Assembly: GCF_000158915.1 (NCBI RefSeq)
Contig: NZ_GG657754.1
Location: forward strand, 10,739,064-10,803,063
Length of the DNA stretch: 64,000 nucleotides
Source of the DNA: Streptomyces himastatinicus ATCC 53653
GTDB lineage: Bacteria > Actinomycetota > Actinomycetes > Streptomycetales > Streptomycetaceae
Reading direction: 5' to 3'
Shown here: piece by piece, positions 1 through 64,000 of the stretch
How positions within the stretch are numbered: the first letter of the stretch is position 1
Layout: each line of letters begins with the position of its first letter
Made by a program: the position numbers and the translations under genes
Notes under the pieces: generated by a model
Seen by the model: only the letters and a program-made list of their open reading frames with translations
Told to the model about the DNA's origin: nothing
The model's database searches: none

Positions 1-1
1 G

Positions 2-955
2 AGCGAAGACCAGCGCGACGCCGACGTCGGTTCCCTGGTCGCCACCGAGGGGGGAAGCCCCCCGAGCGCGTCCAAGGGAGACGGTGCGTCGGATGACGGG
101 GACGATCCGCCGTCCGGCCGCCCGACCAAGGCGCTGCTGGCCGCGGCGGGCATCGGTGGCGCGCTGCTGATCGCCATACCGTTCCTGGTCGCCGGTACCA
201 ACAACGAGGACGACAGCGAACCGGCGGCGAAGGCCCGCGAGACGTCGGCCCGCACCATGCCGACGAGCGACGAGGACGGCGCCCCTGGGGCCTACGCCCC
301 GAAGTCGCCGCCCGCCGACAAGCCGAGCTCCAAGACCAAGGCCAGGGCCAAGGTGAAGTCCAAGGCCCCCGAGAGCTCGGCCAAGCCGAGCCAGAGCCCC
401 ACGAAGGAGGTACAGGAGGCGTCCCGCACCGTCCCCAAGGAGGGAATAAAGGCGTCGCCGAAGCGGTCCGTGGCCCCGATCGACTACTCCAACAAGAAGA
501 ACGTCCTGCTCAGGAACGCGGTCACCGGCAAGTGCGCCGACATCCCTTACTACGGCAAGGGCAAGGTCGACGGTCCGGTCCGGCAGTACGACTGCGACGG
601 CACGGACGCCGACAATCAGATCTGGAACTTCGAGGTGCGGTACAAGGGCCAGGGGCCCGGCTCCGCCAACCTCTTCCAGATCCGTAACGGCAAGGACGGC
701 CTGTGCATGGACCTGCCGTATTACGGCGGTGCCGACCACGGCCAGACGGTCACGGAGTTCCACTGCGACGGCACCACCAAGGACAACCAGTTGTGGTGGC
801 TGGAGAAGCGGGGCGACAAGAAGTTCTGGATCCACAACTACGCCAGCAATCAGCAGTGCCTGGCGGTGAAGGGCGCCCGGGGCACGGGTGACCCTCGCGC
901 CTCACTGGCCATCGGCCCGTGCAGGTCGAACGCCAACCACGAGTGGACGTTCTGA
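2..955 (+). CDS. Membrane-anchored ricin-type (beta-trefoil) lectin domain protein, 5'-partial
   Basis: The reading frame is open to the left edge, so the N-terminus lies outside the window. The visible part has an acidic Ser/Asp-rich stretch, one hydrophobic segment (ALLAAAGIGGALLIAIPFLV, about residues 52-71 of the visible part), a long Lys/Pro/Ser-rich linker, and a C-terminal beta-trefoil region. Two repeats there contain CADIPYYG...DNQIWNF and CMDLPYYG...DNQLWWL, the QxW-type signature of ricin B-like lectins. I infer a type II membrane topology with an extracellular carbohydrate-binding domain on a wall-spanning linker. Related Streptomyces proteins often have a cytoplasmic helix-turn-helix or kinase N-terminus; which one applies cannot be seen. 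Stop TGA at 953-955; a strong hairpin follows. Confidence 0.8.
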   Translation, partial: SEDQRDADVGSLVATEGGSPPSASKGDGASDDGDDPPSGRPTKALLAAAGIGGALLIAIPFLVAGTNNEDDSEPAAKARETSARTMPTSDEDGAPGAYAPKSPPADKPSSKTKARAKVKSKAPESSAKPSQSPTKEVQEASRTVPKEGIKASPKRSVAPIDYSNKKNVLLRNAVTGKCADIPYYGKGKVDGPVRQYDCDGTDADNQIWNFEVRYKGQGPGSANLFQIRNGKDGLCMDLPYYGGADHGQTVTEFHCDGTTKDNQLWWLEKRGDKKFWIHNYASNQQCLAVKGARGTGDPRASLAIGPCRSNANHEWTF

Positions 956-977
956 GAAACGGCCACCCGGGGGCCCC

Positions 978-1013
978 GCGGGCCCCTTCCGCCCCACGGC
1001 GGAGGGGGCCCGC
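978..1013 (+). terminator. GC-rich hairpin after the lectin gene
   Basis: A 16-bp stem (978-993 with 998-1013, one G-U type mismatch) and a 4-nt loop lie 22 bp after the lectin stop codon. There is no U-tract, as is usual for actinomycete terminators. It also separates the lectin gene from the minus-strand remnant that follows. Confidence 0.7.
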
Positions 1014-1066
1014 GCCTTGTCCGAACGGACAGGGCACTTGATCAGCTCAACGAGGCGCCCGGCGCT

Positions 1067-1200
1067 CAGCCGCGTTGGGCGGCTCGCGCGGTCTTGTCGA
1101 GGGTCGGGCCGTACATCGGGGTGCCGCCGTCGCCCTTGCCGTGGCTGTTGACCGAGACCACGGTGCCCTCGCCGGTGGCGGAGTCGAAACCGGTGATCCA
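1067..1200 (-). pseudogene. 3' remnant of a secreted trypsin-like serine peptidase
   Basis: On the minus strand this stretch reads as about 44 residues ending in TGA (1069-1067), with segments GEGTVVSVNSHG and MYGPTLDKTARA. This resembles the C-terminal strand and helix of secreted Streptomyces trypsin-like peptidases, whose last residues usually include a VNS...MYGP pattern. The similarity stops at about 1200, just before the stop codon of the next gene at 1206, and no catalytic Ser, His or Asp region is present. I read it as a truncated gene at a recombination junction. The family call rests on a short match. Confidence 0.5.
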
Positions 1201-1205
1201 ATGCG

Positions 1206-1583
1206 TCAGCCGGGCGGACGGATGTACCGGTTGCGCAGGTTCGTGATCAACCCGTCGGTGTCGACGGTCGCGTGCTCGATCCCGGCCGCGGTCATCAGGC
1301 TGCCGTCGGCCCGGCGCGCCGCGACGACCCAGTGCGACTCGATCGTGCCGTCCTCAAGGATCGTGGTCGTCCAGTAGTGCTTGCTCTCGGCCACCGCCGC
1401 TACGAAGGCCCGGTAGAACTCCATGATCGCGGCGATGCCGGTCACCGGCTCGTCGCGCAGCCTCACGGTGGCGTCCGGCGCGAAGATCGTGGGGAGCTCC
1501 TCCAGCGCCGACGGGTCCCGCACCGCGCGGTCGGCGAGTTCCATGTAGCGGTCGAGTGCTGTCTGCGTCGTCCGGTCCGTCAC
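1206..1583 (-). CDS. NTF2/SnoaL-fold protein, possible epoxide hydrolase/cyclase
   Basis: 125 aa. The GTG start (1583-1581) overlaps the TGA of the upstream flavoprotein gene (GTGA), so the two are translationally coupled. The sequence has the usual NTF2-like layout: N-terminal helix ([13 protein letters not shown]), an [13 protein letters not shown] segment, then beta strands with [11 protein letters not shown] and a terminal [11 protein letters not shown]. The family covers SnoaL cyclases, limonene-epoxide hydrolase and the polyether epoxide hydrolases MonB/Lsd19. Being coupled to a MonCI/Lsd18-like epoxidase makes an epoxide-opening role attractive, but I cannot assign catalytic acids from sequence alone. 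It may instead be a non-catalytic NTF2-like protein. Last gene of the five-gene cluster. Confidence 0.75.
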
Positions 1584-3013
1584 ATCGTCTCCGTCATCGT
1601 GTACTCCTGCCGGATCCGCTCCTCCGGCATACCGTTGACCCGCGCAGCGCGAAGCACCAACTCCGGTGCCATCAGCGACGCGGGATGGGCGGTCATGAAC
1701 CCCACCGCCCGCAGGGCCGTGCCGACCTGCTCGTCCCGGCCCGCCGCCTCCCGCACCTGCCGCATGGCCCACGCCCGCCGCCGCTCCTGCTGAGTGTCCG
1801 GTGGCGCGGCCAGGCCCAGCCGGATGGCGTCGCCGGCCGTGGACGTCTGCCAGGCGGCTTCGACGACGACCTTCTCCAGCTCGAGGAAGTGCCGGGCGGG
1901 GACGTTCAGGTCGGGGCCGGAGCGCAGGTACTCCGACAGGCAGGAGGCGTGGAGCGCGGCCGAGGACATGCCTTGCCCGTACAGGGGGTTGAACGAGGCG
2001 ACGGCGTCGCCGACGACCGCCAGGCGGGCGGGGAAGCGGTCGAGCGCCTCGAAGTGGCGCCACCTGCTGTCGGGGTGGCGGTACGGGACGACCTCGCCGA
2101 CGAGTTCGCCCTTGACGGCTTCCTGGAAGATCGGTGGCAGCTCCCGGCACCGGGCGACGAACTCATCGGACGTGCGGCACTCCGCGCCGTTGCCGAAGGA
2201 GGAGAGCATCACCGCCCACTGCTGGTTCTCGATCGGGCTGACCGCCGCTCCGGCGATGTCCTTCGGGAAGTGCGGGCTGTAGCGGGAGATGCCGCTGAGG
2301 GGGCCGTCCCAGTCGGTCGAGCGCGTGAAGCGGGCGGACAGGTAGCGGATGTCGGCCGGGAGCCGTTCCGTCTCCGGGCGGGGCCAGCCGCCCCGCTCCA
2401 GCCAGTCGGTCAGCCTGCTGCCGCGACCGGAGGCGTCGACGACGAAGTCGGCCGGGACGACGACGTGGTCGCCGCCGCTCGCGTAGCGCACCGACTCGAC
2501 CGCGCCGCGCGCGTACCGCAGCTCGGTGACGCGTCCACACACCAGCTCGACGCCCGGCAGTGCAAGCGTGCGCCGCCGGATCAGCGACTCCAGGAAGGGG
2601 CGACTGCTCCCCACGAACCGCGCGTTGGGGGTGGCTATCTGCTCGACGTCGTCGAGGTAGGTGGCGGTGCGCTCCGGACCGCAGAAGACAGCACCCTCGG
2701 CGAGGGCCTGCGCAACGACACCAGGGAAGAAGCGTTCGAGCTGCGCGTGTCCGCCGGGCAGCAGGAGGTGCACCTGGGGGCCCTGCGGGACGCCGGGACG
2801 AGCCGCGCCGCTCACGGCGGCTTCCGGGTGGTCGGGCTCGATGATCACGACACGGTCGGCGTGGTCCGCGAGCACCCGCGCCGCGACCAGGCCGGCGACG
2901 CTGCCGCCGAGCACGCAGGCGGTGCCGAGATGAATCGTGCTGTGGACCGGCGTGACGGTGGTGGTGAGCCGCTCGAAGACCGCGGCGGGAGAGTTCGGCA
3001 TGTGATCCCTCAT
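1580..3013 (-). CDS. MonCI/Lsd18-like FAD-dependent epoxidase/monooxygenase
   Basis: 477 aa. The ATG start (3013) overlaps the upstream TGA (ATGA); an alternative ATG lies four codons in. The N-terminal Rossmann motif reads [15 protein letters not shown] (about residues 35-49). Further on are [17 protein letters not shown], the [14 protein letters not shown] segment and the second FAD motif [19 protein letters not shown]. This set (GVPQ..H.L, DA(T/S)GRGSRL..WL, GD...FNP.YG.GMSSAA) is typical of the flavin epoxidases of polyether pathways (MonCI, Lsd18), which epoxidise trisubstituted polyene double bonds. Next to a UbiA prenyltransferase, an isoprenyl side chain is the likely substrate. That is inference; simple aromatic hydroxylation remains possible. 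Confidence 0.8.
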
Positions 3014-3639
3014 GCGTCGTGAACGGCGTCTCGATCGAGGAGACTTCGTAGGAAAGTCTCCCGTACGAGACCGATGGGCACGGTCCCACGGCACAGCAGC
3101 GCGGTGACGATCAGCACGGGAGCGCCGGTGTCGCCGGGTGGTCGTACGGCGGGTTCGAGGCGGGTCGGTTCGGAGGACGCGACCATCACGCGCCGCACAC
3201 CACCACCCGCGGCCAGCGCGCGCCCCAGCGGTGTGTCGGTGGTGCTGAGAACGGAGCGTTCCTCGGGGCTGATGCGGTCGAGCGCCACGACGGCGCTCGC
3301 GGTGACGACCTTGTCGGTCCCGGCGCGCAGGTGAACGGTGCGGAACTGCACACGGGCACCCGGCGAAAGCCACATCAGCTCGGCCACCCGCTCCGGCGGT
3401 AAGAAGGCGTCTCCCTCCGCCTGCGCCTCCGCCTGCGTCGATCCCCGGCCGCATGTCCGCTCGGCCGACGGGATGAGCAACCGGCCATCCGCCCGGTGGC
3501 GGACCTCCACGGTGACCGGAGCACCGCACCACTCCTCCAGCACCCCGGTGGCCAACCTCCCTGGCTCCTGAAGGAGCGATACGAACCGGGCCAGGCTGCG
3601 CGACTCCGTGCGTTCGGACGACGGATCCGCATGCCTCAA
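3010..3639 (-). CDS. Chorismate lyase-like protein (UbiC/DUF98 type)
   Basis: 209 aa from a TTG start (3639-3637) that overlaps the ubiA stop (TTGA) and has a GGGGAGAG ribosome site just upstream; no better start lies nearby in this frame. Features include GVLEEWCGAPVTVEV near residue 30 and, towards the C-terminus, ALDRISPEERSVLSTTDTPLGRAL, matching the arrangement of chorismate-pyruvate lyases, which convert chorismate to 4-hydroxybenzoate and pyruvate. Tight coupling to a 4-hydroxybenzoate prenyltransferase supports that role: this gene would supply the prenyl acceptor. Codon 80 (3402-3400) is TTA, read by the bldA tRNA in Streptomyces. The family is diverse, so the exact reaction is inferred. 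Confidence 0.7.
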   Translation of the reverse strand: MRHADPSSERTESRSLARFVSLLQEPGRLATGVLEEWCGAPVTVEVRHRADGRLLIPSAERTCGRGSTQAEAQAEGDAFLPPERVAELMWLSPGARVQFRTVHLRAGTDKVVTASAVVALDRISPEERSVLSTTDTPLGRALAAGGGVRRVMVASSEPTRLEPAVRPPGDTGAPVLIVTALLCRGTVPIGLVRETFLRSLLDRDAVHDA

Positions 3640-4577
3640 AAGACTCTCCCCGCAACAATGGCGACGAGCGCGAGCCACCCGAAGAAGCGATTCGACACGA
3701 ACTTCTCCCGGCAGTCGGCGGGGTCGTCGATATCCACCGCCGCCACCTGCCAGAACAACTGCGCCACGCCCGGCAGGAACAGTGCGTAGAACGTCCAGTG
3801 CAGACCCGCGACGGCTCCGGCGGCCACGATCCCGACCACGGTCGCCCCGTAGAACCCGGCCACCCAGGGCCGGGTCGCCCCGCCGAGGCGCAGCGCGAGG
3901 GACTTCACCCCCACCTGCACGTCGTCCGCCTTGTCCTGGTGGGCGTAGATGGTGTCGTACCCCAGCGTCCAGAAGAAACCGGCGACGTAGAGCAGGAGCG
4001 CGGGAGTCTCGATCCTCCCGGCCACCGCGAGCCAACCCGCGAGGATGTAGCAGCCGAAGACCATCCCCAGCCACGCCTGCGGCCAGTAGGTGATCCGCTT
4101 CATGAACGGGTACGCGACCACCAGCGGATACGAGGCGGCCACGAGCACCGCCGCCGGAACGCTGGCCACAGCCAGCACGAGCAGCGCCGCCACCGCCTGC
4201 ACCACGGCGAAGACAAGCGCCCCCGCGACCGTGACCGTACCGGCCGGGATCGGCCTCGCGACGGTACGTGCCACCCGGGCGTCGACCTCGCGGTCGGCGA
4301 GGTCGTTGACGGTGCAGCCGAAGCCGCGCACCAGCACCGCACCGACCGCGAACGGCAGCACATGCCGCCAGTCGGGCGGCCCCGACGAGGCGAGCGCGAT
4401 CCCCCACAGACCGGGGAGGAGGTACAGCCAACTGCCTATGGGCGCGTGCATCCGCGCCAGCTGGAGATACGGGAGGACGGCCTTCGGCGCACGCGGTACG
4501 ACCGATGCCGCGACGCTCGGCACGACTAACCGGTACCGCCCGCTCTGCTGCGAAGGTTGAGCGGAAATATCGATCAC
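3636..4577 (-). CDS. ubiA: UbiA-family 4-hydroxybenzoate polyprenyltransferase-like
   Basis: 313 aa from GTG 4577. An integral membrane prenyltransferase with about eight or nine hydrophobic segments. The first Asp-rich motif NDLADREVD (residues 91-99) and the second YAHQDKADD (211-219) are the two Mg-diphosphate binding motifs of UbiA enzymes. The spacing and the following VQVGVKSLAL are close to bacterial 4-hydroxybenzoate octaprenyltransferases. Actinomycetes use menaquinone, whose prenyltransferase is MenA, so a UbiC/UbiA pair here points to specialised metabolism rather than ubiquinone. Codon 17 (4529-4527) is TTA. The 69-bp gap to the ligase gene is relatively AT-rich and could hold a promoter. 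Confidence 0.88.
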   Translation of the reverse strand: MIDISAQPSQQSGRYRLVVPSVAASVVPRAPKAVLPYLQLARMHAPIGSWLYLLPGLWGIALASSGPPDWRHVLPFAVGAVLVRGFGCTVNDLADREVDARVARTVARPIPAGTVTVAGALVFAVVQAVAALLVLAVASVPAAVLVAASYPLVVAYPFMKRITYWPQAWLGMVFGCYILAGWLAVAGRIETPALLLYVAGFFWTLGYDTIYAHQDKADDVQVGVKSLALRLGGATRPWVAGFYGATVVGIVAAGAVAGLHWTFYALFLPGVAQLFWQVAAVDIDDPADCREKFVSNRFFGWLALVAIVAGRVF

Positions 4578-4646
4578 CTGACCGTTCGAGAACGATTTTG
4601 GTGACTCTTGCAGAAAGCCAACCCCAAATTGACTAGTTTCCCGTGG

Positions 4647-6149
4647 CTAGACGAACTGGTCGCCCTGTGCGCGAAGCACCCTGCGCACTACCTTGCCGTT
4701 GCCGTTGCGGGGCAGTGCGTCCAGCCATACGACATCCTGCGGAACCTTGTACCAGGACAGGGTGGACCGGGCGAGCTCGACCAACTCGGCGGCAAGTGCG
4801 TCGTCACCCCGCCCCGGCCCTTCCTCGGGCGAGCCCGGTGCCGCGGCGGCGACGACGTAGGCGCGCAGGCTCATGTCTCCGGCCGAGCGCCGCACGGAGC
4901 TGACCGCCGCCTCCAGCACGCGCGGGTGGCTCTCCAGCAGGCGTTCCACCTCGCTCGGCACCACGTTCTTTCCGCCGATCACCTCGACGTCGTCGAGCCG
5001 GCCGTGCGCGTGCACGACACCGTTCCCGTCGATCGAGGCGAGGTCGCCGGTCGGCCACCACACGTCGGTCAGGATGTCGGGTCCGAGGCCGCCGCGGGCG
5101 ACGCCGCGGGTGGCGACGGGGACGCGGATGTGCAGCTCGCCCCTGCTGCCCGTGGGCAGCTCCCGTCCGCCCGCGTCGACGACACGCACCGGCCTGCCGG
5201 GCAGGGGCAGGCCGACCGCCGACGGCACGTCGTAGTCCGCGGGCAGGCCGAGGGCAACGCCACCGGCCTCCGTCGTGCCGTAGGTATTGAGCAGCCGGTC
5301 GCCCATGATGGGCACCAGCTGTTCGCGCAGTCGCGCGGAGAGCACCTCCCCGGCACAGAAGGCCTGACGGACGTTGCCCAGCACCTCGGCGTGGCCGGGT
5401 TCGAGCAGCAGCCGCGCCAGGAAACTCGGCTGCGCGAACAGGACGGTGACGTGGTGCCGGCGCATGAGCTCGACCGCTGCGGCCGGGGTCGCCCGGGGCC
5501 GCGACAGCACGGCCATCTGCCCGGTCTCCAGGGTGGTGAACACCGACGCACTCAGCCCGCCCACGAAATACATGCGCGACACCGAGAGCCCGACGGTGTC
5601 GGGGCCGCTCACCAGACCAGGCGCGCGGGGAGCGCCGAGGTCGCGGTGGCGGAAGAAGCACAACTTCGGCGCCCCGGTGGTGCCGGAGGTGAACACGGCC
5701 AGCGCGGCGGCGTCCCCGCCCGCGGCGAACCCCTCGTCCGGCTCTGCCGCGACGAGCGGACCGACCTCGGTGGTCGGAGTCAGCCCGGTGTCACCGAGCC
5801 ACCCGGCGGTCTCCGAGTCGACCACGGCAAGCGCCGGTTCGGCCGTGACCGCGTCGCGTGTCAGATCCTCCCGGCTCATCTGGACGTTCACCGGCACCGC
5901 GACGAGACCGGCCTGCCACGCGCCGAGCAGACACCACACCATCTGCACACTGTCGGGTAAGGCGAGCAGCACCCGGTCGCCGGCGCGCAGGCCGTACGAC
6001 CGGTATCCGGTCGCCACCCTCGCCGCCCCGTCGAGCACCTCCGCGAAGGTCCACGCCCGGCCGTCGGCGTGGAACGCGGTCCGCTCGCTCCACCCCTCCT
6101 CGCGCACATGTTTCGCCCAACGACGCGTCACGTTCTCGGAGTTGTCCAC
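4647..6149 (-). CDS. ANL-superfamily aryl/acyl-CoA ligase (benzoate-CoA ligase-like)
   Basis: 500 aa from GTG 6149, chosen because GAGAGGA sits 8 nt upstream; a TTG six codons earlier has no ribosome site. Adenylation motifs are complete: P-loop FTSGTTGAPK, NTYGTTEAG, PTGDLASIDGNG with the hinge region after it, and the C-terminal catalytic lysine in PRNGNGKVVRR. The overall form resembles benzoate and 4-hydroxybenzoate CoA ligases: ATP-dependent formation of an acyl-adenylate, then a CoA thioester. In this cluster it may activate a 4-hydroxybenzoate-derived acid or another aryl acid; the substrate is not readable from sequence. Codon 64 (5960-5958) is TTA. Confidence 0.82.
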   Translation of the reverse strand: MDNSENVTRRWAKHVREEGWSERTAFHADGRAWTFAEVLDGAARVATGYRSYGLRAGDRVLLALPDSVQMVWCLLGAWQAGLVAVPVNVQMSREDLTRDAVTAEPALAVVDSETAGWLGDTGLTPTTEVGPLVAAEPDEGFAAGGDAAALAVFTSGTTGAPKLCFFRHRDLGAPRAPGLVSGPDTVGLSVSRMYFVGGLSASVFTTLETGQMAVLSRPRATPAAAVELMRRHHVTVLFAQPSFLARLLLEPGHAEVLGNVRQAFCAGEVLSARLREQLVPIMGDRLLNTYGTTEAGGVALGLPADYDVPSAVGLPLPGRPVRVVDAGGRELPTGSRGELHIRVPVATRGVARGGLGPDILTDVWWPTGDLASIDGNGVVHAHGRLDDVEVIGGKNVVPSEVERLLESHPRVLEAAVSSVRRSAGDMSLRAYVVAAAAPGSPEEGPGRGDDALAAELVELARSTLSWYKVPQDVVWLDALPRNGNGKVVRRVLRAQGDQFV

Positions 6150-6187
6150 CCGGTGATCCTCTCTCAACCCGGGAAGGTGAGGGCTGC

Positions 6188-7219
6188 TTACAGCAGCGTC
6201 GGCGCGTGGAATTCGCCGAGACCGGAGTCCAGGTCCCGGTCCAGCCAGTAGCGGCGCGGTTCCGCGAGCATGACGTCGACGCTGACGGCGAGGATGCCGG
6301 GGATCTTGGCCAGCTCGTTGTCGACGAAGAGCGCCAGGGCGGAGCGTTCGGTGACCAGGCCGATGGCGAGGACGGACATGTCGCTGGCGACGTGGGCGAC
6401 GAGCCGGGTCTGGGGGAGCTGGTCGATGCGGCGCATGACGTCGGGGGTGTCACCCGGGGCCACTCGCAGGTGGAGCATGAAGGGGGTCTGGAAGCCGAGC
6501 CATTCCGACACGATCTCCAGGCGCGGTTTGACCCATCCCTCGTCGAGGACCCGGCGCACGACGCGGTGCGTGGTGGAAGTGGCCAGACCGGCGGTTCGGG
6601 CGACGCCGGCGGCGGAGACCCTGCCGTCCTGGATCAGCTGGGCGACGACCGTGCGTTCGGCCTCGCTGAGCGGTTTGGCGGGGGGTGTCGCGGTGGCGGT
6701 GCCCTCGGGGCGGGCGCCGGTGAGCTCCAGCAGCCCGGCGCGTTCGGTGTCGGTGAGGAACTGCGGGTCCCAGGTGATTCCCCGGCGCAGGGTGCTGAGG
6801 GCGGGCAGAGCGTTGACGCGGCGGACGCCGGGGACGGAGAACATCCGGTCGATCGCCTCGCTGGTGGCGGCCTCGGAGGGGGCGTGGACGACGGCGTAGA
6901 GGGGATAGTCGCCGGAGATCTGTGCCAGAAGCTGGAGGTGGGGCAGGTCACGGAGCCGGTGGAGGACAGCGAGCGGGGTTTCGCCGGTAATGTCCAGGAA
7001 AACGTGCACCGGCATCGTCGTCGAGTGCATGCCCCAGTCGGCCTGCCCGATCACGCGGACCATTCCGGCCTCGCTCAGCCGGTCGTAGCGGCGCTTGAGC
7101 GTGCTGGCGTCGGCGGCCAGGATCCCGCCGATGTCGTCCCAGGTGGCCCGGGGTGCCAGATGCAGCGCGCCGATGAGGCGCCGGTCGAGCTCGTCGAGGA
7201 GAGGGCGGGTCATGGTCAT
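6188..7219 (-). CDS. Double-module Lrp/AsnC-family transcriptional regulator
   Basis: 343 aa, about twice the length of classical Lrp. Module one: an AsnC-type winged helix at about 10-60 (DRRLIGALHLAPRATWDDIG) followed by a RAM-like ligand domain. Module two: a second winged helix around 195-240 (VVAQLIQDGRVSAAGVART) and a second RAM-like domain ending near LAEPRRYWLD. Tandem Lrp proteins of this size are common in Streptomyces and usually regulate a divergent neighbour. Here that is the AbgT transporter gene, across a 109-bp gap with two short palindromes. The ATG at 7219 is followed by another two codons later. Confidence 0.88.
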   Translation of the reverse strand: MTMTRPLLDELDRRLIGALHLAPRATWDDIGGILAADASTLKRRYDRLSEAGMVRVIGQADWGMHSTTMPVHVFLDITGETPLAVLHRLRDLPHLQLLAQISGDYPLYAVVHAPSEAATSEAIDRMFSVPGVRRVNALPALSTLRRGITWDPQFLTDTERAGLLELTGARPEGTATATPPAKPLSEAERTVVAQLIQDGRVSAAGVARTAGLATSTTHRVVRRVLDEGWVKPRLEIVSEWLGFQTPFMLHLRVAPGDTPDVMRRIDQLPQTRLVAHVASDMSVLAIGLVTERSALALFVDNELAKIPGILAVSVDVMLAEPRRYWLDRDLDSGLGEFHAPTLL

Positions 7220-7263
7220 TCACCTTAGCCTGCCGGTTAATCCCACTATTACATCCTGAGACT

Positions 7264-7302
7264 AGAGAATCTCTCGCCTGAGTGTCATTGTTCGCAGGAA
7301 CA
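7264..7302. promoter_or_regulatory. Two short palindromes in the Lrp/AbgT divergent region
   Basis: AGAGAATCTCT (7264-7274) is a perfect palindrome around one central base, and TGTTCGCAGGAACA (7289-7302) has 5-bp arms around GCAG. They lie between the start codons of the divergent genes and are the best visible candidates for Lrp-type operator sites. Binding is inferred. Confidence 0.4.
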
Positions 7303-7328
7303 TCCCTCGTACGCACAAAGAGGTACCG

Positions 7329-8882
7329 ATGAGTGCCACCTCCGCTCCGCCTCAGCCGACCGAGCCCCAGTCGAGAGCCCTGCGCACCGCGTTCCGCAGT
7401 TTCGCGGCGATCGAGAAGGTCGGTAACAAACTCCCCAACCCGTTCTGGCTGTTCTGGATCCTCGCGGGGGTCGTCGCAGTCCTCAGCGCCGTGCTGGCGG
7501 CGGTCGGCGTCAGCGCCGTGCACCCCGGCACGCACGAGACCATCAAGGTGGAGAACCTGCTCAGCAAGGACGGCCTCACCATGGCCGTCGAGGGGGCCGT
7601 CGACAACTTCGCGGCCTTCCCGCCCCTGGCCACCATCCTCACCGTGATGTTCGGCATCGCCGTCGCCGAGCGGAGCGGACTGTTCTCCGCCCTGCTGCGC
7701 CGCATGGTCGCGCGGGTGCCGGGCAGGTACCTCACCTTCGCCCTGTCGATGACGGCCATGATCAGCCATGTCGCCGGAGACGCCGCCTACGTCACCCTCA
7801 TCCCGCTGGGCGCGTTGATCTTCCGTGCGGCAGGCCGCAGCCCGGTGCTCGGCTGCATCGTCGCCTACGTCTCGATCTCCGCCGGGTACGACGCCTCCCC
7901 ATCGCTCACCACCACCGACGTACTGCTGTCCTCGATCTCCACCGCCGCCGCCCACACCATCGACGCGAACTACGTCGTCACCCCGGTGGCCAACTACTTC
8001 TTCGGGCTCGGCTCCTCCGCCCTGGTGGCCTTGGTGATCACCTTCGTCGTCGACAAGGTCCTCGCCCGCCGCTCCGACCTGGAGCCCGACGCGCCGGTCG
8101 CCGCGCCGGACGCCGCGGAGCTGGAGGCGATCGAGGTCACCGGACAGCAGCGCCGCGCGCTGCGCGTGACCGGGCTGGTCGCCATCGGCTTCATCGCGTT
8201 CCTGGCGGTGGCCATGATCCCCTCGTCCTCACCGCTGCGCGGCGAGGATGGCGGCATCGTCGACTCCCTGCTGATCGGCGGGATGGCGCTCGTCCTGGGC
8301 GTGTTCTTCGCCGTGCTCGGCACCGTCTACGGCCGGATGACCGGCACCTTCTCCGCCTCCCGCGACATCATCGCCGCGATGGTCGACGGAACCCGGTCGA
8401 TGGCGCCGATCCTGGTCCTGTTCTTCGCGATCTCCCAGTTCCTCGCCTACTTCAAGTGGACGAACATCGGCAACATCCTCGCCGTCAAGGGCGCGGAGGC
8501 GCTGCGTGGCCTGGACATGCACGGCTGGACCGTGCTGGTCGGCGTCGCCGTGCTGATCACGTTCATGAACCTCGTCATCACCAGCGGCTCCGCGCTCTGG
8601 GCGCTGGCCGCGCCGGTGCTCGTGCCCATGCTGATGCTGATCGGCATCGAACCCGAGGTCACCCAGGCCGTCTACCGCGTCGCCGACTCGGTCACCAACT
8701 GCGTCACCCCGATGAGCCCGTACTTCGTGATGGCCCTGGGCTTCATCCAGCAGTACCGCAAGTCCGCGGGCATCGGCACCCTGGCCTCCTTCACGATCCC
8801 GATCGCCGCCGCCGTCTGGGTCGTCTGGGTCGCGTTCTTCGTGGCCTGGTACCTGCTTGGCATTCCCTTCGGCGTCAGCTGA
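7329..8882 (+). CDS. abgT: AbgT-family p-aminobenzoyl-glutamate transporter
   Basis: 517 aa membrane protein with about 12 hydrophobic segments. The N-terminal signature (VGNKLPNPFWLFWIL, residues 37-51), the polar membrane stretch ISAGYDASPSL and the C-terminal ITSGSALWALAAPVLVPM followed by SVTNCVTPMSPY are characteristic of AbgT proteins. Family members import p-aminobenzoyl-glutamate, a folate breakdown product; some have been reported to export sulfonamides. The M20 peptidase 50 bp downstream fits import followed by hydrolysis. Ribosome site AAGAGG precedes the ATG. Expression is probably governed by the divergent Lrp-type regulator. Confidence 0.92.
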   Translation: MSATSAPPQPTEPQSRALRTAFRSFAAIEKVGNKLPNPFWLFWILAGVVAVLSAVLAAVGVSAVHPGTHETIKVENLLSKDGLTMAVEGAVDNFAAFPPLATILTVMFGIAVAERSGLFSALLRRMVARVPGRYLTFALSMTAMISHVAGDAAYVTLIPLGALIFRAAGRSPVLGCIVAYVSISAGYDASPSLTTTDVLLSSISTAAAHTIDANYVVTPVANYFFGLGSSALVALVITFVVDKVLARRSDLEPDAPVAAPDAAELEAIEVTGQQRRALRVTGLVAIGFIAFLAVAMIPSSSPLRGEDGGIVDSLLIGGMALVLGVFFAVLGTVYGRMTGTFSASRDIIAAMVDGTRSMAPILVLFFAISQFLAYFKWTNIGNILAVKGAEALRGLDMHGWTVLVGVAVLITFMNLVITSGSALWALAAPVLVPMLMLIGIEPEVTQAVYRVADSVTNCVTPMSPYFVMALGFIQQYRKSAGIGTLASFTIPIAAAVWVVWVAFFVAWYLLGIPFGVS

Positions 8883-8932
8883 CCCCGACTGCCGAGGAAC
8901 GTCGCCCACCACCCTCCAAGAGAAAGCAGATC

Positions 8933-10114
8933 ATGACCGCATCGCCCGCTGCCGCCCTCACCTCCCGAGCCCAGGACGTCTCGTCGGAGATCATCACCGA
9001 CATCCTGACCCTCGTCCGCCACGAGAGCAGCAGCTACGACCTGCCCGCCCTGGCGGCGGGCCTGGACCTCCTGCGGCGCCTGGCCGTCCACCGGCTCGGC
9101 CGGCCCGACCGCGAACAGCGCCACCCCGGCGGCGAGCACGGCGACACCCTCACCCTGACCTACACCGGTACCGGCGCCGGGCACGTCGCGCTCGTCGGCC
9201 ACTACGACACCGTATGGCCGACCGGCACCCTCGCCGGGTGGGAGCAGCCGGAGGCGTCCGACCACGGCCGGGAGAAGCTCAGCGGGCCGGGCATCTTCGA
9301 CATGAAGACCGGCCTGGCCCAAGGCATCTGGGCCCTGAAACTGGCCCGGGAGAGCGGCGCACCCGTGCCCACCGTCACCTTCCTCTTCAACGGCGACGAG
9401 GAGATCGGCTCCCTGTCCTCGCGACCGCTGATCGAGGAGGTCGCGCAGAAGGCCGACGTCACGCTGGTGCTGGAGCCGACCGCCCACGGCGCGGTCAAGA
9501 CCGCCCGCAAGGGCTCCGGGATCTTCCGGGTCACTGCCACCGGCGTCGAGGCGCACGCCGGGCTCGCACCTCAGAACGGGGCGAGCGCGATCACCGCGCT
9601 GTCCGAGTTCGTGGTCGCCGCCGCGGCCGTCGCCGCCCCCGACCAGGGCACCACGATCAACACCGGGCTCATCAACGGCGGCTCCGCCACCAACGTCGTC
9701 GCCGGGCAGGCCACCGCCAGCGTCGACATCCGCGTCAGCAGCGTGGCCGAACAGGCCCGTGTCGACCACGAACTGGACGCCATCCAGATCAGCGACCCCC
9801 GCGTCCGCATCGACATCGAACACACCTGGAACCGGCCGCCGATGACCCTCAACGCCGCCTCCGCCCCCCTGCTCGCCCTCGCCCGAGAGGTCGCCCGCGA
9901 GCAGGGCCGCGACGACCTGCCCGACGCCGCCGTCGGCGGCGCCAGCGACGCCAACTTCGTTGCCGCCCTCGGGCTGCCCGTACTGTGCGGCATAGGCGCG
10001 GTCGGCGACGGAGCCCACGCCCAGGGCGAGTTCATCTACCCCGACACCGTGCCCGCCCAGACCGCCCTGGTCACGGGACTGCTGGGACGACTGGCAGGAC
10101 CGCTGCGGGACTGA
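8933..10114 (+). CDS. M20 metallopeptidase, glutamate carboxypeptidase (CPG2)-like
   Basis: 393 aa. M20 metal-site motifs are visible in order: GHYDTVWPTG (first His), GIFDMKTGL (bridging Asp), NGDEEIGS (catalytic Glu), VLEPTAHG, and the C-terminal GDGAHAQGEFIY (last His). A dimerisation domain lies between about 175 and 290. The closest functional type is carboxypeptidase G2, which removes glutamate from folates and p-aminobenzoyl-glutamate. Together with AbgT it would release p-aminobenzoate and glutamate inside the cell. The ATG at 8933 has AGAAAGCAGA upstream. No signal peptide is seen, so a cytoplasmic location is likely. Confidence 0.87.
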   Translation: MTASPAAALTSRAQDVSSEIITDILTLVRHESSSYDLPALAAGLDLLRRLAVHRLGRPDREQRHPGGEHGDTLTLTYTGTGAGHVALVGHYDTVWPTGTLAGWEQPEASDHGREKLSGPGIFDMKTGLAQGIWALKLARESGAPVPTVTFLFNGDEEIGSLSSRPLIEEVAQKADVTLVLEPTAHGAVKTARKGSGIFRVTATGVEAHAGLAPQNGASAITALSEFVVAAAAVAAPDQGTTINTGLINGGSATNVVAGQATASVDIRVSSVAEQARVDHELDAIQISDPRVRIDIEHTWNRPPMTLNAASAPLLALAREVAREQGRDDLPDAAVGGASDANFVAALGLPVLCGIGAVGDGAHAQGEFIYPDTVPAQTALVTGLLGRLAGPLRD

Positions 10115-10191
10115 GCCGTGGCCTAGCGGAGCCGGGGACTTCGGGACGTGCAGGGCCTCGCCGCGGGTGGCGTGCTCGTGGGCGATGAGGC

Positions 10192-11172
10192 TTACTCGGG
10201 AGGCCGGGACGAATACGAGTCGGTGCTCACCCGGCTACGCCTCGCCACGCGAGCCGAACTTGGCCGCATGTGCTCCCGCGCCCATTCCTCGAAGCTGGTG
10301 AGGGGGATGCCGAGCTCCCTCGCGTACTGCGGGCGGCCCGGCTGGCCGACCACGTTCAGCCACTCGTGGTGGGCGCCCATCGCCGGCATTCCGGCGGCGA
10401 AGGCCTCCTCCTCGGTCATGTCCGGAGCGGACAGTCGCGTGCCCAGGGCGCGGGAGAGGGTCTCGGCGATCTCCGTCATCGACAGGTAGTCGCTCGCCAG
10501 CTCCAGCTCGACCCCGTCGAATCGCTCCGGCGCGGCGATGGCCGCGGCGGCCGCCCTGCCGATGTCGTCCACCGCGACCAGGGACAGCCGGGTCCCGGGG
10601 TTCAGGACGCTCACCAGGCCGCCCTCGATGCCGAGCGGGAACAGGAACGCCATGGACGGGAGGAAGTTCTCCATGAAGAAGCCCGGCTTGAGGAGCGTCC
10701 AGTGAGGGAAGTCGGCCGCGCGGACCCGGTCCTGGATCGCGCTCTTGGCGCCCAGGGTGGGTTCCATCGGGGCCCAGCGGCCTTCGGCCCAGCCGGGAGC
10801 CTCGGTGTGCCGCCCGGCGCCGGTGACGGACGTGTGCACGAACTGCGGCACTCCGGCGGCCTTCGCGCCCTCGACGAGGTTGACGCCCTGGGCCACCTCG
10901 CCTTCGAAGTCGAAGCCTTCCGCGGTGATGCCGGGCATCTGCACGGAGAAGACGGCGCGGGCGCCCTCGGCGGCCCGGATCACGGAATCGAGGTCGTGAA
11001 GATCGCCGGTGACCAGTTCGGCGCCGAGTGCCTCGACGGCCTTGGCCCGGTCGGTGGCCGGGTCGCGCACCAGAGCGCGGACGGGAACGTCCGCCGCGAG
11101 CAGTGCGCGGGCGGTGGCCCCGCCCTGCTTGCCGGTGGCACCGGTGACCAGGACGGGCGCGGCTGTGGACAT
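10192..11172 (-). CDS. NmrA-like NAD(P)-binding protein
   Basis: 326 aa from ATG 11172, with GGGGAG 5 nt upstream; an in-frame ATG eight codons earlier lacks a ribosome site. The N-terminal VLVTGATGKQGGATARALL (about residues 7-25) is the NAD(P) motif of atypical short-chain dehydrogenases of the NmrA/HSCARG type. The sequence ends with a basic, Ser-rich tail (after WAREHMR) that looks non-conserved. The family includes redox-sensing regulators and quinone- or azo-type reductases; the substrate is unknown. It is transcribed away from the TetR gene and probably controlled by it through the palindromes between them. Stop TAA (10194-10192). Confidence 0.83.
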   Translation of the reverse strand: MSTAAPVLVTGATGKQGGATARALLAADVPVRALVRDPATDRAKAVEALGAELVTGDLHDLDSVIRAAEGARAVFSVQMPGITAEGFDFEGEVAQGVNLVEGAKAAGVPQFVHTSVTGAGRHTEAPGWAEGRWAPMEPTLGAKSAIQDRVRAADFPHWTLLKPGFFMENFLPSMAFLFPLGIEGGLVSVLNPGTRLSLVAVDDIGRAAAAAIAAPERFDGVELELASDYLSMTEIAETLSRALGTRLSAPDMTEEEAFAAGMPAMGAHHEWLNVVGQPGRPQYARELGIPLTSFEEWAREHMRPSSARVARRSRVSTDSYSSRPPE

Positions 11173-11197
11173 GGTGCTCCCCGGGGACTCGTCCATT

Positions 11198-11248
11198 AAA
11201 CGGCGGGGCCCGCCGTTTCTGCTCCGGTACGATACGGCGGGGCCCGCC
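11198..11248. promoter_or_regulatory. Tandem palindromic operators between NmrA-like and TetR genes
   Basis: The 14-mer CGGCGGGGCCCGCC occurs at 11201-11214 and again at 11235-11248, 34 bp apart. Each copy is itself nearly palindromic; the first extends to a 21-bp palindrome with AAA/TTT flanks (11198-11218). Two such sites in a divergent promoter are a typical TetR-repressor layout. Binding is inferred. Confidence 0.65.
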
Positions 11249-11273
11249 ACTTAGCAATCCTGGAGCTGACGCC

Positions 11274-11828
11274 ATGCCCGAGCGCCAACGTGCGGACGCT
11301 CGCCGCAACTACACACGCATCCTCGCCGTGGCCGAGGAGGAGGTCGCCGCCCATGGCGCCGACGCCTCCCTGGAACAGATCGCCCGCACTGCGGGGGTCG
11401 GCTCGGCGACCGTGCGCCGCCACTTCCCCACGCGCCGCGCACTGCTGGAGGCGGTCTCCCGGAAACGCATCGACGCCCTGTGCGCCCGCGCCCACGACCT
11501 GACCGGTCGGCGCGACAGCCGGAACGCGCTCCTGGAATGGCTGAGCGACGTCGTCGCCTACTCCGTCTCCGCCCGGGGGCTGGCGGCCGCACTGGCCTAC
11601 GACGGCCCGGTGCACGAGAACGGCTGTTCGGCGGCACTGGAAGAGGCAGCAGGCCCTCTGCTGCACCGCGCCGCGCAGGAGGGCGCGGTGGCGGCGGGCG
11701 TCACGGTCGCCGACCTGATCACCCTGGTCGTCGGCATCGCCCTGGCCACGGAGCACTACCCCGACCCCGCCGCCCAGGCGGACCGGCTCTTCCGGCTGGC
11801 CGTGGCGGGGCTGAGCCCGCAGAGCTGA
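11274..11828 (+). CDS. TetR-family transcriptional regulator
   Basis: 184 aa. The N-terminal TetR helix-turn-helix covers about residues 10-57, with LEQIARTAGVGSATVRRHF as the DNA-binding motif; the remaining helical region is a ligand/dimerisation domain. ATG at 11274 with TGGAG 8 nt upstream. It lies divergent from the NmrA-like gene with two strong palindromes between, so it most likely represses both genes. The inducing ligand is unknown. Confidence 0.88.
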   Translation: MPERQRADARRNYTRILAVAEEEVAAHGADASLEQIARTAGVGSATVRRHFPTRRALLEAVSRKRIDALCARAHDLTGRRDSRNALLEWLSDVVAYSVSARGLAAALAYDGPVHENGCSAALEEAAGPLLHRAAQEGAVAAGVTVADLITLVVGIALATEHYPDPAAQADRLFRLAVAGLSPQS

Positions 11829-12031
11829 ACAAGGCTCGACCGGCGGAGTCGATGATCCTCCGGACAGGAGCTGACCAGCCCCGTCGGCGGCAGGATGGGG
11901 GCGTTCCCGTCGGATCGTTTGACGAGCACGCCACGTTCGGTGGGAGCTCCGGTGCGGACGAGGGCTGCTGTGACGAGCCACGGGTCCGCCCTGCCTGCGC
12001 CGCGCGTCCCCATAAACGAGTGGCCGTGGGC

Positions 12032-12060
12032 TTGACGCGTCCGGGAGAGATCCGATGATG
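12032..12060 (+). promoter_or_regulatory. Candidate promoter of the IclR gene (near-leaderless)
   Basis: TTGACG (12032-12037), a 17-bp spacer and ATGATG (12055-12060) resemble a housekeeping promoter with a weak -10. Transcription would start close to the GTG at 12066, giving a leaderless or nearly leaderless mRNA, which is common in Streptomyces. Rough sequence match only. Confidence 0.35.
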
Positions 12061-12065
12061 ACGAG

Positions 12066-12851
12066 GTGAGGACACAGAACGGCGAGTCGGTCCTGGCGCG
12101 GGCCGTACGGATCTTCGAGGCGTTCACGCCGGAGGAGTCGGCCCTGACCGTCTCGGAGGTCTCCCGTCGTACGGGGCTGCACGTGGCGACCGCGTCGCGC
12201 CTGGTGGCCGAGCTGGTCTCGTACGGGCTCCTGACCCGGGACGCCGACCGCCGGATCCGGGTCGGCACGCGCATGTGGGAACTGGCCACCCGGGCCTCGC
12301 CCACCCTGCCGCTGCGCAACGCGGCCATGCCGTTCCTGGAGGGCGTCCACGATGTCGTCGGCCACCACGTACAGCTCGGCGTGCTGGACGGCGACGAGGT
12401 GCTGTTCCTGGAGCGGCTGACGGCACCGGGCGCGGTCATCAACTACACCCGAATCGCGGGCCGCCTTCCGCCGCACGCCTCCTCCAGCGGTCTGGTCCTC
12501 CTCGCCCATGGCCCGGCCGACCTGCGGCGGCGGGTGCTCGACGAGCCGCTGCACCGCTACACGCCGGATACTCCGGCCACCGCGGCGCGGCTGCGGGCCG
12601 TGCTGGCCGAGGTCCGTCGGCAGGGGTACGCGTGCTGCCCCGGGTACGTGCACCCGGAGGCCCTGGGCATCGCGGCGCCGGTGCGTGACGCACGCGGTGA
12701 GGTGGTGGCCGCGCTGGCGGTGATCGTCCCGAACGAGGCCGGGGCCGCGTCCGTCGTGCCGGTGGTGCGGACCGCGGCACGTGGTGTCTCCCGGGCGCTG
12801 GGGGCGGCGGGTTCCCCGGGGCGGCCGCGCGATGCGGGTGGCCTCAACTGA
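12066..12851 (+). CDS. IclR-family transcriptional regulator
   Basis: 261 aa. N-terminal winged helix (residues 7-70, LTVSEVSRRTGLHVATASRLVAEL shortened here to its core VSRRTGLHVATASRL) and a C-terminal IclR effector domain (about 80-245, with VQLGVLDGDEVLFLERL and HASSSGLVLLAHG). IclR proteins commonly control aromatic-acid catabolism. It lies upstream of and co-directional with the ferredoxin reductase-P450 pair and is the best candidate for its regulator; a short inverted repeat lies in the following gap. The GTG start has little ribosome site, consistent with a leaderless start. Confidence 0.87.
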   Translation: MRTQNGESVLARAVRIFEAFTPEESALTVSEVSRRTGLHVATASRLVAELVSYGLLTRDADRRIRVGTRMWELATRASPTLPLRNAAMPFLEGVHDVVGHHVQLGVLDGDEVLFLERLTAPGAVINYTRIAGRLPPHASSSGLVLLAHGPADLRRRVLDEPLHRYTPDTPATAARLRAVLAEVRRQGYACCPGYVHPEALGIAAPVRDARGEVVAALAVIVPNEAGAASVVPVVRTAARGVSRALGAAGSPGRPRDAGGLN

Positions 12852-12892
12852 CGGCAGTGCGAGGGCCATCCGAGGTGCGCCGCACGTTCGTC

Positions 12893-12907
12893 TCTCACTG
12901 ATTGAGA
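12893..12907. promoter_or_regulatory. Inverted repeat upstream of the reductase-P450 operon
   Basis: TCTCA-CTGAT-TGAGA, a perfect 5-bp inverted repeat of IclR-operator-like size, sits 66 bp before the reductase start. A plausible regulator site; short enough that chance is possible. Confidence 0.35.
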
Positions 12908-12973
12908 ATGCCGTCGCGACGGCCCGTGGCGGCCGCGCATCCTGCCTGCAACCCAACGACGGGAGAGGGCAAC

Positions 12974-13981
12974 GTGGCGGGAAGCAGCGTGGTTACGGAT
13001 GCCGAGTCCGGAGTCGGCGCGGGGCAGTCGACGCCCGGGCACGCGGCAACTCTGGTGGTCGCCGCGAGGGAGCGTGTCGCCGAGGACGTCGTGTCGCTCA
13101 CCCTCGCGCGCCCGGACGGTGGCCGGTTGCCGAACTGGACACCGGGTTCCCACATCGACCTGGTGTTGCCGGAAGGGGCGACCCGGCAGTACTCCCTGTG
13201 CGGCGACCGATGGGACGCGCACACCTACCGGATCGCCGTCCTGAGGGAACCGGCGGGGCGCGGCGGCTCCGCATATGTGCACGACCGACTGCGTCCGGGG
13301 GACCGCGTCGGGGTCGGCGGCCCGCGCAACCACTTCCCCCTCGTGCCGTCGGAGAAGTACTTCTTCATCGCGGGCGGCATCGGCATCACCCCGCTGCTGC
13401 CCATGGTGCACCAGGCCGAACTGCTGGGTGCCGACTGGCAGTTGCTGTACGGCGGCCGGACCCGGGCGTCGATGGCCTTCCGCCAGGAGCTGACGGATGC
13501 CTACGGCGAGCGGGTACACGTCGTCCCGCAGGACGAACTCGGGCTGCCGGACCTCGCGGCCCTGCTGGGCACGCCGCGCCCCGGCACCAAGGTGTACTGC
13601 TGTGGCCCTGCCCCGCTGCTCGCCGCCGTCGAAGCGGCCTGCGCCGCCTGGCCGCCGTACGCCCTGCGCTTCGAGCGCTTCACCGCAGCCGCGCAGACCG
13701 GGCCGGTACGGGAGACACCCTTCGAGGTGGAGCTGCGCCGTACGGGACACACCGTCACCGTCACCCCGGAGGTCTCGGTGCTGGAGGCGGTGCGTCGCGC
13801 CGGCGCGGACGTGCTGTCCTCTTGCGAGCAGGGAACCTGCGGCACCTGCCTGACGCCGGTGCTGGAAGGGCAACCCGACCACCGGGACTCCGTCCTCACC
13901 GACCAGCAACGGAGGGCGAACGACTGCATGTTCGTGTGCGTATCCCGGTCCTGCGGCGACCGTCTCGTCCTCGATCTCTGA
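12974..13981 (+). CDS. Phthalate dioxygenase reductase/VanB-type ferredoxin reductase
   Basis: 335 aa from GTG 12974, with GGGAGAGGG 4 nt upstream. Domain order: flavin domain with RQYSLCG (71-77), NAD(P) domain with GGIGITP (134-140), and a C-terminal plant-type [2Fe-2S] domain with Cys284, Cys289, Cys292 and Cys322 (CEQGTCGTC...C). It transfers electrons from NAD(P)H through flavin and the 2Fe-2S centre to an oxygenase. The adjacent P450 is the obvious partner, as in the GcoAB guaiacol O-demethylase, although GcoB has its domains in another order. An 18-bp tandem duplication spans its stop codon. Confidence 0.9.
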   Translation: MAGSSVVTDAESGVGAGQSTPGHAATLVVAARERVAEDVVSLTLARPDGGRLPNWTPGSHIDLVLPEGATRQYSLCGDRWDAHTYRIAVLREPAGRGGSAYVHDRLRPGDRVGVGGPRNHFPLVPSEKYFFIAGGIGITPLLPMVHQAELLGADWQLLYGGRTRASMAFRQELTDAYGERVHVVPQDELGLPDLAALLGTPRPGTKVYCCGPAPLLAAVEAACAAWPPYALRFERFTAAAQTGPVRETPFEVELRRTGHTVTVTPEVSVLEAVRRAGADVLSSCEQGTCGTCLTPVLEGQPDHRDSVLTDQQRRANDCMFVCVSRSCGDRLVLDL

Positions 13982-14008
13982 GATCTCCACGATCTCTGAG
14001 ATCTCCAC
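13973..14008 (+). repeat. 18-bp tandem duplication across the reductase stop codon
   Basis: GATCTCTGAGATCTCCAC occurs twice head to tail (13973-13990 and 13991-14008). The first copy contains the last codons and TGA of the reductase gene; the second fills the gap before the P450 ribosome site. It looks like a slippage duplication. Confidence 0.85.
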
Positions 14009-14025
14009 CTTCCCGAGGAGCCATG

Positions 14026-15240
14026 ATGTCCGAGGCACTGGAGCGTGCCGTCGCGCTGCCCGTCAGTGACGCCGACCCGTTCGCCCACGAGGTCCTGCTG
14101 GACCCCGAACCGCTGCACCAGGCTCTGCGCGAGGCCGGCCCGGTCGTGTACCTGTCGCGCTACGACGTCCACGCCTTGGCCCGCTACGAGCACGTGCACG
14201 CCGCTTTGGCGGACTGGCAGCACTTCGAGTCGGGCTCCGGTGTGGGCCTGGCCAACTTCCGTCATGAGAAGCCGTGGCGCCCGCCGAGCCTGCTCCTGGA
14301 GGCCGACCCGCCACGCCACGACGCACCGCGTCGGGTGCTGAGCGAGATCCTGGCCCCGCCCGCCCTTCGCCGTCTGCGCACGAGGTGGGCCGCGGTGGCC
14401 GAGGAACTGGTCGACCAAGTCCTCCGTGACGCAACGGAGTTCGACGCCTTCGTGGCACTGGCGGAGGCGTTCCCGCTTCGTGCTTTCCCTGACGCCGTGG
14501 GCCTCGGCCCCGACGGCCGGGAGAACCTCCTGCCGTACGGAAATATGGCCTTCAACGCGTTCGGCCCGCGCAACGACCTCGTCGCGGCGGACGCCCACAG
14601 GGTGGCCGAGCTTTCGGCATGGGTGAACGCCCAGTGCACCCGGGAGGCGCTGAGTGCGGACGGCTTCGGCGCGCAGATCTGGGCCGCCGCCGACCGTGGT
14701 GATCTCACGCACGAACAGGCACCGTTGGTGGTGCGGTCCCTGCTCACCGCCGGTGTCGACACCACCGTGCACGGCCTGGCGGCCTGCCTGTACGCCTTCG
14801 CCACCCACCCCAGCGAATGGCAACGACTGCGGGAGCGGCCGGAGCTGGCGCGAACCTCCTTCGACGAAGCAGTCCGCTGGCAGTCACCCGTGCAGACCTT
14901 CTTCCGCACCGCCACCACCGACGTCACCGTTGCGGGCACGGTCGTCCCCAGAGGGACGAAGATCCTCATGTTCCTCGGCGCGGCCAACCGCGACCCGGGC
15001 CGCTGGCACGACCCCGACCGCTTCGACCTCACCCGTGACCCCTCCGGCCACGTCGGCTTCGGCATGGGCCCGCACCAGTGCGTCGGCCAGCACGTCGCCC
15101 GTCTGGAGGCCGAGGCGCTGCTGACCGCCCTGGCTCGCCGCGTCCAGCGGATCGAACTCACCGGCACACCACACCGGCACCCCAACAACACCCTGCGCTC
15201 ATGGGCAGCCCTGCCCGTGCGCGTCCAGACGGTTGCTTGA
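14026..15240 (+). CDS. Cytochrome P450, CYP199-like
   Basis: 404 aa from the second of two adjacent ATGs (14026), which gives GAGGAG a 5-nt spacing. The I-helix reads LLTAGVDTTVHGLA, the K-helix EAVRW gives the ExxR motif, and the haem loop GFGMGPHQCVG places the ligand at Cys352. Near the N-terminus, GSGVGLANFR...PWRPPSLLLEADPPRHD is close to the CYP199A group (para-substituted benzoate O-demethylases and hydroxylases). A methoxy- or alkyl-benzoate substrate is therefore likely, but not proven. Electrons should come from the reductase encoded just upstream. The gene ends 15 bp from the convergent maleylacetate reductase gene. Confidence 0.88.
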   Translation: MSEALERAVALPVSDADPFAHEVLLDPEPLHQALREAGPVVYLSRYDVHALARYEHVHAALADWQHFESGSGVGLANFRHEKPWRPPSLLLEADPPRHDAPRRVLSEILAPPALRRLRTRWAAVAEELVDQVLRDATEFDAFVALAEAFPLRAFPDAVGLGPDGRENLLPYGNMAFNAFGPRNDLVAADAHRVAELSAWVNAQCTREALSADGFGAQIWAAADRGDLTHEQAPLVVRSLLTAGVDTTVHGLAACLYAFATHPSEWQRLRERPELARTSFDEAVRWQSPVQTFFRTATTDVTVAGTVVPRGTKILMFLGAANRDPGRWHDPDRFDLTRDPSGHVGFGMGPHQCVGQHVARLEAEALLTALARRVQRIELTGTPHRHPNNTLRSWAALPVRVQTVA

Positions 15241-15255
15241 CCGGCCGCCGGTTCA

Positions 15256-16320
15256 TCACTGCTGACTCGACGGGTCGGCACCGTGCCATGCGGCTCGCAA
15301 CAGTCGCCTCAGATCATGACGGGCCACAGGGCGCGGGTTGTTGGCCGGGACCACCTCCAGGATCGCGCGTACGGCATCATCGATATCCGCCTCGTCGAAC
15401 CCGTGGTCGCGCAGTGCTTCCGGCGCGTCCACCGCACGACGCAGCCGCTGGAGGCCCTCAACGGCCGACGCCGCGCCGAACGCTTCCGCGATCCGGCGCT
15501 CGGCCTCCGGGGCGGCGGGTGCGTTGAACGCCAGCACGTACGGCAGCACGATCGCGTGCGTCTGGGCGTGTGGCAAGTCATACGCGCCACCCAGCACATG
15601 GCAGATCTTGTGATGGAGTCCCGAGCCCGCCGAGGAGAACGCCACCGCCGACAGATAGGCCCCGTACAGGACCCGCTCGCGGCCCTCGAGCCCGGTCGGG
15701 TCGGTCACCACGGTCGGCAGCCCCGCCGCCAGGGCGCGGATGCCCTCTCCCGCCAGCGCCTGGTCCACCGGGTCGGTGCGCGGCGCCCACAGGGAGTCCA
15801 CGCAGTGTGCGAGGGCGTTGAGCCCCGAAGCCACACTCATGGCCACCGGCAAGGAGAGCGTCAGCGTCGCGTCGTACACGATCGAACGAGGCAGAACCCG
15901 CGCGTCCACGCCGGTCGTCTTGCGGGTCCCCTCGGTCAGGCCCCAGACGCTGGTGGCCTCCGACCCCGCGTACGTCGTGGGTACGGCCACGATGGGGAGC
16001 CCGCTGGTCAGCGCGACCGCCTTCGCGAGTCCGGTCGTGGAACCCCCGCCGACGCTGACCAGGAGGTCCACCTCGTGTGAGGCCGCCACGGCGCGTGCCC
16101 GCTCGGCCGAGGCGACCGGTACATGCATCACCACCTCGTCGTGGCGGACCGCCACCGGCACCTGGGCGGTGACCTTCTCGTCCAGACCCGCCACGGAGCG
16201 GGCCGCGATCACCATCGCCCGGGAGCCGCCCAGCCGCTCCACCTCGGCGCGCACCGCCGCCGGAGCGTCGCCGGGTGCGAAACACACGCGCTGCGCCAGG
16301 GTTTCATGCTCGAACCGCAC
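15256..16320 (-). CDS. Maleylacetate reductase (iron-containing alcohol dehydrogenase family)
   Basis: 354 aa from GTG 16320, with AAGGAGAAGG upstream. Dinucleotide-binding and substrate motifs typical of this family are visible: SVGGGSTTGLAKA (about 95-107), IVAVPTTYAGSEAT (about 115-128), LHHKICHVLGG (metal region in other family members) and PHAQTHAIVLPY. It reduces maleylacetate to 3-oxoadipate with NAD(P)H, the step after intradiol cleavage of hydroxyquinol. The dioxygenase gene ends 28 bp upstream, so both steps are encoded in sequence. It is the last gene of a long minus-strand operon. Confidence 0.88.
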   Translation of the reverse strand: MRFEHETLAQRVCFAPGDAPAAVRAEVERLGGSRAMVIAARSVAGLDEKVTAQVPVAVRHDEVVMHVPVASAERARAVAASHEVDLLVSVGGGSTTGLAKAVALTSGLPIVAVPTTYAGSEATSVWGLTEGTRKTTGVDARVLPRSIVYDATLTLSLPVAMSVASGLNALAHCVDSLWAPRTDPVDQALAGEGIRALAAGLPTVVTDPTGLEGRERVLYGAYLSAVAFSSAGSGLHHKICHVLGGAYDLPHAQTHAIVLPYVLAFNAPAAPEAERRIAEAFGAASAVEGLQRLRRAVDAPEALRDHGFDEADIDDAVRAILEVVPANNPRPVARHDLRRLLRAAWHGADPSSQQ

Positions 16321-16348
16321 GTGAGCCTTCTCCTTCTGTGCGTGGAGA

Positions 16349-17248
16349 TCATGTCCGCTGAGGGGCGAGCACGATGTCGAACCGCACCCGGGACCAGCTC
16401 CGTCCCGACAGGTCGCGCCCGTCGGGAGCCGGTGTGCCGGCCGGCTGCCGTTCGAAGCGCTTGACGAGGGATTCCTTGACGCCGAACACGGCGTCGGAGC
16501 CCAGCAGGCTGTCGCCCTCGACGAAGATGTGGGTGACGAGGGTGCGCAGGCCGGGCGAGGCGGCCATGAAGTGCAGATGGGAAGCGCGCAGGGGTGAGCG
16601 CGCGGTCTTGTCGAGCAGGGTTCCGACGGGCCCGTCATGGGGAATGGGGTACGGCGTGGGGGTGAGTCCCCAGAATGCGTAGGCGCCCTGGTCGTCGGTG
16701 TACAGGTGGGCCCGGGCGGCCAGGTGGCCGTCGTCGTGCTGCACGTCGTAGAGGCCGTCTTCGTCGGCTTCCCATACCTCGAGGCGTGCGCCGGGGACGG
16801 GGTTGCCGTCGGTGTCGGTGACGGTGCCCTCGACCCAGCAGGGTTCTCCGGGGGCGCCTGCGGCCATGTCGCCGCCCGGGGCGATCTCGGGGGAGCCTTC
16901 GACGAAGAACGGGCCGACGACGGTGGCCTCGGTGGCGCCCGCGGTGGCCTCGTGGTTGACGTTGATGGTCTGCATGGAGGCGCCGAGGACGTCGGACAGC
17001 AGCACGAACTCCTGGCGGCGGTCGGTGGTGATGTGGCCGGTGGCGGTGAGGAAGTCGATGGCCTGCTGCCATTCGGCTTCGGTGAGGCGGACCTCGCGGA
17101 TGAAGGCGTGCAGGTGGCGCACCAGGCCCTGCATGAGTTCCTTGAGCCGGGCATCCGGCGTGTTGTGGAACGAGGCGAGCACCGTGCGGACCAACTCGTC
17201 CTCGACGTGACGTTGCCGGTCCGGCACCGCGGGAGTGGTGGTGGTCAT
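16349..17248 (-). CDS. Intradiol ring-cleavage dioxygenase, probably hydroxyquinol 1,2-dioxygenase
   Basis: 299 aa. An N-terminal helical dimerisation domain (to about 100, with [15 protein letters not shown]) precedes the intradiol catalytic domain ([13 protein letters not shown], then [32 protein letters not shown], and SHLHFMAA with a later THIFVEGD). The two Tyr and two His Fe(III) ligands of intradiol enzymes fall in these segments. Coupling with maleylacetate reductase indicates hydroxyquinol (benzene-1,2,4-triol) rather than catechol as substrate, giving maleylacetate. ATG at 17248 with GAGGACC upstream. Confidence 0.88.
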
Positions 17249-17284
17249 GGTGAGGGTCCTCCTGACGTGGGCGTGGTGATTGTC

Positions 17285-17731
17285 CTACCCGGAGGCGCGC
17301 CGGGTTCGACGCTCGTCATGGACGATGACGGCGAGCAGGCCCCCGGCGAGGGCGAGGTTCTTGAGGAAGTCGCCTTGCTGGTGGGCGCGTTGCGGGCCAT
17401 CGGGCTGGGTCCAGAAGGGGAAGGCGGCGAGGGTGGTGGGGACCAGCGAGCCGGTGAGCGCCGTCGCGCAGGCCGCGGGCGCGATCCCGGCCGCCAGTGC
17501 GGCTCCCGCGGTGACATGGACGGCCGCGTTGGCGCGGACCAGCTGGCGGTCGGTGAACCGGTCCAGGAGTGGCGCCGCACGGCGGCACCGCTTCAGGAAG
17601 GTTTCCGCTCCCCGCGCGGGGCCGTCCGGGTGCCGCCACACGTGGCGGCCTCCGGAGACGAAGACGGCGGCCAGCGCGAGATGGGAGAGCGCGCGGCCGA
17701 TGGTGTCGTAGCGCGGTGGTGTGTCAGGCAT
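17285..17731 (-). CDS. DoxX-family membrane protein
   Basis: 148 aa with about four hydrophobic segments (LALAAVFVSGG, AGAALAAGIAPAACATAL, VPTTLAAFPFW, LALAGGLLAVIV). The sequence DGPARGAETFLKR and the spacing fit small DoxX-like proteins, whose function is mostly unknown; some help membrane redox or thiol systems. The start overlaps the hydrolase stop by 8 bp, so it belongs to the catabolic operon. A role in quinone-related redox protection is possible but speculative. Confidence 0.75.
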   Translation of the reverse strand: MPDTPPRYDTIGRALSHLALAAVFVSGGRHVWRHPDGPARGAETFLKRCRRAAPLLDRFTDRQLVRANAAVHVTAGAALAAGIAPAACATALTGSLVPTTLAAFPFWTQPDGPQRAHQQGDFLKNLALAGGLLAVIVHDERRTRRASG

Positions 17732-18695
17732 GCCATGGATCCGTTCGCAGGTGGCGGTCGAAGAAGCGCTCGATCAGTGCGGGGGTCAGCAGCACGGGGC
17801 GTTCGACGTCCGGGGCGCGGGGCGACAGCGCGGTGGCCGTCATGGGGTGCAGTTCCCAGTCGCCGGTGTTGAGGAAGCCGTGGTCGGCGCCGTGGACCAG
17901 CAGCAGATGGGACTCGGCGCCCGCCGCGCGCAGGGCGTCGTGGAGCCGGTGACTTTGTGCCGGTCCGACGAGGAGGTCGGCGTCGCCGTGCAGCAGGAGC
18001 ACGGGCGGTACACGCGGGTGGGCCTGCCGGGCCGGGCTGGCCTCGACGGCGGTGGCGGCCCGGTCCGACGGGCGTCCGCCAAGGAGGCCCCAGGCCGGAT
18101 CGGAGAGGTCCACGCCCAGCACCCCACCGGGCAGGGCGTCGTCGTTGAGACGCAGCAGATCCGTCGGGGGATAGCCCGCCACCACGGCTCGTACACCGGG
18201 CTCCGCGGGGGAGCCGTCGGCGTCGGCCGCGAAGGCCGCGAGCAGTGCCAGGTGCGCGCCCGCGGAGCTGCCCCACAGTCCGATCGACGCCCGGTCCAGG
18301 GCATGGGTGTCCGCGATGGCGCGCAAGTGGCGCAGCGCGGCGAGGACGTCATGCAGTGGGGCGGGCCAGGGGGAGACCTCGGAGGAGCGGTACTCGATGT
18401 CCGCCATGGCGTATCCGCGTTCGGCGAAGAGCCGGGTCAACCGGGGCCCGTACCCCCGCCGTTGGTTGCGCCAGCCACCGCCCGCGAGCCACACGATCAC
18501 CGGTGTGGGAGTCGGCGCGGATTGCGGCAGATACAGGTCCATCCGCAGGTCCGTGCCGTACGCGAGGTCGCGCACCACCCGGACGTCGGCCTGGGCGGTC
18601 TGCTCGGGGGGACGCGGTGCGCGGCTGAGCCCTTCCATGAAACGGCCCATGACGTCGGCGTTGTTCGCCCGCACCCGCGTGATGTCACTGGTCAC
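17724..18695 (-). CDS. Alpha/beta-hydrolase (HSL/BD-FAE-like esterase)
   Basis: 323 aa from GTG 18695, overlapping the previous gene by 11 bp. The nucleophile elbow GSSAG (in LWGSSAGAHLALL), the acid in LLHGDADLLV and the histidine in HGADHGFLN form the catalytic triad. An LAGGGW segment replaces the HGG oxyanion motif. The closest known types are carboxylesterases and BD-FAE-like enzymes. In this operon it may hydrolyse an ester or lactone intermediate or an aryl ester substrate; the real substrate is unknown. Confidence 0.83.
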   Translation of the reverse strand: MTSDITRVRANNADVMGRFMEGLSRAPRPPEQTAQADVRVVRDLAYGTDLRMDLYLPQSAPTPTPVIVWLAGGGWRNQRRGYGPRLTRLFAERGYAMADIEYRSSEVSPWPAPLHDVLAALRHLRAIADTHALDRASIGLWGSSAGAHLALLAAFAADADGSPAEPGVRAVVAGYPPTDLLRLNDDALPGGVLGVDLSDPAWGLLGGRPSDRAATAVEASPARQAHPRVPPVLLLHGDADLLVGPAQSHRLHDALRAAGAESHLLLVHGADHGFLNTGDWELHPMTATALSPRAPDVERPVLLTPALIERFFDRHLRTDPWHA

Positions 18696-19092
18696 CGGCT
18701 CGCCCCCGGGCGGTTACGGCCAGCAGGGGGAGCGTACGGCGCCTTCTCTCGCGGTGTTCGGCGAGCCGCTGCTGATAGTGCGGTGCGAGCATGTCCGGGG
18801 TCCACTCCATCTCGTGGTCCAGTGTGACGTCGACAGCGGTGACCCCCGGCAGCGCGGCGAGCCGCTCGCGCGCTTCGTTGGCGAACGAGCCCAGCAGCAT
18901 GCAGGTGGGGTCGGTGAGCCCGAACATCACACTGATCCGCTGCCCGCCGCCGTCGTCGCTGTCGTCACGCACCTGAATGTCGCTGATCAGTCCCATGTCG
19001 TCCATCCCGGCCGGGACCCCGGCGGTGATGCTGCACGGGTCGGTGATGCCGTTGAGCACCTCTCGGATCCGGGCCTCGGTGACGCCACCCAT
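18685..19092 (-). CDS. DUF59/MIP18-family metal-sulfur cluster assembly protein
   Basis: 135 aa. An ATG at 19092 shares one base with the stop of the upstream amidohydrolase gene (TGATG). The N-terminal REVLNGITDPCSITAGVPAG and MGLISDIQV, then MFGLTDPTCMLLGSF, LPGVTAVDVTL and EWTPDMLAP match the DUF59 fold of SufT/PaaD-like proteins. Such proteins mature Fe-S clusters in target enzymes, as PaaD does for phenylacetyl-CoA epoxidase. An assembly factor dedicated to the Rieske or [2Fe-2S] enzymes of this locus is a reasonable inference. Confidence 0.85.
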   Translation of the reverse strand: MGGVTEARIREVLNGITDPCSITAGVPAGMDDMGLISDIQVRDDSDDGGGQRISVMFGLTDPTCMLLGSFANEARERLAALPGVTAVDVTLDHEMEWTPDMLAPHYQQRLAEHRERRRRTLPLLAVTARGRAGDQ

Positions 19093-20165
19093 CAGGCCAC
19101 CACGCTCGTCGCGGACTCGGTCTTCCCGCCCCAGGGCTGGGCCAGTTCGGTGGTGTCGAACTCGTCGCCGGCGATGGTGGCGCGCAGCTCGGCCTCGTCG
19201 ATGCCGTGCAGCCGCAGGAAGTTGCGGCCGAGGATGTTCTTCTTGGCGTCCAGGGTCAGTGGTTCCACGCCGCGTTCCTCGATCAGGTCCCGCGGTGTAT
19301 CGAGATCCCAGAACGCCTCGATCAGCGGGCGCGGATGGGCCGCGATGACTCCGGTGCCCCAGATGACGCGCTCGGCACCGCCCGGGACCGCGAGGAAGGC
19401 CCCGATCGCTTCGGCGAACCGGCGCGGCGCGGTCCGTGCCAGGGCGGAGGTCACCTCCAGGTTGACCACGACGTTCGGGGCGCACTCCATCAGCATCGCG
19501 GTTTCCTCGACGAACGCCAGCCCGCCGTGCACCACCTCGAAGGTCAGGTCGGGGAACGCCGCCGCGGCGCCCTCGATGTCGTCGATCCGCAGCGCGTGGG
19601 CCGGGCCGGGGCCGACCGGGAGCGCCTTGTGGATGCCCACGACCTTCAGCCCGCGCTCCACGGCCCGCTCGAACACCGGGTAGCACACCTCCGGATCACT
19701 CATGTCCAGCGAGGTGACCCGGCCCTCGACCAGGTCGATCGGGTAGAGCTTGAGCGCGTTCACCCGGTGCTCGTCGACCAGTTCGTCGACACGGTCCACC
19801 GCGCCCGGCCGCAGCGGGGACACCGCGCCGTAGACCAGCACCCGGTTCGGCCACAGCTCCCGCATCGTGAGGCCGCTGGACAGACGGGAGCCGCCGTCGC
19901 GGAAGTGTCCGTAGATCGGTGTCTCGTGGTAGATGATGATGTCGGACTGGCTCTCCGCCAGGATCGACCGCCCGATGGCTTCGGCGCCCGCGCCGTGGTT
20001 GAGATAGAGGGATTTCTCGATGGCGTAGCCGGGGCCGCCGAACTTCTGGTGCTGGCGGTACATGTGCTCGCCGATCGCGCGGCCGAAGGCCGGGTCGACG
20101 CAGTTCTCGGGCAGGAAGTTGTAGTCGTGTGCCACGCCCTCGACCACAAGGACATCTTCGATCAT
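19092..20165 (-). CDS. Amidohydrolase-family protein with an altered metal site
   Basis: 357 aa, ACMSD/gamma-resorcylate-decarboxylase-like fold (amidohydrolase_2). The usual N-terminal D-x-H-x-H is absent; the start reads VVEGVAHDYNFLPEN. Candidate ligands in later strands are GIHKALP and FEVVHGGLA, but the usual GSDxP aspartate motif near the C-terminus reads WGTGVIAAHPRP. Family members act as metal-dependent decarboxylases or hydrolases on aromatic acids. The altered site suggests a different metal geometry, a divergent reaction or a structural role. Its place in the operon suggests it removes a carboxyl or acyl group before hydroxyquinol is formed. Confidence 0.78.
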   Translation of the reverse strand: MIEDVLVVEGVAHDYNFLPENCVDPAFGRAIGEHMYRQHQKFGGPGYAIEKSLYLNHGAGAEAIGRSILAESQSDIIIYHETPIYGHFRDGGSRLSSGLTMRELWPNRVLVYGAVSPLRPGAVDRVDELVDEHRVNALKLYPIDLVEGRVTSLDMSDPEVCYPVFERAVERGLKVVGIHKALPVGPGPAHALRIDDIEGAAAAFPDLTFEVVHGGLAFVEETAMLMECAPNVVVNLEVTSALARTAPRRFAEAIGAFLAVPGGAERVIWGTGVIAAHPRPLIEAFWDLDTPRDLIEERGVEPLTLDAKKNILGRNFLRLHGIDEAELRATIAGDEFDTTELAQPWGGKTESATSVVA

Positions 20166-20215
20166 CGTGTGCTCCTTCGGCTGTCGTTCCCTGAGGTGGG
20201 CTCGTGCGTTCGCGC

Positions 20216-20638
20216 TTACGCCAGCAGCCCTGTGATGCTCTTCAGCGCCGCCACAGCGAGGCGGTCGTCGGTGGCCCCGTCGGCGCCACCGATGCCGATG
20301 CCGCCGATGACCTCGCCGTCGTCCACGACCACCGGCTGTCCCCCGGGTACCGGCAGCAGGTGGCCGTCGACCAGATGGGGCGGGGCGGCGGCCATGGCCG
20401 GGTCCGTGGCGAGCGCCGCGAACGCGGAGGTGGTCATGCCGGTGACGGCCGCGGTGTAGGCCTTGCGGCGCGCGGTTTCGACCCCGATGGGTCCGACTCC
20501 GTCGTCGCCGAGCAGCACCTTGGTGATGCCGCTGCGGCCCACGACCACGACGCAGATACGCGCGCCCTCGGCTCGGGCCGCCTTCAGCGCGGCCTCGGCC
20601 GCGCCGTACGCGATGGCGTAGGTCAGGGGTTCCCTCAT
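20216..20638 (-). CDS. GlcG/HbpS-like heme-degrading or cofactor-binding protein
   Basis: 140 aa. ATG 20638 overlaps the GMC stop (ATGA). AIAYGAAEAALKAARAEG, CVVVVGRSG, ARRKAYTAAVTGMTT, and GGQPVVVDDGEVIGGIGIGG are the conserved blocks of the GlcG/HbpS fold, including the final VGGIGVSG-like strand. These small proteins occur beside oxidoreductases; HbpS binds heme, but most members are uncharacterised. Here it probably assists or protects the coupled GMC oxidoreductase or the downstream amidohydrolase. Confidence 0.82.
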   Translation of the reverse strand: MREPLTYAIAYGAAEAALKAARAEGARICVVVVGRSGITKVLLGDDGVGPIGVETARRKAYTAAVTGMTTSAFAALATDPAMAAAPPHLVDGHLLPVPGGQPVVVDDGEVIGGIGIGGADGATDDRLAVAALKSITGLLA

Positions 20639-22305
20639 CCTGCGGTCCTCTCGGGGAGCGGGGCGGCGGTGGGACCGGAGGCGGCCGGGACCCCGCGGAT
20701 CAGGTCCGACGCCTTCTCGGCGACGGCGATGACGGTGGCGTTGATGTTCGCGCCGGGCACGCTCGGCAGCACCGACGCGTCGACGACGCGCAGCCCGTCG
20801 ATTCCGCGGACCCGCAGATCGGGGTCGACGACGGCGCTCTCGGAGGTGCCGATGGCGCAGGTGCCGCAAGCGTGGTTGGCGGAGTAGCCGGTCTCCCGCA
20901 GATAGCGGTCGAGGTCCTGGTCGGTGGTCATGCCGGGGCCCGGTGCGAGTTCCGCCCCGATCATCGGGGCGACCTCGGGGCTGCGCAGGATGGCCAGCGT
21001 GGTGCGCACGGTTTCCCGCAGCGCGACGACGTCCTCCGGCTCGGTGAGGAGGTTGAACGTGATGCGCGGAGTGGCCGTCGGGTCGGCGGACCGCAGCCGG
21101 ACCTCGCCACGGCTGCGTGGGGTGGCGACGGCGTTGAGGGCCACGCAGCGGCGGTTGCGCAGTGGCCGGACGCCGGGGAACCAGGGCCGGGCGTCGAACC
21201 CGCCGGCCAGGATGCCGAGGAATCCGTCGGGGCGGTCCAGACCGGGGCGGGTCCGGACGTAGGCCGACAGGAATTCGGGCATCTGGGCCAGCGGGCCGCT
21301 CCCGGCGACGAGCCAGCGCAGCGCGTGGCGCACCAGACGGTCCGCGCGCAGGTGCTCGTGGAAAGTCACCGGTTCCGTGACGTCGAACAGCACGGGCGCG
21401 GCCGGATGCTCTTGCAGATTGGCGCCGACGCCGGGAAGGTCCACCACCGATTCGATGCCGTGCCCGCGCAGGTGCTCGGCCGGTCCTATGCCTGAACGCA
21501 TCAGTATCTGCGGCGAGTTGTACGTTCCGCCGCAGAGCGCGACCTCGCGGGTCGCCCGGACCACCCGGCTCCGTCCGCCTTTCACGACGCGGACGCCGGT
21601 GGCGCGTCCGTTCTCCAGGAGGAGTGTGTCCACCAACACCCCGGTGAGCAGGGTGAGGTGGGGCCGTCGCCGCAGCGCGGGGCGCAGGTAGGCGGCCGCG
21701 GTGCTGTGGCGCCGTCCGCGGCGGATGGCGGTCTCGTTCTGGCCGGCGCCGGTGGGGTCGCCACTTTGCGTGTCGTCGGGGAACCCGATGCCCAGCGATC
21801 GGGCGGCGCGGTCGAGCCGCCGTCCGAAGGTGCTTCTTCCGGGGGAGGTCGACACGGTGACGGGCCCGTAGCCGCCGTGGTGTTCGGTGTCGCCGCGCCA
21901 ACTGTTCTCGGAGCGGCGGAAGTAGGGAACGAGGTCGTCCCAGCCCCAGCCGGTGGCACCCGCCGTGACCCAGTCGTCGTAGTCGAGACGGTGTGCGCGG
22001 ACGTGGGTGGAGCCGTTGATCGAGCCGGTCCCGCCGACCAGACGGCCACGGGGCACCGGAATGTGTCTCCCGTTCAGTCCCGGTTCGGGCTCCGTCTCGT
22101 ACCCCCAGCCGATTCCCTCGCGCCCCGACAACAGCCCGACCCCGAGGGGCATGTGCACCAGCAGGCCGCGGTCCGCGGGCGGGCCGGCCTCGATCAGCAG
22201 TACGCGTGTCCCGGGGTCGGAGGACAGGCGTGCGGCGAGGACGCAACCGGCCGTGCCCGCGCCGACGACGACGTAGTCGTACTCGGCGCCGTGCCCGGCG
22301 CTCAT
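20635..22305 (-). CDS. GMC-family FAD-dependent oxidoreductase
   Basis: 556 aa. The N-terminal FAD motif VVVGAGTAGCVLAARL (about 12-27), the RGRLVGGTGSINGST signature, CGGTYNSPQILMRSGIG (GMC signature 2) and the C-terminal NHACGTCAIG with GANINATVIAVAEKASD are all present; the catalytic His lies in NHACGT. GMC enzymes oxidise alcohols, for example aryl or sugar alcohols, to aldehydes or ketones. First gene of the catabolic operon and divergent from the Rieske oxygenase gene. Its ATG (22305) overlaps the stop of a very short upstream ORF that has the only strong ribosome site in the region. Confidence 0.9.
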   Translation of the reverse strand: MSAGHGAEYDYVVVGAGTAGCVLAARLSSDPGTRVLLIEAGPPADRGLLVHMPLGVGLLSGREGIGWGYETEPEPGLNGRHIPVPRGRLVGGTGSINGSTHVRAHRLDYDDWVTAGATGWGWDDLVPYFRRSENSWRGDTEHHGGYGPVTVSTSPGRSTFGRRLDRAARSLGIGFPDDTQSGDPTGAGQNETAIRRGRRHSTAAAYLRPALRRRPHLTLLTGVLVDTLLLENGRATGVRVVKGGRSRVVRATREVALCGGTYNSPQILMRSGIGPAEHLRGHGIESVVDLPGVGANLQEHPAAPVLFDVTEPVTFHEHLRADRLVRHALRWLVAGSGPLAQMPEFLSAYVRTRPGLDRPDGFLGILAGGFDARPWFPGVRPLRNRRCVALNAVATPRSRGEVRLRSADPTATPRITFNLLTEPEDVVALRETVRTTLAILRSPEVAPMIGAELAPGPGMTTDQDLDRYLRETGYSANHACGTCAIGTSESAVVDPDLRVRGIDGLRVVDASVLPSVPGANINATVIAVAEKASDLIRGVPAASGPTAAPLPERTAG

Positions 22306-22325
22306 GCGGGAGGTCCAGACATCAT
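22302..22325 (-). CDS. Candidate 7-residue leader ORF coupled to the GMC gene
   Basis: AAGGAGA (22334-22328) is a strong ribosome site placed before tandem ATGs at 22325 and 22322. The frame reads MMSGPPA and ends in TGA overlapping the GMC start ATG (ATGA). The GMC gene itself has only a weak ribosome site, so its translation probably depends on ribosomes finishing this ORF. Not known as a gene; inferred from signal layout only. Confidence 0.45.
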   Translation of the reverse strand: MMSGPPA

Positions 22326-22527
22326 CGTCTCCTTCGGCTGGGTTTCGGCTCCGGAGGAACGCGCGCTGGAGGCGAGGAGCGCGAGGAGGCGCGGGCGGGC
22401 CGTCGCTCGCGCGGCGCGTTCCGGGGTGGTGCGATCGCGAGACGGCGGGAGTCCGCGAGCGGCTCGTCGCCTCGGCGCGAAGCCAACGTAACAGGGCGGT
22501 CGGCGCCCCGAAAGGGTCTGCAAGTAA

Positions 22528-22579
22528 TTCATCAAAGCAGGTCAGGCGCGTTGACAGTTTTTCATCAGGGCCGTACAAC
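22528..22579 (+). promoter_or_regulatory. Promoter of the Rieske operon with TTCATCA repeats
   Basis: TTGACA (22551-22556), a 17-bp spacer and TACAAC (22574-22579) make an unusually good housekeeping promoter for this genome. TTCATCA occurs at 22528-22534 and again inside the spacer at 22561-22567, suggesting a regulator site. The rest of the 382-bp gap between the divergent GMC and Rieske genes holds no gene I can support. Confidence 0.65.
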
Positions 22580-22687
22580 GGAAGGTGCCCGCAGGTTCGC
22601 CGCACGATGTCCGGCCCTGCCCGTGGCCTCATTTCGCGCCTCACTTCACGCGTCCGCGCCACCTCAATGCCGAGGAGATGGTTCAGC

Positions 22688-24019
22688 ATGACCGACACCA
22701 CCGTGACCGATACGCCCGTGGCCGACACGGGAACCGGCTACGGGCGTAAGCCCTCCTCTCACGACGCCCGCCTGACGGAAGTCGGCCCCGGCATGCCGAT
22801 GGGCGAGGCACTGCGCCGCTACTGGCAGCCGATCGCCAGTTCCACCGCGCTCACCAGCGACGTTCCGCACCGTGCCCGCCTCCTGGGCGAGGATCTGATC
22901 GTCTTCCGGGACGGCCGGGGCCGCCCCGGCGTCGTCTTCGAACGGTGTGCGCACCGCGGCAGCAGCCTCTTCTACGGCCGTATCGAGGAGGACGGCATCC
23001 GCTGCTGCTACCACGGCTGGAAGTTCGACGTGCGGGGCCACTGCCTGGAACAGGCATGTGAACTCGACGGCGGCCGCCGCCGCAACCTCGCCCGCCAGCC
23101 GTGGTATCCGGTGGAGGAGCGGTACGGTCTGGTCTTCGTCTACATGGGCCCGCCCGAGCACAAGCCCCCGCTGCCGCGCTTCGACAGCCTGGAGCCCCTC
23201 GGGGAGGGCGAGAACCACTACACCAGCTGGACGGTCCCCGGCACCGAGGTCATCGGCATGGAACAGGACTACAACTGGCTCCAGCTGTACGAGAACGCCG
23301 TCGACCCCGTGCACGCCTCGTGGCTCCATTCCACACACAGCGGGTTCCAGTTCCAGGGGACCGGCACCACCGGCTTCCCCGAGCACTTCTACGACGCGAG
23401 CACCGTCGCCGAGCGCGTCACCTACCACCGCACCGATCACGGCGTGAAGTACGTGCAGCGCTACCAGGACACGAAGGGCCCCGACGGGGCTCCGGTGGAC
23501 ATCGACTGGTCGGTGGAGCTCCACCTGCCGAACATCATCGCCCTGCCCGACTTCGTCCGGGTGACCCCCGACGCCCGGCACGACATGCTGATCTGGGTCG
23601 TCCCCGCCGACGACACCCACCACCGGCTGGTCTTCTCCATCCGCGCCGCCGACCCGGCCCGGCTCGAATCCTTCGTCTTCGGCATCAGGCAGAACGGCAA
23701 GGACAACTGGGAGATGACCGACGAGGAGCGGCGGCGCTTCCCCGGCGACTACGAGGCCCAGCAGTCCCAGGGCGACATCACCCAGCACTCCGAGGAGACC
23801 CTGGCCCCGTCCGACCGCGGGGTGGTCATGCTCCGGCGCATGCTGCGCACGATGATCGACGACGTCGAGGCGGGGCGGAAACCGCTCGGCGTCGGTGCCC
23901 CGGGCGAGCCGGTCCGCCACGTGGAAGCCGGTGCCTTCATCCGGCGGGAGCCGGGGGACGAGGCCCCGAAACCGGCCGGTGCGGACGAAGCTGCCACGCC
24001 GACGGCGGCAGGGGCGTGA
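22688..24019 (+). CDS. Rieske non-heme iron oxygenase, catalytic subunit
   Basis: 443 aa. The Rieske centre is Cys87-x-His89 and Cys106-x2-His109 (ERCAHRG...CCYHGWKF). The mononuclear iron site is Asp206, His209, His214 in AVDPVHASWLHSTH. A single-component alpha subunit of the phthalate 4,5-dioxygenase/vanillate O-demethylase kind; there is no classical beta subunit. It probably hydroxylates or O-demethylates an aromatic acid using electrons from the reductase encoded 7 bp downstream. The ATG at 22688 is preceded by GAGGAG about 10 nt upstream. The Ala/Pro-rich C-terminal tail is not conserved. Confidence 0.9.
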   Translation: MTDTTVTDTPVADTGTGYGRKPSSHDARLTEVGPGMPMGEALRRYWQPIASSTALTSDVPHRARLLGEDLIVFRDGRGRPGVVFERCAHRGSSLFYGRIEEDGIRCCYHGWKFDVRGHCLEQACELDGGRRRNLARQPWYPVEERYGLVFVYMGPPEHKPPLPRFDSLEPLGEGENHYTSWTVPGTEVIGMEQDYNWLQLYENAVDPVHASWLHSTHSGFQFQGTGTTGFPEHFYDASTVAERVTYHRTDHGVKYVQRYQDTKGPDGAPVDIDWSVELHLPNIIALPDFVRVTPDARHDMLIWVVPADDTHHRLVFSIRAADPARLESFVFGIRQNGKDNWEMTDEERRRFPGDYEAQQSQGDITQHSEETLAPSDRGVVMLRRMLRTMIDDVEAGRKPLGVGAPGEPVRHVEAGAFIRREPGDEAPKPAGADEAATPTAAGA

Positions 24020-24026
24020 CCGAGGC

Positions 24027-24989
24027 GTGAGCACCACCTGGACGGACGCGGTCGTCGTGGCCCGGTACGACGCCACGCCGAGAATCGCGGTCTTCGACCT
24101 CGCCCGGGCCGACGGCGGCGAGCTGTGGGAGTACGAATCCGGCGCGCACATCGACGTACAAGTCGGCGAGGCGGGACTGGTCCGCCAGTACTCCCTGTGC
24201 GGGCCTCCGGGCGTCCGCGAGCAGTACCGGCTCGCGGTGCTCAACGAGCCCGCCTCGCGCGGCGGTTCACAAGCCATGCACACCCTCGCCGAGGGCGACA
24301 CGCTACGGATCGGCGCGCCGAGGAACCGCTTCGGTCTGACGCCCGCGAGACATCACCTGCTTCTCGCGGGCGGCATCGGCATCACCCCGCTGCTGTCGAT
24401 GGCACAGACCCTCGACGCCACCGGCGGCGACTACCACCTGCACTACTGTGCCCGCAGCCGGACCGACGCCGCCTTCGTCCCCGAGCTGGAGCACCATCCA
24501 CGGGCCACCCTCCACTTCGACGACCAGGAGCCGGAGCAACTCCTCGACCTGGGGCGCGACCTGGGGGAACCCGCCCCCGACACCGCAGCCTACGTCTGCG
24601 GCCCCGGCGGTTTCATGGACTACGCGCTGGGCCGGGCGGCCGAGCTGGGATGGCCCGCCTCCGCCCTGCACACCGAGCGCTTCAGCGCGTCGACGGCCGC
24701 CACCGAGACCGGCGGGGGAGGGGAGGGCGGATTCACGGTGCGTCTGTCCTCGACGGGAGCGGAGTACCTCGTCCCCGAGGACCAGAGCGTCCTCGACGTC
24801 CTCCTGGCGAACGGGGTCGAGGCCCCCTCCTCGTGCGGGCAGGGCATCTGCGGCGAGTGCGTCGTACGGGTGCGCGTCGGCGAGCCCGATCACCGAGACG
24901 ACGTCCTGACCGACGACGAGCGTGCCGAGGGCCTGTTCACCCCGTGCTCGTCGCGGTCGAGGTCCCCGATCCTGGAGCTGGAACTGTGA
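24027..24989 (+). CDS. Phthalate dioxygenase reductase-type ferredoxin reductase
   Basis: 320 aa from GTG 24027, 7 bp after the Rieske gene, with GAGG upstream. RQYSLCG (flavin), AGGIGITPLL (NAD(P)) and a C-terminal [2Fe-2S] domain with CGQGICGEC and a later Cys (FTPCSS) are visible. It is the direct electron donor of the Rieske oxygenase. It has the same domain order as the reductase at 12974-13981, so the island has two such donors, each next to its own oxygenase. Its stop overlaps the start of the next gene (GTGA). Confidence 0.9.
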   Translation: MSTTWTDAVVVARYDATPRIAVFDLARADGGELWEYESGAHIDVQVGEAGLVRQYSLCGPPGVREQYRLAVLNEPASRGGSQAMHTLAEGDTLRIGAPRNRFGLTPARHHLLLAGGIGITPLLSMAQTLDATGGDYHLHYCARSRTDAAFVPELEHHPRATLHFDDQEPEQLLDLGRDLGEPAPDTAAYVCGPGGFMDYALGRAAELGWPASALHTERFSASTAATETGGGGEGGFTVRLSSTGAEYLVPEDQSVLDVLLANGVEAPSSCGQGICGECVVRVRVGEPDHRDDVLTDDERAEGLFTPCSSRSRSPILELEL

Positions 24990-25408
24990 CCACCTCATCG
25001 ACAGCGGCGACCGGCAGCCCCACCGCCCCGGCCACGGTCGAGGACGCCGAGGCCGCCTGGCTCGCGGCACAGACACTCCCGGACCCGGAGCAGAGCCTGC
25101 GTGCCCTGATGCGCCCCGACTGCGTCATCGTGCACGCGCCGGCGGGTCATATTCACGGTGTGGACGACTGGCTGCGGTACGCGGCACGCCTGGGCCGGAC
25201 CAGCCAGGTGGACACCTACGACGTGACCGTCCAGCGGTTCGGCACCACGGCCGTGGTCAGCTGTCTTCAGGAGATGCGCGTGGCCTTCGTGCCCGAGCTG
25301 ACTCCCTTCGTCATCCAGGCCGCCGTCAGCCGGGTCTGGGTGACGGACGCATCGGGCGGCTGGCAGATGGCGCACCTACAGATGGCCCGGCGGCTTCCAC
25401 CGGGCTGA
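24986..25408 (+). CDS. NTF2/SnoaL-like protein, DUF4440 type
   Basis: 140 aa from GTG 24986 (GTGA overlap), with TGGAG 9 nt upstream. The fold pattern is an N-terminal helix (ATVEDAEAAWLAAQ), MRPDCVIVHAPAGHIHGVDDWL, then strands with VDTYDVTVQRFG and SRVWVTDASGGWQMAHLQMA. NTF2-like folds include the beta subunits of ring-hydroxylating dioxygenases as well as isomerases, so it may be a small accessory subunit of the Rieske enzyme or an isomerase acting on its product. Neither is shown by sequence. Confidence 0.8.
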   Translation: MTTSSTAATGSPTAPATVEDAEAAWLAAQTLPDPEQSLRALMRPDCVIVHAPAGHIHGVDDWLRYAARLGRTSQVDTYDVTVQRFGTTAVVSCLQEMRVAFVPELTPFVIQAAVSRVWVTDASGGWQMAHLQMARRLPPG

Positions 25409-25412
25409 GCGC

Positions 25413-25439
25413 CCGTGCTCCCGCCGGCCGGGAGCACGG
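25413..25439. terminator. Bidirectional terminator hairpin
   Basis: A perfect 11-bp stem (CCGTGCTCCCG with CGGGAGCACGG) and 5-nt loop between the convergent NTF2-like and TetR genes. Confidence 0.8.
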
Positions 25440-25445
25440 CCACCG

Positions 25446-26153
25446 TCACTCCTCGGGCTCGCCGTCCTCCGCCGCGCCGTTCACCGCTCCATCCTTCACC
25501 GGCGCTTCGGCGAGCGCGGAAATGATCCGGGCCACCTGCTCGGAGTAGTGGTCGATGAACTCCTGCGACGCGGGGTCCTGCTGGGTGAACTCGCGCGCGA
25601 TCCAGGGCAGGGCCACCGGGGCGATGGAGGCCGCGAAGAAGGCGAGGGACACCGCCCCGACGTCGAGGTCACCGCGGAACTCGCCACGCGCCTGCCGCGC
25701 GCGCAGCTCCTGAACACTCTTGAGCAGCTCGACGGCCCGATCGTCCTCCGCGGGCGGCGGCGTACCGGGCTCTTCTCGCGTCAGCGTACGGACCCACCCC
25801 GGATCCTCACAGGCCATGTAGACGTAGCGGCGCACCGCCTCGGCGTAGGGGAGAGTGTGGCCGACCGGCATGGCGGTCTCCAGCCACTGCTCGCTCAGCG
25901 CCTCGTACAGCCCGCGTTTGCTCCCGAAGTAGTAGGTGATCAACTGATGGCTGACACCGGCCGCCTCCGCGATGCGGACCACCCGGGCCCCGTCGAAACC
26001 ATGGGTGCCGAACTCCGTGCCGGCCGCGGCCAGAATGGCCCGCCGCGTGCCCACGGGGTCCCGCCGACGACCGGGATCATCGGGGCGCCTCCGGCGCTGC
26101 TGCCTGCCGGACGGTGCCGCCGACTTTCCTGATGCCGTCTCCTCCGCTGTCAC
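25446..26153 (-). CDS. TetR-family transcriptional regulator
   Basis: 235 aa from GTG 26153, chosen because AAGG lies 6 nt upstream and a candidate operator lies just before it; the frame is also open to a GTG at 26213, which would add 20 residues. Residues 1-30 are basic and disordered-looking (QQRRRRPDDPGRRRD). The helix-turn-helix then reads RAILAAAGTEFGTHGFDGAR and IAEAAGVSHQLITYYFGSK. The ligand domain contains a WVRTLTREEPG segment. The C-terminus is acidic. Likely regulates the adjacent Rieske operon or the FAD hydroxylase gene; the target is not evident. Confidence 0.82.
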   Translation of the reverse strand: MTAEETASGKSAAPSGRQQRRRRPDDPGRRRDPVGTRRAILAAAGTEFGTHGFDGARVVRIAEAAGVSHQLITYYFGSKRGLYEALSEQWLETAMPVGHTLPYAEAVRRYVYMACEDPGWVRTLTREEPGTPPPAEDDRAVELLKSVQELRARQARGEFRGDLDVGAVSLAFFAASIAPVALPWIAREFTQQDPASQEFIDHYSEQVARIISALAEAPVKDGAVNGAAEDGEPEE

Positions 26154-26154
26154 A

Positions 26155-26179
26155 CGGACGACCTTACAACCGACATCCG
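26155..26179. promoter_or_regulatory. Imperfect inverted repeat upstream of tetR
   Basis: CGGACGAC (26155-26162) and GACATCCG (26172-26179) are 6-of-8 matching inverted arms around a 9-bp AT-richer centre, directly before the preferred TetR start. Possible autoregulatory operator. Confidence 0.35.
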
Positions 26180-26234
26180 CAGTGCCTGATGCCGAAGGAC
26201 CGGGAGCCGTCACATGTCTGCTGAAGTCCCCTGG

Positions 26235-27428
26235 TCAGGAGATGAACGCCGCCTCGGCGTCGTGGCCGTAGATCCAGCCGTTGCCCACCAGGGGGTCGGA
26301 CCCGGCGAGCGCCGTGTCGCGCGCCTCTTGCCCGGGGCCGTCGGGCAGGTGGTTGACGTCCCGGCGGGCGTGGCTGGCCTGCTGAAGCCGTGTGGTGCGT
26401 TCGGTCCGTGCCGACTCGTACCGCTTCAGCGCCTGTTCGGGGTCGTCCACGGACCCGGCCAGGCAGCGCGCCAGCACCGCGGCGTCCTCGATGGACTGGG
26501 CCGCACCCTGGGCGAAGAAGGGGAACATGGGGTGCGCGGCGTCACCGAGCAGCGTGATCTTCCCCCGGCTCCAGTGCCGCAGGGGTGCCCGGTCCAGCAG
26601 CGCCCAGCGGCCGGGGACGCCACCGCCCGCGATGAGGTCCGTCACCCGCGGGTCCCAGCCGGCGAACTCGGCGTGAAACTCCTCGACCGTGGCCGTCGCG
26701 CTCCAGGACTCGTCGAGGTTGTCCTCGGCAGGGGCGGCGGCGAACACGTTGACGGCCTGCCCGCCTGCGATCGGGTAGTGCACGAAGTGCCGACCGGGGC
26801 CGAGCCAGAGGGTCTGGGCGGGGCGCAGAGCGAAGTCGGGCGCGTGCTGGGCGGGCACGATGGTACGGAAGGCGCAAAGGCCGGAGTACTCCGGCGGCGC
26901 GGGCTCGGCCACCGTGTCGCGGACGACGGAATGCACGCCGTCGGCGCCGATGACGACGTCGGCCTCGACCTGGCTGCCGTCGGCGAAGCGCAGCAGCGCG
27001 CCGTCCGGGGCCGCGGCGACCGAGGTGCAGCGTGCGCCCAGACGGATCCACTCGCCGGGCACGGCCGTCCTGACGGTGTCGAGCAGATCGGCCCGGTGAA
27101 CGACATAGGTGCGCTCGCCGTAGAGCCGCTCGCACACACCGCTCAGGTTCTCCACCGAGAGCACGCTCCCGTCGGCCCAGCGACGGAACTCCCAGCCCCA
27201 CTCGAGCGGCACGGCCCGGCGCAGGAACCGGTCCATGGTGTCGAGGCGGCGCAGCAGCCGTACGGCGTTGGGAGCCACGACGATTCCGGCGCCGACCTCG
27301 GTGAGGGCGGGTGCCTGCTCGTAGACGGTGGCGGTCAGTCCCGCGCGGCGCAGGAAGGCGGCGGCTGCCAGGCCGCCGATGCCACCCCCGATGATGGCGA
27401 TCCGCGGGCCGTGCACAAGGTCGGGCAT
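26235..27428 (-). CDS. FAD-dependent aromatic hydroxylase (3-hydroxybenzoate 6-/salicylate-hydroxylase-like)
   Basis: 397 aa from ATG 27428 with GAGGAG upstream. Motifs of class A flavoprotein hydroxylases: IAIIGGGIGGLAAAAFLRRA (FAD), VIGADGVHSVVRD (DG motif) and LLGDAAHPMFPFFAQGAAQ (GD motif). The sequence most resembles NAD(P)H-dependent monooxygenases for salicylate, 3-hydroxybenzoate or 6-hydroxynicotinate. It fits this island by adding a hydroxyl on the way to hydroxyquinol or gentisate. Divergent from an IclR gene that probably controls it. Confidence 0.88.
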   Translation of the reverse strand: MPDLVHGPRIAIIGGGIGGLAAAAFLRRAGLTATVYEQAPALTEVGAGIVVAPNAVRLLRRLDTMDRFLRRAVPLEWGWEFRRWADGSVLSVENLSGVCERLYGERTYVVHRADLLDTVRTAVPGEWIRLGARCTSVAAAPDGALLRFADGSQVEADVVIGADGVHSVVRDTVAEPAPPEYSGLCAFRTIVPAQHAPDFALRPAQTLWLGPGRHFVHYPIAGGQAVNVFAAAPAEDNLDESWSATATVEEFHAEFAGWDPRVTDLIAGGGVPGRWALLDRAPLRHWSRGKITLLGDAAHPMFPFFAQGAAQSIEDAAVLARCLAGSVDDPEQALKRYESARTERTTRLQQASHARRDVNHLPDGPGQEARDTALAGSDPLVGNGWIYGHDAEAAFIS

Positions 27429-27564
27429 GGAGCCACTCCTCAGCCTCGATGGCGAACGTCCTGGTGAGACCTCGATCCTCACCGATGTGCCGCACCACCG
27501 GGACCAGCTATGTTCATTCAACGGACGTCCACTTTCGGCGGCCCCCACGGGAAGCGGAGGTCTG

Positions 27565-28338
27565 ATGCCCCGTACGAGCCAGCCCGGACGCAGCGTGAGT
27601 GCGCGGCTGTTCGATGTTCTCTTCGCGTTCCGGCCCGGCCGGTCCCGGCTCACCCTCGCCGACCTGACCCGTGAGACGGGGCTGCCCCATGCCACCGCGC
27701 GCCGACTGACGCTGGAACTCGTCGAAGCCGGGGCGCTGGACCGGGCACCGGACGGCTCCTTCAGCGTCGGCCTCCGGCTGTGGCAACTGGGCACCCTGGC
27801 GCCGCTGAGCGTTCCGCTGCGCACCATCGCGCTCCCTTTCATGGACGACCTGCACACGGCGCTGCGCCAGCACGTACAGCTCGCGGTACTGGAGGGCACC
27901 GAGGCGGTTCTCGTCGAGCGGCTGTCGGCGGGCAACGCGGTGGACGTCGTGTCGAAGATCGGCGGGAGGCTGCCGCTGCACTGCTCCGGCGTGGGCAAGG
28001 TACTGCTCGCCCACGCCGGGCCCGAGCTGATGGAGCAGGTCATCGCGCAGGGGCTTGAGGCATACACCGACCGCACCGTCACCGCTCCGGCGCGGCTGCG
28101 GGCGCTGCTGGCCGAGTGCCGCGAGACCGGCGTGGCCTTCGTCCGCCAGGAAAGGACACCGGGGGTCGAGTCAGTGGCCACCCGCGTCATCGACGCCGAC
28201 GGCGAGGTCGTCGCGGCCCTGTCGGTCGTCGTAGGCGCCGGGTCGGTCGATCTCCGGACGGTACGTCCGGCGGTCATCGCCTCCGGGCTGGCCGTGTCCC
28301 GCAGACTGGGGTGGCGTCCATCGGCCGGAGTCCGCTAG
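27565..28338 (+). CDS. IclR-family transcriptional regulator
   Basis: 257 aa from ATG 27565 with GGAGG 5 nt upstream. Winged helix at about 10-70 (LADLTRETGLPHATARRL) and effector domain beyond (QHVQLAVLEGTEAVLVERL, LPLHCSGVGKVLLAH, plus a C-terminal VATRVIDADGEVVAALSVVV). It is clearly paralogous in layout to the IclR at 12066-12851. Divergent from the FAD hydroxylase gene; an 8-bp palindrome GGACGTCC (27523-27530) lies between them and may be part of its operator. Confidence 0.88.
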   Translation: MPRTSQPGRSVSARLFDVLFAFRPGRSRLTLADLTRETGLPHATARRLTLELVEAGALDRAPDGSFSVGLRLWQLGTLAPLSVPLRTIALPFMDDLHTALRQHVQLAVLEGTEAVLVERLSAGNAVDVVSKIGGRLPLHCSGVGKVLLAHAGPELMEQVIAQGLEAYTDRTVTAPARLRALLAECRETGVAFVRQERTPGVESVATRVIDADGEVVAALSVVVGAGSVDLRTVRPAVIASGLAVSRRLGWRPSAGVR

Positions 28339-28432
28339 AGCCGCTTGCCCGAGCGGGTGCGGGGCGCGATGCACCGGCATCATGCCTCCACGGCCGGGCA
28401 GGCCATCCAGAACGTCCAAGCCGACCGTGTGC

Positions 28433-28603
28433 CCGAGGAGCAGCGCAGCCGTTCCGGCACGCCGCATCGGCGATGTCGAGGACGTGGCCGACGTCATCGC
28501 CTTCCTGGCCCGGCCCGAGTCGAGCTACCTGACCGGTGCGACGTACGACGTCAACGGCGGGTCGCACATCCATTGGCGGGGCGTCGGCCGGCGACGCTCG
28601 TAG
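28433..28603 (+). pseudogene. C-terminal remnant of a short-chain dehydrogenase
   Basis: PARRIGDVEDVADVIAFL followed by SSYLTGATYDVNGGS is the standard C-terminus of classical SDR enzymes, but no Rossmann N-terminus or YxxxK active site lies upstream. An upstream stretch in another frame (VPEEQRSR) fits the preceding SDR segment, suggesting a frameshift as well as 5' loss. A decayed fragment between the IclR and beta-glucuronidase genes. Confidence 0.75.
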
Positions 28604-28629
28604 ACAGACCCGCGCGGCAGCACCCGATG

Positions 28630-30417
28630 TCAGTCGGCCTTGCGCCAGCGGGAGCGCAGGTTGAACGCGGCGGTCTTCGGGCGGCGTTCCCGTGTGAAGA
28701 TGCCCTTCTTGTTGCCGTCGACGCGGAAGACGCCCGGGGCGGTGGCGAAGTCGGCGAAGTGCCAGATCTGCTCGCCCACCACCGCGTCGATCCGGTCGAA
28801 GACCCGGTGGTACACGTCGAGCAGATCGGCCTGGTATTCCTCGGTCCACGGAGTGGGCACGGTGCTGCGCAGCCCAGGGTAGGTGTCGGCGCCGTATTCG
28901 GTGATGACGATGGGCTTGTCGTGCTGCTCCGCCCACTGCCGCAGTTCGGCCTCCAGCGCGGTCTCGGCGGTTTCGAGGTCGCCGGGGCCGACGTACCAGC
29001 CGTAGTAGCGATTGAGCAGGACGACGTCGAAGAGGTCCGTGACCTGGCATTGGTCCGGCCGTGCGAGCAACGCGTTGACGTAGGCGACGGGCCGGGTCGG
29101 GTCCAGGCGGCGGGCCTCGGCGGCCAGCGGGGTGAAGTAGTCACGTGCTTCCGGCTGGACGTGGTCGGGTTCGTTCGCGATGCTCCACAGCACGACGCTG
29201 GGATGGTTCTTGTCGCGCGCCACGAGCTCCCGGATCGCCTGGAGGTGGGTGCGCTGGGTGTCCTCGCTGATGGTGTCGGGGGAGAACGTGGACACCCGCT
29301 CACCGGAGTTGAAGATGCCTCCGCCGATGTTGAGGTTGAGGCCGACCGCGGCGGTTTCGTCGATCACGACCACACCGTGCCGGTCGGCATAGTCGAGGAC
29401 TTCCTCCGCGTAGGGGTAGTGCGAGGTCCGGAAGGAGTTCGCGCCGATCCAGTCCAGGAGGGCGAAGTCGTGCACCATCAGCACGTCGTCGTGGCCCTTG
29501 CCGCGGATCGCCGCGTCCTCGTGCTTGCCGAACCCCTTGAAGTAGAAGGGGGTTCCGTTGATCAGGAACTGGTTGCCGCGTACCTCCACGGTGCGCACGC
29601 CGACAGGCTGGCGGTAGCTGTCGATGACGTCCCCGGCGGTGTTCAGCAGCGTGGCTTCGAGCGCGTAGAGGTAGCCGTCGCCGGGTGCCCAGGGGTGCAC
29701 GTCGGGCACCCGCAGAGTGCCGGCCGCACCCGTGGCCGCGGCCACTTCGGCGCCCGAGGCGTCGAACAGCGCGATACGGACCGAGTCCGCCTCTCCGGTG
29801 CTGTCCACCTGGTAGCCGACCACGCCGGTGGTGTCCTCGAAGGCGGTGGTCACCGTGATGTCGCTGATGTGGGCTGTGGGGGTGGTGTAGAGCCAGACCG
29901 GTCGGTGCAGGCCCGCGTAGTTGAAGAAGTCGTGGAAGTACCGCTGCACCCGGCGGCCGTCGGGGCGCTCCTCGATACGGCCGGGCGGGATCGACTCCCA
30001 GGTCAGTTCGTTGTTGACCACGATGGTGACGCGGTTGTCGGCTCCCGGCCGTAGGTGTTCGGTGACGTCGGCCTCGAAGGGGGTGTAGCCGCCTTCGTGC
30101 GCGGCGACCTTGGTGTCGTTGACCCAGGCGGTGGCACGGTGCGTCGCGGCGTCACACCGCAGGACGACGCGTTCCCCTGCCCACCGGGCCGGCACCCGGA
30201 CGCTCGTCTGGTACCAGGCGTCGCCGACGTGGTCGCGGACTGCCGCATCGGGGAAGATGTCGTTGTAACTGGCCGGTACCGGCATGTCCACCGCCGCTGC
30301 GAGGGGCGAGCGCCACCAGCCTTCGGCGCGGCCGGCTCCCTCCGCGTCCAGGCGGAACTTCCACAGGCCGCCCAGTGAGCGGCGTTCGCGGGTGGGACCG
30401 TCCTGCGGACGAAGCAT
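28630..30417 (-). CDS. uidA: Beta-glucuronidase, glycoside hydrolase family 2
   Basis: 595 aa from ATG 30417 with AGGAG 8 nt upstream; a GTG 11 codons earlier is less likely. N-terminal sugar-binding domain (GLWKFRLDAEG...MPVPASYNDIF), Ig-like middle domain and C-terminal TIM barrel. The acid/base is Glu416 (SIANEPDH) and the nucleophile Glu507 (VITEYGAD), within three residues of E. coli UidA numbering. NRYYGWY and the GNKKGIFTRERRPK tail are also conserved in beta-glucuronidases. It releases glucuronic acid from glucuronides in the cytoplasm. It follows an ABC importer for the presumed substrate in the same direction. Confidence 0.93.
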   Translation of the reverse strand: MLRPQDGPTRERRSLGGLWKFRLDAEGAGRAEGWWRSPLAAAVDMPVPASYNDIFPDAAVRDHVGDAWYQTSVRVPARWAGERVVLRCDAATHRATAWVNDTKVAAHEGGYTPFEADVTEHLRPGADNRVTIVVNNELTWESIPPGRIEERPDGRRVQRYFHDFFNYAGLHRPVWLYTTPTAHISDITVTTAFEDTTGVVGYQVDSTGEADSVRIALFDASGAEVAAATGAAGTLRVPDVHPWAPGDGYLYALEATLLNTAGDVIDSYRQPVGVRTVEVRGNQFLINGTPFYFKGFGKHEDAAIRGKGHDDVLMVHDFALLDWIGANSFRTSHYPYAEEVLDYADRHGVVVIDETAAVGLNLNIGGGIFNSGERVSTFSPDTISEDTQRTHLQAIRELVARDKNHPSVVLWSIANEPDHVQPEARDYFTPLAAEARRLDPTRPVAYVNALLARPDQCQVTDLFDVVLLNRYYGWYVGPGDLETAETALEAELRQWAEQHDKPIVITEYGADTYPGLRSTVPTPWTEEYQADLLDVYHRVFDRIDAVVGEQIWHFADFATAPGVFRVDGNKKGIFTRERRPKTAAFNLRSRWRKAD

Positions 30418-30492
30418 TGTCAGTTCTCCTGTTCTCCGCGTGGTGGTCACGCGGTGGTCGAGGCCATGTGCGTGTCATGAAGGGACCGCGTC

Positions 30493-31368
30493 CTATTTGA
30501 TGCCGGTGTTGGCGATTCCCTGAATGAAGTGCTTCTGGAGGGCGAGGAAGAGCAGGATGATGGGAGTGACGACGGTTACCGCGCCGGCGAGCAGCAGTCC
30601 GTAGTTGGTGCTGTTGGCGCCCACGGAGAACAAGGCGAGCGCGACGGGCAGGGTGTAGTGTTCCTCGGTCTGAGAAATCACCAGTGGCCACAGGAAGTTG
30701 TTCCACTGCGCGAGGAACGTCAGGATCGCCAGTGTCGCCAGAGAGGGTCGGCAGAGCGGAAGAATCACCCGGAGGAAGATCCGTGCTTCTCCCGCACCGT
30801 CGAGCCGAGCCGCTTCGACGAGTGAATCCGGGATGTCCCGGATGAACTGGCGCATGAGGAATACGCCGAGTGGTGTCACCAGGAAGGGGAGGATCAGTCC
30901 GAGATAGGTGTTGCTCAGGCCCATGTTGCTGACGAGGACGAAGAGCGGCACGAAGGTGGTGACACCTGGAATGATCAGCATCGTGAGGACGAGGCCGAAC
31001 AGGAAGCGTTTTCCCAAGAATTCGATCTTCGCGAAGGCGTATCCCGCCATCGAGCAGAACAGCAGATTTCCCGCGACGCAGGCCAGGGCGACCAGTGTGC
31101 TGTTGAGGAAGTACAGCTCGAAGTTCTGCTTGGACAGGAGCTGTTCGAAGTTGGCGAGGGTCGGGGACTGGGGGAGCCAGGTGCTCGGATGCGCGACGAT
31201 TTCCCCCGTTGGCTTGACCGACCCCAGGAACATCCATGCGAAGGGTGCCAGCGTCGCGACGATGCCCGCGGTCAAGGCGGCGTAGAGCGTGAGGCGGGCG
31301 GGTGGGGTGCGGCGGTGTGTGCTGAGGTCGAGGCCGGTCTGAGTCGTGCTTGTGGTCGTGGTCGTCAT
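30493..31368 (-). CDS. Carbohydrate ABC transporter permease, MalG type
   Basis: 291 aa with six predicted membrane segments. The EAA loop EAARLDGAGEARIFLRVILP is clear near residue 190, and the C-terminus (FIQGIANTGIK) is typical of CUT1-family MalG-like permeases. It pairs with the MalF-type permease whose gene ends 1 bp upstream. The importer presumably brings in glucuronides for the beta-glucuronidase. No ATPase gene is encoded here; a shared MsiK-type ATPase, as used by many Streptomyces CUT1 systems, is the likely partner. Confidence 0.92.
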   Translation of the reverse strand: MTTTTTSTTQTGLDLSTHRRTPPARLTLYAALTAGIVATLAPFAWMFLGSVKPTGEIVAHPSTWLPQSPTLANFEQLLSKQNFELYFLNSTLVALACVAGNLLFCSMAGYAFAKIEFLGKRFLFGLVLTMLIIPGVTTFVPLFVLVSNMGLSNTYLGLILPFLVTPLGVFLMRQFIRDIPDSLVEAARLDGAGEARIFLRVILPLCRPSLATLAILTFLAQWNNFLWPLVISQTEEHYTLPVALALFSVGANSTNYGLLLAGAVTVVTPIILLFLALQKHFIQGIANTGIK

Positions 31369-31369
31369 G

Positions 31370-32323
31370 TCAGGCTTTCGCTCGGAAGATTCGGAATTGA
31401 ACGAAGCTGAGCAGCGCGATCGCGGTCACCAGCACGTAGGAGGCGGCGGAGGCCATGCCGTAGTTGCCGAACCCGAATTGCTGGTAGGCGTAGTAACTGA
31501 TCGATGTCGTGCTGTCCAGCGGGCCGCCACTCGTCATCACGAACGGTTCTTCGAAGAACTGGAGGTAACTGATGCTCAGGAGTACGGCGACAACCAGCGT
31601 GGTCGGCCTGAGCAGCGGAAGGGTGATGCTCCGGAAGGCGCGCCAGCGCGTAGCGCCGTCCACGCGCGCCGCCTCATGCAGTTCGGCGGGCACTGACTGC
31701 AACCCTGCCAGGAAGATCACCATGGGGATGCCGAAGTGCCGCCATACCGCCATCAGGATGAGCGCGGGCATCGACCAATCCGGGTCGTTCAACCAGTCCG
31801 GCCCCTTAATCCCTATGCCAGCGAGGGCGGCATTGATCATGCCGTCCGGCTGGTAGAGGTACCTCCACACCACCGCGACCGCGACAATGCTCGTCACTAC
31901 CGGAGCGAAGTACGCGACGCGGAATATTCCCTTCGCCCGCTGAATTCCGGAATTGAGTGCGACGGCGAGAGAGAGGGCGATCACCATCGTCAGAGGGATT
32001 CCGATGGCGACGAAGTAGAGCGTATTGAAAACCGCGCGGACGAAGGTTGGATCCCCGAACAACGCGGTGTAGTTGTCAAGGCCGACGAAGTTCACACTGA
32101 ATGGTGTTCGTGCGTCGCGGCTCGTGATGTCCGTGACGCTCATCGACAGGGAGGAGAAGACCGGCCAGACTCCGAACGTGGCGAACAGCACAATGAATGG
32201 TGAGCAGAAGGCCCATGCGACCAGGGTGCGCCGGACGCTTCCTGGCGCGCCCCCGGGAGGTGCCGTCCGGCGCGGCTCAGCGGCTCGGTCCGGCGGGGCT
32301 TTTACGACGGTGGGGGAGGTCAT
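31370..32323 (-). CDS. Carbohydrate ABC transporter permease, MalF type
   Basis: 317 aa, six membrane segments after a Pro/Arg-rich N-terminus. EAARVDGATRWRAFRSITLP is the EAA loop. The ATG at 32323 overlaps the stop of the binding-protein gene (ATGA). First permease of the presumed glucuronide CUT1 importer. Confidence 0.92.
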   Translation of the reverse strand: MTSPTVVKAPPDRAAEPRRTAPPGGAPGSVRRTLVAWAFCSPFIVLFATFGVWPVFSSLSMSVTDITSRDARTPFSVNFVGLDNYTALFGDPTFVRAVFNTLYFVAIGIPLTMVIALSLAVALNSGIQRAKGIFRVAYFAPVVTSIVAVAVVWRYLYQPDGMINAALAGIGIKGPDWLNDPDWSMPALILMAVWRHFGIPMVIFLAGLQSVPAELHEAARVDGATRWRAFRSITLPLLRPTTLVVAVLLSISYLQFFEEPFVMTSGGPLDSTTSISYYAYQQFGFGNYGMASAASYVLVTAIALLSFVQFRIFRAKA

Positions 32324-33612
32324 CGCCGGTTTCCGGTTCCGATCGTCGACGCTTTCGCCTGGAGTCGCCGCAAAGCAGACTCAGGTGATGAGACGCCCTT
32401 GGCGACCTTCTCGATCTCGGCATCCATTTCCGCGGTGACCTGCTTCCACGTCGTGGTATTCGGTCCCGGCTGTGCTGTCTTGAGTTGGGCCCGGAACACG
32501 GCCATGGAAGCGTCGGTCGCGAGTTTCCCCTCGGTCCAGGCCGACTGGACAGCGGGAAGATCCCCGGACAGGTCGTACCATGCCTTCTGACTGTCAGGCC
32601 GGGCCATCCACCGGATGAACTTCCATGCGCCCTCACGGTTCTTGGCGTCCTTGAACACCGCCCAGTGTCCGCCGCCGATGTAGCTGGTATTGGACTTCGG
32701 GCCCGTCGGGAGCGGCGCGACCCCCACCTTGTCGTCGACGAAGGACTGTCCGCCGGCAGATTTCAGCAGACCTTGCTCCCATGGGCCGGAAATGAGTGCG
32801 GCAGTGGACCCGGCAACGAACTTTGGTTCAATCTCTCCGAGGCTCATCGGGCCGTTCGGGCTCGTGGTCTTCGAGGCGATGAACGATCGGTAAAATTGCA
32901 GTCCTTTGAGTGCCTCTGGTGTGTCGAAGGTGAACTTGCCCCCGTCCTTGTTCACGAGCCGGGCTCCGGCCTGCCACATGAACGGCAGCACGCTTTGCCA
33001 GCTCTGCGCCGCGCCGGTGGGCAGGGAGAGGCCCCACTTGGCGCCTTGCCGTTGGAGGGCCTTGAGGAAGGGGCGGTACTCGTCCCAGGTTTTCGGCGCG
33101 GACACACCTGCGGCCCGCGCCATGTCCTTGCGGTAGAAGAGGGAGCGGGTTTCCACATACCAGGGGACGCCGTACGTGGCTCCCTCGAAGGCGGTGCTCT
33201 TGACGGCACCGCGGTAGAAGATCGAGTCGTCGACAAGTTTCGGCGGGACTTGTTCCAGTCCACCTGTGGTCGCGAACGCCGCGAGGTCCGCGGTACCCAC
33301 CAGGGTGGCATCAGGGGTGTCTCCGGATGCGATCGCCGTTTCGACCTTTTTCCCGTAGTCCTGCCAGGGAACCGCGGTGACCCGCACCTTCGCTTCGGGA
33401 TTCGCCTTCTCGAAGCGCGCGGCCAGCTTGGGCAGCAGTTCGCCCTCCGTTCCCATCGCCCACACGGTGATGTCGCCGCTGGCCCGCGACGTGTCGATCG
33501 GAGGGCCTTTGTCGGTCTGTCCCTGCTTGGCGTCCGTGCGGCCGCAACCGGTCAGAACCAGGGCGGCGGTCAAACCGCCAACGAGTGTCTTCGCGATCTT
33601 TGATGTGAACAT
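32320..33612 (-). CDS. Extracellular sugar-binding lipoprotein of the ABC importer
   Basis: 430 aa. Type II signal peptide with lipobox LTGC (lipid-modified Cys about residue 23) following LVGGLTAALVLTGCGR. The mature part has the CUT1 binding-protein pattern: DITVWAMGTEGELLPKLAARF, VPWQDYGKK, GVPWYVETRSLFYRKDMA, AGSTAALISGPWE. It would capture glucuronides or glucuronate-containing oligosaccharides outside the cell; specificity is inferred from uidA. First gene of the operon, divergent from a TetR regulator. Confidence 0.9.
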   Translation of the reverse strand: MFTSKIAKTLVGGLTAALVLTGCGRTDAKQGQTDKGPPIDTSRASGDITVWAMGTEGELLPKLAARFEKANPEAKVRVTAVPWQDYGKKVETAIASGDTPDATLVGTADLAAFATTGGLEQVPPKLVDDSIFYRGAVKSTAFEGATYGVPWYVETRSLFYRKDMARAAGVSAPKTWDEYRPFLKALQRQGAKWGLSLPTGAAQSWQSVLPFMWQAGARLVNKDGGKFTFDTPEALKGLQFYRSFIASKTTSPNGPMSLGEIEPKFVAGSTAALISGPWEQGLLKSAGGQSFVDDKVGVAPLPTGPKSNTSYIGGGHWAVFKDAKNREGAWKFIRWMARPDSQKAWYDLSGDLPAVQSAWTEGKLATDASMAVFRAQLKTAQPGPNTTTWKQVTAEMDAEIEKVAKGVSSPESALRRLQAKASTIGTGNRR

Positions 33613-33699
33613 CGTCGTCCAGTCCCTCTCCACCTGATGGATGCGCGAGCGCTTCTTCAGCACGTCGTGGTGTGGGTGAGCGAGACCGTACATCGAAAA

Positions 33700-33722
33700 C
33701 CGAACAGGTGCCATAGTTTCGG
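33700..33722. promoter_or_regulatory. Inverted repeat in the glucuronide operon/TetR gap
   Basis: CCGAA (33700-33704) and TTCGG (33718-33722) are inverted arms around a 13-bp centre within the divergent promoter region. A candidate operator for the TetR gene at 33774; modest evidence. Confidence 0.35.
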
Positions 33723-33773
33723 CGAGGTGAACTCCGGCTCTGATAGGCGGGGCACCGCCATAGGGTTGACGCC

Positions 33774-34400
33774 ATGACCGAAGAGATGAGCGCTCGTCCA
33801 GCCGCCCGGCGGGGCCCGTACGCCAAGAGCGCGCGCCGCCGGGCCGAGATCGTCAGCTCCGCGACATCCGTCTTCGCGGCGCGCGGCTACCGAGGCGGCT
33901 CTCTGCGGGAGATCGCGAAGCAGATCGATCTCAGTCTGACCAGCGTGGTGCACCACTTTCCCACCAAGAGCGCACTCCTCGTGGCCGTCCTCGAGCGCGC
34001 CGATGCCGCGAGCATCGAGTCCTTCGAGTCGGACACCCGCACGAAGGGTGTGGCGAGCGCTGTTCTTCGATACGTTCGCCGCAATCTCGAACGGCCTGAG
34101 ATGCTGCGGCTCCTTGCCCTCATGGCCGCGGAATCCTCAGCTCCGGACCATCCCGCTCATGAGTGGTTCCGTGACAGGTACGAGAGGGTCATCGCCGGTA
34201 TCGCGATCGCCGTCCGTCGTGACCAGGACGAGGGCCGTATCTCCAACAGCAGGACTCCCAGGGACATCGCGGAGTCCCTCGTCGCCCTCTGGGACGGACT
34301 CCAGCTCCAGTGGCTCATCGACCCGCGCCGCGACCTTGTCGCCGGGGTGACGGCCGCGCTCGAGGACCTGCTGGGCATCCAGAACGCCCTCGACGCCTGA
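33774..34400 (+). CDS. TetR-family regulator, probable repressor of glucuronide use
   Basis: 208 aa. Helix-turn-helix at about 20-65 (EIVSSATSVFAARGYRGGS, LREIAKQIDLSLTSVVHHF), then a BetI-type (TetR_C_6-like) ligand domain. Divergent from the binding-protein gene, so it most likely represses the importer and beta-glucuronidase until a glucuronide is present, analogous to GusR/UidR. That role is inferred from position. Confidence 0.87.
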   Translation: MTEEMSARPAARRGPYAKSARRRAEIVSSATSVFAARGYRGGSLREIAKQIDLSLTSVVHHFPTKSALLVAVLERADAASIESFESDTRTKGVASAVLRYVRRNLERPEMLRLLALMAAESSAPDHPAHEWFRDRYERVIAGIAIAVRRDQDEGRISNSRTPRDIAESLVALWDGLQLQWLIDPRRDLVAGVTAALEDLLGIQNALDA

Positions 34401-34542
34401 TCCGCGCTGTCGCCCTGTGCCGAACCATGCCCGGGCTCGACGGCAATGTGCCAACCCGCTTGCCCAGCGCGATGTGCTCGCGATCGGGCTGACGGGGTGG
34501 CCTGCGGGGTGGGGGCACTGGCGCTACTCGAGGGCAGGGGAA

Positions 34543-35307
34543 TCAGTGGGGGTACAGGCCGCCGTCGAGGGTGATCACCTTGTTGGTGAGGTAGCCGTTG
34601 GTGACCATCGAGGTGGCCATCGCGGCGACTTCGTCGGGGGTTCCGAGGCGTCCTACGGGGATGGGTGCGGGCAGGCGGCCGCCCTCGCCTGCGTCGCCGG
34701 GCAGGATCCGGGTGCCTCCGATGAGCGCGGGGGCGAGGGAGTTGACCGTGACACCGGCATCGGCGACCCCGGCGGCCAGGGAATGGGTCAGCCCGTGGAG
34801 GGCGGCCTTGCTGGCGGCGTAGTGCGGACCCATGATGCCGCCGTTGAGGGCCGCGATCGAGGAGATGAACAGGATCCGGCCCCAGCCGCGCTCGACCATT
34901 CCGGGCAGTACGGCCTGGGTCATGAGGAAGGGCGCGCGCACGTTGACGGCCATGGTGGCGTCCCAGGTGTCGACGTTGATGTCGGTCCAGGCCAGCCGCT
35001 TCCCGATGCCCGCTCCCGCGATGAGCAGGTCGACGGGGCCGAGATCGTGCGAGGCGCGCTCCACCAGGCCGGTGGCGGCCGTCGCCTGGCTCAGGTCTGC
35101 CTGGAGGGTGACGGCGCGGCCGGGGCCGTGGAGCGTGTTGATCCGCGTGGCGGTTTCCTCGGCCTCCTGGCCGTGATGGCCGTAGGCGAGAGCGATCCGG
35201 GTGCCCGCGTCCGCGAGGCGCAGGGCGATGGCTGTTCCGATGCCGCCGGAGCCTCCGGTGATCAGGGCGGTGCGACCGGCGAGCGGGGTGGGGGCGGTGT
35301 CGTTCAT
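34543..35307 (-). CDS. Short-chain dehydrogenase/reductase (SDR)
   Basis: 254 aa. GGSGGIGTAIALRLADAG is the NADP-binding motif, NVRAPFLM the structural Asn segment, and SSIAALNGGIMGPHYAASK holds the catalytic Ser, Tyr and Lys. Closest in form to 3-oxoacyl-ACP-reductase-like SDRs of unknown substrate. It ends convergent to the TetR gene; the 142-bp gap shows nothing I can name. Confidence 0.88.
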   Translation of the reverse strand: MNDTAPTPLAGRTALITGGSGGIGTAIALRLADAGTRIALAYGHHGQEAEETATRINTLHGPGRAVTLQADLSQATAATGLVERASHDLGPVDLLIAGAGIGKRLAWTDINVDTWDATMAVNVRAPFLMTQAVLPGMVERGWGRILFISSIAALNGGIMGPHYAASKAALHGLTHSLAAGVADAGVTVNSLAPALIGGTRILPGDAGEGGRLPAPIPVGRLGTPDEVAAMATSMVTNGYLTNKVITLDGGLYPH

Positions 35308-35403
35308 GGCGTGCGTCTTTCTCGGGGTCGGTTCAGAGGGTGGTGGTGCCGGGGACCGGCAGACCGCCCTCGACGTACTGGGCACGTCCGCCGGTGAGGG
35401 AGG

Positions 35404-36666
35404 TCAGCGTGAGCTGGAGGCGGTCGGTTGCAATCCGGCCGCTGGAGCGTCGGCGGCGTCGGGTCGCTTGCGGCCACCGACGAGAATCGCGGCGAGCGAC
35501 GCCGCCACGGCGAGCGCGATGAGCGCGCACACGGCCACCCAGCCGAACCGGTCGAAGGCGCGGGCACCGAGCCACGACCCGACGCTCCCGCCGAGGAACG
35601 AGCAGGTCATGTACCCCGTGTTGAGGCGGCTGCGGAATTCGGCACGCAGGGCGAAGATGCGGGACTGGTTGGCGACCTGACCGCACTGCACCGCCACGTC
35701 GATCAGCAGCAGCCCGGCGGCCAGCGCGATGATCCCGCCGATGCCGCCCAGCGCACCGACGGCCAGGACAGCCGCCGCGGCGAGCCCGCCCACGGTGCAC
35801 CACAGATTGACGCGATCGGGGCCGTACCGGTCGACCCAGGCCCCGGCCGCGGGGGCGAAGAACATGCTGCCCGCGCCGACCAGCGCGAGGATGCCCACGG
35901 CCTGTGTGCCCATGTCGTAGCGCGGTCCGGTGATCAGCAGGGCGACGGCGGTCCATGCCGCGCTGAACCCTCCGAAGACGGTGACCTGGAAGAGCACCGA
36001 ACGGCGCAGCTCCTTCTCCGTACGCAGCATGCGCAGGGTGTCGGCGAGCAGTGCCGGATAGCGGTCACGGACAGCTGGAGTGGTCGTGGGCAGGACGAAT
36101 CCCAGAGCGACGGCGAGCAGCGCGGTGAGGACGGCGGCGAGCAGATAGGGGGCGCGCCAGCCCAGCTGCTCGCCCAGCACGCCGCTGAAGGTGCGCGCCA
36201 GCAGGATGCCGCCGATGAGCCCGGACTGAAGCGTGCCGATCACGCTGCCGCGCCGCGCGGGCTCGACCAGCCCGGCCGCCATGGGCAGCAGGATCTGCGG
36301 GACCACGGTGGCCAGGCCGACCAGGGTGCCCGCGGCGAGCAGGAGACCGGTGGCCGGGGCGAGACCGGCGGCCAGCAGAGCCAGGCTGGTCACCGCGAGC
36401 AGCACGGTGATCAACGGGCGGCGCGGCAGCCGGTCCCCGAGCGGGACCAGCAGGAAGATCCCGGCCGCGTATCCGAGCTGCGTCAGCGTCGCGAGGGTCG
36501 CGGCCGTGGCCGGGGAGACGCCGAAGCTCTGCGCGATGAGCGGGGTGATGGCCTGCGGGAAGTACGCGTTGGCCACGGTGACACCGCAGGCCACGGCCAT
36601 GAGGAGGGGCAGTCTGCGGCCGAGGCCCGCCGGTGCGGGCACGGTGGCTGATGTGTTCCGGGACAT
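35404..36666 (-). CDS. MFS transporter, probable drug/metabolite exporter
   Basis: 420 aa with about 12 membrane segments. Sequence blocks such as VTVANAYFPQAITPLIAQSFG, LVPLGDRLPRRPLI (loop 2-3 motif A) and NTGYMTCSFLGGSVGS resemble the YnfM/Bcr-like MFS exporters of Gram-positive bacteria. Divergent from a TetR gene with two palindromic operators between, the classic arrangement of a ligand-induced efflux pump. The substrate is unknown. The 96 bp between it and the SDR gene contains no gene I can support. Confidence 0.9.
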   Translation of the reverse strand: MSRNTSATVPAPAGLGRRLPLLMAVACGVTVANAYFPQAITPLIAQSFGVSPATAATLATLTQLGYAAGIFLLVPLGDRLPRRPLITVLLAVTSLALLAAGLAPATGLLLAAGTLVGLATVVPQILLPMAAGLVEPARRGSVIGTLQSGLIGGILLARTFSGVLGEQLGWRAPYLLAAVLTALLAVALGFVLPTTTPAVRDRYPALLADTLRMLRTEKELRRSVLFQVTVFGGFSAAWTAVALLITGPRYDMGTQAVGILALVGAGSMFFAPAAGAWVDRYGPDRVNLWCTVGGLAAAAVLAVGALGGIGGIIALAAGLLLIDVAVQCGQVANQSRIFALRAEFRSRLNTGYMTCSFLGGSVGSWLGARAFDRFGWVAVCALIALAVAASLAAILVGGRKRPDAADAPAAGLQPTASSSR

Positions 36667-36724
36667 GACGACCGAGGGCTCCTGTCGACTGTCGAGGGGC
36701 GGCCGGTGTGCCGCTTATTTCAAA

Positions 36725-36740
36725 CGAACCAGATGGTTCG
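36725..36740. promoter_or_regulatory. TetR operator palindrome 1
   Basis: CGAACCA-GA-TGGTTCG, a perfect 7-bp inverted repeat in the MFS/TetR divergent gap. It shares CGAACCAG with the second palindrome. Confidence 0.7.
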
Positions 36741-36780
36741 AACATCTACGCAGCGTCGCACGCGGTTGCGCGTAGGGTCA

Positions 36781-36796
36781 AACGAACCAGTTCGTT
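36781..36796. promoter_or_regulatory. TetR operator palindrome 2
   Basis: AACGAAC-CA-GTTCGTT, a perfect 7-bp inverted repeat 12 bp before the tetR ATG, so binding here would block its own expression. Confidence 0.72.
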
Positions 36797-36807
36797 ACCA
36801 TGGACGC

Positions 36808-37371
36808 ATGGCTTATGACTCCGCGGCGACCAAAGAGCGCATCATCACGGCCGCCACCGCCGAGTTCGCGGCGCACGGCGTAGCGGGCGCTCGCGTCGAC
36901 CGCATCGCCACCGCGGCCAAGGCCAACAAGCGCGCCCTCTACGACTACTTCGGCGACAAGAACAAGCTCTTCGCCGTCGTGCTGGAGCGCCGCCTCGCCG
37001 AGCTGGCCGAGGCCGTCCCGCCGTCGGAGGACCTGCCCGGCTATGCCGAGCAGCTCTTCGACTACCACCGGACCCACCCCGAGGCCCTGCGCCTGGTGAT
37101 GTGGGAGGCCCTGGAGGCGGGCGAGGGGCCTGTCCCCGCGGAGGAGGAGCGCACTCTGCACTACGGGGACAAGGTGGCCGCCGCGCAGGCCGGGGATCCG
37201 GACGACGACGCCCGGGCCCGCGTGTTCTTCACCCTCGCCCTCGCGAGCTGGAGCGTCGCCATGCCGCAACTGCGGCGCATGGTGCTCGGCCCCGACTTCG
37301 GCATGGACGAGCTCCGACAGGAGATCGCTCGTACGGTGGCGTCATTCCCTGCGAACACCTCGCGCCGCTGA
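36808..37371 (+). CDS. TetR-family repressor of the MFS exporter
   Basis: 187 aa. Helix-turn-helix in residues 8-54 (RIITAATAEFAAHGVAGAR, ATAAKANKRALYDYFGDK) and a TetR C-terminal ligand domain. Divergent from the MFS gene with operators on both sides of the promoter region, so autoregulation plus control of the exporter is very likely. A following AraC gene starts 52 bp downstream on the same strand. Confidence 0.88.
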   Translation: MAYDSAATKERIITAATAEFAAHGVAGARVDRIATAAKANKRALYDYFGDKNKLFAVVLERRLAELAEAVPPSEDLPGYAEQLFDYHRTHPEALRLVMWEALEAGEGPVPAEEERTLHYGDKVAAAQAGDPDDDARARVFFTLALASWSVAMPQLRRMVLGPDFGMDELRQEIARTVASFPANTSRR

Positions 37372-37423
37372 TGTCCCGCACCGACGGGCGAACTCTGCCA
37401 TCGATTCGAAGCGGGAGGCCGCA

Positions 37424-38416
37424 TTGGGCACGGCGCCCTTGTCCGACGCTCGATTGATCCGCTTCTCCACCGCGGGTATTCCCGAGCCGGACCGGGTGGC
37501 GTCCTGGGAGGCCCACAACACCGCCTCGGTGGCGCCGCTGCGGTGCCGCGCCCTGGAGTCCGGCTTCCACGCCTCCCGGGTCCGCACGACGATCGGCGCG
37601 CTCGACGTCCTGCGGACGATCGCGACATCGCACGTGATCGAGCGCGACGCCGGGCTCGTACGCGACCATCCTGTCGACCAGGTGGCGGTGCACATGATCC
37701 TGCGCGGTGAGTCCGCGTTCTGCACCAGCGACGGTGTCCTCACACTGCGCCCGGGGCAGGTTCTCCTCCGCGGCGACCAGCCGTTCCTGCACGGCTACAC
37801 CGGTGACCTGCACGACCTGGTGGTCGGGGTGCCGCGCTCCCTGTATGCCGAATTCACCCACGGGACACCGCCGTCCCGGCCCCAGGTCATCGACACCGAC
37901 GGCCCTTCAGGAGCTTGCGTGGCCGCTCTCGGGCGCCTGCTCGACGGGGCCGTCCGGTCGGAGACGTTCCCGAGGCCGGACGACGCGACGGTGCTGGAAC
38001 TGCTGGCAGTGCTGATCTCCGGACGGCGTGTGCCCCTGTCCGCGAGCGCCCACTACGCCGCCGCCCGTGAGGTGGTCGAGCGCCATCTGCACGACCCGGG
38101 GCTGAGCGCGACGTCCATCGCGGCACGGATCGGCATCAGCGAGCGTCACCTCTCCCGGGTGTTCGCCGCCCAGGACACGACCGTGCCGCAGTTCGTGCGC
38201 GCTCTGCGGCTGGACCGCGCCCACCGGATGCTGGCGACATCCGGAGGACGTGAGCGCCTCACGGTGGCCGAGGTCGCCCACCGGTGCGGTTTCGCCTCCG
38301 CGTCGCATTTCTCGACGAGCTTCGCCAAACGCTTCGGCATGCGTCCCACGGACCTCGCTCGGCAGGCCCGCGGCATGACCGCCGTCACGGCCGAGGGCGC
38401 GCGCCGAGCGGGATGA
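37424..38416 (+). CDS. AraC-family regulator with AraC-binding-2 (cupin-like) domain
   Basis: 330 aa from TTG 37424, chosen because GGGAGG lies 5 nt upstream. N-terminal ligand domain (about 30-200, with VRDHPVDQVAVHMILRGES) of the type found in NphR/FeaR-like regulators, then two AraC helix-turn-helix motifs (LSATSIAARIGISERHLSRVF and VAEVAHRCGFASASHFSTSF). It is convergent with the flavin-reductase/monooxygenase pair. NphR of Rhodococcus controls a similar two-component 4-nitrophenol monooxygenase, so regulation of that pair is plausible. Confidence 0.87.
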   Translation: MGTAPLSDARLIRFSTAGIPEPDRVASWEAHNTASVAPLRCRALESGFHASRVRTTIGALDVLRTIATSHVIERDAGLVRDHPVDQVAVHMILRGESAFCTSDGVLTLRPGQVLLRGDQPFLHGYTGDLHDLVVGVPRSLYAEFTHGTPPSRPQVIDTDGPSGACVAALGRLLDGAVRSETFPRPDDATVLELLAVLISGRRVPLSASAHYAAAREVVERHLHDPGLSATSIAARIGISERHLSRVFAAQDTTVPQFVRALRLDRAHRMLATSGGRERLTVAEVAHRCGFASASHFSTSFAKRFGMRPTDLARQARGMTAVTAEGARRAG

Positions 38417-38422
38417 CACGGA

Positions 38423-38452
38423 ACCGGCCCGGTAGTCGGCTACCGGGCCGGT
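38423..38452. terminator. Bidirectional terminator, perfect 13-bp stem
   Basis: ACCGGCCCGGTAG and CTACCGGGCCGGT flank a TCGG loop between the convergent AraC and flavin-reductase genes. Confidence 0.88.
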
Positions 38453-38477
38453 GCCCTGACCTTCGCGCCTCAGGTGT

Positions 38478-39002
38478 TCAGGACTGCTGGGCGCCCGCGG
38501 ACAGGGCTCCGAACGAGCCGCGGAAGAACAGCAGGGGAGCGGCGTCCGGGTGGCCTGCCGGCGCCACCACACGGCCCACGGCCAACAGGTGGTCGCCGAT
38601 CGGATACTCCTCGACCAGGTCGCACTCGACATGGCCCACTGTGCCGTCGAGCAGGGGAGCGCCGGTGACCTCGCGACGCCACCCCACCCCCGTGAACTTG
38701 TCGCCGCCGCTGCGGGCGAACGCCGTGGCGAGTTCGGCCTGGTCCTCGGCGAGGATGTTGACCGCGAACCGGCCGGCCTCCCGGATCGTCGGGTAGCTCT
38801 TGGAGGTGACCGTTACAGCGAACGCCACCAGCGGCGGGTCCAGCGACAGGCTCATGAAGGACTGGCAGGTCAGGCCGGTCGGACGGCCGTCGAGCGAGGC
38901 GGTGACGATCGTGATGCCGGAGCAGAACCTGCCGAGCACATCACGGAATCGGGCCGTATCGAAGTCGGGGGTGGCATCGGGGGCGGTGAGCCCGGTCTTC
39001 AT
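38478..39002 (-). CDS. Flavin reductase (HpaC/NphA2-like) of a two-component monooxygenase
   Basis: 174 aa. Typical short flavin reductase: FRDVLGRFCSGITIVTA, GLTCQSFMSLSLDPPLVAF, FAVNILAEDQAELATAFA, and GRVVAPAGHPDAAPLLFFRG. The ATG at 39002 shares one base with the monooxygenase stop (TGATG), so the two are coupled. It supplies reduced FMN or FAD to the oxygenase. About 148 bp of this gene (38707-38855) recur, nearly identical, as a broken copy at 53859-54006. Confidence 0.92.
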   Translation of the reverse strand: MKTGLTAPDATPDFDTARFRDVLGRFCSGITIVTASLDGRPTGLTCQSFMSLSLDPPLVAFAVTVTSKSYPTIREAGRFAVNILAEDQAELATAFARSGGDKFTGVGWRREVTGAPLLDGTVGHVECDLVEEYPIGDHLLAVGRVVAPAGHPDAAPLLFFRGSFGALSAGAQQS

Positions 39003-40309
39003 CAGGCACCCGCCTTCGCCGTGTCGCCGTTCACGGCGGCGGACCCGGTGTCGGCCGCGGTCCGGAGCTGGCGCGCGGCCTCCAACTCGGCGGCAGCGAA
39101 ACGACGGTTCATGAGGTCTCGCGTCATCGTGGCGGGGTGGGTGCGGTAGGCGCTGAAGTCCCTCCAGTAGCGCTCGGTACGGGACTCCTGGCGGAGCGCG
39201 CTCGATCCGCCGGTGCGGACCAGGAGGTCCATCGCCTCGGTGGCGTAGCGTCCGCCTTGCGCGCACAGGTTCGTCAGGCGCAGGTCGTCGGCCGGGCCGA
39301 ACTCCGCCTCGCCCCTCGCCTCGCGCTCACAGAGGTCGTGATACAGCTCGCCCACCTGTTGCAGCACCGCCGCGGCGGCGTCGAGCAGGGAGCACGCCTC
39401 GCCGTACCACTGCTGGTACTGGGCGTCGTCCGCGCGCAGCCCGTGCGGGCTCCACATCGGCTTCTTCTCCAGCAGCGCCGACCGGTACTCGTCGAGCATG
39501 GCGCGACCGATGCCGGTCGCGACGGCGAGAGTCTCGCCGAAGAAGAAGCCCGTGAGACGCCCCGCGTACATCGGGTTGCCGTGCAGAGCCATGCCGACGG
39601 GCTCGGCCCACATGTGGTCCTGCCCCTCGGCCTCGCGCACATTGCCTCGTGGCACCACGGCGTTCTCCATGCGGATGGAGGGCGAGCCGCTGCCCCGCAG
39701 GCCGATGCCGTCACCCCAGTCGTCGAGCACCGTGTAGCACGACCGCGGCACCACGGCTATGCCGAAGCGGGGCGTGCCGTCCTCGCCGGGCGGCAACGCG
39801 ACGCTGCCGAGCGCGTGGGTCGAGTACGGAGCCCCCGAGTTGTAACTCCAGGTGCCCGTCAGCTCCCAGCCGTCGGCGTGGGGAACCGCGCGGACCGACG
39901 GGACGACGCGGTGCGGCGCGATGAAGTGTCCGTCCTTGCCCATCGCCTCGGCCTGGGCCTCAGGACCGAACTGCGAGCAGAACGCGAGCGCATGCCCCGA
40001 GCCGAGGGCCAGACACCAGCCCGTGGAGGGGCAGCCCCGGGCGATCTCGACGATCACCCGGTAGAACTCGGACACCCGCAGCTCGTAGCCGCCGAAGGTC
40101 CGGGGCTGGAGCATGCGGTAGAAGCCGTCCCGCTGGAAGATTTCGTGGGTCTCCTGCGAGTAGTACGTCCGCCGCTCCGTCGCCTCCTGCTCGGAGCGGA
40201 GGTGATCACGCAGGTCGCGGGCCCGCCGCACGAAGTCGTCGACGGTGAGGCCGGGTTCGGGCCGGGCCAGCACGTGGCCCATCGGACGAAGGTCGTCAAC
40301 GGTGGTCAT
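39002..40309 (-). CDS. Flavin-dependent monooxygenase, acyl-CoA dehydrogenase fold (HsaA/HpaB-like)
   Basis: 435 aa from the second of two adjacent ATGs (40309), giving AAGGAG proper spacing. Acyl-CoA-dehydrogenase-like architecture: N-terminal helices (QRDGFYRMLQPRTFGGYE), IARGCPSTGWCLALGSGHA, then LTGTWSYNSGAPYSTHALG and DDWGDGIGLRGSGSPSI. Members of this group (HsaA, 4-hydroxyphenylacetate and nitrophenol monooxygenases) hydroxylate phenols with reduced flavin supplied by a separate reductase, here encoded by the coupled next gene. The substrate is unknown; a phenol is likely. Confidence 0.88.
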   Translation of the reverse strand: MTTVDDLRPMGHVLARPEPGLTVDDFVRRARDLRDHLRSEQEATERRTYYSQETHEIFQRDGFYRMLQPRTFGGYELRVSEFYRVIVEIARGCPSTGWCLALGSGHALAFCSQFGPEAQAEAMGKDGHFIAPHRVVPSVRAVPHADGWELTGTWSYNSGAPYSTHALGSVALPPGEDGTPRFGIAVVPRSCYTVLDDWGDGIGLRGSGSPSIRMENAVVPRGNVREAEGQDHMWAEPVGMALHGNPMYAGRLTGFFFGETLAVATGIGRAMLDEYRSALLEKKPMWSPHGLRADDAQYQQWYGEACSLLDAAAAVLQQVGELYHDLCEREARGEAEFGPADDLRLTNLCAQGGRYATEAMDLLVRTGGSSALRQESRTERYWRDFSAYRTHPATMTRDLMNRRFAAAELEAARQLRTAADTGSAAVNGDTAKAGA

Positions 40310-40616
40310 CATCGCTCCTTGTTCTCGCCACATGTCCCGCCTGCCGTACCTGCACATGGCGGGGCCGCCGGGCGGGCGGCAACGCGTGGGGCTCCGTGGC
40401 CGCGCGAATCCCGGTACGGACGAGTCTCAGCGCGTCGGCGCGCACCCGGCGAAGGATCGGGCCGAACACGGCGGAAACGCGAAGAGATGGCGGATCGGCA
40501 CCTGCAAAGAGCACACGGGAGCCCCTCCGTTATCGGGGGCTGGTTCGGGCCGGTGGATGCCGCGCGGCCGGTTCCCGCTGGAGCTGGAGCTGGAGCTTGG
40601 GTACGGCGGAAATGCT
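40310..40616. other. Intergenic region, no gene seen
   Basis: Divergent gap upstream of the monooxygenase and GNAT genes. It contains a small AGCCCC...GGGGCT inverted repeat (40520-40541) and a run of GGAGCT-like triplets, but no reading frame with a convincing start. A promoter for the monooxygenase operon presumably lies near its left end. Confidence 0.4.
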
Positions 40617-40646
40617 TTGAGCGAGGCGCCACCCCGCTGCTACGTT
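40617..40646 (+). promoter_or_regulatory. Candidate promoter of the leader-GNAT-infA transcript
   Basis: TTGAGC (40617-40622), an 18-bp spacer and TACGTT (40641-40646) would start transcription near 40653, about 20 nt before the leader ORF ribosome site. Confidence 0.45.
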
Positions 40647-40685
40647 CGCGGTGGACCGTGCAGTCGTCGTAGGGAGGTGAGGCCC

Positions 40686-40739
40686 GTGAACACAGTCACC
40701 CATGGGTGCTCCCTCACCCCGTCACGGTCCGGCGGCTGA
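40686..40739 (+). CDS. 17-residue leader ORF with perfect Shine-Dalgarno
   Basis: GGAGGTGA (40673-40680) is a full 8-nt complement of the 16S rRNA tail, 5 nt before GTG 40686. The frame encodes MNTVTHGCSLTPSRSGG and stops at 40737-40739, 54 bp before the GNAT gene. GGTGAGG (40676-40682) can pair with CCTCACC (40712-40718), so the ribosome site could be hidden in a hairpin within the ORF. It looks like a translated regulatory leader; no known family recognised. Confidence 0.5.
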   Translation: MNTVTHGCSLTPSRSGG

Positions 40740-40793
40740 CGTTCGGTGTCGCCAGGAGCGCCTGAGATCGAGGCACTCCTGAAGGAGACTCCG

Positions 40794-41585
40794 ATGAACA
40801 CGAAGCCTTTCAGATCCGGCCTGAGCGAGAACGCGGTGATGGTCACGCGCGTCGCGGACAGGCAATGGCATGCGCTGGATGACGACCTGGTGGTCGGCCG
40901 CGGACATGCGCAGCACCGGCCCGACGGACGCTTGTTCGTCAGCATCGACGCCTGGCACGACGCCACCTTCGACCGGCTCGCCGAGGCGATGCTGGCGCAA
41001 CTGCCGGCGCCGCTGTACACGGTGGTCGACGAAGCCGACGTCGAGCTGACGGCCCGTTGGCGGCGGGCCGGTTTCACGATCCGGCGCCGCGAGTGGGAGT
41101 ACGTCGTGCCGACCGACCCGCGGGTCACGGGGCTCGATGCAGTCCTGCCGCCTTCGGGTGTGACGATCGTGCCCGCCGGTCAGGCGGACGAGAGTCTGCT
41201 GCGGGCGGTGGACCGCGCGATCCGTGACGAAGTCGAGGCGACCGTCGGGTGGCAGTCGATGCCCGCGGAGGTGATTCCCCGCCCCGAAGGCGACACCATC
41301 GTCGACCCGTCGAAGTACGCGGTGGCCGCGTCGGCGGACCGCTACCTGGGTCTGATCCGGGTGGTGACGGTGAACCGGCCGCGCATCGGGCTGGTCGCGG
41401 TCCGGGCCGGCGAGCAGCGCCGCGGCATCGCGCGGGCGCTGCCGGCCCACGCGCTGGGGACGCTGCACCGCGCCGGGTCCGCCGCGGCCTGGACCGAAGT
41501 CCACGAGGCCAACCAGGCGGCCTCGGCGCTGTTCGAGGGCATCGGCGCCCGGCCGATGAGCAGCAACCTGGAGCTGGTGCGATGA
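40794..41585 (+). CDS. GNAT-family N-acetyltransferase coupled to infA
   Basis: 263 aa from ATG 40794 with GAAGGAG upstream; earlier in-frame codons lack one. The C-terminal half carries the acetyl-CoA site ([10 protein letters not shown]..., then [21 protein letters not shown], a variant of the Q/RxxGxG/A motif, and [17 protein letters not shown]). The N-terminal half ([18 protein letters not shown]) looks like a second, degenerate GNAT module. The stop overlaps infA (ATGA). The acetylated substrate is unknown; coupling to an initiation factor invites the idea of a ribosome- or factor-modifying enzyme, without direct evidence. Confidence 0.82.
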
Positions 41586-41806
41586 CGAAGAACAAGAATG
41601 TCATCGAAGTCGAGGGCAAGGTCGTCGAGTGCCTGCGCAGCGCCATGTTCATCGTGGAGCTCGAGAACGGCCACCGGGTGCTCGCGCACATCAGCGGGAA
41701 GATCCGCAAGAACTACATCAAGATCGTGCTGGAAGACCGGGTGCTGGTGGAGCTCCCGCCGTACGACCTGACGCGCGGCCGGATCGTGTTCCGGTACCGG
41801 AACTAG
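41582..41806 (+). CDS. infA: Translation initiation factor IF-1 (secondary copy)
   Basis: 74 aa. S1/OB-fold: [60 protein letters not shown], ending RIVFRYRN, all typical of IF-1. The housekeeping infA of actinomycetes lies in the ribosomal protein operon (near rpmJ, rpsM); this one is next to a GNAT gene among catabolic genes and starts MTKNKN, so it is a paralogue. It may replace or compete with the main IF-1 under particular conditions. Translationally coupled to the GNAT gene. Confidence 0.93.
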
Positions 41807-41843
41807 CGGCGGTCGGCACCTTCGACGGCAGCTGATCCTGGGG

Positions 41844-41870
41844 CCCGGCCACGGCGTTTCCGTGACCGGG
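41844..41870 (+). terminator. Terminator hairpin after infA
   Basis: CCCGGCCACGG (41844-41854) pairs with CCGTGACCGGG (41860-41870) with one mismatch and a 5-nt loop, 38 bp after the infA stop. Confidence 0.7.
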
Positions 41871-41958
41871 GTCCGCTGACATCTCGTCACCCCCGGAGAG
41901 TCCGAAATCAGCTGGGCGGTGGAAGGAATCCGCCATGCGAGATGGGTCCGAGAAATCG

Positions 41959-41987
41959 TTGACGAGGGCTGTGCGCGCTGCCATCCT
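41959..41987 (+). promoter_or_regulatory. Candidate promoter of the sulfur leader and ABC operon
   Basis: TTGACG (41959-41964), 17-bp spacer, CATCCT (41982-41987). It would start transcription about 25 nt before the leader-peptide GTG. Confidence 0.45.
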
Positions 41988-42018
41988 GCTTGGCGTGAGC
42001 CAATCCGAGAATTTCGCC

Positions 42019-42078
42019 GTGCGCCTGCACGTCGATCTGCGACGCCAGGCCAGCGCCATCTGTGCCGCCGGTCGCTGA
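42019..42078 (+). CDS. Putative sulfur-responsive leader peptide (RLHVDL family)
   Basis: 19 residues from GTG 42019: MRLHVDLRRQASAICAAGR, stop 42076-42078. The (R)LHVDL..R..SA.C pattern with a late cysteine matches the small leader peptides found upstream of sulfur-assimilation and sulfonate-transport operons in actinobacteria, which are thought to attenuate expression according to cysteine supply. It precedes an SsuABC-like operon here by 243 bp. Its ribosome site is weak; the protein pattern is the main evidence. Confidence 0.75.
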   Translation: MRLHVDLRRQASAICAAGR

Positions 42079-42321
42079 GCCATTCGTGCTCGGCTCTCTC
42101 ACTTCTCTTCCCGCTCGGCATCTGACGGTATCCGCTGTCCTGTGAGCGCGGTGACTTCTGCCTTCCCGGTCCGCTCTTCTGCCTTCCTTGGTTTTCCCTT
42201 CATGCCGTGACAAGGAATGGCTTCTTGGCGATTCCAGGGCTCACCCATGCGCGGTTCTTCGGATAGTGCTGTGCGGTTATGCGGCCTGCCTCCACGTTCC
42301 CTTTCGTAAGGACCTCGTTTC
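42079..42321 (+). promoter_or_regulatory. Pyrimidine-rich leader region between leader peptide and ABC operon
   Basis: Between 42090 and 42210 the sense strand is strikingly rich in C and T and poor in G (for example TCTCTCACTTCTCTTCCC near 42097-42114). C-rich, G-poor RNA is typical of Rho loading sites, so Rho-dependent attenuation linked to the leader peptide is a reasonable guess. No other gene is seen. Confidence 0.45.
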
Positions 42322-43379
42322 ATGCGCTCAGCCACCTCCAGACGACAATTCATGGCCCTGCTCGGTGTCTCGGCCGCAGCGGTGAGCTGCGGTACGGCAG
42401 CGGGCAACGCGTCCGGGAAGCAGACCAAAAAACTGCGGTACCAGGGGTGGGCAGGCCAGGTCACCGTGCCGGAGCTCGCCGAGGACCTGGGATATCTGGG
42501 CGATGTGAAGCTGGACTGGGTCGGCAATACGATCAGCGGCCCCCAGGACATCCAGTCCGCGGCCACCGGGCAGATCGACTTCGGAGGGGCCTTCAACGGC
42601 GCGGTCGTCAAACTGGCCGCGCACGGCGCCCCCATCACGTCCGTCATCAGCTACTACGGATCCGACAAGCACGCGTACAACGGCTTTTATGTACTGGAGG
42701 ACAGCCCGATCCGCTCGGCTCGCGACCTATCCACAAAGTCGGGATGAACACCCTCGGCGCGCACAACGAGGCGATGCTCGACATCTATCTCAAGCGCCAT
42801 GGACTGTCCAAGGGGGAGATCGGCAAGGTGCAGCCCTTGGTGGTGCCGCCGGTCAATATTGAGCAGTCGCTGCGGCAACGCCAGATCCAGGTGGGCGTAC
42901 TCGGGGACATCCTGCGGGACAAGGCCGTGGCAGGCGGGGGGATCCGGCCGCTGTTCACCGACTTCCAGCTGCTCGGGGCGTTCAGCGCCGGAACGTATGT
43001 GATGACCGATCGCTTCCTGCAGCAGAACCCCGACACGGCCAAGACCTTTGTCACCGGCGTGGCCCGGGCCATCGAGTGGGCCCGCAGCACGCCGCGCGAG
43101 GAGGTGATCGCGCGGATGACGGAGGTCGTGAAGAAGCGCGGCCGCAAGGAGGACGCCAGACCCCTCAAGTACTGGAAGTCCTTCGGGGTCGCCGAGACGG
43201 GCGGCCGGATCACCGACAAGCAGCTCCAGCTGTGGATCGACTGGCTGGCGGAGCGCGGTGACATCAAGCGAGGGAAGGTCAAGGCGTCCGACCTCTACAC
43301 CAACGAATACAACGACTACCGCCCTGGGAGCACCTCGCCCGGCCCCTCGGCCCCCTCCGCGACGACGACCCGGAGCTGA
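42322..43379 (+). pseudogene. NMT1/SsuA-like substrate-binding lipoprotein, frameshifted
   Basis: The N-terminal part (42322-42747) has a twin-arginine, lipoprotein-like signal (SRRQFMALLGVSAAAVSC) and the SsuA/NMT1 opening KLRYQGWAGQVTVPELAEDLGYL. It hits a stop just after SARDLSTKSG. The protein continues in another frame as HKVGMNTLGAHNEAMLDIYL and runs in frame to 43379, ending in a domain with FGVAETGGRITDKQLQLW. One missing base near 42728 would restore a single protein of about 352 residues. It would bind an organosulfur compound or similar for the following transporter. Either the gene is inactive or the sequence has an error at this point. Confidence 0.85.
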
Positions 43380-43383
43380 TCCC

Positions 43384-44208
43384 ATGAGCGTCAAAATCGC
43401 CTTTGAGCAGGTCCGCAAGGTGTTCACCGTGCAAGGGTCGGCAGGCTCCCGCCAGGCCACCGAGTTCACCGCCCTGGACGGGATCGACCTGGAGGTCTCC
43501 GCGGGGGAGTTCGTGGTGGTCGTCGGGCCCAGCGGATGCGGAAAATCCACGCTGCTCGACCTGCTCGGCGGCCTCACCGAGCCCACGAGCGGGCGGATTC
43601 TCCTGGACGGCGAGCCGGTCACCGGCCCCGGCCTCGACCGGGGCATCGTCTTCCAGCAGTACGCCCTGCTTCCCTGGCGCACGGCGCAGGGCAATGTCGA
43701 GTTCGGCCTGGAGGCCACCGGAGTGCCGCGGCACGAACGCGCCGACCGGGCCAGGGAGTACCTGGACCTGGTGGGCCTCACCGGATTCGAGGACCGGCAC
43801 CCGCACGAGCTCTCCGGCGGGATGAGACAGCGCGTGGCGATCGCGCGCAGCCTGGCCTACGACCCGGACGTGCTGCTCATGGACGAGCCCTTCGCCGCCT
43901 TGGACGCCCAGACCCGGGAGCTGTTGCAGGACGAGCTGCTGCGGATCTGGGAACGGACCGGCAAGACGGTGGTCTTCATCACCCATGGCATCGAGGAAGC
44001 GGTCTACCTCGGGCAGCGGGTGGCCGTCCTGACCTCCCGGCCGGGGGTCGTCAAAGAGGTCGTACCGATCGCGCTCGACGCCCGCACCACAGCGGACGAC
44101 GTGCGCTCGAGCCCGGAGTTCGCGCGCTACCGGCACGAGATCTGGAGCCTCCTGCACGACGAAGTGGCCCGCGCCCAGCAGTTGGAGAAGGAGAGTGTCC
44201 CCGCATGA
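43384..44208 (+). CDS. ABC transporter ATPase, SsuB/TauB type
   Basis: 274 aa. Walker A GPSGCGKST (near residue 54), Q-loop QQYALLPWRT, signature LSGGMRQRVAIARSL, Walker B VLLMDEPFAALD and H-loop FITHGIEEAVYL are all present. The PWRT Q-loop and GIEEA H-loop are typical of the nitrate/sulfonate/taurine class. It energises import with the permease encoded in the overlapping next gene. Confidence 0.93.
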   Translation: MSVKIAFEQVRKVFTVQGSAGSRQATEFTALDGIDLEVSAGEFVVVVGPSGCGKSTLLDLLGGLTEPTSGRILLDGEPVTGPGLDRGIVFQQYALLPWRTAQGNVEFGLEATGVPRHERADRAREYLDLVGLTGFEDRHPHELSGGMRQRVAIARSLAYDPDVLLMDEPFAALDAQTRELLQDELLRIWERTGKTVVFITHGIEEAVYLGQRVAVLTSRPGVVKEVVPIALDARTTADDVRSSPEFARYRHEIWSLLHDEVARAQQLEKESVPA

Positions 44209-45158
44209 GCCCCGCCACCGGGACGACCACCACGACGGCGGACACCACCGCCCCCGTCACAGAGCCTGCCCCGGCTCCCGGAGCCGCCGCCGGGCCGAAC
44301 ACCCCGGATCCCGTGGGCGCTCCTGCACCGGACGAACACCCGCGGCGGACCGCACCCGTGGCGGCCAGAGCCCGCGCGGTCGGCCGCCGGTTGCCCGGCC
44401 TGCTGGGGCGCGGCCTCACCAAAGTGGCGGCGATCGTCGCACTCCTGGCCGTATGGGAGATCACGCCCCGCGTCGGCCTGGTGGACCGCACCTTCCTGCC
44501 GCCCTTCAGCGAGGTCGCCCGCGCCTGGTGGGAGTTGCTGGCCGACGGGCAGCTCGCCGACAACACCGAGGCCAGCCTGGCGCGTTCGTTCACCGGGTTC
44601 GGTCTGGCCGTCGTCATCGGTGTCCCGCTCGGGCTGCTGATCGGCCGGTACCGGCTGGTCGCGGATCTGCTGGGACCGCTGCTCGAAGTCTTCCGCAACA
44701 CCGCGGCCCTGGCGCTGCTGCCGGTGTTCGTCCTGCTGCTGGGCATCGGCGAGACGTCCAAGATCTCCATCGTGCTCTACGCCTGCACCTGGCCGATCCT
44801 CCTCAACACCATCAGCGCCGTGCGCCAGGTGGATCCCACGTTGCTCAAGCTGGCGAAGTCCATGGACCTCTCGTCGCCCCGGCTGTTCCAGAAGGTGATC
44901 CTGCCCGCCTCCGTACCGACGATCTTCACGGGTATACGGCTGGCCGGAGCCAACGCCATCCTCGTGCTGGTGGCCGCGGAGATGGTCGGCGCCAAGGAAG
45001 GGCTCGGCTACCTGATCAACTCGTCCCAGTACAACTTCGCGATCCCGCAGATGCACGCCGGGATCCTCACCATCTCCGTCATCGGCGTCGCCTTCAACCA
45101 GCTGCTCGTGACCGTGGAACGCCGGCTCAGCTCCTGGCGCGTCCCCGCACACAGCTGA
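44205..45158 (+). CDS. ABC transporter permease, SsuC/TauC type
   Basis: 317 aa. A Thr/Pro/Ala-rich cytoplasmic N-terminus of about 65 residues is unusual for the family. It is followed by about six membrane segments, with the EAA-like loop KLAKSMDLSSPRLFQKVILP and the typical EMVGAKEGLGYLINSS. ATGA overlap with the ATPase gene. A 15-bp tandem duplication covers the stop codon. Confidence 0.92.
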   Translation: MSPATGTTTTTADTTAPVTEPAPAPGAAAGPNTPDPVGAPAPDEHPRRTAPVAARARAVGRRLPGLLGRGLTKVAAIVALLAVWEITPRVGLVDRTFLPPFSEVARAWWELLADGQLADNTEASLARSFTGFGLAVVIGVPLGLLIGRYRLVADLLGPLLEVFRNTAALALLPVFVLLLGIGETSKISIVLYACTWPILLNTISAVRQVDPTLLKLAKSMDLSSPRLFQKVILPASVPTIFTGIRLAGANAILVLVAAEMVGAKEGLGYLINSSQYNFAIPQMHAGILTISVIGVAFNQLLVTVERRLSSWRVPAHS

Positions 45159-45175
45159 CTCGCACACAGCTGACC
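45146..45175 (+). repeat. 15-bp tandem duplication across the permease stop codon
   Basis: CGCACACAGCTGACT (45146-45160) is followed directly by CGCACACAGCTGACC (45161-45175). The stop TGA (45156-45158) is in the first copy. Same pattern as the duplication at 13973-14008. Confidence 0.85.
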
Positions 45176-45217
45176 CGCACCGGCGGCCGCGGCTGCCGGA
45201 AGTGAGAGGAGCCCTGC

Positions 45218-46813
45218 GTGACCACGCTCGATCTGACCACCGACGTCCTCGTCATCGGCGGCGGTCCGGCCGCCACCTGGGCCGCCCTCAAGGCGGCCCG
45301 GGCCGGTGCCGACGTCGTCCTCGCCGACAAGGGGTATTGCGGTACGAGTGGCGCCACCGCCTCCGCCGGTACCGGCGTGTGGTACGTCCCGCCGGAACCC
45401 GCCGCTCGCGAGGCGGCCATGGCGAGCAGGGAGGCACTCGGCGGCTACCTCGCCGACCGGCGCTGGATGGCACGTGTCCTGGACCAGACGTACGAGGGCG
45501 TCAACGCGCTGGCGAACGAGGCCCGTTACCCCTTTCCGGCAGGGCCGGACGGGCAGCCGCTCAGGAACGGACTGCACGGTCCCGAGTACATGCGGCGGAT
45601 GCGCGTCCGTGTCAGACGTGCGGGCGTACGTGTCCTGGACCACAGCCCGGTCTGCGAACTGCTCACCGACACCTCGGGAGCGGTGGCGGGCGCCACCGGA
45701 TACCGGCGCCAGGCCGGGGAGCCGTACCGGGTCCGCGCCGGGGCGGTGGTCCTGGCCACCGGCGGCTGCGCGTTCCTCAGCGGAGCCCTCGGCTGCAACG
45801 TCAACACCGGCGACGGCGCCCTGTTCGCCGCCGAGGCCGGAGCCGAGCTGTCCGGAATGGAATTCTCCAACGCGTACGCCATCGCGCCCGAGCACACCTC
45901 GGTCACCAAGACCGCCTTCTACACCTTCGCCACCTTCTTCCACGAGGACGGCACGGTGCTGGAGGGCGCGGCGAGCCAGGGCGGACGCTCGGTCATCGCC
46001 CGGGCGCTGCTCCAGGAGAAGGTGTACTGCCGCCTCGACCGCGCCGACGCGAAAGCCCAAGCGGCCATGCGCCTCGCCCAGCCCAACTTCTTCCTCACCT
46101 TCGACCGGCTGGGCATCGACCCCTTCACCCAGCGCTTCGCCATCACCCTGCTCGCCGAGGGCACCGTGCGCGGTACCGGAGGGATCCGCGTCACCGGTGA
46201 CGACTGCTCCACCACGGTGCCCGGGCTCTACGCGGCGGGCGACGCCGCCACCCGCGAGCTGATCTGCGGCGGCTTCACGGGCGGCGGCAGCCACAACGCG
46301 GCCTGGGCCATCTCCTCCGGCAGCTGGGCGGGCCGGGCGGCGGCGCGCCACGCGAGCTCGCTCCCCGGCGGCGCCCGCACCCGGCGTACCGCCCCGGCGG
46401 GCGGCGCGGGACTGCGCCCGACCGGAACACCAGGCCCCGCCGACGGCTTCCGTGAGGTTGTCGCCGCGGTCCAGGGCGAGGTCCTTCCGTACCAGAAGAA
46501 CTATCTGCGCCACGGAGACGGACTCGTGGCCGCCCTGCGGACACTGGACGACACCTGGCAGCGGCTGCGCGCCACGCTGTACGCCGAGGACGGAGATGTC
46601 GTACGGGCCCGGCAGGCCGCGGCCATGGTGGCGCACGCCCGCTGGATGTACACCGCGGCGCTCACCCGCACCGAGAGCCGGGGCATGGCCAAACGGCTCG
46701 ACTTCCCCGCCCAGGACCCGGGACTGCACCACCGCATCGTGACGGGCGGTCTCGACCACGTATGGACCCGCCGGGAGCCCCTGGCGACCGCATCACTGGA
46801 GGTGGCCTCGTGA
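45218..46813 (+). CDS. AprA/fumarate-reductase-like FAD flavoprotein
   Basis: 531 aa from GTG 45218. FAD motif VLVIGGGPAATWAALKAARAG (about 10-30), then GTSGATASAGTGVWYVPPE, VLATGGCAFLSGALGCNVNTGD, and the C-terminal GLYAAGDAATRELICGGFTGGGSHN. The layout is that of fumarate reductase/APS reductase alpha subunits, with a helical C-terminal domain. It is coupled (GTGA) to a two-cluster ferredoxin, as aprA is with aprB, but the overall gene set is assimilatory organosulfur-like. I infer a soluble redox pair acting on an imported sulfur compound; the reaction is unknown. Confidence 0.83.
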   Translation: MTTLDLTTDVLVIGGGPAATWAALKAARAGADVVLADKGYCGTSGATASAGTGVWYVPPEPAAREAAMASREALGGYLADRRWMARVLDQTYEGVNALANEARYPFPAGPDGQPLRNGLHGPEYMRRMRVRVRRAGVRVLDHSPVCELLTDTSGAVAGATGYRRQAGEPYRVRAGAVVLATGGCAFLSGALGCNVNTGDGALFAAEAGAELSGMEFSNAYAIAPEHTSVTKTAFYTFATFFHEDGTVLEGAASQGGRSVIARALLQEKVYCRLDRADAKAQAAMRLAQPNFFLTFDRLGIDPFTQRFAITLLAEGTVRGTGGIRVTGDDCSTTVPGLYAAGDAATRELICGGFTGGGSHNAAWAISSGSWAGRAAARHASSLPGGARTRRTAPAGGAGLRPTGTPGPADGFREVVAAVQGEVLPYQKNYLRHGDGLVAALRTLDDTWQRLRATLYAEDGDVVRARQAAAMVAHARWMYTAALTRTESRGMAKRLDFPAQDPGLHHRIVTGGLDHVWTRREPLATASLEVAS

Positions 46814-47178
46814 TCGAACTGGTCTCGGCCGAGCGCTGTATCGCCTGCGACAAATGCGTCAAGGTGTGCCCGACGAACGTCTTCGACCGGGGCCCGGACG
46901 GCGTCCCCCTGCTCAGCCGCCAGGAGGACTGCCAGACCTGCTTCCAGTGCGAGGCGAACTGCCCCGTCGACGCGCTGTTCGTCGCACCCGTCACCCACCC
47001 CCTCCCCGACGACCAGGCGGTCCGCGACGAGGGGCACCTGGACCGCGCCGGCCTGCTGGGCAGTTACCGCCGCCACATCGGCTGGGGCCACGGCCGGACG
47101 CCCGCGCCGCTGCGGGCCGTGGGCCCGCAGCTCCCCGCACCGGGTGCCGGTCGGCCCTCACCGCCCATCACCTCCTGA
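46810..47178 (+). CDS. Dicluster 4Fe-4S ferredoxin (AprB-like)
   Basis: 122 aa from GTG 46810 (GTGA overlap). Two 4Fe-4S motifs: CIACDKCVKVCPTNVF and CQTCFQCEANCPVDALF. The tail after about residue 60 is basic and Pro/Gly-rich, with GSYRRHIGWGHGRTP. It is clearly the electron partner of the flavoprotein, in the same way as AprB serves AprA. Cytoplasmic. Confidence 0.88.
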   Translation: MIELVSAERCIACDKCVKVCPTNVFDRGPDGVPLLSRQEDCQTCFQCEANCPVDALFVAPVTHPLPDDQAVRDEGHLDRAGLLGSYRRHIGWGHGRTPAPLRAVGPQLPAPGAGRPSPPITS

Positions 47179-47204
47179 AGACACCACCGAAGGGAAGAGC
47201 CCGC

Positions 47205-48107
47205 ATGACCACCAGCACCGGCTTCGACATCCGAAGGATCGGCGGCCGGATCGGCGCCGAGGTCCTCGGCGTCGCACTCTCCGACGACCTCGACCCGGCA
47301 CTCGTCTCCGACATCAACTCCGCGCTCCTGGAGCACAAGGCGCTCGTCTTCCGCGACCAGCAGCTGGACGACGCCGCCCAGCTGCGCTTCGCCTCCCTCT
47401 TCGGCGAACTGACCACCGCGCACCCCACGGTGCCGTCCGTCGACGGGCAGCCCAGCATCCTTCCGGTCAACGCCGAGGAGGGCATCCGCGCGAACCGCTG
47501 GCACACGGATGTCACCTTCGTCCGTTCGCCGCCGAAGGTGTCCACCCTGCGCGGCATCGTGGTCCCGCCCTACGGTGGCAACACGCTCATCGCCAACGCG
47601 GGCGCCGCCTACCAGGACCTGCCCCAGCCGCTGCGCGAGCTGGCCGACAAGCTGTGGGCCGTCCACACCAACGACTACGACTACGCCGCGCCCCCCAAGG
47701 ACGAGAAGGCGGCCGAACACCGCAAGCGGTTCATCTCCCGGAAGTACCGGACCGCCCATCCCGTCGTCCGCGTCCACCCCGAGAGCGGTGAGCGCGGTCT
47801 GTTCATCGGCGGCTTCGCCCAGAGCTTCATCGGCCTCGGCCCGTCCGAGTCCCGTGATCTGCTGCGGATCTTCCAGTCCTATGTCATCCGCCCGGAGAAC
47901 ATCGTGCGTATCGCCTGGTCCCCGGGCGACGTGGTGGTCTTCGACAACCGCATCACCCAGCACTACGCCCCCGACGACTACGGTGACCTGCCGCGCCTGC
48001 TGCACCGGGTGACCGTCGCGGGCGATGCCCCGGCCGGTGTGGACGGGGAGCGCAGTTACGTCCTCGAGGGGGACGAAGCCGGCCACTACACCCCGGCCGC
48101 CCCCTGA
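47205..48107 (+). CDS. TauD/AtsK-family Fe(II)/2-oxoglutarate dioxygenase
   Basis: 300 aa. RIGGRIGAEVLGVALSDDL is the family opening. The iron site is the HTD triad start (RWHTDVTFVRSPPKVSTL) and a distal His in DNRITQHYAPDDYG; the 2-oxoglutarate Arg is likely in LPRLLHRVTVAG. These enzymes oxidise taurine, alkylsulfonates or alkyl sulfate esters, releasing sulfite or sulfate. Its place after a sulfonate-type importer fits sulfur scavenging. A hairpin terminator follows. Confidence 0.9.
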   Translation: MTTSTGFDIRRIGGRIGAEVLGVALSDDLDPALVSDINSALLEHKALVFRDQQLDDAAQLRFASLFGELTTAHPTVPSVDGQPSILPVNAEEGIRANRWHTDVTFVRSPPKVSTLRGIVVPPYGGNTLIANAGAAYQDLPQPLRELADKLWAVHTNDYDYAAPPKDEKAAEHRKRFISRKYRTAHPVVRVHPESGERGLFIGGFAQSFIGLGPSESRDLLRIFQSYVIRPENIVRIAWSPGDVVVFDNRITQHYAPDDYGDLPRLLHRVTVAGDAPAGVDGERSYVLEGDEAGHYTPAAP

Positions 48108-48135
48108 CGGCACACCGTCCTCCTGTGCCATGAAT

Positions 48136-48176
48136 GGGCCTGCCCGGTGTGCGTACGCCGTACAACGGGCAGGCCC
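48136..48176 (+). terminator. Terminator hairpin after the sulfur operon
   Basis: GGGCCTGCCC (48136-48145) and GGGCAGGCCC (48167-48176) are perfect inverted arms with a 21-nt loop, 28 bp after the TauD-like stop. Confidence 0.75.
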
Positions 48177-48206
48177 TCGCGCGTGACACGGTCACGCGAC
48201 GCATCG

Positions 48207-48419
48207 TCAGGGTGTGTGATTTTCGATCAAGAGCCGGGCCTGATCCCGCGCGATCCGGACCGGCCCGACGGAGCGGCTGAACTTGGCCCCGGCCAGCGCT
48301 CCGTCGTACAGCAACTCGACGATCTCCGCGCACTTTTCCGGGGAGCGAGCCCCGGCTCCCCGCAGTTCTCGGGTGAGCGTGGAGCGCAGCCACGCGCGGT
48401 GCCGCTCGGACTGCTGCCC
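48207..48419 (-). pseudogene. C-terminal remnant of a TetR-family regulator
   Basis: On the minus strand, in a frame different from the SUKH gene, 70 residues read SERHRAWLRSTLTRELRGAG, then KCAEIVELLYDGALAGAKFS and VGPVRIARDQARLLIENHTP, then TGA. This is a typical end of the TetR ligand domain (HR.WL..L, LLYDGAL.GA...). No TetR N-terminus is present; the fragment runs directly into the SUKH-4 gene. Confidence 0.72.
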
Positions 48420-49000
48420 TTGAAGCGCTGACCCATGGCGATCTCATCGCCCACTACCGACCAGACGGTCTCGTCGTCCTGGAAGGGAAGTGGGTCGATG
48501 CTGCTCGTCTCCTCACGGATGCGATCGACTTCGCCGTTCAGGCGCTCGAAGTCAGCTTCCTCCTCGTCCTCGTCGCCGCTGAAGGTGAACTCCTCGAGCA
48601 GGCGCTGGAGCCGGAGGGTGACGTGGACGAGGGAGGAGACGTCCGTGTGGAGTTGGACCACGGCCTCCTCGTCGGGGTCGAAGGCGTGCACGTTGCCGGA
48701 TACGGGGTCGAGGGCGATGTGCGCGTTGAGCAGCCAGCCGATGATGGGCCAGTCACCCGCGCCCTCCGCGGCGTCCTCGAAGGCCTCGATGTGGACGATG
48801 TCCTGCACGAGGGGCAGCAGGCCGTCGTCCTCGTCGGGCTGACGCAGCAGGAGCGTCCCAGTGGGGACGCCGACGGTCTGCAGGAGGCGGGCGCCCTCGG
48901 TGTCCACGGCGGCGGGCGGGAAGGCGGTGGCGGGCAGGGTCGCGAGCCGGTCCTCGCCGAAGATGTCGGCGAGTTCGCTGCGGGTGACGTCGAAAAGCAC
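48227..49000 (-). CDS. SUKH-4-family immunity protein with an aberrant C-terminus
   Basis: 257 aa from GTG 49000 with GGAG 8 nt upstream; an in-frame TAA just upstream rules out earlier starts. Residues 1-191 match SUKH-4 proteins: MLFDVTRSELADIFGEDRLA, the GDWPIIGWLLNAHIALDPVS segment and a final VWSVVGDEIAMGQRF. The last 66 residues (from about 48427) are out-of-frame reading of the TetR remnant, so the native stop was lost at a deletion junction. SUKH proteins neutralise toxins of polymorphic toxin systems; no toxin gene is adjacent, so it may be an orphan immunity gene. Confidence 0.75.
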   Translation of the reverse strand: MLFDVTRSELADIFGEDRLATLPATAFPPAAVDTEGARLLQTVGVPTGTLLLRQPDEDDGLLPLVQDIVHIEAFEDAAEGAGDWPIIGWLLNAHIALDPVSGNVHAFDPDEEAVVQLHTDVSSLVHVTLRLQRLLEEFTFSGDEDEEEADFERLNGEVDRIREETSSIDPLPFQDDETVWSVVGDEIAMGQRFKGSSPSGTARGCAPRSPENCGEPGLAPRKSARRSSSCCTTERWPGPSSAAPSGRSGSRGIRPGS

Positions 49001-49276
49001 TGCCGGAACTCCGAACTCGGCGGGGGCACGGGCGCCGTGGGACTCTTAGCGGATGGAAACGGTCGCAACAACAGCGTTACGGATCGAGGCGCTTCCGGCG
49101 ACAACGAACCAGTTCCCGGCTCATCCGGTGGCGCGAACGAGCGCGCGCCGCTCCGTGATCATCATGGTGTGACTCAGTCTGATCAGGAAACGGCCTGCCC
49201 GGCAACTGTAGCGAAAGGGCTCGAGGCGCGCTTCGCTGAGCTCGCCGGACTGGTTGTGCCCGCGACGAGGACGCCG
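49001..49276. other. Intergenic region, nothing recognised
   Basis: 276 bp between the SUKH-4 start and the 3' end of the TetR gene. No convincing reading frame, hairpin or known site was seen. Confidence 0.5.
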
Positions 49277-49861
49277 TTACGCGCGCAGCGCCTGCGACAG
49301 CGCGTCAACGGTCACGCCCACGATGGCCAGGAGCTGCGCCGGGGTCGCCCCGGCTCTGCTCATGACGGCGAGCGACTGGTTCACAGCCGCCGCGTGTGCG
49401 GCGAAGGCCTCGGCGCCCTGGTCGGTCAGTCGGCCGGCCTCCAGTGCGGCGCGCAGGCGCAGGCGCTGGAAGCCGAGCGCCTGCTGAGCGTGCGCTGCGA
49501 CGCTCGGACTCAGCACTGGAATTGCCATGGCTGACTGGGCGATCAGGCAGCCATCAGGTAGTTCGGGATCGGCGATGCGCTCGAGGGTGACGTCGAAGAA
49601 CGCACGAACAGCGGCAACGGGTTCCGAGGCTGCACACGACAGGGCGGCGTCGTACTTCTCGCCGTAGCGCGCGGCGTAGCGATCCAGGCAGCGCAGGAAG
49701 AGCGTGTCCTTGTCGCCGAGGGAGGAGTAGATGGAGCTGCGGTTCAGGCCGGTTGCCCGGGACAAATCGTCCAGTGAGGTGTCGGTGTAGCCGTCGCGCC
49801 AGAACTGGATCATCGCGGCGTTGAGCGCCGCGTCCATGTCGAACTGCTTCTTGCCTGCCAC
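49277..49861 (-). CDS. TetR-family regulator (AcrR/TetR_C_16-like)
   Basis: 194 aa from GTG 49861 with AAGGAAG 7 nt upstream. The helix-turn-helix reads AALNAAMIQFWRDGYTDTS and LDDLSRATGLNRSSIYSSLGDK. The ligand domain includes PELPDGCLIAQSAMAIP, common in TetR proteins of the YxaF/LmrA-like kind. It diverges from a truncated beta-propeller gene that may have been its original target. Confidence 0.87.
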   Translation of the reverse strand: MAGKKQFDMDAALNAAMIQFWRDGYTDTSLDDLSRATGLNRSSIYSSLGDKDTLFLRCLDRYAARYGEKYDAALSCAASEPVAAVRAFFDVTLERIADPELPDGCLIAQSAMAIPVLSPSVAAHAQQALGFQRLRLRAALEAGRLTDQGAEAFAAHAAAVNQSLAVMSRAGATPAQLLAIVGVTVDALSQALRA

Positions 49862-50039
49862 GCGGCACTTCCTTGCCGATGCGTCGATGGTGCGGGCTGT
49901 GTTGCGCACCATTCTATCTTGAACTGTCCAGTCCAAGATGTGTTGGCTTTCAGACGTGGCTATGGCCAGGCATGCCGCGCACACTTCGCGACCGCGCGAG
50001 AAACACCCCACGTGGTCTGAGCCACCGCCGTCAGCCACG

Positions 50040-50429
50040 ACCAACTTCTTCGGCGCCAACGGCGTGAAGGTGCGCAACGGCGCCGTGTGGGTGTCCAACA
50101 TCGATCGCGGGACGATCCTGCGCACCCTGCTGACAGGCAAGGGAACGGCAGGGAGGCCCCAGATCAAGGCCTCGGGACTGGACAGCGTCGACGACTTTGC
50201 CTTCACGGGGCGGGGAGACCAGCTGTTGGCCGCCCTCAACATACCCAGCAAGGTCGTGCTCATCACCCCGGGCGGGCCCGCCCGCACTGTCCTCGACGAG
50301 AACGACGGGCTGCGGAACACCACGTCCGTCGCCGTCGCCGTCGACAAAGACACCGTTTACGTCAACAGCGGTGCGCTCACCACAGGCGGGGACGCGAATC
50401 TCCTGACGGCGCACCTCGGTCGCCGCTGA
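50040..50429 (+). pseudogene. 3' part of a secreted SMP-30/gluconolactonase-like beta-propeller gene
   Basis: From NFFGANGVKVRNGAVWVSNI through GLDSVDDFAFTGRGDQLLAA, a TPGGPARTVLDENDGLRNTT segment and VAVAVDKDTVYVNSGAL to the stop, this is the C-terminal half of a six-bladed beta-propeller as in SMP-30-like proteins. The signal peptide and first blades are missing; upstream sequence in the same frame (back to 49938) is unrelated. A 5'-truncated gene. Confidence 0.7.
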
Positions 50430-50628
50430 GACCCGGCTGCCGACGCTTTCGGTTCGGCCGGCAACCAGCCGAGTCGGCCTCGTCGCCGCCCCGTGCGTCA
50501 GGTAGGGCGGACGCACGGATGGCGGCGCGGCGCCAGGACCCCGCGAGCAACTCGCCCACATCCAGCGAGCTGAGGTAGCCACCCTGGCCCCGGGCCGACC
50601 TACAGCACGGGCACGCGGCCCGCGTCCG

Positions 50629-51690
50629 TCATCCCGGCGAGAAGTCTGGCACGCGCACCGGCCGCGAACCGTTCTTCAACGACTCCGCACCGGCCACGCC
50701 GACCAGCGACGCGGCCACCGCGGGCCGCACCGGGACCAGCGGCGGCTCCCCGCGCTCCACCGTGGCCCGGAATCCCTGGAGGACTCGCACCGTCCCCTCG
50801 GCCTGCCGCTCCACCGGCCACCCGTCCAGAGTGAGGAGTGGCGGGACCCGTTCCTCCTCGTGGGTGACGCCGTCGGACCGTGTCCAGCCCTCCACCCGGA
50901 CGCGGACTGACCAGGCCCGCTCGCCCGGTGCGCGCACGGACTCGGCCAGTGCCCGGGTGCCGCGGACGGACAGCCAGCTCCAGTGGCTGTCGGGCTCGCC
51001 CTGGAGGAAGCCGTGGCGGGTCACGGCCAACGCTCCGGTGGACAGCCGGACGGCCATGACGACAGCCCGATCCAGGTCAGCCTCGTGCACCTGGAACGCG
51101 GCCACCTCCACCGGCCAAGCCCCCGTGACGGCCAGCACCGGCGAGACGGTGTGCGTGCAATACGCCGCCGCGGAGATGCGACCGCGCCAACTGTCGGGGT
51201 CACCGATGAGCGCGGCGACGTCCTCCGGTGACATGCCGTGCAGGTAGTCGGCCTCGATCAGACTGACCCGGCCGAGCTCCCCAGCCTCGACCGCCTGCCG
51301 GACCAGGCGGACGTGTGGATGGCAGACGTAGTTCTCGGCGAAGGAGTAGGTGGCAGTGGACCGCTCCGCCGCCGCGACCAGCAGCCGTCCCTCGTCCGCG
51401 TCCACGCAGGCCGCGCACTCGGACAGCACGTGCACGCCCCGCTTCAGGAACGCGATGGCCAGCGACGCGTGCGCGTCGAAGTCGTTGGCCAGGACAACCC
51501 CGTCCAGGCGGAGGTCCAGCAGGTCCTCCCACTGGTCGGTGAGCACCGCTCCCGGCAACTCCTCCCACGCCGCCTCCCGCCGCGCGGCGTCTCGATCGCA
51601 GGCGGCCACCACCTCCATGCCCACCCGCCGGCACCAGCCCGCCAGGAATAGCCCCATCCTCAGCCCGATCACACCAACCCGCATGCGCAC
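50629..51690 (-). CDS. Gfo/Idh/MocA-family oxidoreductase
   Basis: 353 aa from GTG 51690 with AAGGA 5 nt upstream (an ATG two codons later is possible). Rossmann opening RVGVIGLRMGLFLAGWCRRV, lacking the usual GxGxxG (reads GLRMGL), then GVVLANDFDAHASLAIAFL, and HVLSECAACVDADEG where family members have the EKP motif (here ECA, so the catalytic Lys is absent). The C-terminal alpha/beta domain has a typical MocA layout. Changes at both cofactor motifs suggest a divergent or non-canonical enzyme, perhaps with altered cofactor use. The substrate is unknown. Confidence 0.75.
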   Translation of the reverse strand: MRMRVGVIGLRMGLFLAGWCRRVGMEVVAACDRDAARREAAWEELPGAVLTDQWEDLLDLRLDGVVLANDFDAHASLAIAFLKRGVHVLSECAACVDADEGRLLVAAAERSTATYSFAENYVCHPHVRLVRQAVEAGELGRVSLIEADYLHGMSPEDVAALIGDPDSWRGRISAAAYCTHTVSPVLAVTGAWPVEVAAFQVHEADLDRAVVMAVRLSTGALAVTRHGFLQGEPDSHWSWLSVRGTRALAESVRAPGERAWSVRVRVEGWTRSDGVTHEEERVPPLLTLDGWPVERQAEGTVRVLQGFRATVERGEPPLVPVRPAVAASLVGVAGAESLKNGSRPVRVPDFSPG

Positions 51691-51779
51691 ATGGTTCCTT
51701 GGCGTCTGCTGCCCATGGCAAGTCCTTTTCCGGTAGCCCCCTCACAACACCAGCATCATCAGCCGCAGCCCCGACGCCT

Positions 51780-52010
51780 CTCATACACTCTGACCACGCG
51801 GGGCGACGCGCTGTTCGAGTTATGCGAGGCGCTGCTCTGGCTGCGGCCGGACGCCGAAACCTGCCCTGACCAGGCCTTTTGTCACACGTTCGGCCGGGGC
51901 GAGGGAAGGTGCCCGGCTGGCCGCACTCGATCGTGGCCGCGCTGGAGACGGGCCGGGCGTCATGGACGCAGCTTGGCAGGCAGCGGACCAGTGGGCGTGG
52001 CTCGTGATGG
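51780..52010 (+). mobile_element. Degenerate transposase remnant (DDE, Streptomyces NF041680-like)
   Basis: TLTTRGDALFELCEALL followed at once by WLRPDAETCPDQAFCHTFGR, then after a frame change VPGWPHSIVAALETGRASWT. The same blocks occur in that order, but with a longer stretch between the first two, in a common Streptomyces transposase family. So the remnant has an internal deletion and a frameshift. No inverted repeats or C-terminus are visible. Confidence 0.7.
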
Positions 52011-52517
52011 GGCTGTCGACAACAACGGCGGGAGGTATGCTGCCTCAGTGATCGACGGGGTGGCATACGGTGTACTGGCCCAGGGGGCGGAGAGCGTGCC
52101 CTCGGCCGCCGAGCCCGTCTGGCACCACCCCTACCTCCCTGCCGCACGCAGCGCCTGGCAGAGGCGGATGACAAGCGGGTCGGCCGACCGTGCCTCCCAC
52201 AGCTGTGGGTCCCGCCCCTCCTCGTCCGCGGCACGGCACGCCGCCGAGTGCACGATCACGGCACTCGCCGCCGGGCGATGTCGCCTGTGAGCAGCGTCGG
52301 CACGTGAAGCTGTGCCGGACCGCCGCCGCGCTGTGTCGTTGACAGCGCGTTCCGGCCTTCTCCCGGCATGTCCGGCGCACACCTGTGTGCCTGCCGGGCC
52401 TGACCTCATCTGCCTGCCTGGCCGGGCCTGACCTCACCTCTTTGGGTGTTCACCGCCCGCGCCCATGAGAATTCGCCACCTTGAGATGCCACCGACGACG
52501 GTGAGAATGGACGAGTC
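52011..52517. other. Region without a recognisable gene
   Basis: Follows the transposase remnant. It contains a 16-bp direct repeat GCCGGGCCTGACCTCA (52393-52408 and 52421-52436) just before the monooxygenase gene and a TTGACA at 52342-52347. Open frames exist on both strands but none resembles a protein I know. Probably decayed sequence. Confidence 0.45.
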
Positions 52518-53831
52518 GTGAGTGCGAAGCAGCCCAGAACGCTGAAAACCGTGACCGGAGCCGGCGGAACGTCGGAGACCTACGACCTGGCGATCGATCC
52601 GACCCGATCCACGCTGGACACCGCTGTGCGGGTTGCGAAACTGGCCGAAGCCGCGAGGATCGACGCACTGTTCACCGCCGATCTGCTCAGCTTCGGCGCC
52701 CAGGGCGCCATCGGGTCGCAGGAGCCGCTGATCTTCGTCTCGGCGCTGAGCCAGGTGACGTCGCGGATCGGCCTGATCGCCACGGTCTCGACCACCTTCA
52801 ACCACCCGTTCAATCTGGCGCGGTTGTTCGGAACCCTCGATCATGTGAGCAACGGCCGGGCTGCCTGGAACCTGGTGACCTCCTCGGTCGGTGAGGAGAA
52901 CTTCGGCCCCGACGAACTGCCCAGCCCGCAGGAACGCTACGCGCGCGCCGCGGAGACGCTGGACGTGGTCAACGCGCTGTGGGACAGCTGGGAGCCGGGT
53001 GCACTGACCGTCGGCACGGACGGCAAGGCGTTGCTGCACCGGGATAGGGTGCACCCCATCCATCACTCCGGCCGGTTCTTCACCGTCGCCGGCCCTCTGA
53101 ACATCCCGCCGCTGCCACAGCGGCGCCCGGTGCAGATCCAGGCCGGACAGTCCGAAGCGGGGATAGCACTGGGCGCCCGCTACGCCGAGATCGTCTTCAC
53201 CTCGCTCCCCACTGTCGACATCGCGCTGGACTTCACCCGGAAGATCCGCCGCCAGGCCGCGCAGTTCGGAAGGCCCGGCGGGCTGCCACTGATCTTCAGC
53301 TCGTTCCATGCCACCTACGGCGCCACCGAGGAGGAGGCGCAGCGGCTCGTACGCGAGCGGCGCGAGTCGATCGACTTCGAACGCGGCCGCGCCCAAGTGG
53401 CCGACATGCTCGGCGGAGGAGTCGATCTGTCTGACATCCCGCTCGACGCGACGCTGCCGGAGAGCCTGCTGCCGGACGTCGCTTCGGTGAACCGCCGCCG
53501 CGGCCGGGTCGACATCTTCGCCGGCTACGCGCGACAGGGCTATACGCTGCGGGAGCTCGTCATCGCGGCCCAGGACACCGGGCACTGGGCCGTCGCCGGA
53601 ACCCCCGAGCAACTCGCCGACGCCGTTGAGGAACGGTTCCGGGCGGGTGTTCTGGACGTGATCTCGCTGAATGGCCTCGCCGACCCGCGGCAGCACGACT
53701 TCGTCGTCAACGGCCTGCTGCACGAGCTGCGCAAACGGAAGATCGTAGCCGCCGACTACACCGGCACCACTCTGCGCGAGAACCTTGGACTCGAGCTGCC
53801 GGCCCGTGAGGTTGCGCCTGTCCATGCCTGA
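52518..53831 (+). CDS. NtaA/SnaA/DszA-type flavin-dependent monooxygenase (luciferase-like)
   Basis: 437 aa from GTG 52518. Luciferase-like TIM-barrel enzyme of the nitrilotriacetate/dibenzothiophene-sulfone class: LAEAARIDALFTADLLSFG, TVSTTFNHPFNLARLFGTLD, SNGRAAWNLVTS, RRPVQIQAGQSEAGIALGAR and YTLRELVIAAQDTGHWAVAG. It uses reduced FMN from a separate reductase. The first 20 residues (SAKQPRTLKTVTGAG) do not match the usual AFLxPTGHH opening, so the first barrel strand may be altered or truncated. A broken flavin-reductase gene follows directly, suggesting loss of its partner. Confidence 0.83.
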   Translation: MSAKQPRTLKTVTGAGGTSETYDLAIDPTRSTLDTAVRVAKLAEAARIDALFTADLLSFGAQGAIGSQEPLIFVSALSQVTSRIGLIATVSTTFNHPFNLARLFGTLDHVSNGRAAWNLVTSSVGEENFGPDELPSPQERYARAAETLDVVNALWDSWEPGALTVGTDGKALLHRDRVHPIHHSGRFFTVAGPLNIPPLPQRRPVQIQAGQSEAGIALGARYAEIVFTSLPTVDIALDFTRKIRRQAAQFGRPGGLPLIFSSFHATYGATEEEAQRLVRERRESIDFERGRAQVADMLGGGVDLSDIPLDATLPESLLPDVASVNRRRGRVDIFAGYARQGYTLRELVIAAQDTGHWAVAGTPEQLADAVEERFRAGVLDVISLNGLADPRQHDFVVNGLLHELRKRKIVAADYTGTTLRENLGLELPAREVAPVHA

Positions 53832-53858
53832 CGCTCCGGCCTGACCTGCCGGACCTTT

Positions 53859-54006
53859 ATGAGCGTGTCGCCGGACCCACCGCTGGTCGCGTTCGCTGTG
53901 GCGGTCACCTCCAAGAGCTACCCGGCATCCGGGAGGCCGGCCGGTTCGTGGTCAACATCCTCGCCGAGGACCAGGCCGAACTCGCCACGGCGTTCGCCCG
54001 CAGCGT
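53859..54006 (+). pseudogene. Broken copy of a flavin reductase gene
   Basis: Starts in frame as SVSPDPPLVAFAVAVTSKSY. One base is missing after CTACCCG (about 53923), and the continuation GRFVVNILAEDQAELATAFA lies in another frame. The DNA is nearly identical to the intact reductase gene at 38707-38855 (minus strand), differing at only a few bases. Sequence before the ATG-like start and after about 54006 is unrelated. Sits where the monooxygenase's reductase gene would be expected. Confidence 0.88.
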
Positions 54007-54172
54007 CGGCCCGTCCGCGTGGGCGGGCGGAACGCGGCCGGGCGAAACGGCCATCTTGCCCGGTGCATGCCAATGGTGCGAAAATCCGGAAATCGATGCC
54101 TGCCCGTGAGCCGTTCGGCGAACCGGGCATGACCCACGCTCAGCCGGCTGATCTCGACAGCAAGGGAGTGGC

Positions 54173-55288
54173 GTGTTAGGCGCACTGAGGTTCAGGCACG
54201 TGTCCATGGCGGCGACGGCGGCCGTCCTCGCGCTCCTTCTCCCCGCATGCGGCGGCGACGGCCAACCGGGCGGGAACGGCCCCGCCGCTTCCGCGTCGCT
54301 CGACCCCGAGGCGGACTTACGCAAGCAGCGGCTCACTGTCTCGAACTGGGACGGCTATATGCCGAAGGACCTTCCCGCCCGGTTCAAGTCGGCCGTCGGC
54401 ACGCCCATGACCGTCGCCAAGCACAGCACCAACGAGGAGATCGTCGCCAAACTGACCGCCTCCGCCGACAGCGGCATCGACGTGGCGTTCGTATCGGGCC
54501 AGTACGCGCAGGCGCTCGCGGAGCAGGGGCTGCTCGAACCCATCCACCACGATCGGGTCCCGCACCTGAAGAACCTGGACCCGCTCGCCGCCCGGCTCGC
54601 CCACGACAAGGGCAACGTCTACTCCGTCCCGTACACCTGGGGCACCACCGGGCTCTGCTACCGCAAGGACCTCGTCGGCTACACCCCCGACAGCTGGAAC
54701 GACCTGCTGAAGCCGCGCGCCGCGGTCAAGGGCAAGGCCACCATGCTGAAGACCGAACGCTGGCTCTTCCTCCCCGCGCAGAAGGCGCTCGGCTACTCGG
54801 TGAACACCACCGACGAGCAAGAGCTCGCCAAGGTCAAAGAGTTGCTGCTCACCGCGAAGGACGGGCTCCTCGCCTACGACGACACCACGTTCGGCGACCG
54901 CCTCAAGTCCGGGGAGGCCGTGCTGGCGGAGGCCTGGGACGGCTGGTGCCCGACCGACGACAAGAGGATCGGCTTCGTCGTCCCCAAGGAGGGCAGCGAC
55001 CTCTGGACCGACACGATGGTCATCCTCAAGTCGTCGAAGAACAAGGAGGCGGCACACGCCTTCATCGACTACGTCCTCGACGCGAAGGTGCACTCCTGGG
55101 TCGCCTCGAACATCTTCTACAAGGTCCCCAACACCGCCGCCATGGCCGAACTCGACCCGGCCCTGCTGAAGAGCTACCCCGCACTCGCCATGCCCCCCGA
55201 GCGACTGCTCAAGGGCGAGTCCGCCGTCGACCTCGGGGACGACGCGACGGCGTACACCCGGATCGTCACGGAAGTCACCGCGGGTTGA
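54173..55288 (+). CDS. PotD/spermidine-putrescine-type binding lipoprotein
   Basis: 371 aa from GTG 54173 with AAGGGAG upstream. Signal peptide with lipobox LLPAC (about residue 24). The mature part reads LTVSNWDGYMPKDLPARFKS, GIDVAFVSGQYAQALAEQGL, SVPYTWGTTGLCYRKDLVG and VPKEGSDLWTDTMVILKSS, the PotD/PotF pattern. Codon 2 (54176-54178) and codon 49 (54317-54319) are TTA, so translation may depend on the bldA tRNA. First gene of a nine-gene operon. The ligand could be a polyamine or another cationic/organic solute. Confidence 0.88.
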   Translation: MLGALRFRHVSMAATAAVLALLLPACGGDGQPGGNGPAASASLDPEADLRKQRLTVSNWDGYMPKDLPARFKSAVGTPMTVAKHSTNEEIVAKLTASADSGIDVAFVSGQYAQALAEQGLLEPIHHDRVPHLKNLDPLAARLAHDKGNVYSVPYTWGTTGLCYRKDLVGYTPDSWNDLLKPRAAVKGKATMLKTERWLFLPAQKALGYSVNTTDEQELAKVKELLLTAKDGLLAYDDTTFGDRLKSGEAVLAEAWDGWCPTDDKRIGFVVPKEGSDLWTDTMVILKSSKNKEAAHAFIDYVLDAKVHSWVASNIFYKVPNTAAMAELDPALLKSYPALAMPPERLLKGESAVDLGDDATAYTRIVTEVTAG

Positions 55289-56163
55289 TGGCCCGACGGG
55301 GGAAAGCGGCCGGAAGACCACATGTGCGAGCCCGTATCGTCCTGCTCGGCCCGGGCCTGTCCTACCTGGCCGTCCTGCTCCTGCTGCCGCTGGCCCTGCT
55401 GATCGGCTACACGGTCTTCCGGCGGGGCCGCTTCGGCGGGATCGCGTACGAGGACGGAAGCACCGGCGAGAACTTCGCGCGGCTCACCGACCCCCTCTAC
55501 GCCGGCGTCCTCACCGACTCGCTGCGCATCGCCGCCGTCACCACGCTGCTCGCGCTGCTCCTCGGCTACCCGACCGCGTACGCGATCAGCCGGCTGCCCG
55601 GCAGATGGCGCACGGTCGCCCTGGTCCTGGTCGTGCTCCCGTTCTGGACCAACTTCCTGATCCGTACCTACGCCTGGATCGTGCTGCTGTCCACCCACGG
55701 CGTGGTCAACTCGGCCCTCACCGGCATCGGGGTGATCGACCGGCCGCTGAAACTCCTCTACACGGAACCCGCAGTCGTCCTCGGACTGCTCTACGCCTAT
55801 CTCCCGCTGATGGTGCTGCCGCTGTACTCGGCGATCGAGCGGGTCGACCCCCAGCTGCTCGAAGCCTCGGCCGATCTGGGCGCCCGCCCGGCCCGCACGT
55901 TCTGGAGCGTGACCCTCCCGCACACCCTGCCCGGCGTGCTGACCGGCTGCGTCTTCGTCTTCGTGCCCAGCCTCGGCAACTTCGTCGTCCCCGAACTGCT
56001 GGGCGGCGGGCGCACGGTCATGGTCGGCAATCTGATCAGAGACCAGTTCCTCACGGCGCGGGACTGGCCGTTCGGCTCGGTGCTCGCCCTCGCCCTGATG
56101 GCGTTCCTGGTCCTGCTGCTCATGGCGCAGGCCTGGGCAGGGCGCCGGCTGGGCGGCCGCTGA
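55288..56163 (+). CDS. PotB-type ABC permease
   Basis: 291 aa, six membrane segments, EAA-type loop LLEASADLGARPARTFWSVT, and PFWTNFLIRTYAW and VPELLGGGRTVMVGNLI segments conserved in PotB. TGATG overlap with the binding-protein gene. Confidence 0.92.
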   Translation: MARRGKAAGRPHVRARIVLLGPGLSYLAVLLLLPLALLIGYTVFRRGRFGGIAYEDGSTGENFARLTDPLYAGVLTDSLRIAAVTTLLALLLGYPTAYAISRLPGRWRTVALVLVVLPFWTNFLIRTYAWIVLLSTHGVVNSALTGIGVIDRPLKLLYTEPAVVLGLLYAYLPLMVLPLYSAIERVDPQLLEASADLGARPARTFWSVTLPHTLPGVLTGCVFVFVPSLGNFVVPELLGGGRTVMVGNLIRDQFLTARDWPFGSVLALALMAFLVLLLMAQAWAGRRLGGR

Positions 56164-56930
56164 TGCGCCGGGCGACGCTCCTCCCGCTGTGGGTGACGTA
56201 CGCGTTCCTCTACACGCCCGTCGTGGTGCTGGTGGTGATGTCCTTCAACCGCTCGGACAGCCCCTACGAGTGGTCCGGGTTCAGCACCGCCTGGTACGGC
56301 ACGCTGGCCGGCGACGACGAGGTCCTGCAGGGCCTGGCCAACACGCTGATCGTGGCCGCGGGCGCGACCGCCGCGTCCACCGTCCTCGGCACCCTGCTCG
56401 CCGTGGGGCTCGCCCGCCACGCGAGCCGGTCGCGGCTGCTGCCCGCCCTGTCGGTGCTGCCCGCCGTCCTGCCGGACATCGTGCTCGCGATCGGACTGCT
56501 CGCCTTCTACTCGCTCGTCTCGGCCACCCTCGGCCTGCACTCCGTGCTGCTCGCCCACACCGTCTTCGGCCTCGCCTTCGTCACGGCCGTCGTGCGCACC
56601 CGGATCGCCCACGTCGACCCCTCCCTGGAGGAGGCCTCACGCGACCTCGGCGCGGGCGAGGTCACCACGTTCCTCCGCATCACCCTGCCGACCCTCGCCC
56701 CCGGCATCGTGGCGGGCGCGCTGCTGACGTTCACGCTCTCGCTCGACGAGTTCGTCATCGCCTTCTTCACCGCGGGACCGAAGGACCCCACCCTGCCGAT
56801 CGTCATCTACTCGATGATCAGGTTCGGCGTGACCCCGGAGATCAACGCGCTCGCCACCCTGCTGCTCGCGGTCGGCTTCACCGTGGTGATCGCCGCCCAG
56901 CGCATCAGCCGGCTGACGGAGGCGCTGTGA
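56163..56930 (+). CDS. PotC-type ABC permease
   Basis: 255 aa, six membrane segments, with VVVLVVMSFNRSDSPYEWSG near the N-terminus, the EAA loop LEEASRDLGAGEVTTFLRIT and the SLDEFVIAFFTAGP segment diagnostic of PotC. TGATG overlap with the potB-like gene and GTGA overlap with the ATPase gene. Confidence 0.92.
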   Translation: MRRATLLPLWVTYAFLYTPVVVLVVMSFNRSDSPYEWSGFSTAWYGTLAGDDEVLQGLANTLIVAAGATAASTVLGTLLAVGLARHASRSRLLPALSVLPAVLPDIVLAIGLLAFYSLVSATLGLHSVLLAHTVFGLAFVTAVVRTRIAHVDPSLEEASRDLGAGEVTTFLRITLPTLAPGIVAGALLTFTLSLDEFVIAFFTAGPKDPTLPIVIYSMIRFGVTPEINALATLLLAVGFTVVIAAQRISRLTEAL

Positions 56931-57970
56931 TCCGTATCCATGCCGTCACCCGGCGGTTCGGCGAGGTCACCGCCCTGGACGGAGTGAGCCTGGAGATCGA
57001 GGAGGGCGAGTTCTTCGCCCTCCTCGGCCCGAGCGGCTGCGGCAAGACGACCCTGCTGCGCGTCCTCGCCGGATTCGAGACCCCGGACAGCGGCACGGTC
57101 ACCCTGGACGGCCAGGACCTGCTGGGCGTGCCCGCGCACCGGAGGCCGGTCAACCTCATGTTCCAGTCGTACGCGCTGTTCCCGCACATGAACGTGGAGA
57201 AGAACATCGCGTACGGGCTGGCGCGGGAAGGGCTCGCCCGGGCCGAGATCGGCGAACGGGTCGCGGCCGTACTCGCCACCGTCGGGCTGACCGCGCACGC
57301 TCGCAGACGGCCGCACCAGCTGTCCGGCGGGCAGCGGCAGCGGGTCGCCCTCGCCCGTGCCATCGTCAAACGCCCCCGTGTGCTGCTGCTCGACGAGCCG
57401 CTGTCGGCGCTGGACAAACAGGTCCGCGCCGAGATGCAGCTGGAGCTCAAGCGCCTCCAGCACCAGGTGGGCATCACCTTCCTCGTCGTCACCCACGACC
57501 AGGAGGAGGCCATGTCGCTCGCCGACCGGATCGCCGTCCTGGACCGGGGGCGCGTCCAGCAGGTCGACACCCCCGTCGAGCTCTACCGGCACCCCCGGGG
57601 CCGGTTCGTCGCGGGCTTCGTCGGCGCCAACAACGTCTTCTCCGGACGGCTGCTGCCCTCCGGCGGACTCGACGTACCCGGCGTCGGTGTCCTGCCCGCC
57701 CCGGCCGGGAAGGCGGCCGGGCTGGTCGGCGTACGACCGGAGAGCATCCGGCTCGCCGCCCAGGGCGCGGACGCTCACCTGCACGGCACGGTGCTGGACA
57801 TCAGCTACTTCGGCGGCTCCTCCAGGATCGCGGTCACGGTCCCCGGTCTGGACCGGCCGGTCCTGCTGACCGTTCCGGGCCCGGCCACGGTGACCTCCGG
57901 GGCCCGCGTCGCGCTGTCGTGGGACCCGGAGAGCGCGGTACTGATCGAGACGACGGGAGACACCCCTTGA
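56927..57970 (+). CDS. PotA-type ABC ATPase
   Basis: 347 aa from GTG 56927. Walker A GPSGCGKTT, Q-loop MFQSYALFPHM, signature LSGGQRQRVALARAI, Walker B VLLLDEPLSALD, H-loop VVTHDQEEAM. A C-terminal TOBE-like regulatory domain follows (AGLVGVRPESIRL, GTVLDISYFGGSSRIAV), as in PotA. It completes a full four-gene PotDBCA importer. Confidence 0.93.
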   Translation: MIRIHAVTRRFGEVTALDGVSLEIEEGEFFALLGPSGCGKTTLLRVLAGFETPDSGTVTLDGQDLLGVPAHRRPVNLMFQSYALFPHMNVEKNIAYGLAREGLARAEIGERVAAVLATVGLTAHARRRPHQLSGGQRQRVALARAIVKRPRVLLLDEPLSALDKQVRAEMQLELKRLQHQVGITFLVVTHDQEEAMSLADRIAVLDRGRVQQVDTPVELYRHPRGRFVAGFVGANNVFSGRLLPSGGLDVPGVGVLPAPAGKAAGLVGVRPESIRLAAQGADAHLHGTVLDISYFGGSSRIAVTVPGLDRPVLLTVPGPATVTSGARVALSWDPESAVLIETTGDTP

Positions 57971-59265
57971 GCAGACCCCTGACCATCCTCTTCGCGCCGG
58001 AGAGCGCGTACGGCCCGACCAACAACTGCGTCGGCATCGGCGACGTACTGCGCCGACGGGGCCACCGCGTGGTGTTCGCGGCGGAGGCGTCCTGGAAGGG
58101 CAGGCTCGCCCCGCTCGGCTTCGAGGAGGACCTGGTCGACCTGGCGCCGCCGCCCGAAAAACCCCAGGAGGCGGGCCAGTTCTGGAAGGACTTCGTACGC
58201 GACACCGCCCCCGAGTTCCAAAAGCCCACGATCGAACAGCTGGGCACATGGGTCAGGCCGGTCTGGGAGGAACTGATCGCCGGCGCCCGGTACTGCGAAC
58301 CTCAGCTCAAGAGAATCGTCGACCGGGTCCGGCCGGACGTGATCGTCGAGGACAACGTCGTCTGCTTCCCCGCGCTGACCACGGCCGACGCGCCCTTCGT
58401 ACGGATCGTCTCCTGCAACCCGCTGGAGATGAAGGGCGAACACGTCCCCCCGCCCTTCTCCGGCTACCCGGCCGCTGACCGCGCGGGCTGGGCCGCGTTC
58501 CGTGCCGAGTACGACCGCACCCACCGCGAGGTCTGGGCGGAGTTCAACGCCTGGGTCGTGGACCAGGGCGCGAGGCCGCTGCCCGACCTGGAGTTCATCC
58601 ACGACGGCGAGCTGAACCTGTACGTCTATCCGGAGAGCGCCGACTACGCCGAAGCCCGCCCGCTGGGCCCTGCCTGGCACCGGCTGGACTCCTCGGTCCG
58701 CGAGACCGACGAGGAGTTCACCTTGCCGCCGGAGCTGGCCGAACGGCCCGGGGGCAGCGCGCTGATCTACTTCAGCCTGGGCTCCCTCGGCTCCGCCGAC
58801 GTCGGCCTCATGCGCCGGATCATCGCCTCCCTGGCCCGCACCCCGCACCGCTACATCGTCTCCAAGGGACCGCTGCACGACGAGATCGAGCTGCCTCCCA
58901 CCATGTGGGGCGCGGAGTTCCTCCCGCAGACGCGGATCCTCCCGCTCGTCGACCTCGTCATCACCCATGGCGGCAACAACACGACCACCGAGAGCCTCCA
59001 CTTCGGCAAGCCCATGATCGTGCTCCCGCTGTTCTGGGACCAGTACGACAACGCACAGCGGATCGCCGAACTCGGCTACGGCGTCCGCCTCGACCCGTAC
59101 CGCTTCACCGACGCGCAACTGCACGGCGCCCTGACGGAGTTGCTCGGCGACACCCGCCTGCGGCACAGGCTGACGGAAGCCTCCACGACCATCCGGGCCC
59201 GCGACGGGCTGCGCACCGCCGCCGACCTCATCGAGCGGCACGGCCACGAAGGGTACGGAACATGA
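57967..59265 (+). CDS. GT1-family glycosyltransferase (UDPGT/MGT type)
   Basis: 432 aa from TTG 57967 (TTGA overlap with the ATPase stop) with GGGAGA 6 nt upstream. N-terminal Rossmann start LTILFAPESAYGPTNNCVGI; C-terminal donor-binding region around residue 335 with LVDLVITHGGNNTTTESLHF and LPLFWDQYDNAQRIAELGYG, the UDPGT signature. Such enzymes transfer sugar from a UDP- or dTDP-sugar to small molecules. A soluble glycosyltransferase within an uptake operon is odd; it may tag or detoxify the imported compound or its products. Confidence 0.87.
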   Translation: MSRPLTILFAPESAYGPTNNCVGIGDVLRRRGHRVVFAAEASWKGRLAPLGFEEDLVDLAPPPEKPQEAGQFWKDFVRDTAPEFQKPTIEQLGTWVRPVWEELIAGARYCEPQLKRIVDRVRPDVIVEDNVVCFPALTTADAPFVRIVSCNPLEMKGEHVPPPFSGYPAADRAGWAAFRAEYDRTHREVWAEFNAWVVDQGARPLPDLEFIHDGELNLYVYPESADYAEARPLGPAWHRLDSSVRETDEEFTLPPELAERPGGSALIYFSLGSLGSADVGLMRRIIASLARTPHRYIVSKGPLHDEIELPPTMWGAEFLPQTRILPLVDLVITHGGNNTTTESLHFGKPMIVLPLFWDQYDNAQRIAELGYGVRLDPYRFTDAQLHGALTELLGDTRLRHRLTEASTTIRARDGLRTAADLIERHGHEGYGT

Positions 59266-60368
59266 AACTGTGCTTACGGCTCGGCCTCGCTGTCGTCGTC
59301 CTCGCTGCGCTCTCCGCCTGCGCGGACGGGCCCTCGTCGTCCTCCGACGGTGACTCGGGCGCCCGGGCCACGCTCCGACTCGCCGTTCCCTCGGCCGTGG
59401 TCGCACCCAAGGAAGAGGTCGCCACCTACGCGGTGGGCGACGCCGAGGGCTATCTGGCCGAGGAGAAGCTGAAAGTCGACGTGATCAACACCGATGGGTC
59501 GGTGGCAGCGGTCCAGGCCGTCGCCTCGAACAGCGCCGACATCGCGCCGGCCGACGCGGGAGCCATCCTCGCCGCACGGGAGAAGGGCGTCCCGGTGAAG
59601 GCCATCGGGGGCCTGGTACGGAACTGGCCGTGGCGCATGGCCGTCCAGCCCGGCAGCGAGATCAGGAGCCCGGCCGACCTCAAGGGCAAGAAGGTCGGGG
59701 TCATCAGCCTGGCCTCCGGCTCGGCCATCTACGCCCGCGCGTACGCGAGCGACGCCGGACTGGACGCGGCCAAGGACGTCGACCTGCTGCCGGTCGGCGT
59801 GGGGGCACAGGCCCTGGCCGCCCTGGAAGACGGCAAGGTCGACGTGCTCGCCCTGTTCACCCAGGCGTACACCACCATCGAGAACACGGGCACCGATCTG
59901 CGCTATCTCGACAACTCCGACGCGTTCGACGGCATCCGCTCCCTGACCTACGCGGTGACCGAGAAGACCCTGAAGCAGAAGAAGGACGTGCTGACGCGCT
60001 ACTTGCGCGCCTCCTACAAGGCACTGCTCTTCTCCGCCGTGAACCCCGAGGCCGCGATGCGCGACGGCTACCGGGCGTTCCCCCGGCTGCTGACCGGCAA
60101 GAAGGCCGACGACCGCATCGCCGATGACACCAGGACCCTCGAGGCGTGGATCAAGACCGCGGTCCCCGCCACCGGTGAGCCCGAGGACTTCAAGGACTGG
60201 GGCGCGATCAGCGACGGGGAGTGGGACAAGACGGTCGCCTACACCAGGACGGCCGGCCAGATCACCGAGGACGTCCCCCTCCCGGAGCTGTGGGACGGCA
60301 GCCTGCTCACGGGCGCGAACGACTTCGACCCGGCGGCCGTGATCGAGAAGGCGAAGGCCGCCGGGTGA
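59262..60368 (+). CDS. NMT1/SsuA-like substrate-binding lipoprotein
   Basis: 368 aa from ATG 59262 (ATGA overlap). Signal peptide with lipobox LSAC (about residue 20). The NMT1/THI5-type pattern includes ATYAVGDAEGYLAEEKLKVD, VASNSADIAPADAGAILAAR, LKGKKVGVISLASGSAIYAR and VGAQALAALEDGKVDVLALF. This class binds sulfonates, nitrate, pyrimidine precursors (ThiY) and similar flat small molecules. Codon 5 (59274-59276) is TTA, placing a bldA-sensitive codon in the signal peptide. Works with the ATPase and permease encoded next. Confidence 0.88.
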   Translation: MKLCLRLGLAVVVLAALSACADGPSSSSDGDSGARATLRLAVPSAVVAPKEEVATYAVGDAEGYLAEEKLKVDVINTDGSVAAVQAVASNSADIAPADAGAILAAREKGVPVKAIGGLVRNWPWRMAVQPGSEIRSPADLKGKKVGVISLASGSAIYARAYASDAGLDAAKDVDLLPVGVGAQALAALEDGKVDVLALFTQAYTTIENTGTDLRYLDNSDAFDGIRSLTYAVTEKTLKQKKDVLTRYLRASYKALLFSAVNPEAAMRDGYRAFPRLLTGKKADDRIADDTRTLEAWIKTAVPATGEPEDFKDWGAISDGEWDKTVAYTRTAGQITEDVPLPELWDGSLLTGANDFDPAAVIEKAKAAG

Positions 60369-60404
60369 CGCGGGAAGGCGGGGAGAACAGGAGAGCGGGG
60401 GACC

Positions 60405-61187
60405 GTGGACGAAGACCGCTGGATCGAGGTCACCGGACTGCACAAGACCTACCGGCCGCGCAGGTCCGAGCCGACCCACGCGCTCTCGGACGTCACCTTC
60501 ACGGCCCGACGCGGCGAGTTCGTGTCGGTCGTCGGCCCGTCGGGGTGCGGTAAGACCACCCTGTTGAAGATCCTCGCGGGGATCGTCCCCAGGAGCCAGG
60601 GGACAGTCCGCGTCGCCGACCGCGACGTGACGGGGCCGCTGCCCGAGGTGGGCATGGTCTTCCAGACGCCCACCCTCCTGCCCTGGCGCACCGTGCTACA
60701 GAACGTGATGGTGCCCGTGGAGATACAGAAGCTCGACGCCTCGGTGTACCGGGAGCGGGCCGAGCGGCTGCTCGCGATGGTCGGCCTCGACGGCTTCGAG
60801 GGCAGACACCCGCATGAGCTGAGCGGCGGGATGCAGCAGCGCGCCGGAATCTGCCGGGCCCTGGTGCACGACCCGGCCGTGCTGCTGATGGACGAGCCCT
60901 TCGGCGCACTCGACGCCCTGACCCGTGAGTCGATGAACGTCGAGTTGCTGAGGATCTGGCGGGAGAGCGGCCAGACCGTCGTGTTCGTCACCCACTCCAT
61001 CCCCGAGGCGGTCTTCCTCTCCGACCGGGTCGTGGTGCTCAGCCTCCGCCCCGGCCGCATAGCGGAGATCGTCGACATCGAGCTCGAACGCCCGCGCACA
61101 CTCGGCGCGATGGCCTCGGACCGCGCCGGTGTCTTCGTCGAGCGGATCCGCAGGCATTTCAACGCCACCTCGGTGATCGACTCATGA
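60405..61187 (+). CDS. ABC ATPase, SsuB/ThiZ type
   Basis: 260 aa from GTG 60405. Walker A GPSGCGKTT, Q-loop FQTPTLLPWRT, signature LSGGMQQRAGICRAL, Walker B VLLMDEPFGALD, H-loop FVTHSIPEAVFL. The PWRT and SIPEA forms place it in the nitrate/sulfonate/pyrimidine importer class, matching the upstream NMT1-type binding protein. Confidence 0.92.
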   Translation: MDEDRWIEVTGLHKTYRPRRSEPTHALSDVTFTARRGEFVSVVGPSGCGKTTLLKILAGIVPRSQGTVRVADRDVTGPLPEVGMVFQTPTLLPWRTVLQNVMVPVEIQKLDASVYRERAERLLAMVGLDGFEGRHPHELSGGMQQRAGICRALVHDPAVLLMDEPFGALDALTRESMNVELLRIWRESGQTVVFVTHSIPEAVFLSDRVVVLSLRPGRIAEIVDIELERPRTLGAMASDRAGVFVERIRRHFNATSVIDS

Positions 61188-62014
61188 AGCGACTCATGAA
61201 GCGACTCCGCAAGCGGCGGCTCCGGGTGGACCTGCGAGACCTGCGGGAGCGCCCCGAACTGCTGCTCGTTCCCACCGTCTTCGTCGTCACCATGCTGGCC
61301 TGGGAGTTCGCGGTCCCCGCCTTCGGGATCGACGACTACGTGCTGCCGCGCCCTTCGCAGATCTTCGACGCCCTCCGGACACAGCTGGCGGACCCGTTGT
61401 TCTGGGGACATCTGAAGGTGACGGTCCTGGAGTCGGGTTACGGCTTTCTGCTCGGAGTGGCGGCGGCGCTGGTGCTGGGCACCGCGATCTCCCAGGTGCG
61501 GCTGATCGAGCGCACCTTCATGCCGTATGTCGTCGCCTTCCAGACGGTGCCCAAGGTGGCGCTCGCGCCGCTGTTCGTCGTCTGGTTCGGCTTCGGCATG
61601 ACGAGCAAGGTCGTCATGGCGGCGGTGATCTCGTTCTTCCCCGTGCTGGTCAACGTCATCGAGGGGCTGCGCTCGGCCGACGCCGACCGGATCCAGATGC
61701 TCATGGTGTTCGGCGCCGGCAGGATCCAGGTGTTCCGGATGGTGCGGCTGCCGAGCGCGCTCCCCTTCATCTTCGCGGGCCTGGACATCGGGATCGTCTT
61801 CTCGATCCTGGGCGCCGTCGTCGGCGAGTTCATCGGCGCGAAGGAGGGCCTGGGATACCTCCTCCTCCAGACCAACTACAACTTCGACATCGCCGGGATG
61901 TTCGCCGTGCTGGTGGTGCTCTCCGTACTGGGGCTGATCGCCCACTTCATCATCCGGTTCGCCCAGAAGCGGCTCGTGTTCTGGGCGGAGGAGAACCGGG
62001 TGATCGGCGCATGA
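61184..62014 (+). CDS. ABC permease, SsuC/ThiX type
   Basis: 276 aa with about six membrane segments. Highly basic N-terminus from a 12-bp in-frame repeat (ATGAAGCGACTC twice, 61184-61207). Family segments: VLPRPSQIFDALRTQLADP, VAFQTVPKVALAPLFVVWFG, the EAA-like MVFGAGRIQVFRMVRLPSAL, and GEFIGAKEGLGYLLLQTNYN. ATGA overlap with the ATPase gene. Confidence 0.92.
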   Translation: MKRLMKRLRKRRLRVDLRDLRERPELLLVPTVFVVTMLAWEFAVPAFGIDDYVLPRPSQIFDALRTQLADPLFWGHLKVTVLESGYGFLLGVAAALVLGTAISQVRLIERTFMPYVVAFQTVPKVALAPLFVVWFGFGMTSKVVMAAVISFFPVLVNVIEGLRSADADRIQMLMVFGAGRIQVFRMVRLPSALPFIFAGLDIGIVFSILGAVVGEFIGAKEGLGYLLLQTNYNFDIAGMFAVLVVLSVLGLIAHFIIRFAQKRLVFWAEENRVIGA

Positions 62015-62045
62015 CGACCTGAGCACACCGAGGCAGGAGGCCTGC

Positions 62046-63515
62046 GTGAGCGCATACGACCTGGTGGTGAAGAACGCCCGTGTCGTCACCCACGACCACG
62101 ATGACGCACGCCCTGCGGACATCGCCGTCCAAGGAGGCCGGATCGCCTCCGTAGCCTCCGGCATCGCCACGGAAGGCGCCCGCCGGGTGGTCGACGCCGG
62201 TGGCAGGCTGGCGTTCCCCGGTGTCGTCGACGCCCACCAGCACTGGGGGATCTACCACCCGCTGCCCGAGGACGCGGCCACCGAGAGCCGCGCGTGCGCA
62301 CAGGGCGGCGTCACCAGCGCCCTGACCTACACCCGGACCGGCCGCTACTACCTCAACAAGGCCGGTGCGTACGCCGACTTCTTCCCCGAGGTGCTGGCCG
62401 CCGCATCCGGCCGCGCCCACGTCGACTACGGCTTCCACCTCGCGCCGATCTCGCGCGCTCACATCGACGAGATTCCCGACCTGATCGAGCGGTTCGGCGT
62501 CACCTCGTTCAAGATCTTCATGTTCTACGGCAGCCACGGCCTCCACGGCAGGTCGGCCGACCAGAACGCGTTCCTGATGCTCCCCGAGGACGAGCGGTAC
62601 GACTACGCGCACTTCGAGTTCGTCATGCGCGGGGTGCAGGCCGCCCGCGAGCGGTTCCCCGGCCTCGCCGACGAGATCTCCCTCTCCCTGCACTGCGAGA
62701 CCGCCGAGATCATGACCGCGTACACCAGGCTGGTCGAGGAGGCGGGTGACCTGACCGGGCTCGCCGCCTACAGCGCCTCCCGGCCGCAGCACTCCGAAGG
62801 CCTCGCGGTCGCCGTCGCCTCCTACCTGGCGCACGAGACCGGGCTGCCCACGATCAACCTGCTGCACCTGTCGTCCCGCAAGGCGGTCGACGCGGCCGTG
62901 CGGATGAGTCGGGCGTTCCCGCACATCGACTTCCGCCGTGAGGTGACCGTCGGGCATCTGCTCGCCGACATCACCACCGCACACGGCCTCGGCGGCAAGG
63001 TCAACCCGCCGCTGCGGCCCCGTGACGACGTCGAGGCGCTCTGGGAGCACGTGCTCGACGGCACCGTCGACTGGGTCGTCAGCGACCACGCGTGCTGCCG
63101 CGAGGAGGTGAAGTTCGGCGAGCCCGAGGACGACGTCTTCCTCGCCAAGGCCGGCTTCGGCGGCGCCGAGTACCTCCTGTCCGGCCTGCTCACCGAGGGA
63201 ACGAAACGCGGCCTGCCGCTGGGCCGGATCGCCGCGCTGACCTCCTGGAACCCGGCCCGGCGCTTTGGGCTGCGCACCAAGGGCAGCCTCGCCCCCGGCT
63301 TCGACGCCGACATCGCCCTGGTCGACCCGGGCCGCACCTGGACCGTACGCGCCGCGGAGTCGGAGTCGACGCAGCAGTACACCCCGTTCGAGGGCTTCGA
63401 GCTGACCGCCCAGGTCACCGACACCTTCTTGAGGGGCAACCACATCTTGCGGGCGGGCAAGGTCGTCGGCCCACCCGTCGGCGCCTACCTGCACCGTCCG
63501 ACCGGAACCGCCTGA
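62046..63515 (+). CDS. Dihydropyrimidinase/allantoinase-family cyclic amidohydrolase
   Basis: 489 aa from GTG 62046 with AGGAGG 5 nt upstream. Metal-site motifs in order: DAHQHW (second His of the usual DxHxH kept, first position Ala-His), SFKIFMFYG with the carboxylated Lys, SLHCETAEI, NLLHLSSRKA, and the Asp in VVSDHACC. GFDADIALVDPGRTWTV near the end is the standard small-domain segment. The family opens cyclic amides: dihydropyrimidines, hydantoins, allantoin. Last gene of the nine-gene operon, so its substrate is probably the compound brought in by one of the two importers. Confidence 0.88.
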   Translation: MSAYDLVVKNARVVTHDHDDARPADIAVQGGRIASVASGIATEGARRVVDAGGRLAFPGVVDAHQHWGIYHPLPEDAATESRACAQGGVTSALTYTRTGRYYLNKAGAYADFFPEVLAAASGRAHVDYGFHLAPISRAHIDEIPDLIERFGVTSFKIFMFYGSHGLHGRSADQNAFLMLPEDERYDYAHFEFVMRGVQAARERFPGLADEISLSLHCETAEIMTAYTRLVEEAGDLTGLAAYSASRPQHSEGLAVAVASYLAHETGLPTINLLHLSSRKAVDAAVRMSRAFPHIDFRREVTVGHLLADITTAHGLGGKVNPPLRPRDDVEALWEHVLDGTVDWVVSDHACCREEVKFGEPEDDVFLAKAGFGGAEYLLSGLLTEGTKRGLPLGRIAALTSWNPARRFGLRTKGSLAPGFDADIALVDPGRTWTVRAAESESTQQYTPFEGFELTAQVTDTFLRGNHILRAGKVVGPPVGAYLHRPTGTA

Positions 63516-63536
63516 GCGCCGGCCGGCAGCCGCAGG

Positions 63537-63558
63537 CGACCACGGCGGACCGTGGTCG
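63537..63558 (+). terminator. Terminator hairpin after the dual-importer operon
   Basis: CGACCACGG-CGGA-CCGTGGTCG, a perfect 9-bp stem with a 4-nt loop, 22 bp after the amidohydrolase stop. Confidence 0.78.
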
Positions 63559-63809
63559 TCCACATTCATTTCGGTAACCGCGCGTCCGCCGGGCCGGGCA
63601 ATTAATGGCGAATTCTTCGGCCGCTAAGCGGACACACTGCCCATCGGGTCGCTATTCGTCACACAGCGCAGGAGACCGTCACCGCGGATATCTCCACGAG
63701 GTACGCAAGCGCTCTCCCAGCAGCCCCGCGATACCTCTCGGCCAGGTCAGAGGCGGTTCGTGAGCGGAGATCACGTGTGAATATAGTGTCAATCGAATGG
63801 CTCGGGATG
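63559..63809 (+). other. Intergenic region, relatively AT-rich, no gene seen
   Basis: Base composition is visibly lower in G+C than the coding sequence around it. TATAGT (63782-63787) could be a -10 element for a rightward transcript. No reading frame with a start and ribosome site was seen. Confidence 0.4.
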
Positions 63810-63864
63810 CGAACTCATTGTGTGAACTTGGCACGGCAATAGGCTGGTTCGCGCAATGAGTTCG
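63810..63864 (+). repeat. Long inverted repeat able to form an 18-bp hairpin
   Basis: CGAACTCATTG (63810-63820) and CAATGAGTTCG (63854-63864) are perfect inverted arms. The inner TGTGAAC (63821-63827) and GTTCGCG (63847-63853) continue the stem if two G-U pairs are allowed, giving 18 consecutive pairs in RNA with a 19-nt loop. It lies 64 bp before a possible gene start. Confidence 0.85.
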
Positions 63865-63927
63865 ATGATTGTGGCCTGTGCCGCGTATCCCGTTGGTTCT
63901 GGATTTTCTCGATGATTGAGGATGCTG

Positions 63928-64000
63928 ATGGTTCGTACTGCGTCGTCACCCGGAGGCCCCTCGACCGGCCTTGCCGCGGCGTGGTCGGCTCCCGCTGCCC
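63928..64000 (+). CDS. Start of a possible gene, cut by the window edge
   Basis: ATG 63928 with GAGG 6 nt upstream opens a frame reading MVRTASSPGGPSTGLAAAWS to the edge. The low-complexity start gives no family. The leader region with a long hairpin supports a transcribed gene, but only 24 codons are visible. Confidence 0.35.
   Translation, partial: MVRTASSPGGPSTGLAAAWSAPAA

Follow-up and report, generated by a model that had tools for sequence, protein, structure and literature searches.

The xiamenmycin biosynthetic genes ximA to ximE were described in 2014 for Streptomyces xiamenensis 318 on the evidence of knockouts, expression in S. lividans, and in vitro assays, and homologues in S. 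himastatinicus were also tabulated (PMC4053376). In vitro, XimC makes 4-hydroxybenzoate from chorismate; of the compounds offered to XimB, 4-hydroxybenzoate and geranyl diphosphate were the only ones accepted. Xiamenmycin B was obtained when XimD and XimE were combined in the presence of XimB membranes, and neither XimD nor XimE alone sufficed; XimD and XimE with added FAD, FMN, NAD, or NADP gave the geranylated precursor only. XimA attached L-threonine when ATP was supplied, an assay with CoA yielded no acylated product, and a ximA deletion mutant accumulates xiamenmycin B (all PMC4053376). In later assays, as presented in the available excerpt of PMC8827043, the epoxide formed by XimD is unstable and cyclizes to a benzofuran, and XimE directs closure to the pyran.

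The window (the whole stretch of DNA analyzed, 64,000 nucleotides) was compared with this system. Reading of the open reading frames revealed five intact genes on the minus strand at positions 1206 to 6167, which are real and ordered as first noted:

4647..6167, minus strand: ximA homologue, adenylate-forming amide synthetase; PF00501/PF13193; 89.2% identical to XimA of L040
3636..4577, minus strand: ximB homologue, UbiA-type 4-hydroxybenzoate geranyltransferase, 313 aa; TIGR01474; 281/313 residues identical to XimB of L040
3010..3639, minus strand: ximC homologue, predicted divergent chorismate lyase, 209 aa from a TTG start; 159/207 residues identical to XimC of L040
1580..3013, minus strand: ximD homologue, flavin-dependent epoxidase; 419/470 residues identical to XimD of L040; matches to LasC/Lsd18 and MonCI
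1206..1583, minus strand: ximE homologue, SnoaL-like (NTF2-fold) pyran cyclase, 125 aa; 112/122 residues identical to 6ISK and 113/125 to L040
1205..6175, minus strand: span of DNA homology, 91 to 93% identity in three pieces, common to four other xim cassettes (blastn)

The original prediction had described five minus-strand genes, four of them overlapping start to stop; the reading frames are intact, and 4-base start-to-stop overlaps are present at all three of the ximB-ximC, ximC-ximD, and ximD-ximE junctions, while a spacer of 69 bp lies between ximA and ximB. The encoded proteins have 506 (or 500), 313, 209, 477 (or 473), and 125 aa for XimA to XimE, respectively, and the S. xiamenensis 318 proteins have 520, 313, 196, 473, and 124 aa (PMC4053376).

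Locus L040 has all five genes as well, with order and strand unchanged. It was treated as S. xiamenensis 318 because the position of its cluster fits and because its XimE is identical to the 6ISK chain at 122/122 residues: ximC of L040 (genome G627) lies at 214,617 to 215,225, and the xim cluster of S. xiamenensis 318 is placed inside an island at 200,207 to 261,593 in the available part of PMC4705527. Protein identities between the window and L040 were 89.2, 89.8, 76.8, 89.1, and 90.4% for XimA to XimE. These values are close to those printed for S. himastatinicus ATCC 53653 versus S. xiamenensis (89, 90, 78, 89, and 92; Table 1 in PMC4053376), whereas three further cassettes (L007, L008, and L009) are nearer to L040 (92 to 97%). 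On these values, the window cassette might belong to S. himastatinicus or to a close relative. We establish here the orthology, the gene order, and the intactness of the window cassette, and we place the probability that the five genes are the xiamenmycin (ximA-E) biosynthetic cluster at roughly 0.96. The orthology suggests that the strain carrying the window would make the same product as S. xiamenensis.

The domain names first given hold, with two refinements: the chorismate-lyase-like protein falls outside all Pfam and NCBIfam families, and the NTF2 protein belongs to the SnoaL_2 type. The UbiA protein matched PF01040 (E 2.7e-61) and the 4-hydroxybenzoate octaprenyltransferase model TIGR01474 with 294 bits, above the curated cutoff of 275. 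A search of plasmids with this protein returned 48 records, every one below 60% identity. The prenyl donor, previously left unspecified, is geranyl diphosphate.

The window XimC showed no family match in Pfam (E up to 1) or NCBIfam (E up to 0.1), and no profile of the chorismate lyase families in these databases matched it. Its best PDB match, 2nwi, was weak (E 0.021 as a single sequence and 0.0084 as a profile). When an alignment of four XimC sequences was compared with Pfam, one member gave a single weak match to another family (E 0.17), and the AlphaFold model generated from this alignment (mean pLDDT of 35.9) was too poor for use. Because it is orthologous to the assayed XimC, the window protein should nevertheless work like a chorismate lyase.

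The window XimD has 477 aa from the ATG at 3013 or 473 aa, the published XimD length, from the ATG at 3001. It matched FAD_binding_3 of Pfam weakly (E 6.4e-6). Comparison by phmmer gave E values of 6e-35 against LasC/Lsd18 and 6.4e-34 against MonCI, as the proposed MonCI/Lsd18-like flavin epoxidase would predict, and residues 30 to 457 of 477 align with LasC, so that the homology covers most of the protein.

The window XimE matched SnoaL_2 of Pfam (E 5.9e-9). Its best PDB match was XimE itself (6ISK; E 2.3e-71, 112/122 residues identical; phmmer), and neither MonB nor Lsd19 was among its 20 PDB matches with E values up to 1. On these sequence matches, an assignment as an epoxide hydrolase like MonB and Lsd19, the enzymes named for comparison in the original prediction, is rejected in favor of the SnoaL-like pyran cyclase XimE. 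The review positions of XimE were mapped onto the window with an offset of 33 taken from the 6ISK alignment. Residues E136, Y46, and H102 (6ISK chain numbering), stated to matter for XimE in the available excerpt of PMC8827043, are conserved in the window protein (3/3). The same excerpt names Y119 as an engineered position, and with the same offset this position is V in the window. Y119 probably follows another numbering, the untagged one, since XimE has 124 aa.

The window XimA starts at GTG 6149 (500 aa) or, by alignment with its relatives, at TTG 6167 (506 aa) and stops at 4647. It matched PF00501 (E 4.5e-58) and PF13193, and its best NCBIfam match, FadD22 with 242 bits, lies far under the cutoff of 1228. 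The protein is identical to XimA of L040 at 446/500 residues (89.2%) and shares 91 to 92% identity with the L007 to L009 proteins. The gene had been called a CoA ligase and left out of the predicted route; this role is rejected because CoA gave no acylated product with the published enzyme, and the gene corresponds to XimA, the ATP-dependent amide synthetase that adds L-threonine (PMC4053376). To judge from its family, XimA would act through an adenylate.

The proposed route of chorismate to 4-hydroxybenzoate, prenylation, epoxidation, and opening or cyclization of the epoxide is essentially the published xiamenmycin route (PMC4053376). In the window, XimC would convert chorismate to 4-hydroxybenzoate, and XimB, the UbiA-type enzyme, would transfer the geranyl group of geranyl diphosphate onto it. 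XimD, an FAD monooxygenase of the Lsd18/MonCI group, would then epoxidize the geranyl chain; the product structure points to the double bond closest to the ring as the site. XimE is predicted to guide the ring closure, in which the phenol attacks the epoxide, toward the six-membered pyran (xiamenmycin B) and not the spontaneous benzofuran. As the last step, XimA with ATP would join the carboxyl group to L-threonine, giving xiamenmycin A. By analogy, the product class would be an amide-linked prenylated benzopyran derived from chorismate.

All five genes occur in order in L007 (Streptomyces sp. NBRC 110028), L008 (S. sparsogenes ATCC 25498), L009 (Streptomyces sp. NBS 14/10), and L040; the colinearity of the block in these four loci indicates more than a chance arrangement. 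A search with XimD found six named loci, three with the five-gene set and three without it (L010, L011, and L012). The latter carry XimD relatives at 72, 57, and 48% identity, respectively, and gave no XimB, XimC, or XimE match; L010 and L011 each have, several kilobases away, a ligase match of low identity (36 and 30%, respectively). The XimC alignment matched in 4/394 family genomes: the matches in G627 and in the genome of the window span the full length, and those in the other two are partial and weak (E 1.6e-4 and 2.4e-4). Among 100 relatives, the two XimC matches were the window itself and one weak match (E 5.6e-4). XimE matched in 17/392 genus genomes, including the window's own, and the best other match was 61% identical.

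The limits of the cassette were determined by blastn (word size 11, E 1e-5) of window positions 1 to 12000 against L040, L007, L008, and L009. Homology to each of the four was confined to 1205 to 6175, in three pieces at 91 to 93% identity, and nothing was found outside this span in the region searched. Among themselves, the four relatives have 5.4 to 5.6 kb in common at 96 to 98% identity (6 pairs), with no other common piece above 150 bp among those listed. Since homology ends at 1205 to 6175 and the flanks are unrelated, the xim cluster appears to be a tight cassette in differing surroundings, which agrees with the horizontal transfer suggested in the available part of PMC4705527.

Some small details are new. 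Upstream of ximA, the four relatives have a common stretch of 122 to about 260 bp that is absent from the window. The ximA-ximB spacers of the relatives measure 224 to 228 bp, and the window is without about 155 to 160 bp of this spacer. The XimA C terminus is 14 residues shorter than in L007 to L009 and L040. A gene for an AsnC-type regulator (6188 to 7219) adjoins the cassette, its end lying 20 bp upstream of the ximA TTG start. No AsnC match was found in about 4.6 to 6 kb upstream of ximA in L007, L008, and L040 (L009, with less than 300 bp there, was excluded), and the AsnC gene was rejected as a conserved member of the cluster on this basis. Expression of the window cassette could differ or fail because of the short XimA, the 69-bp spacer, and the missing upstream stretch of at least 122 bp.

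ximA may be read through from the AsnC gene. A regulatory variant, in which the cassette is read with the AsnC gene and responds to the ligand of that regulator and in which the short XimA moves production toward xiamenmycin B or a different amide, seems unlikely to us. It is quite improbable that a xiamenmycin-type pathway here leads to another end product, either because XimA adds a different amino acid or because no amide is formed and xiamenmycin B or a relative accumulates. The shortened XimA C terminus and the shorter adjoining spacer would be consistent with such an outcome, as would the accumulation of xiamenmycin B in the published ximA mutant (PMC4053376). However, the AMP-binding_C match stops at residue 486 in the 500-aa protein, short of the lost tail, the rest of XimA is 89 to 92% identical, and the PRNGNGK stretch near the end is intact. 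The lysine of this stretch is presumably the usual catalytic lysine.

A side branch of respiratory quinone (ubiquinone) synthesis has a negligible probability: the UbiA protein passes the TIGR01474 octaprenyltransferase model, but the gene-for-gene orthology with ximA-E, a tested secondary-metabolite pathway, and the patchy spread (full-length XimC in 2/394 family genomes) led us to reject it. Nor is an epoxidase-cyclase pair known to have a place in ubiquinone synthesis, and actinomycetes are not known to make ubiquinone. Ubiquinone synthesis in Streptomyces is spoken of in the available part of PMC4705527. An undescribed hybrid of meroterpenoid and polyether chemistry, the original prediction, would be allowed by the domain set alone but is refuted as such, since ximA-E were knocked out, heterologously expressed, and assayed in vitro in 2014 (PMC4053376); we give it practically no chance.

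The original interpretation as a whole is thus partly supported. With respect to novelty the result is ordinary: the pathway is already known, and the window holds one more copy of its gene cluster. With pathway and enzymes in print and XimE available as a crystal structure (PDB 6ISK/6ISL), this lead is closed; its remaining use is as one more natural variant of XimA-E, 77 to 90% identical, and as evidence for a compact five-gene cassette whose flanks are unrelated.

Among known systems, the polyether epoxidases LasC/Lsd18 and MonCI belong to the same flavoprotein group as the window XimD. LasC/Lsd18 and MonCI act on polyketide polyenes. The substrate of XimD, in contrast, is a geranyl chain according to the available excerpt of PMC8827043. 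XimE, the partner of XimD, has no sequence match to MonB or Lsd19 among the 20 PDB matches. The closest comparison is with S. xiamenensis 318 (L040), with which the window shares 91 to 92% DNA identity in three pieces over 1205 to 6173. The two differ in their flanks, in the common stretch upstream of ximA that the window lacks, in the ximA-ximB spacer (224 bp versus 69 bp in the window), and in the length of XimA (520 aa versus 506 aa in the window). They also differ in TTA codons counted from matched starts: L040 has two in ximC and none in the other four genes, whereas the window carries one each in ximA, ximB, and ximC.

Analysis of the genes adjoining the ximA-E cassette revealed the following features:

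257-955, plus strand: ORF whose product carries a ricin-type beta-trefoil lectin domain (PF00652, E-value 2.3e-15)
6188-7219: AsnC-type regulator gene, 3' end 20 bp upstream of ximA
7329-8882: AbgT-family transporter gene, divergent from the AsnC-type regulator gene

Searching the fetched flanks of three relatives carrying full ximA-E, Streptomyces sp. NBRC 110028 (L007), S. sparsogenes ATCC 25498 (L008), and the locus taken as S. xiamenensis 318 (L040), revealed no match to the AsnC-type regulator. The lectin-domain ORF adjoins ximE on its far side in convergent orientation.

XimD-like proteins were also found outside the cassette:

L004:1501-2859 (C2:2491621-2492985): second XimD-like protein, window's own genome (47-48% identity)
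L014:83-1866 (also L034): XimD-XimE-like pair, another genome of the genus (47% for XimD, 61% for XimE)
L010:7968-9398: XimD relative, Actinophytocola oryzae (72% identity)

The window's own genome additionally encodes remoter XimD-like proteins (about 31-40% identity). Three of five neighbors scanned in L035 could be assigned: one as an MmyB-like regulator, one as a zinc dehydrogenase, and one as an amine oxidase. The 3.4-kb L014 locus contained no matches to XimA, XimB, or XimC, and no prenyltransferase was present among five further ORFs scanned in L034. This pair possibly represents an epoxidase-cyclase couple belonging to a different pathway. The A. oryzae gene is flanked by a carbohydrate kinase gene on one side and a regulator gene on the other, and matches to XimB, XimC, and XimE were absent from its 17-kb locus. 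The A. oryzae product is a putative epoxidase.

TTA (bldA-type) codons were counted in the xim genes of the window and L040 from matched starts. In the window, ximA (4647-6167), ximB (3636-4577), and ximC (3010-3639) contain one each, whereas in L040 ximC contains two and the other four genes contain none.
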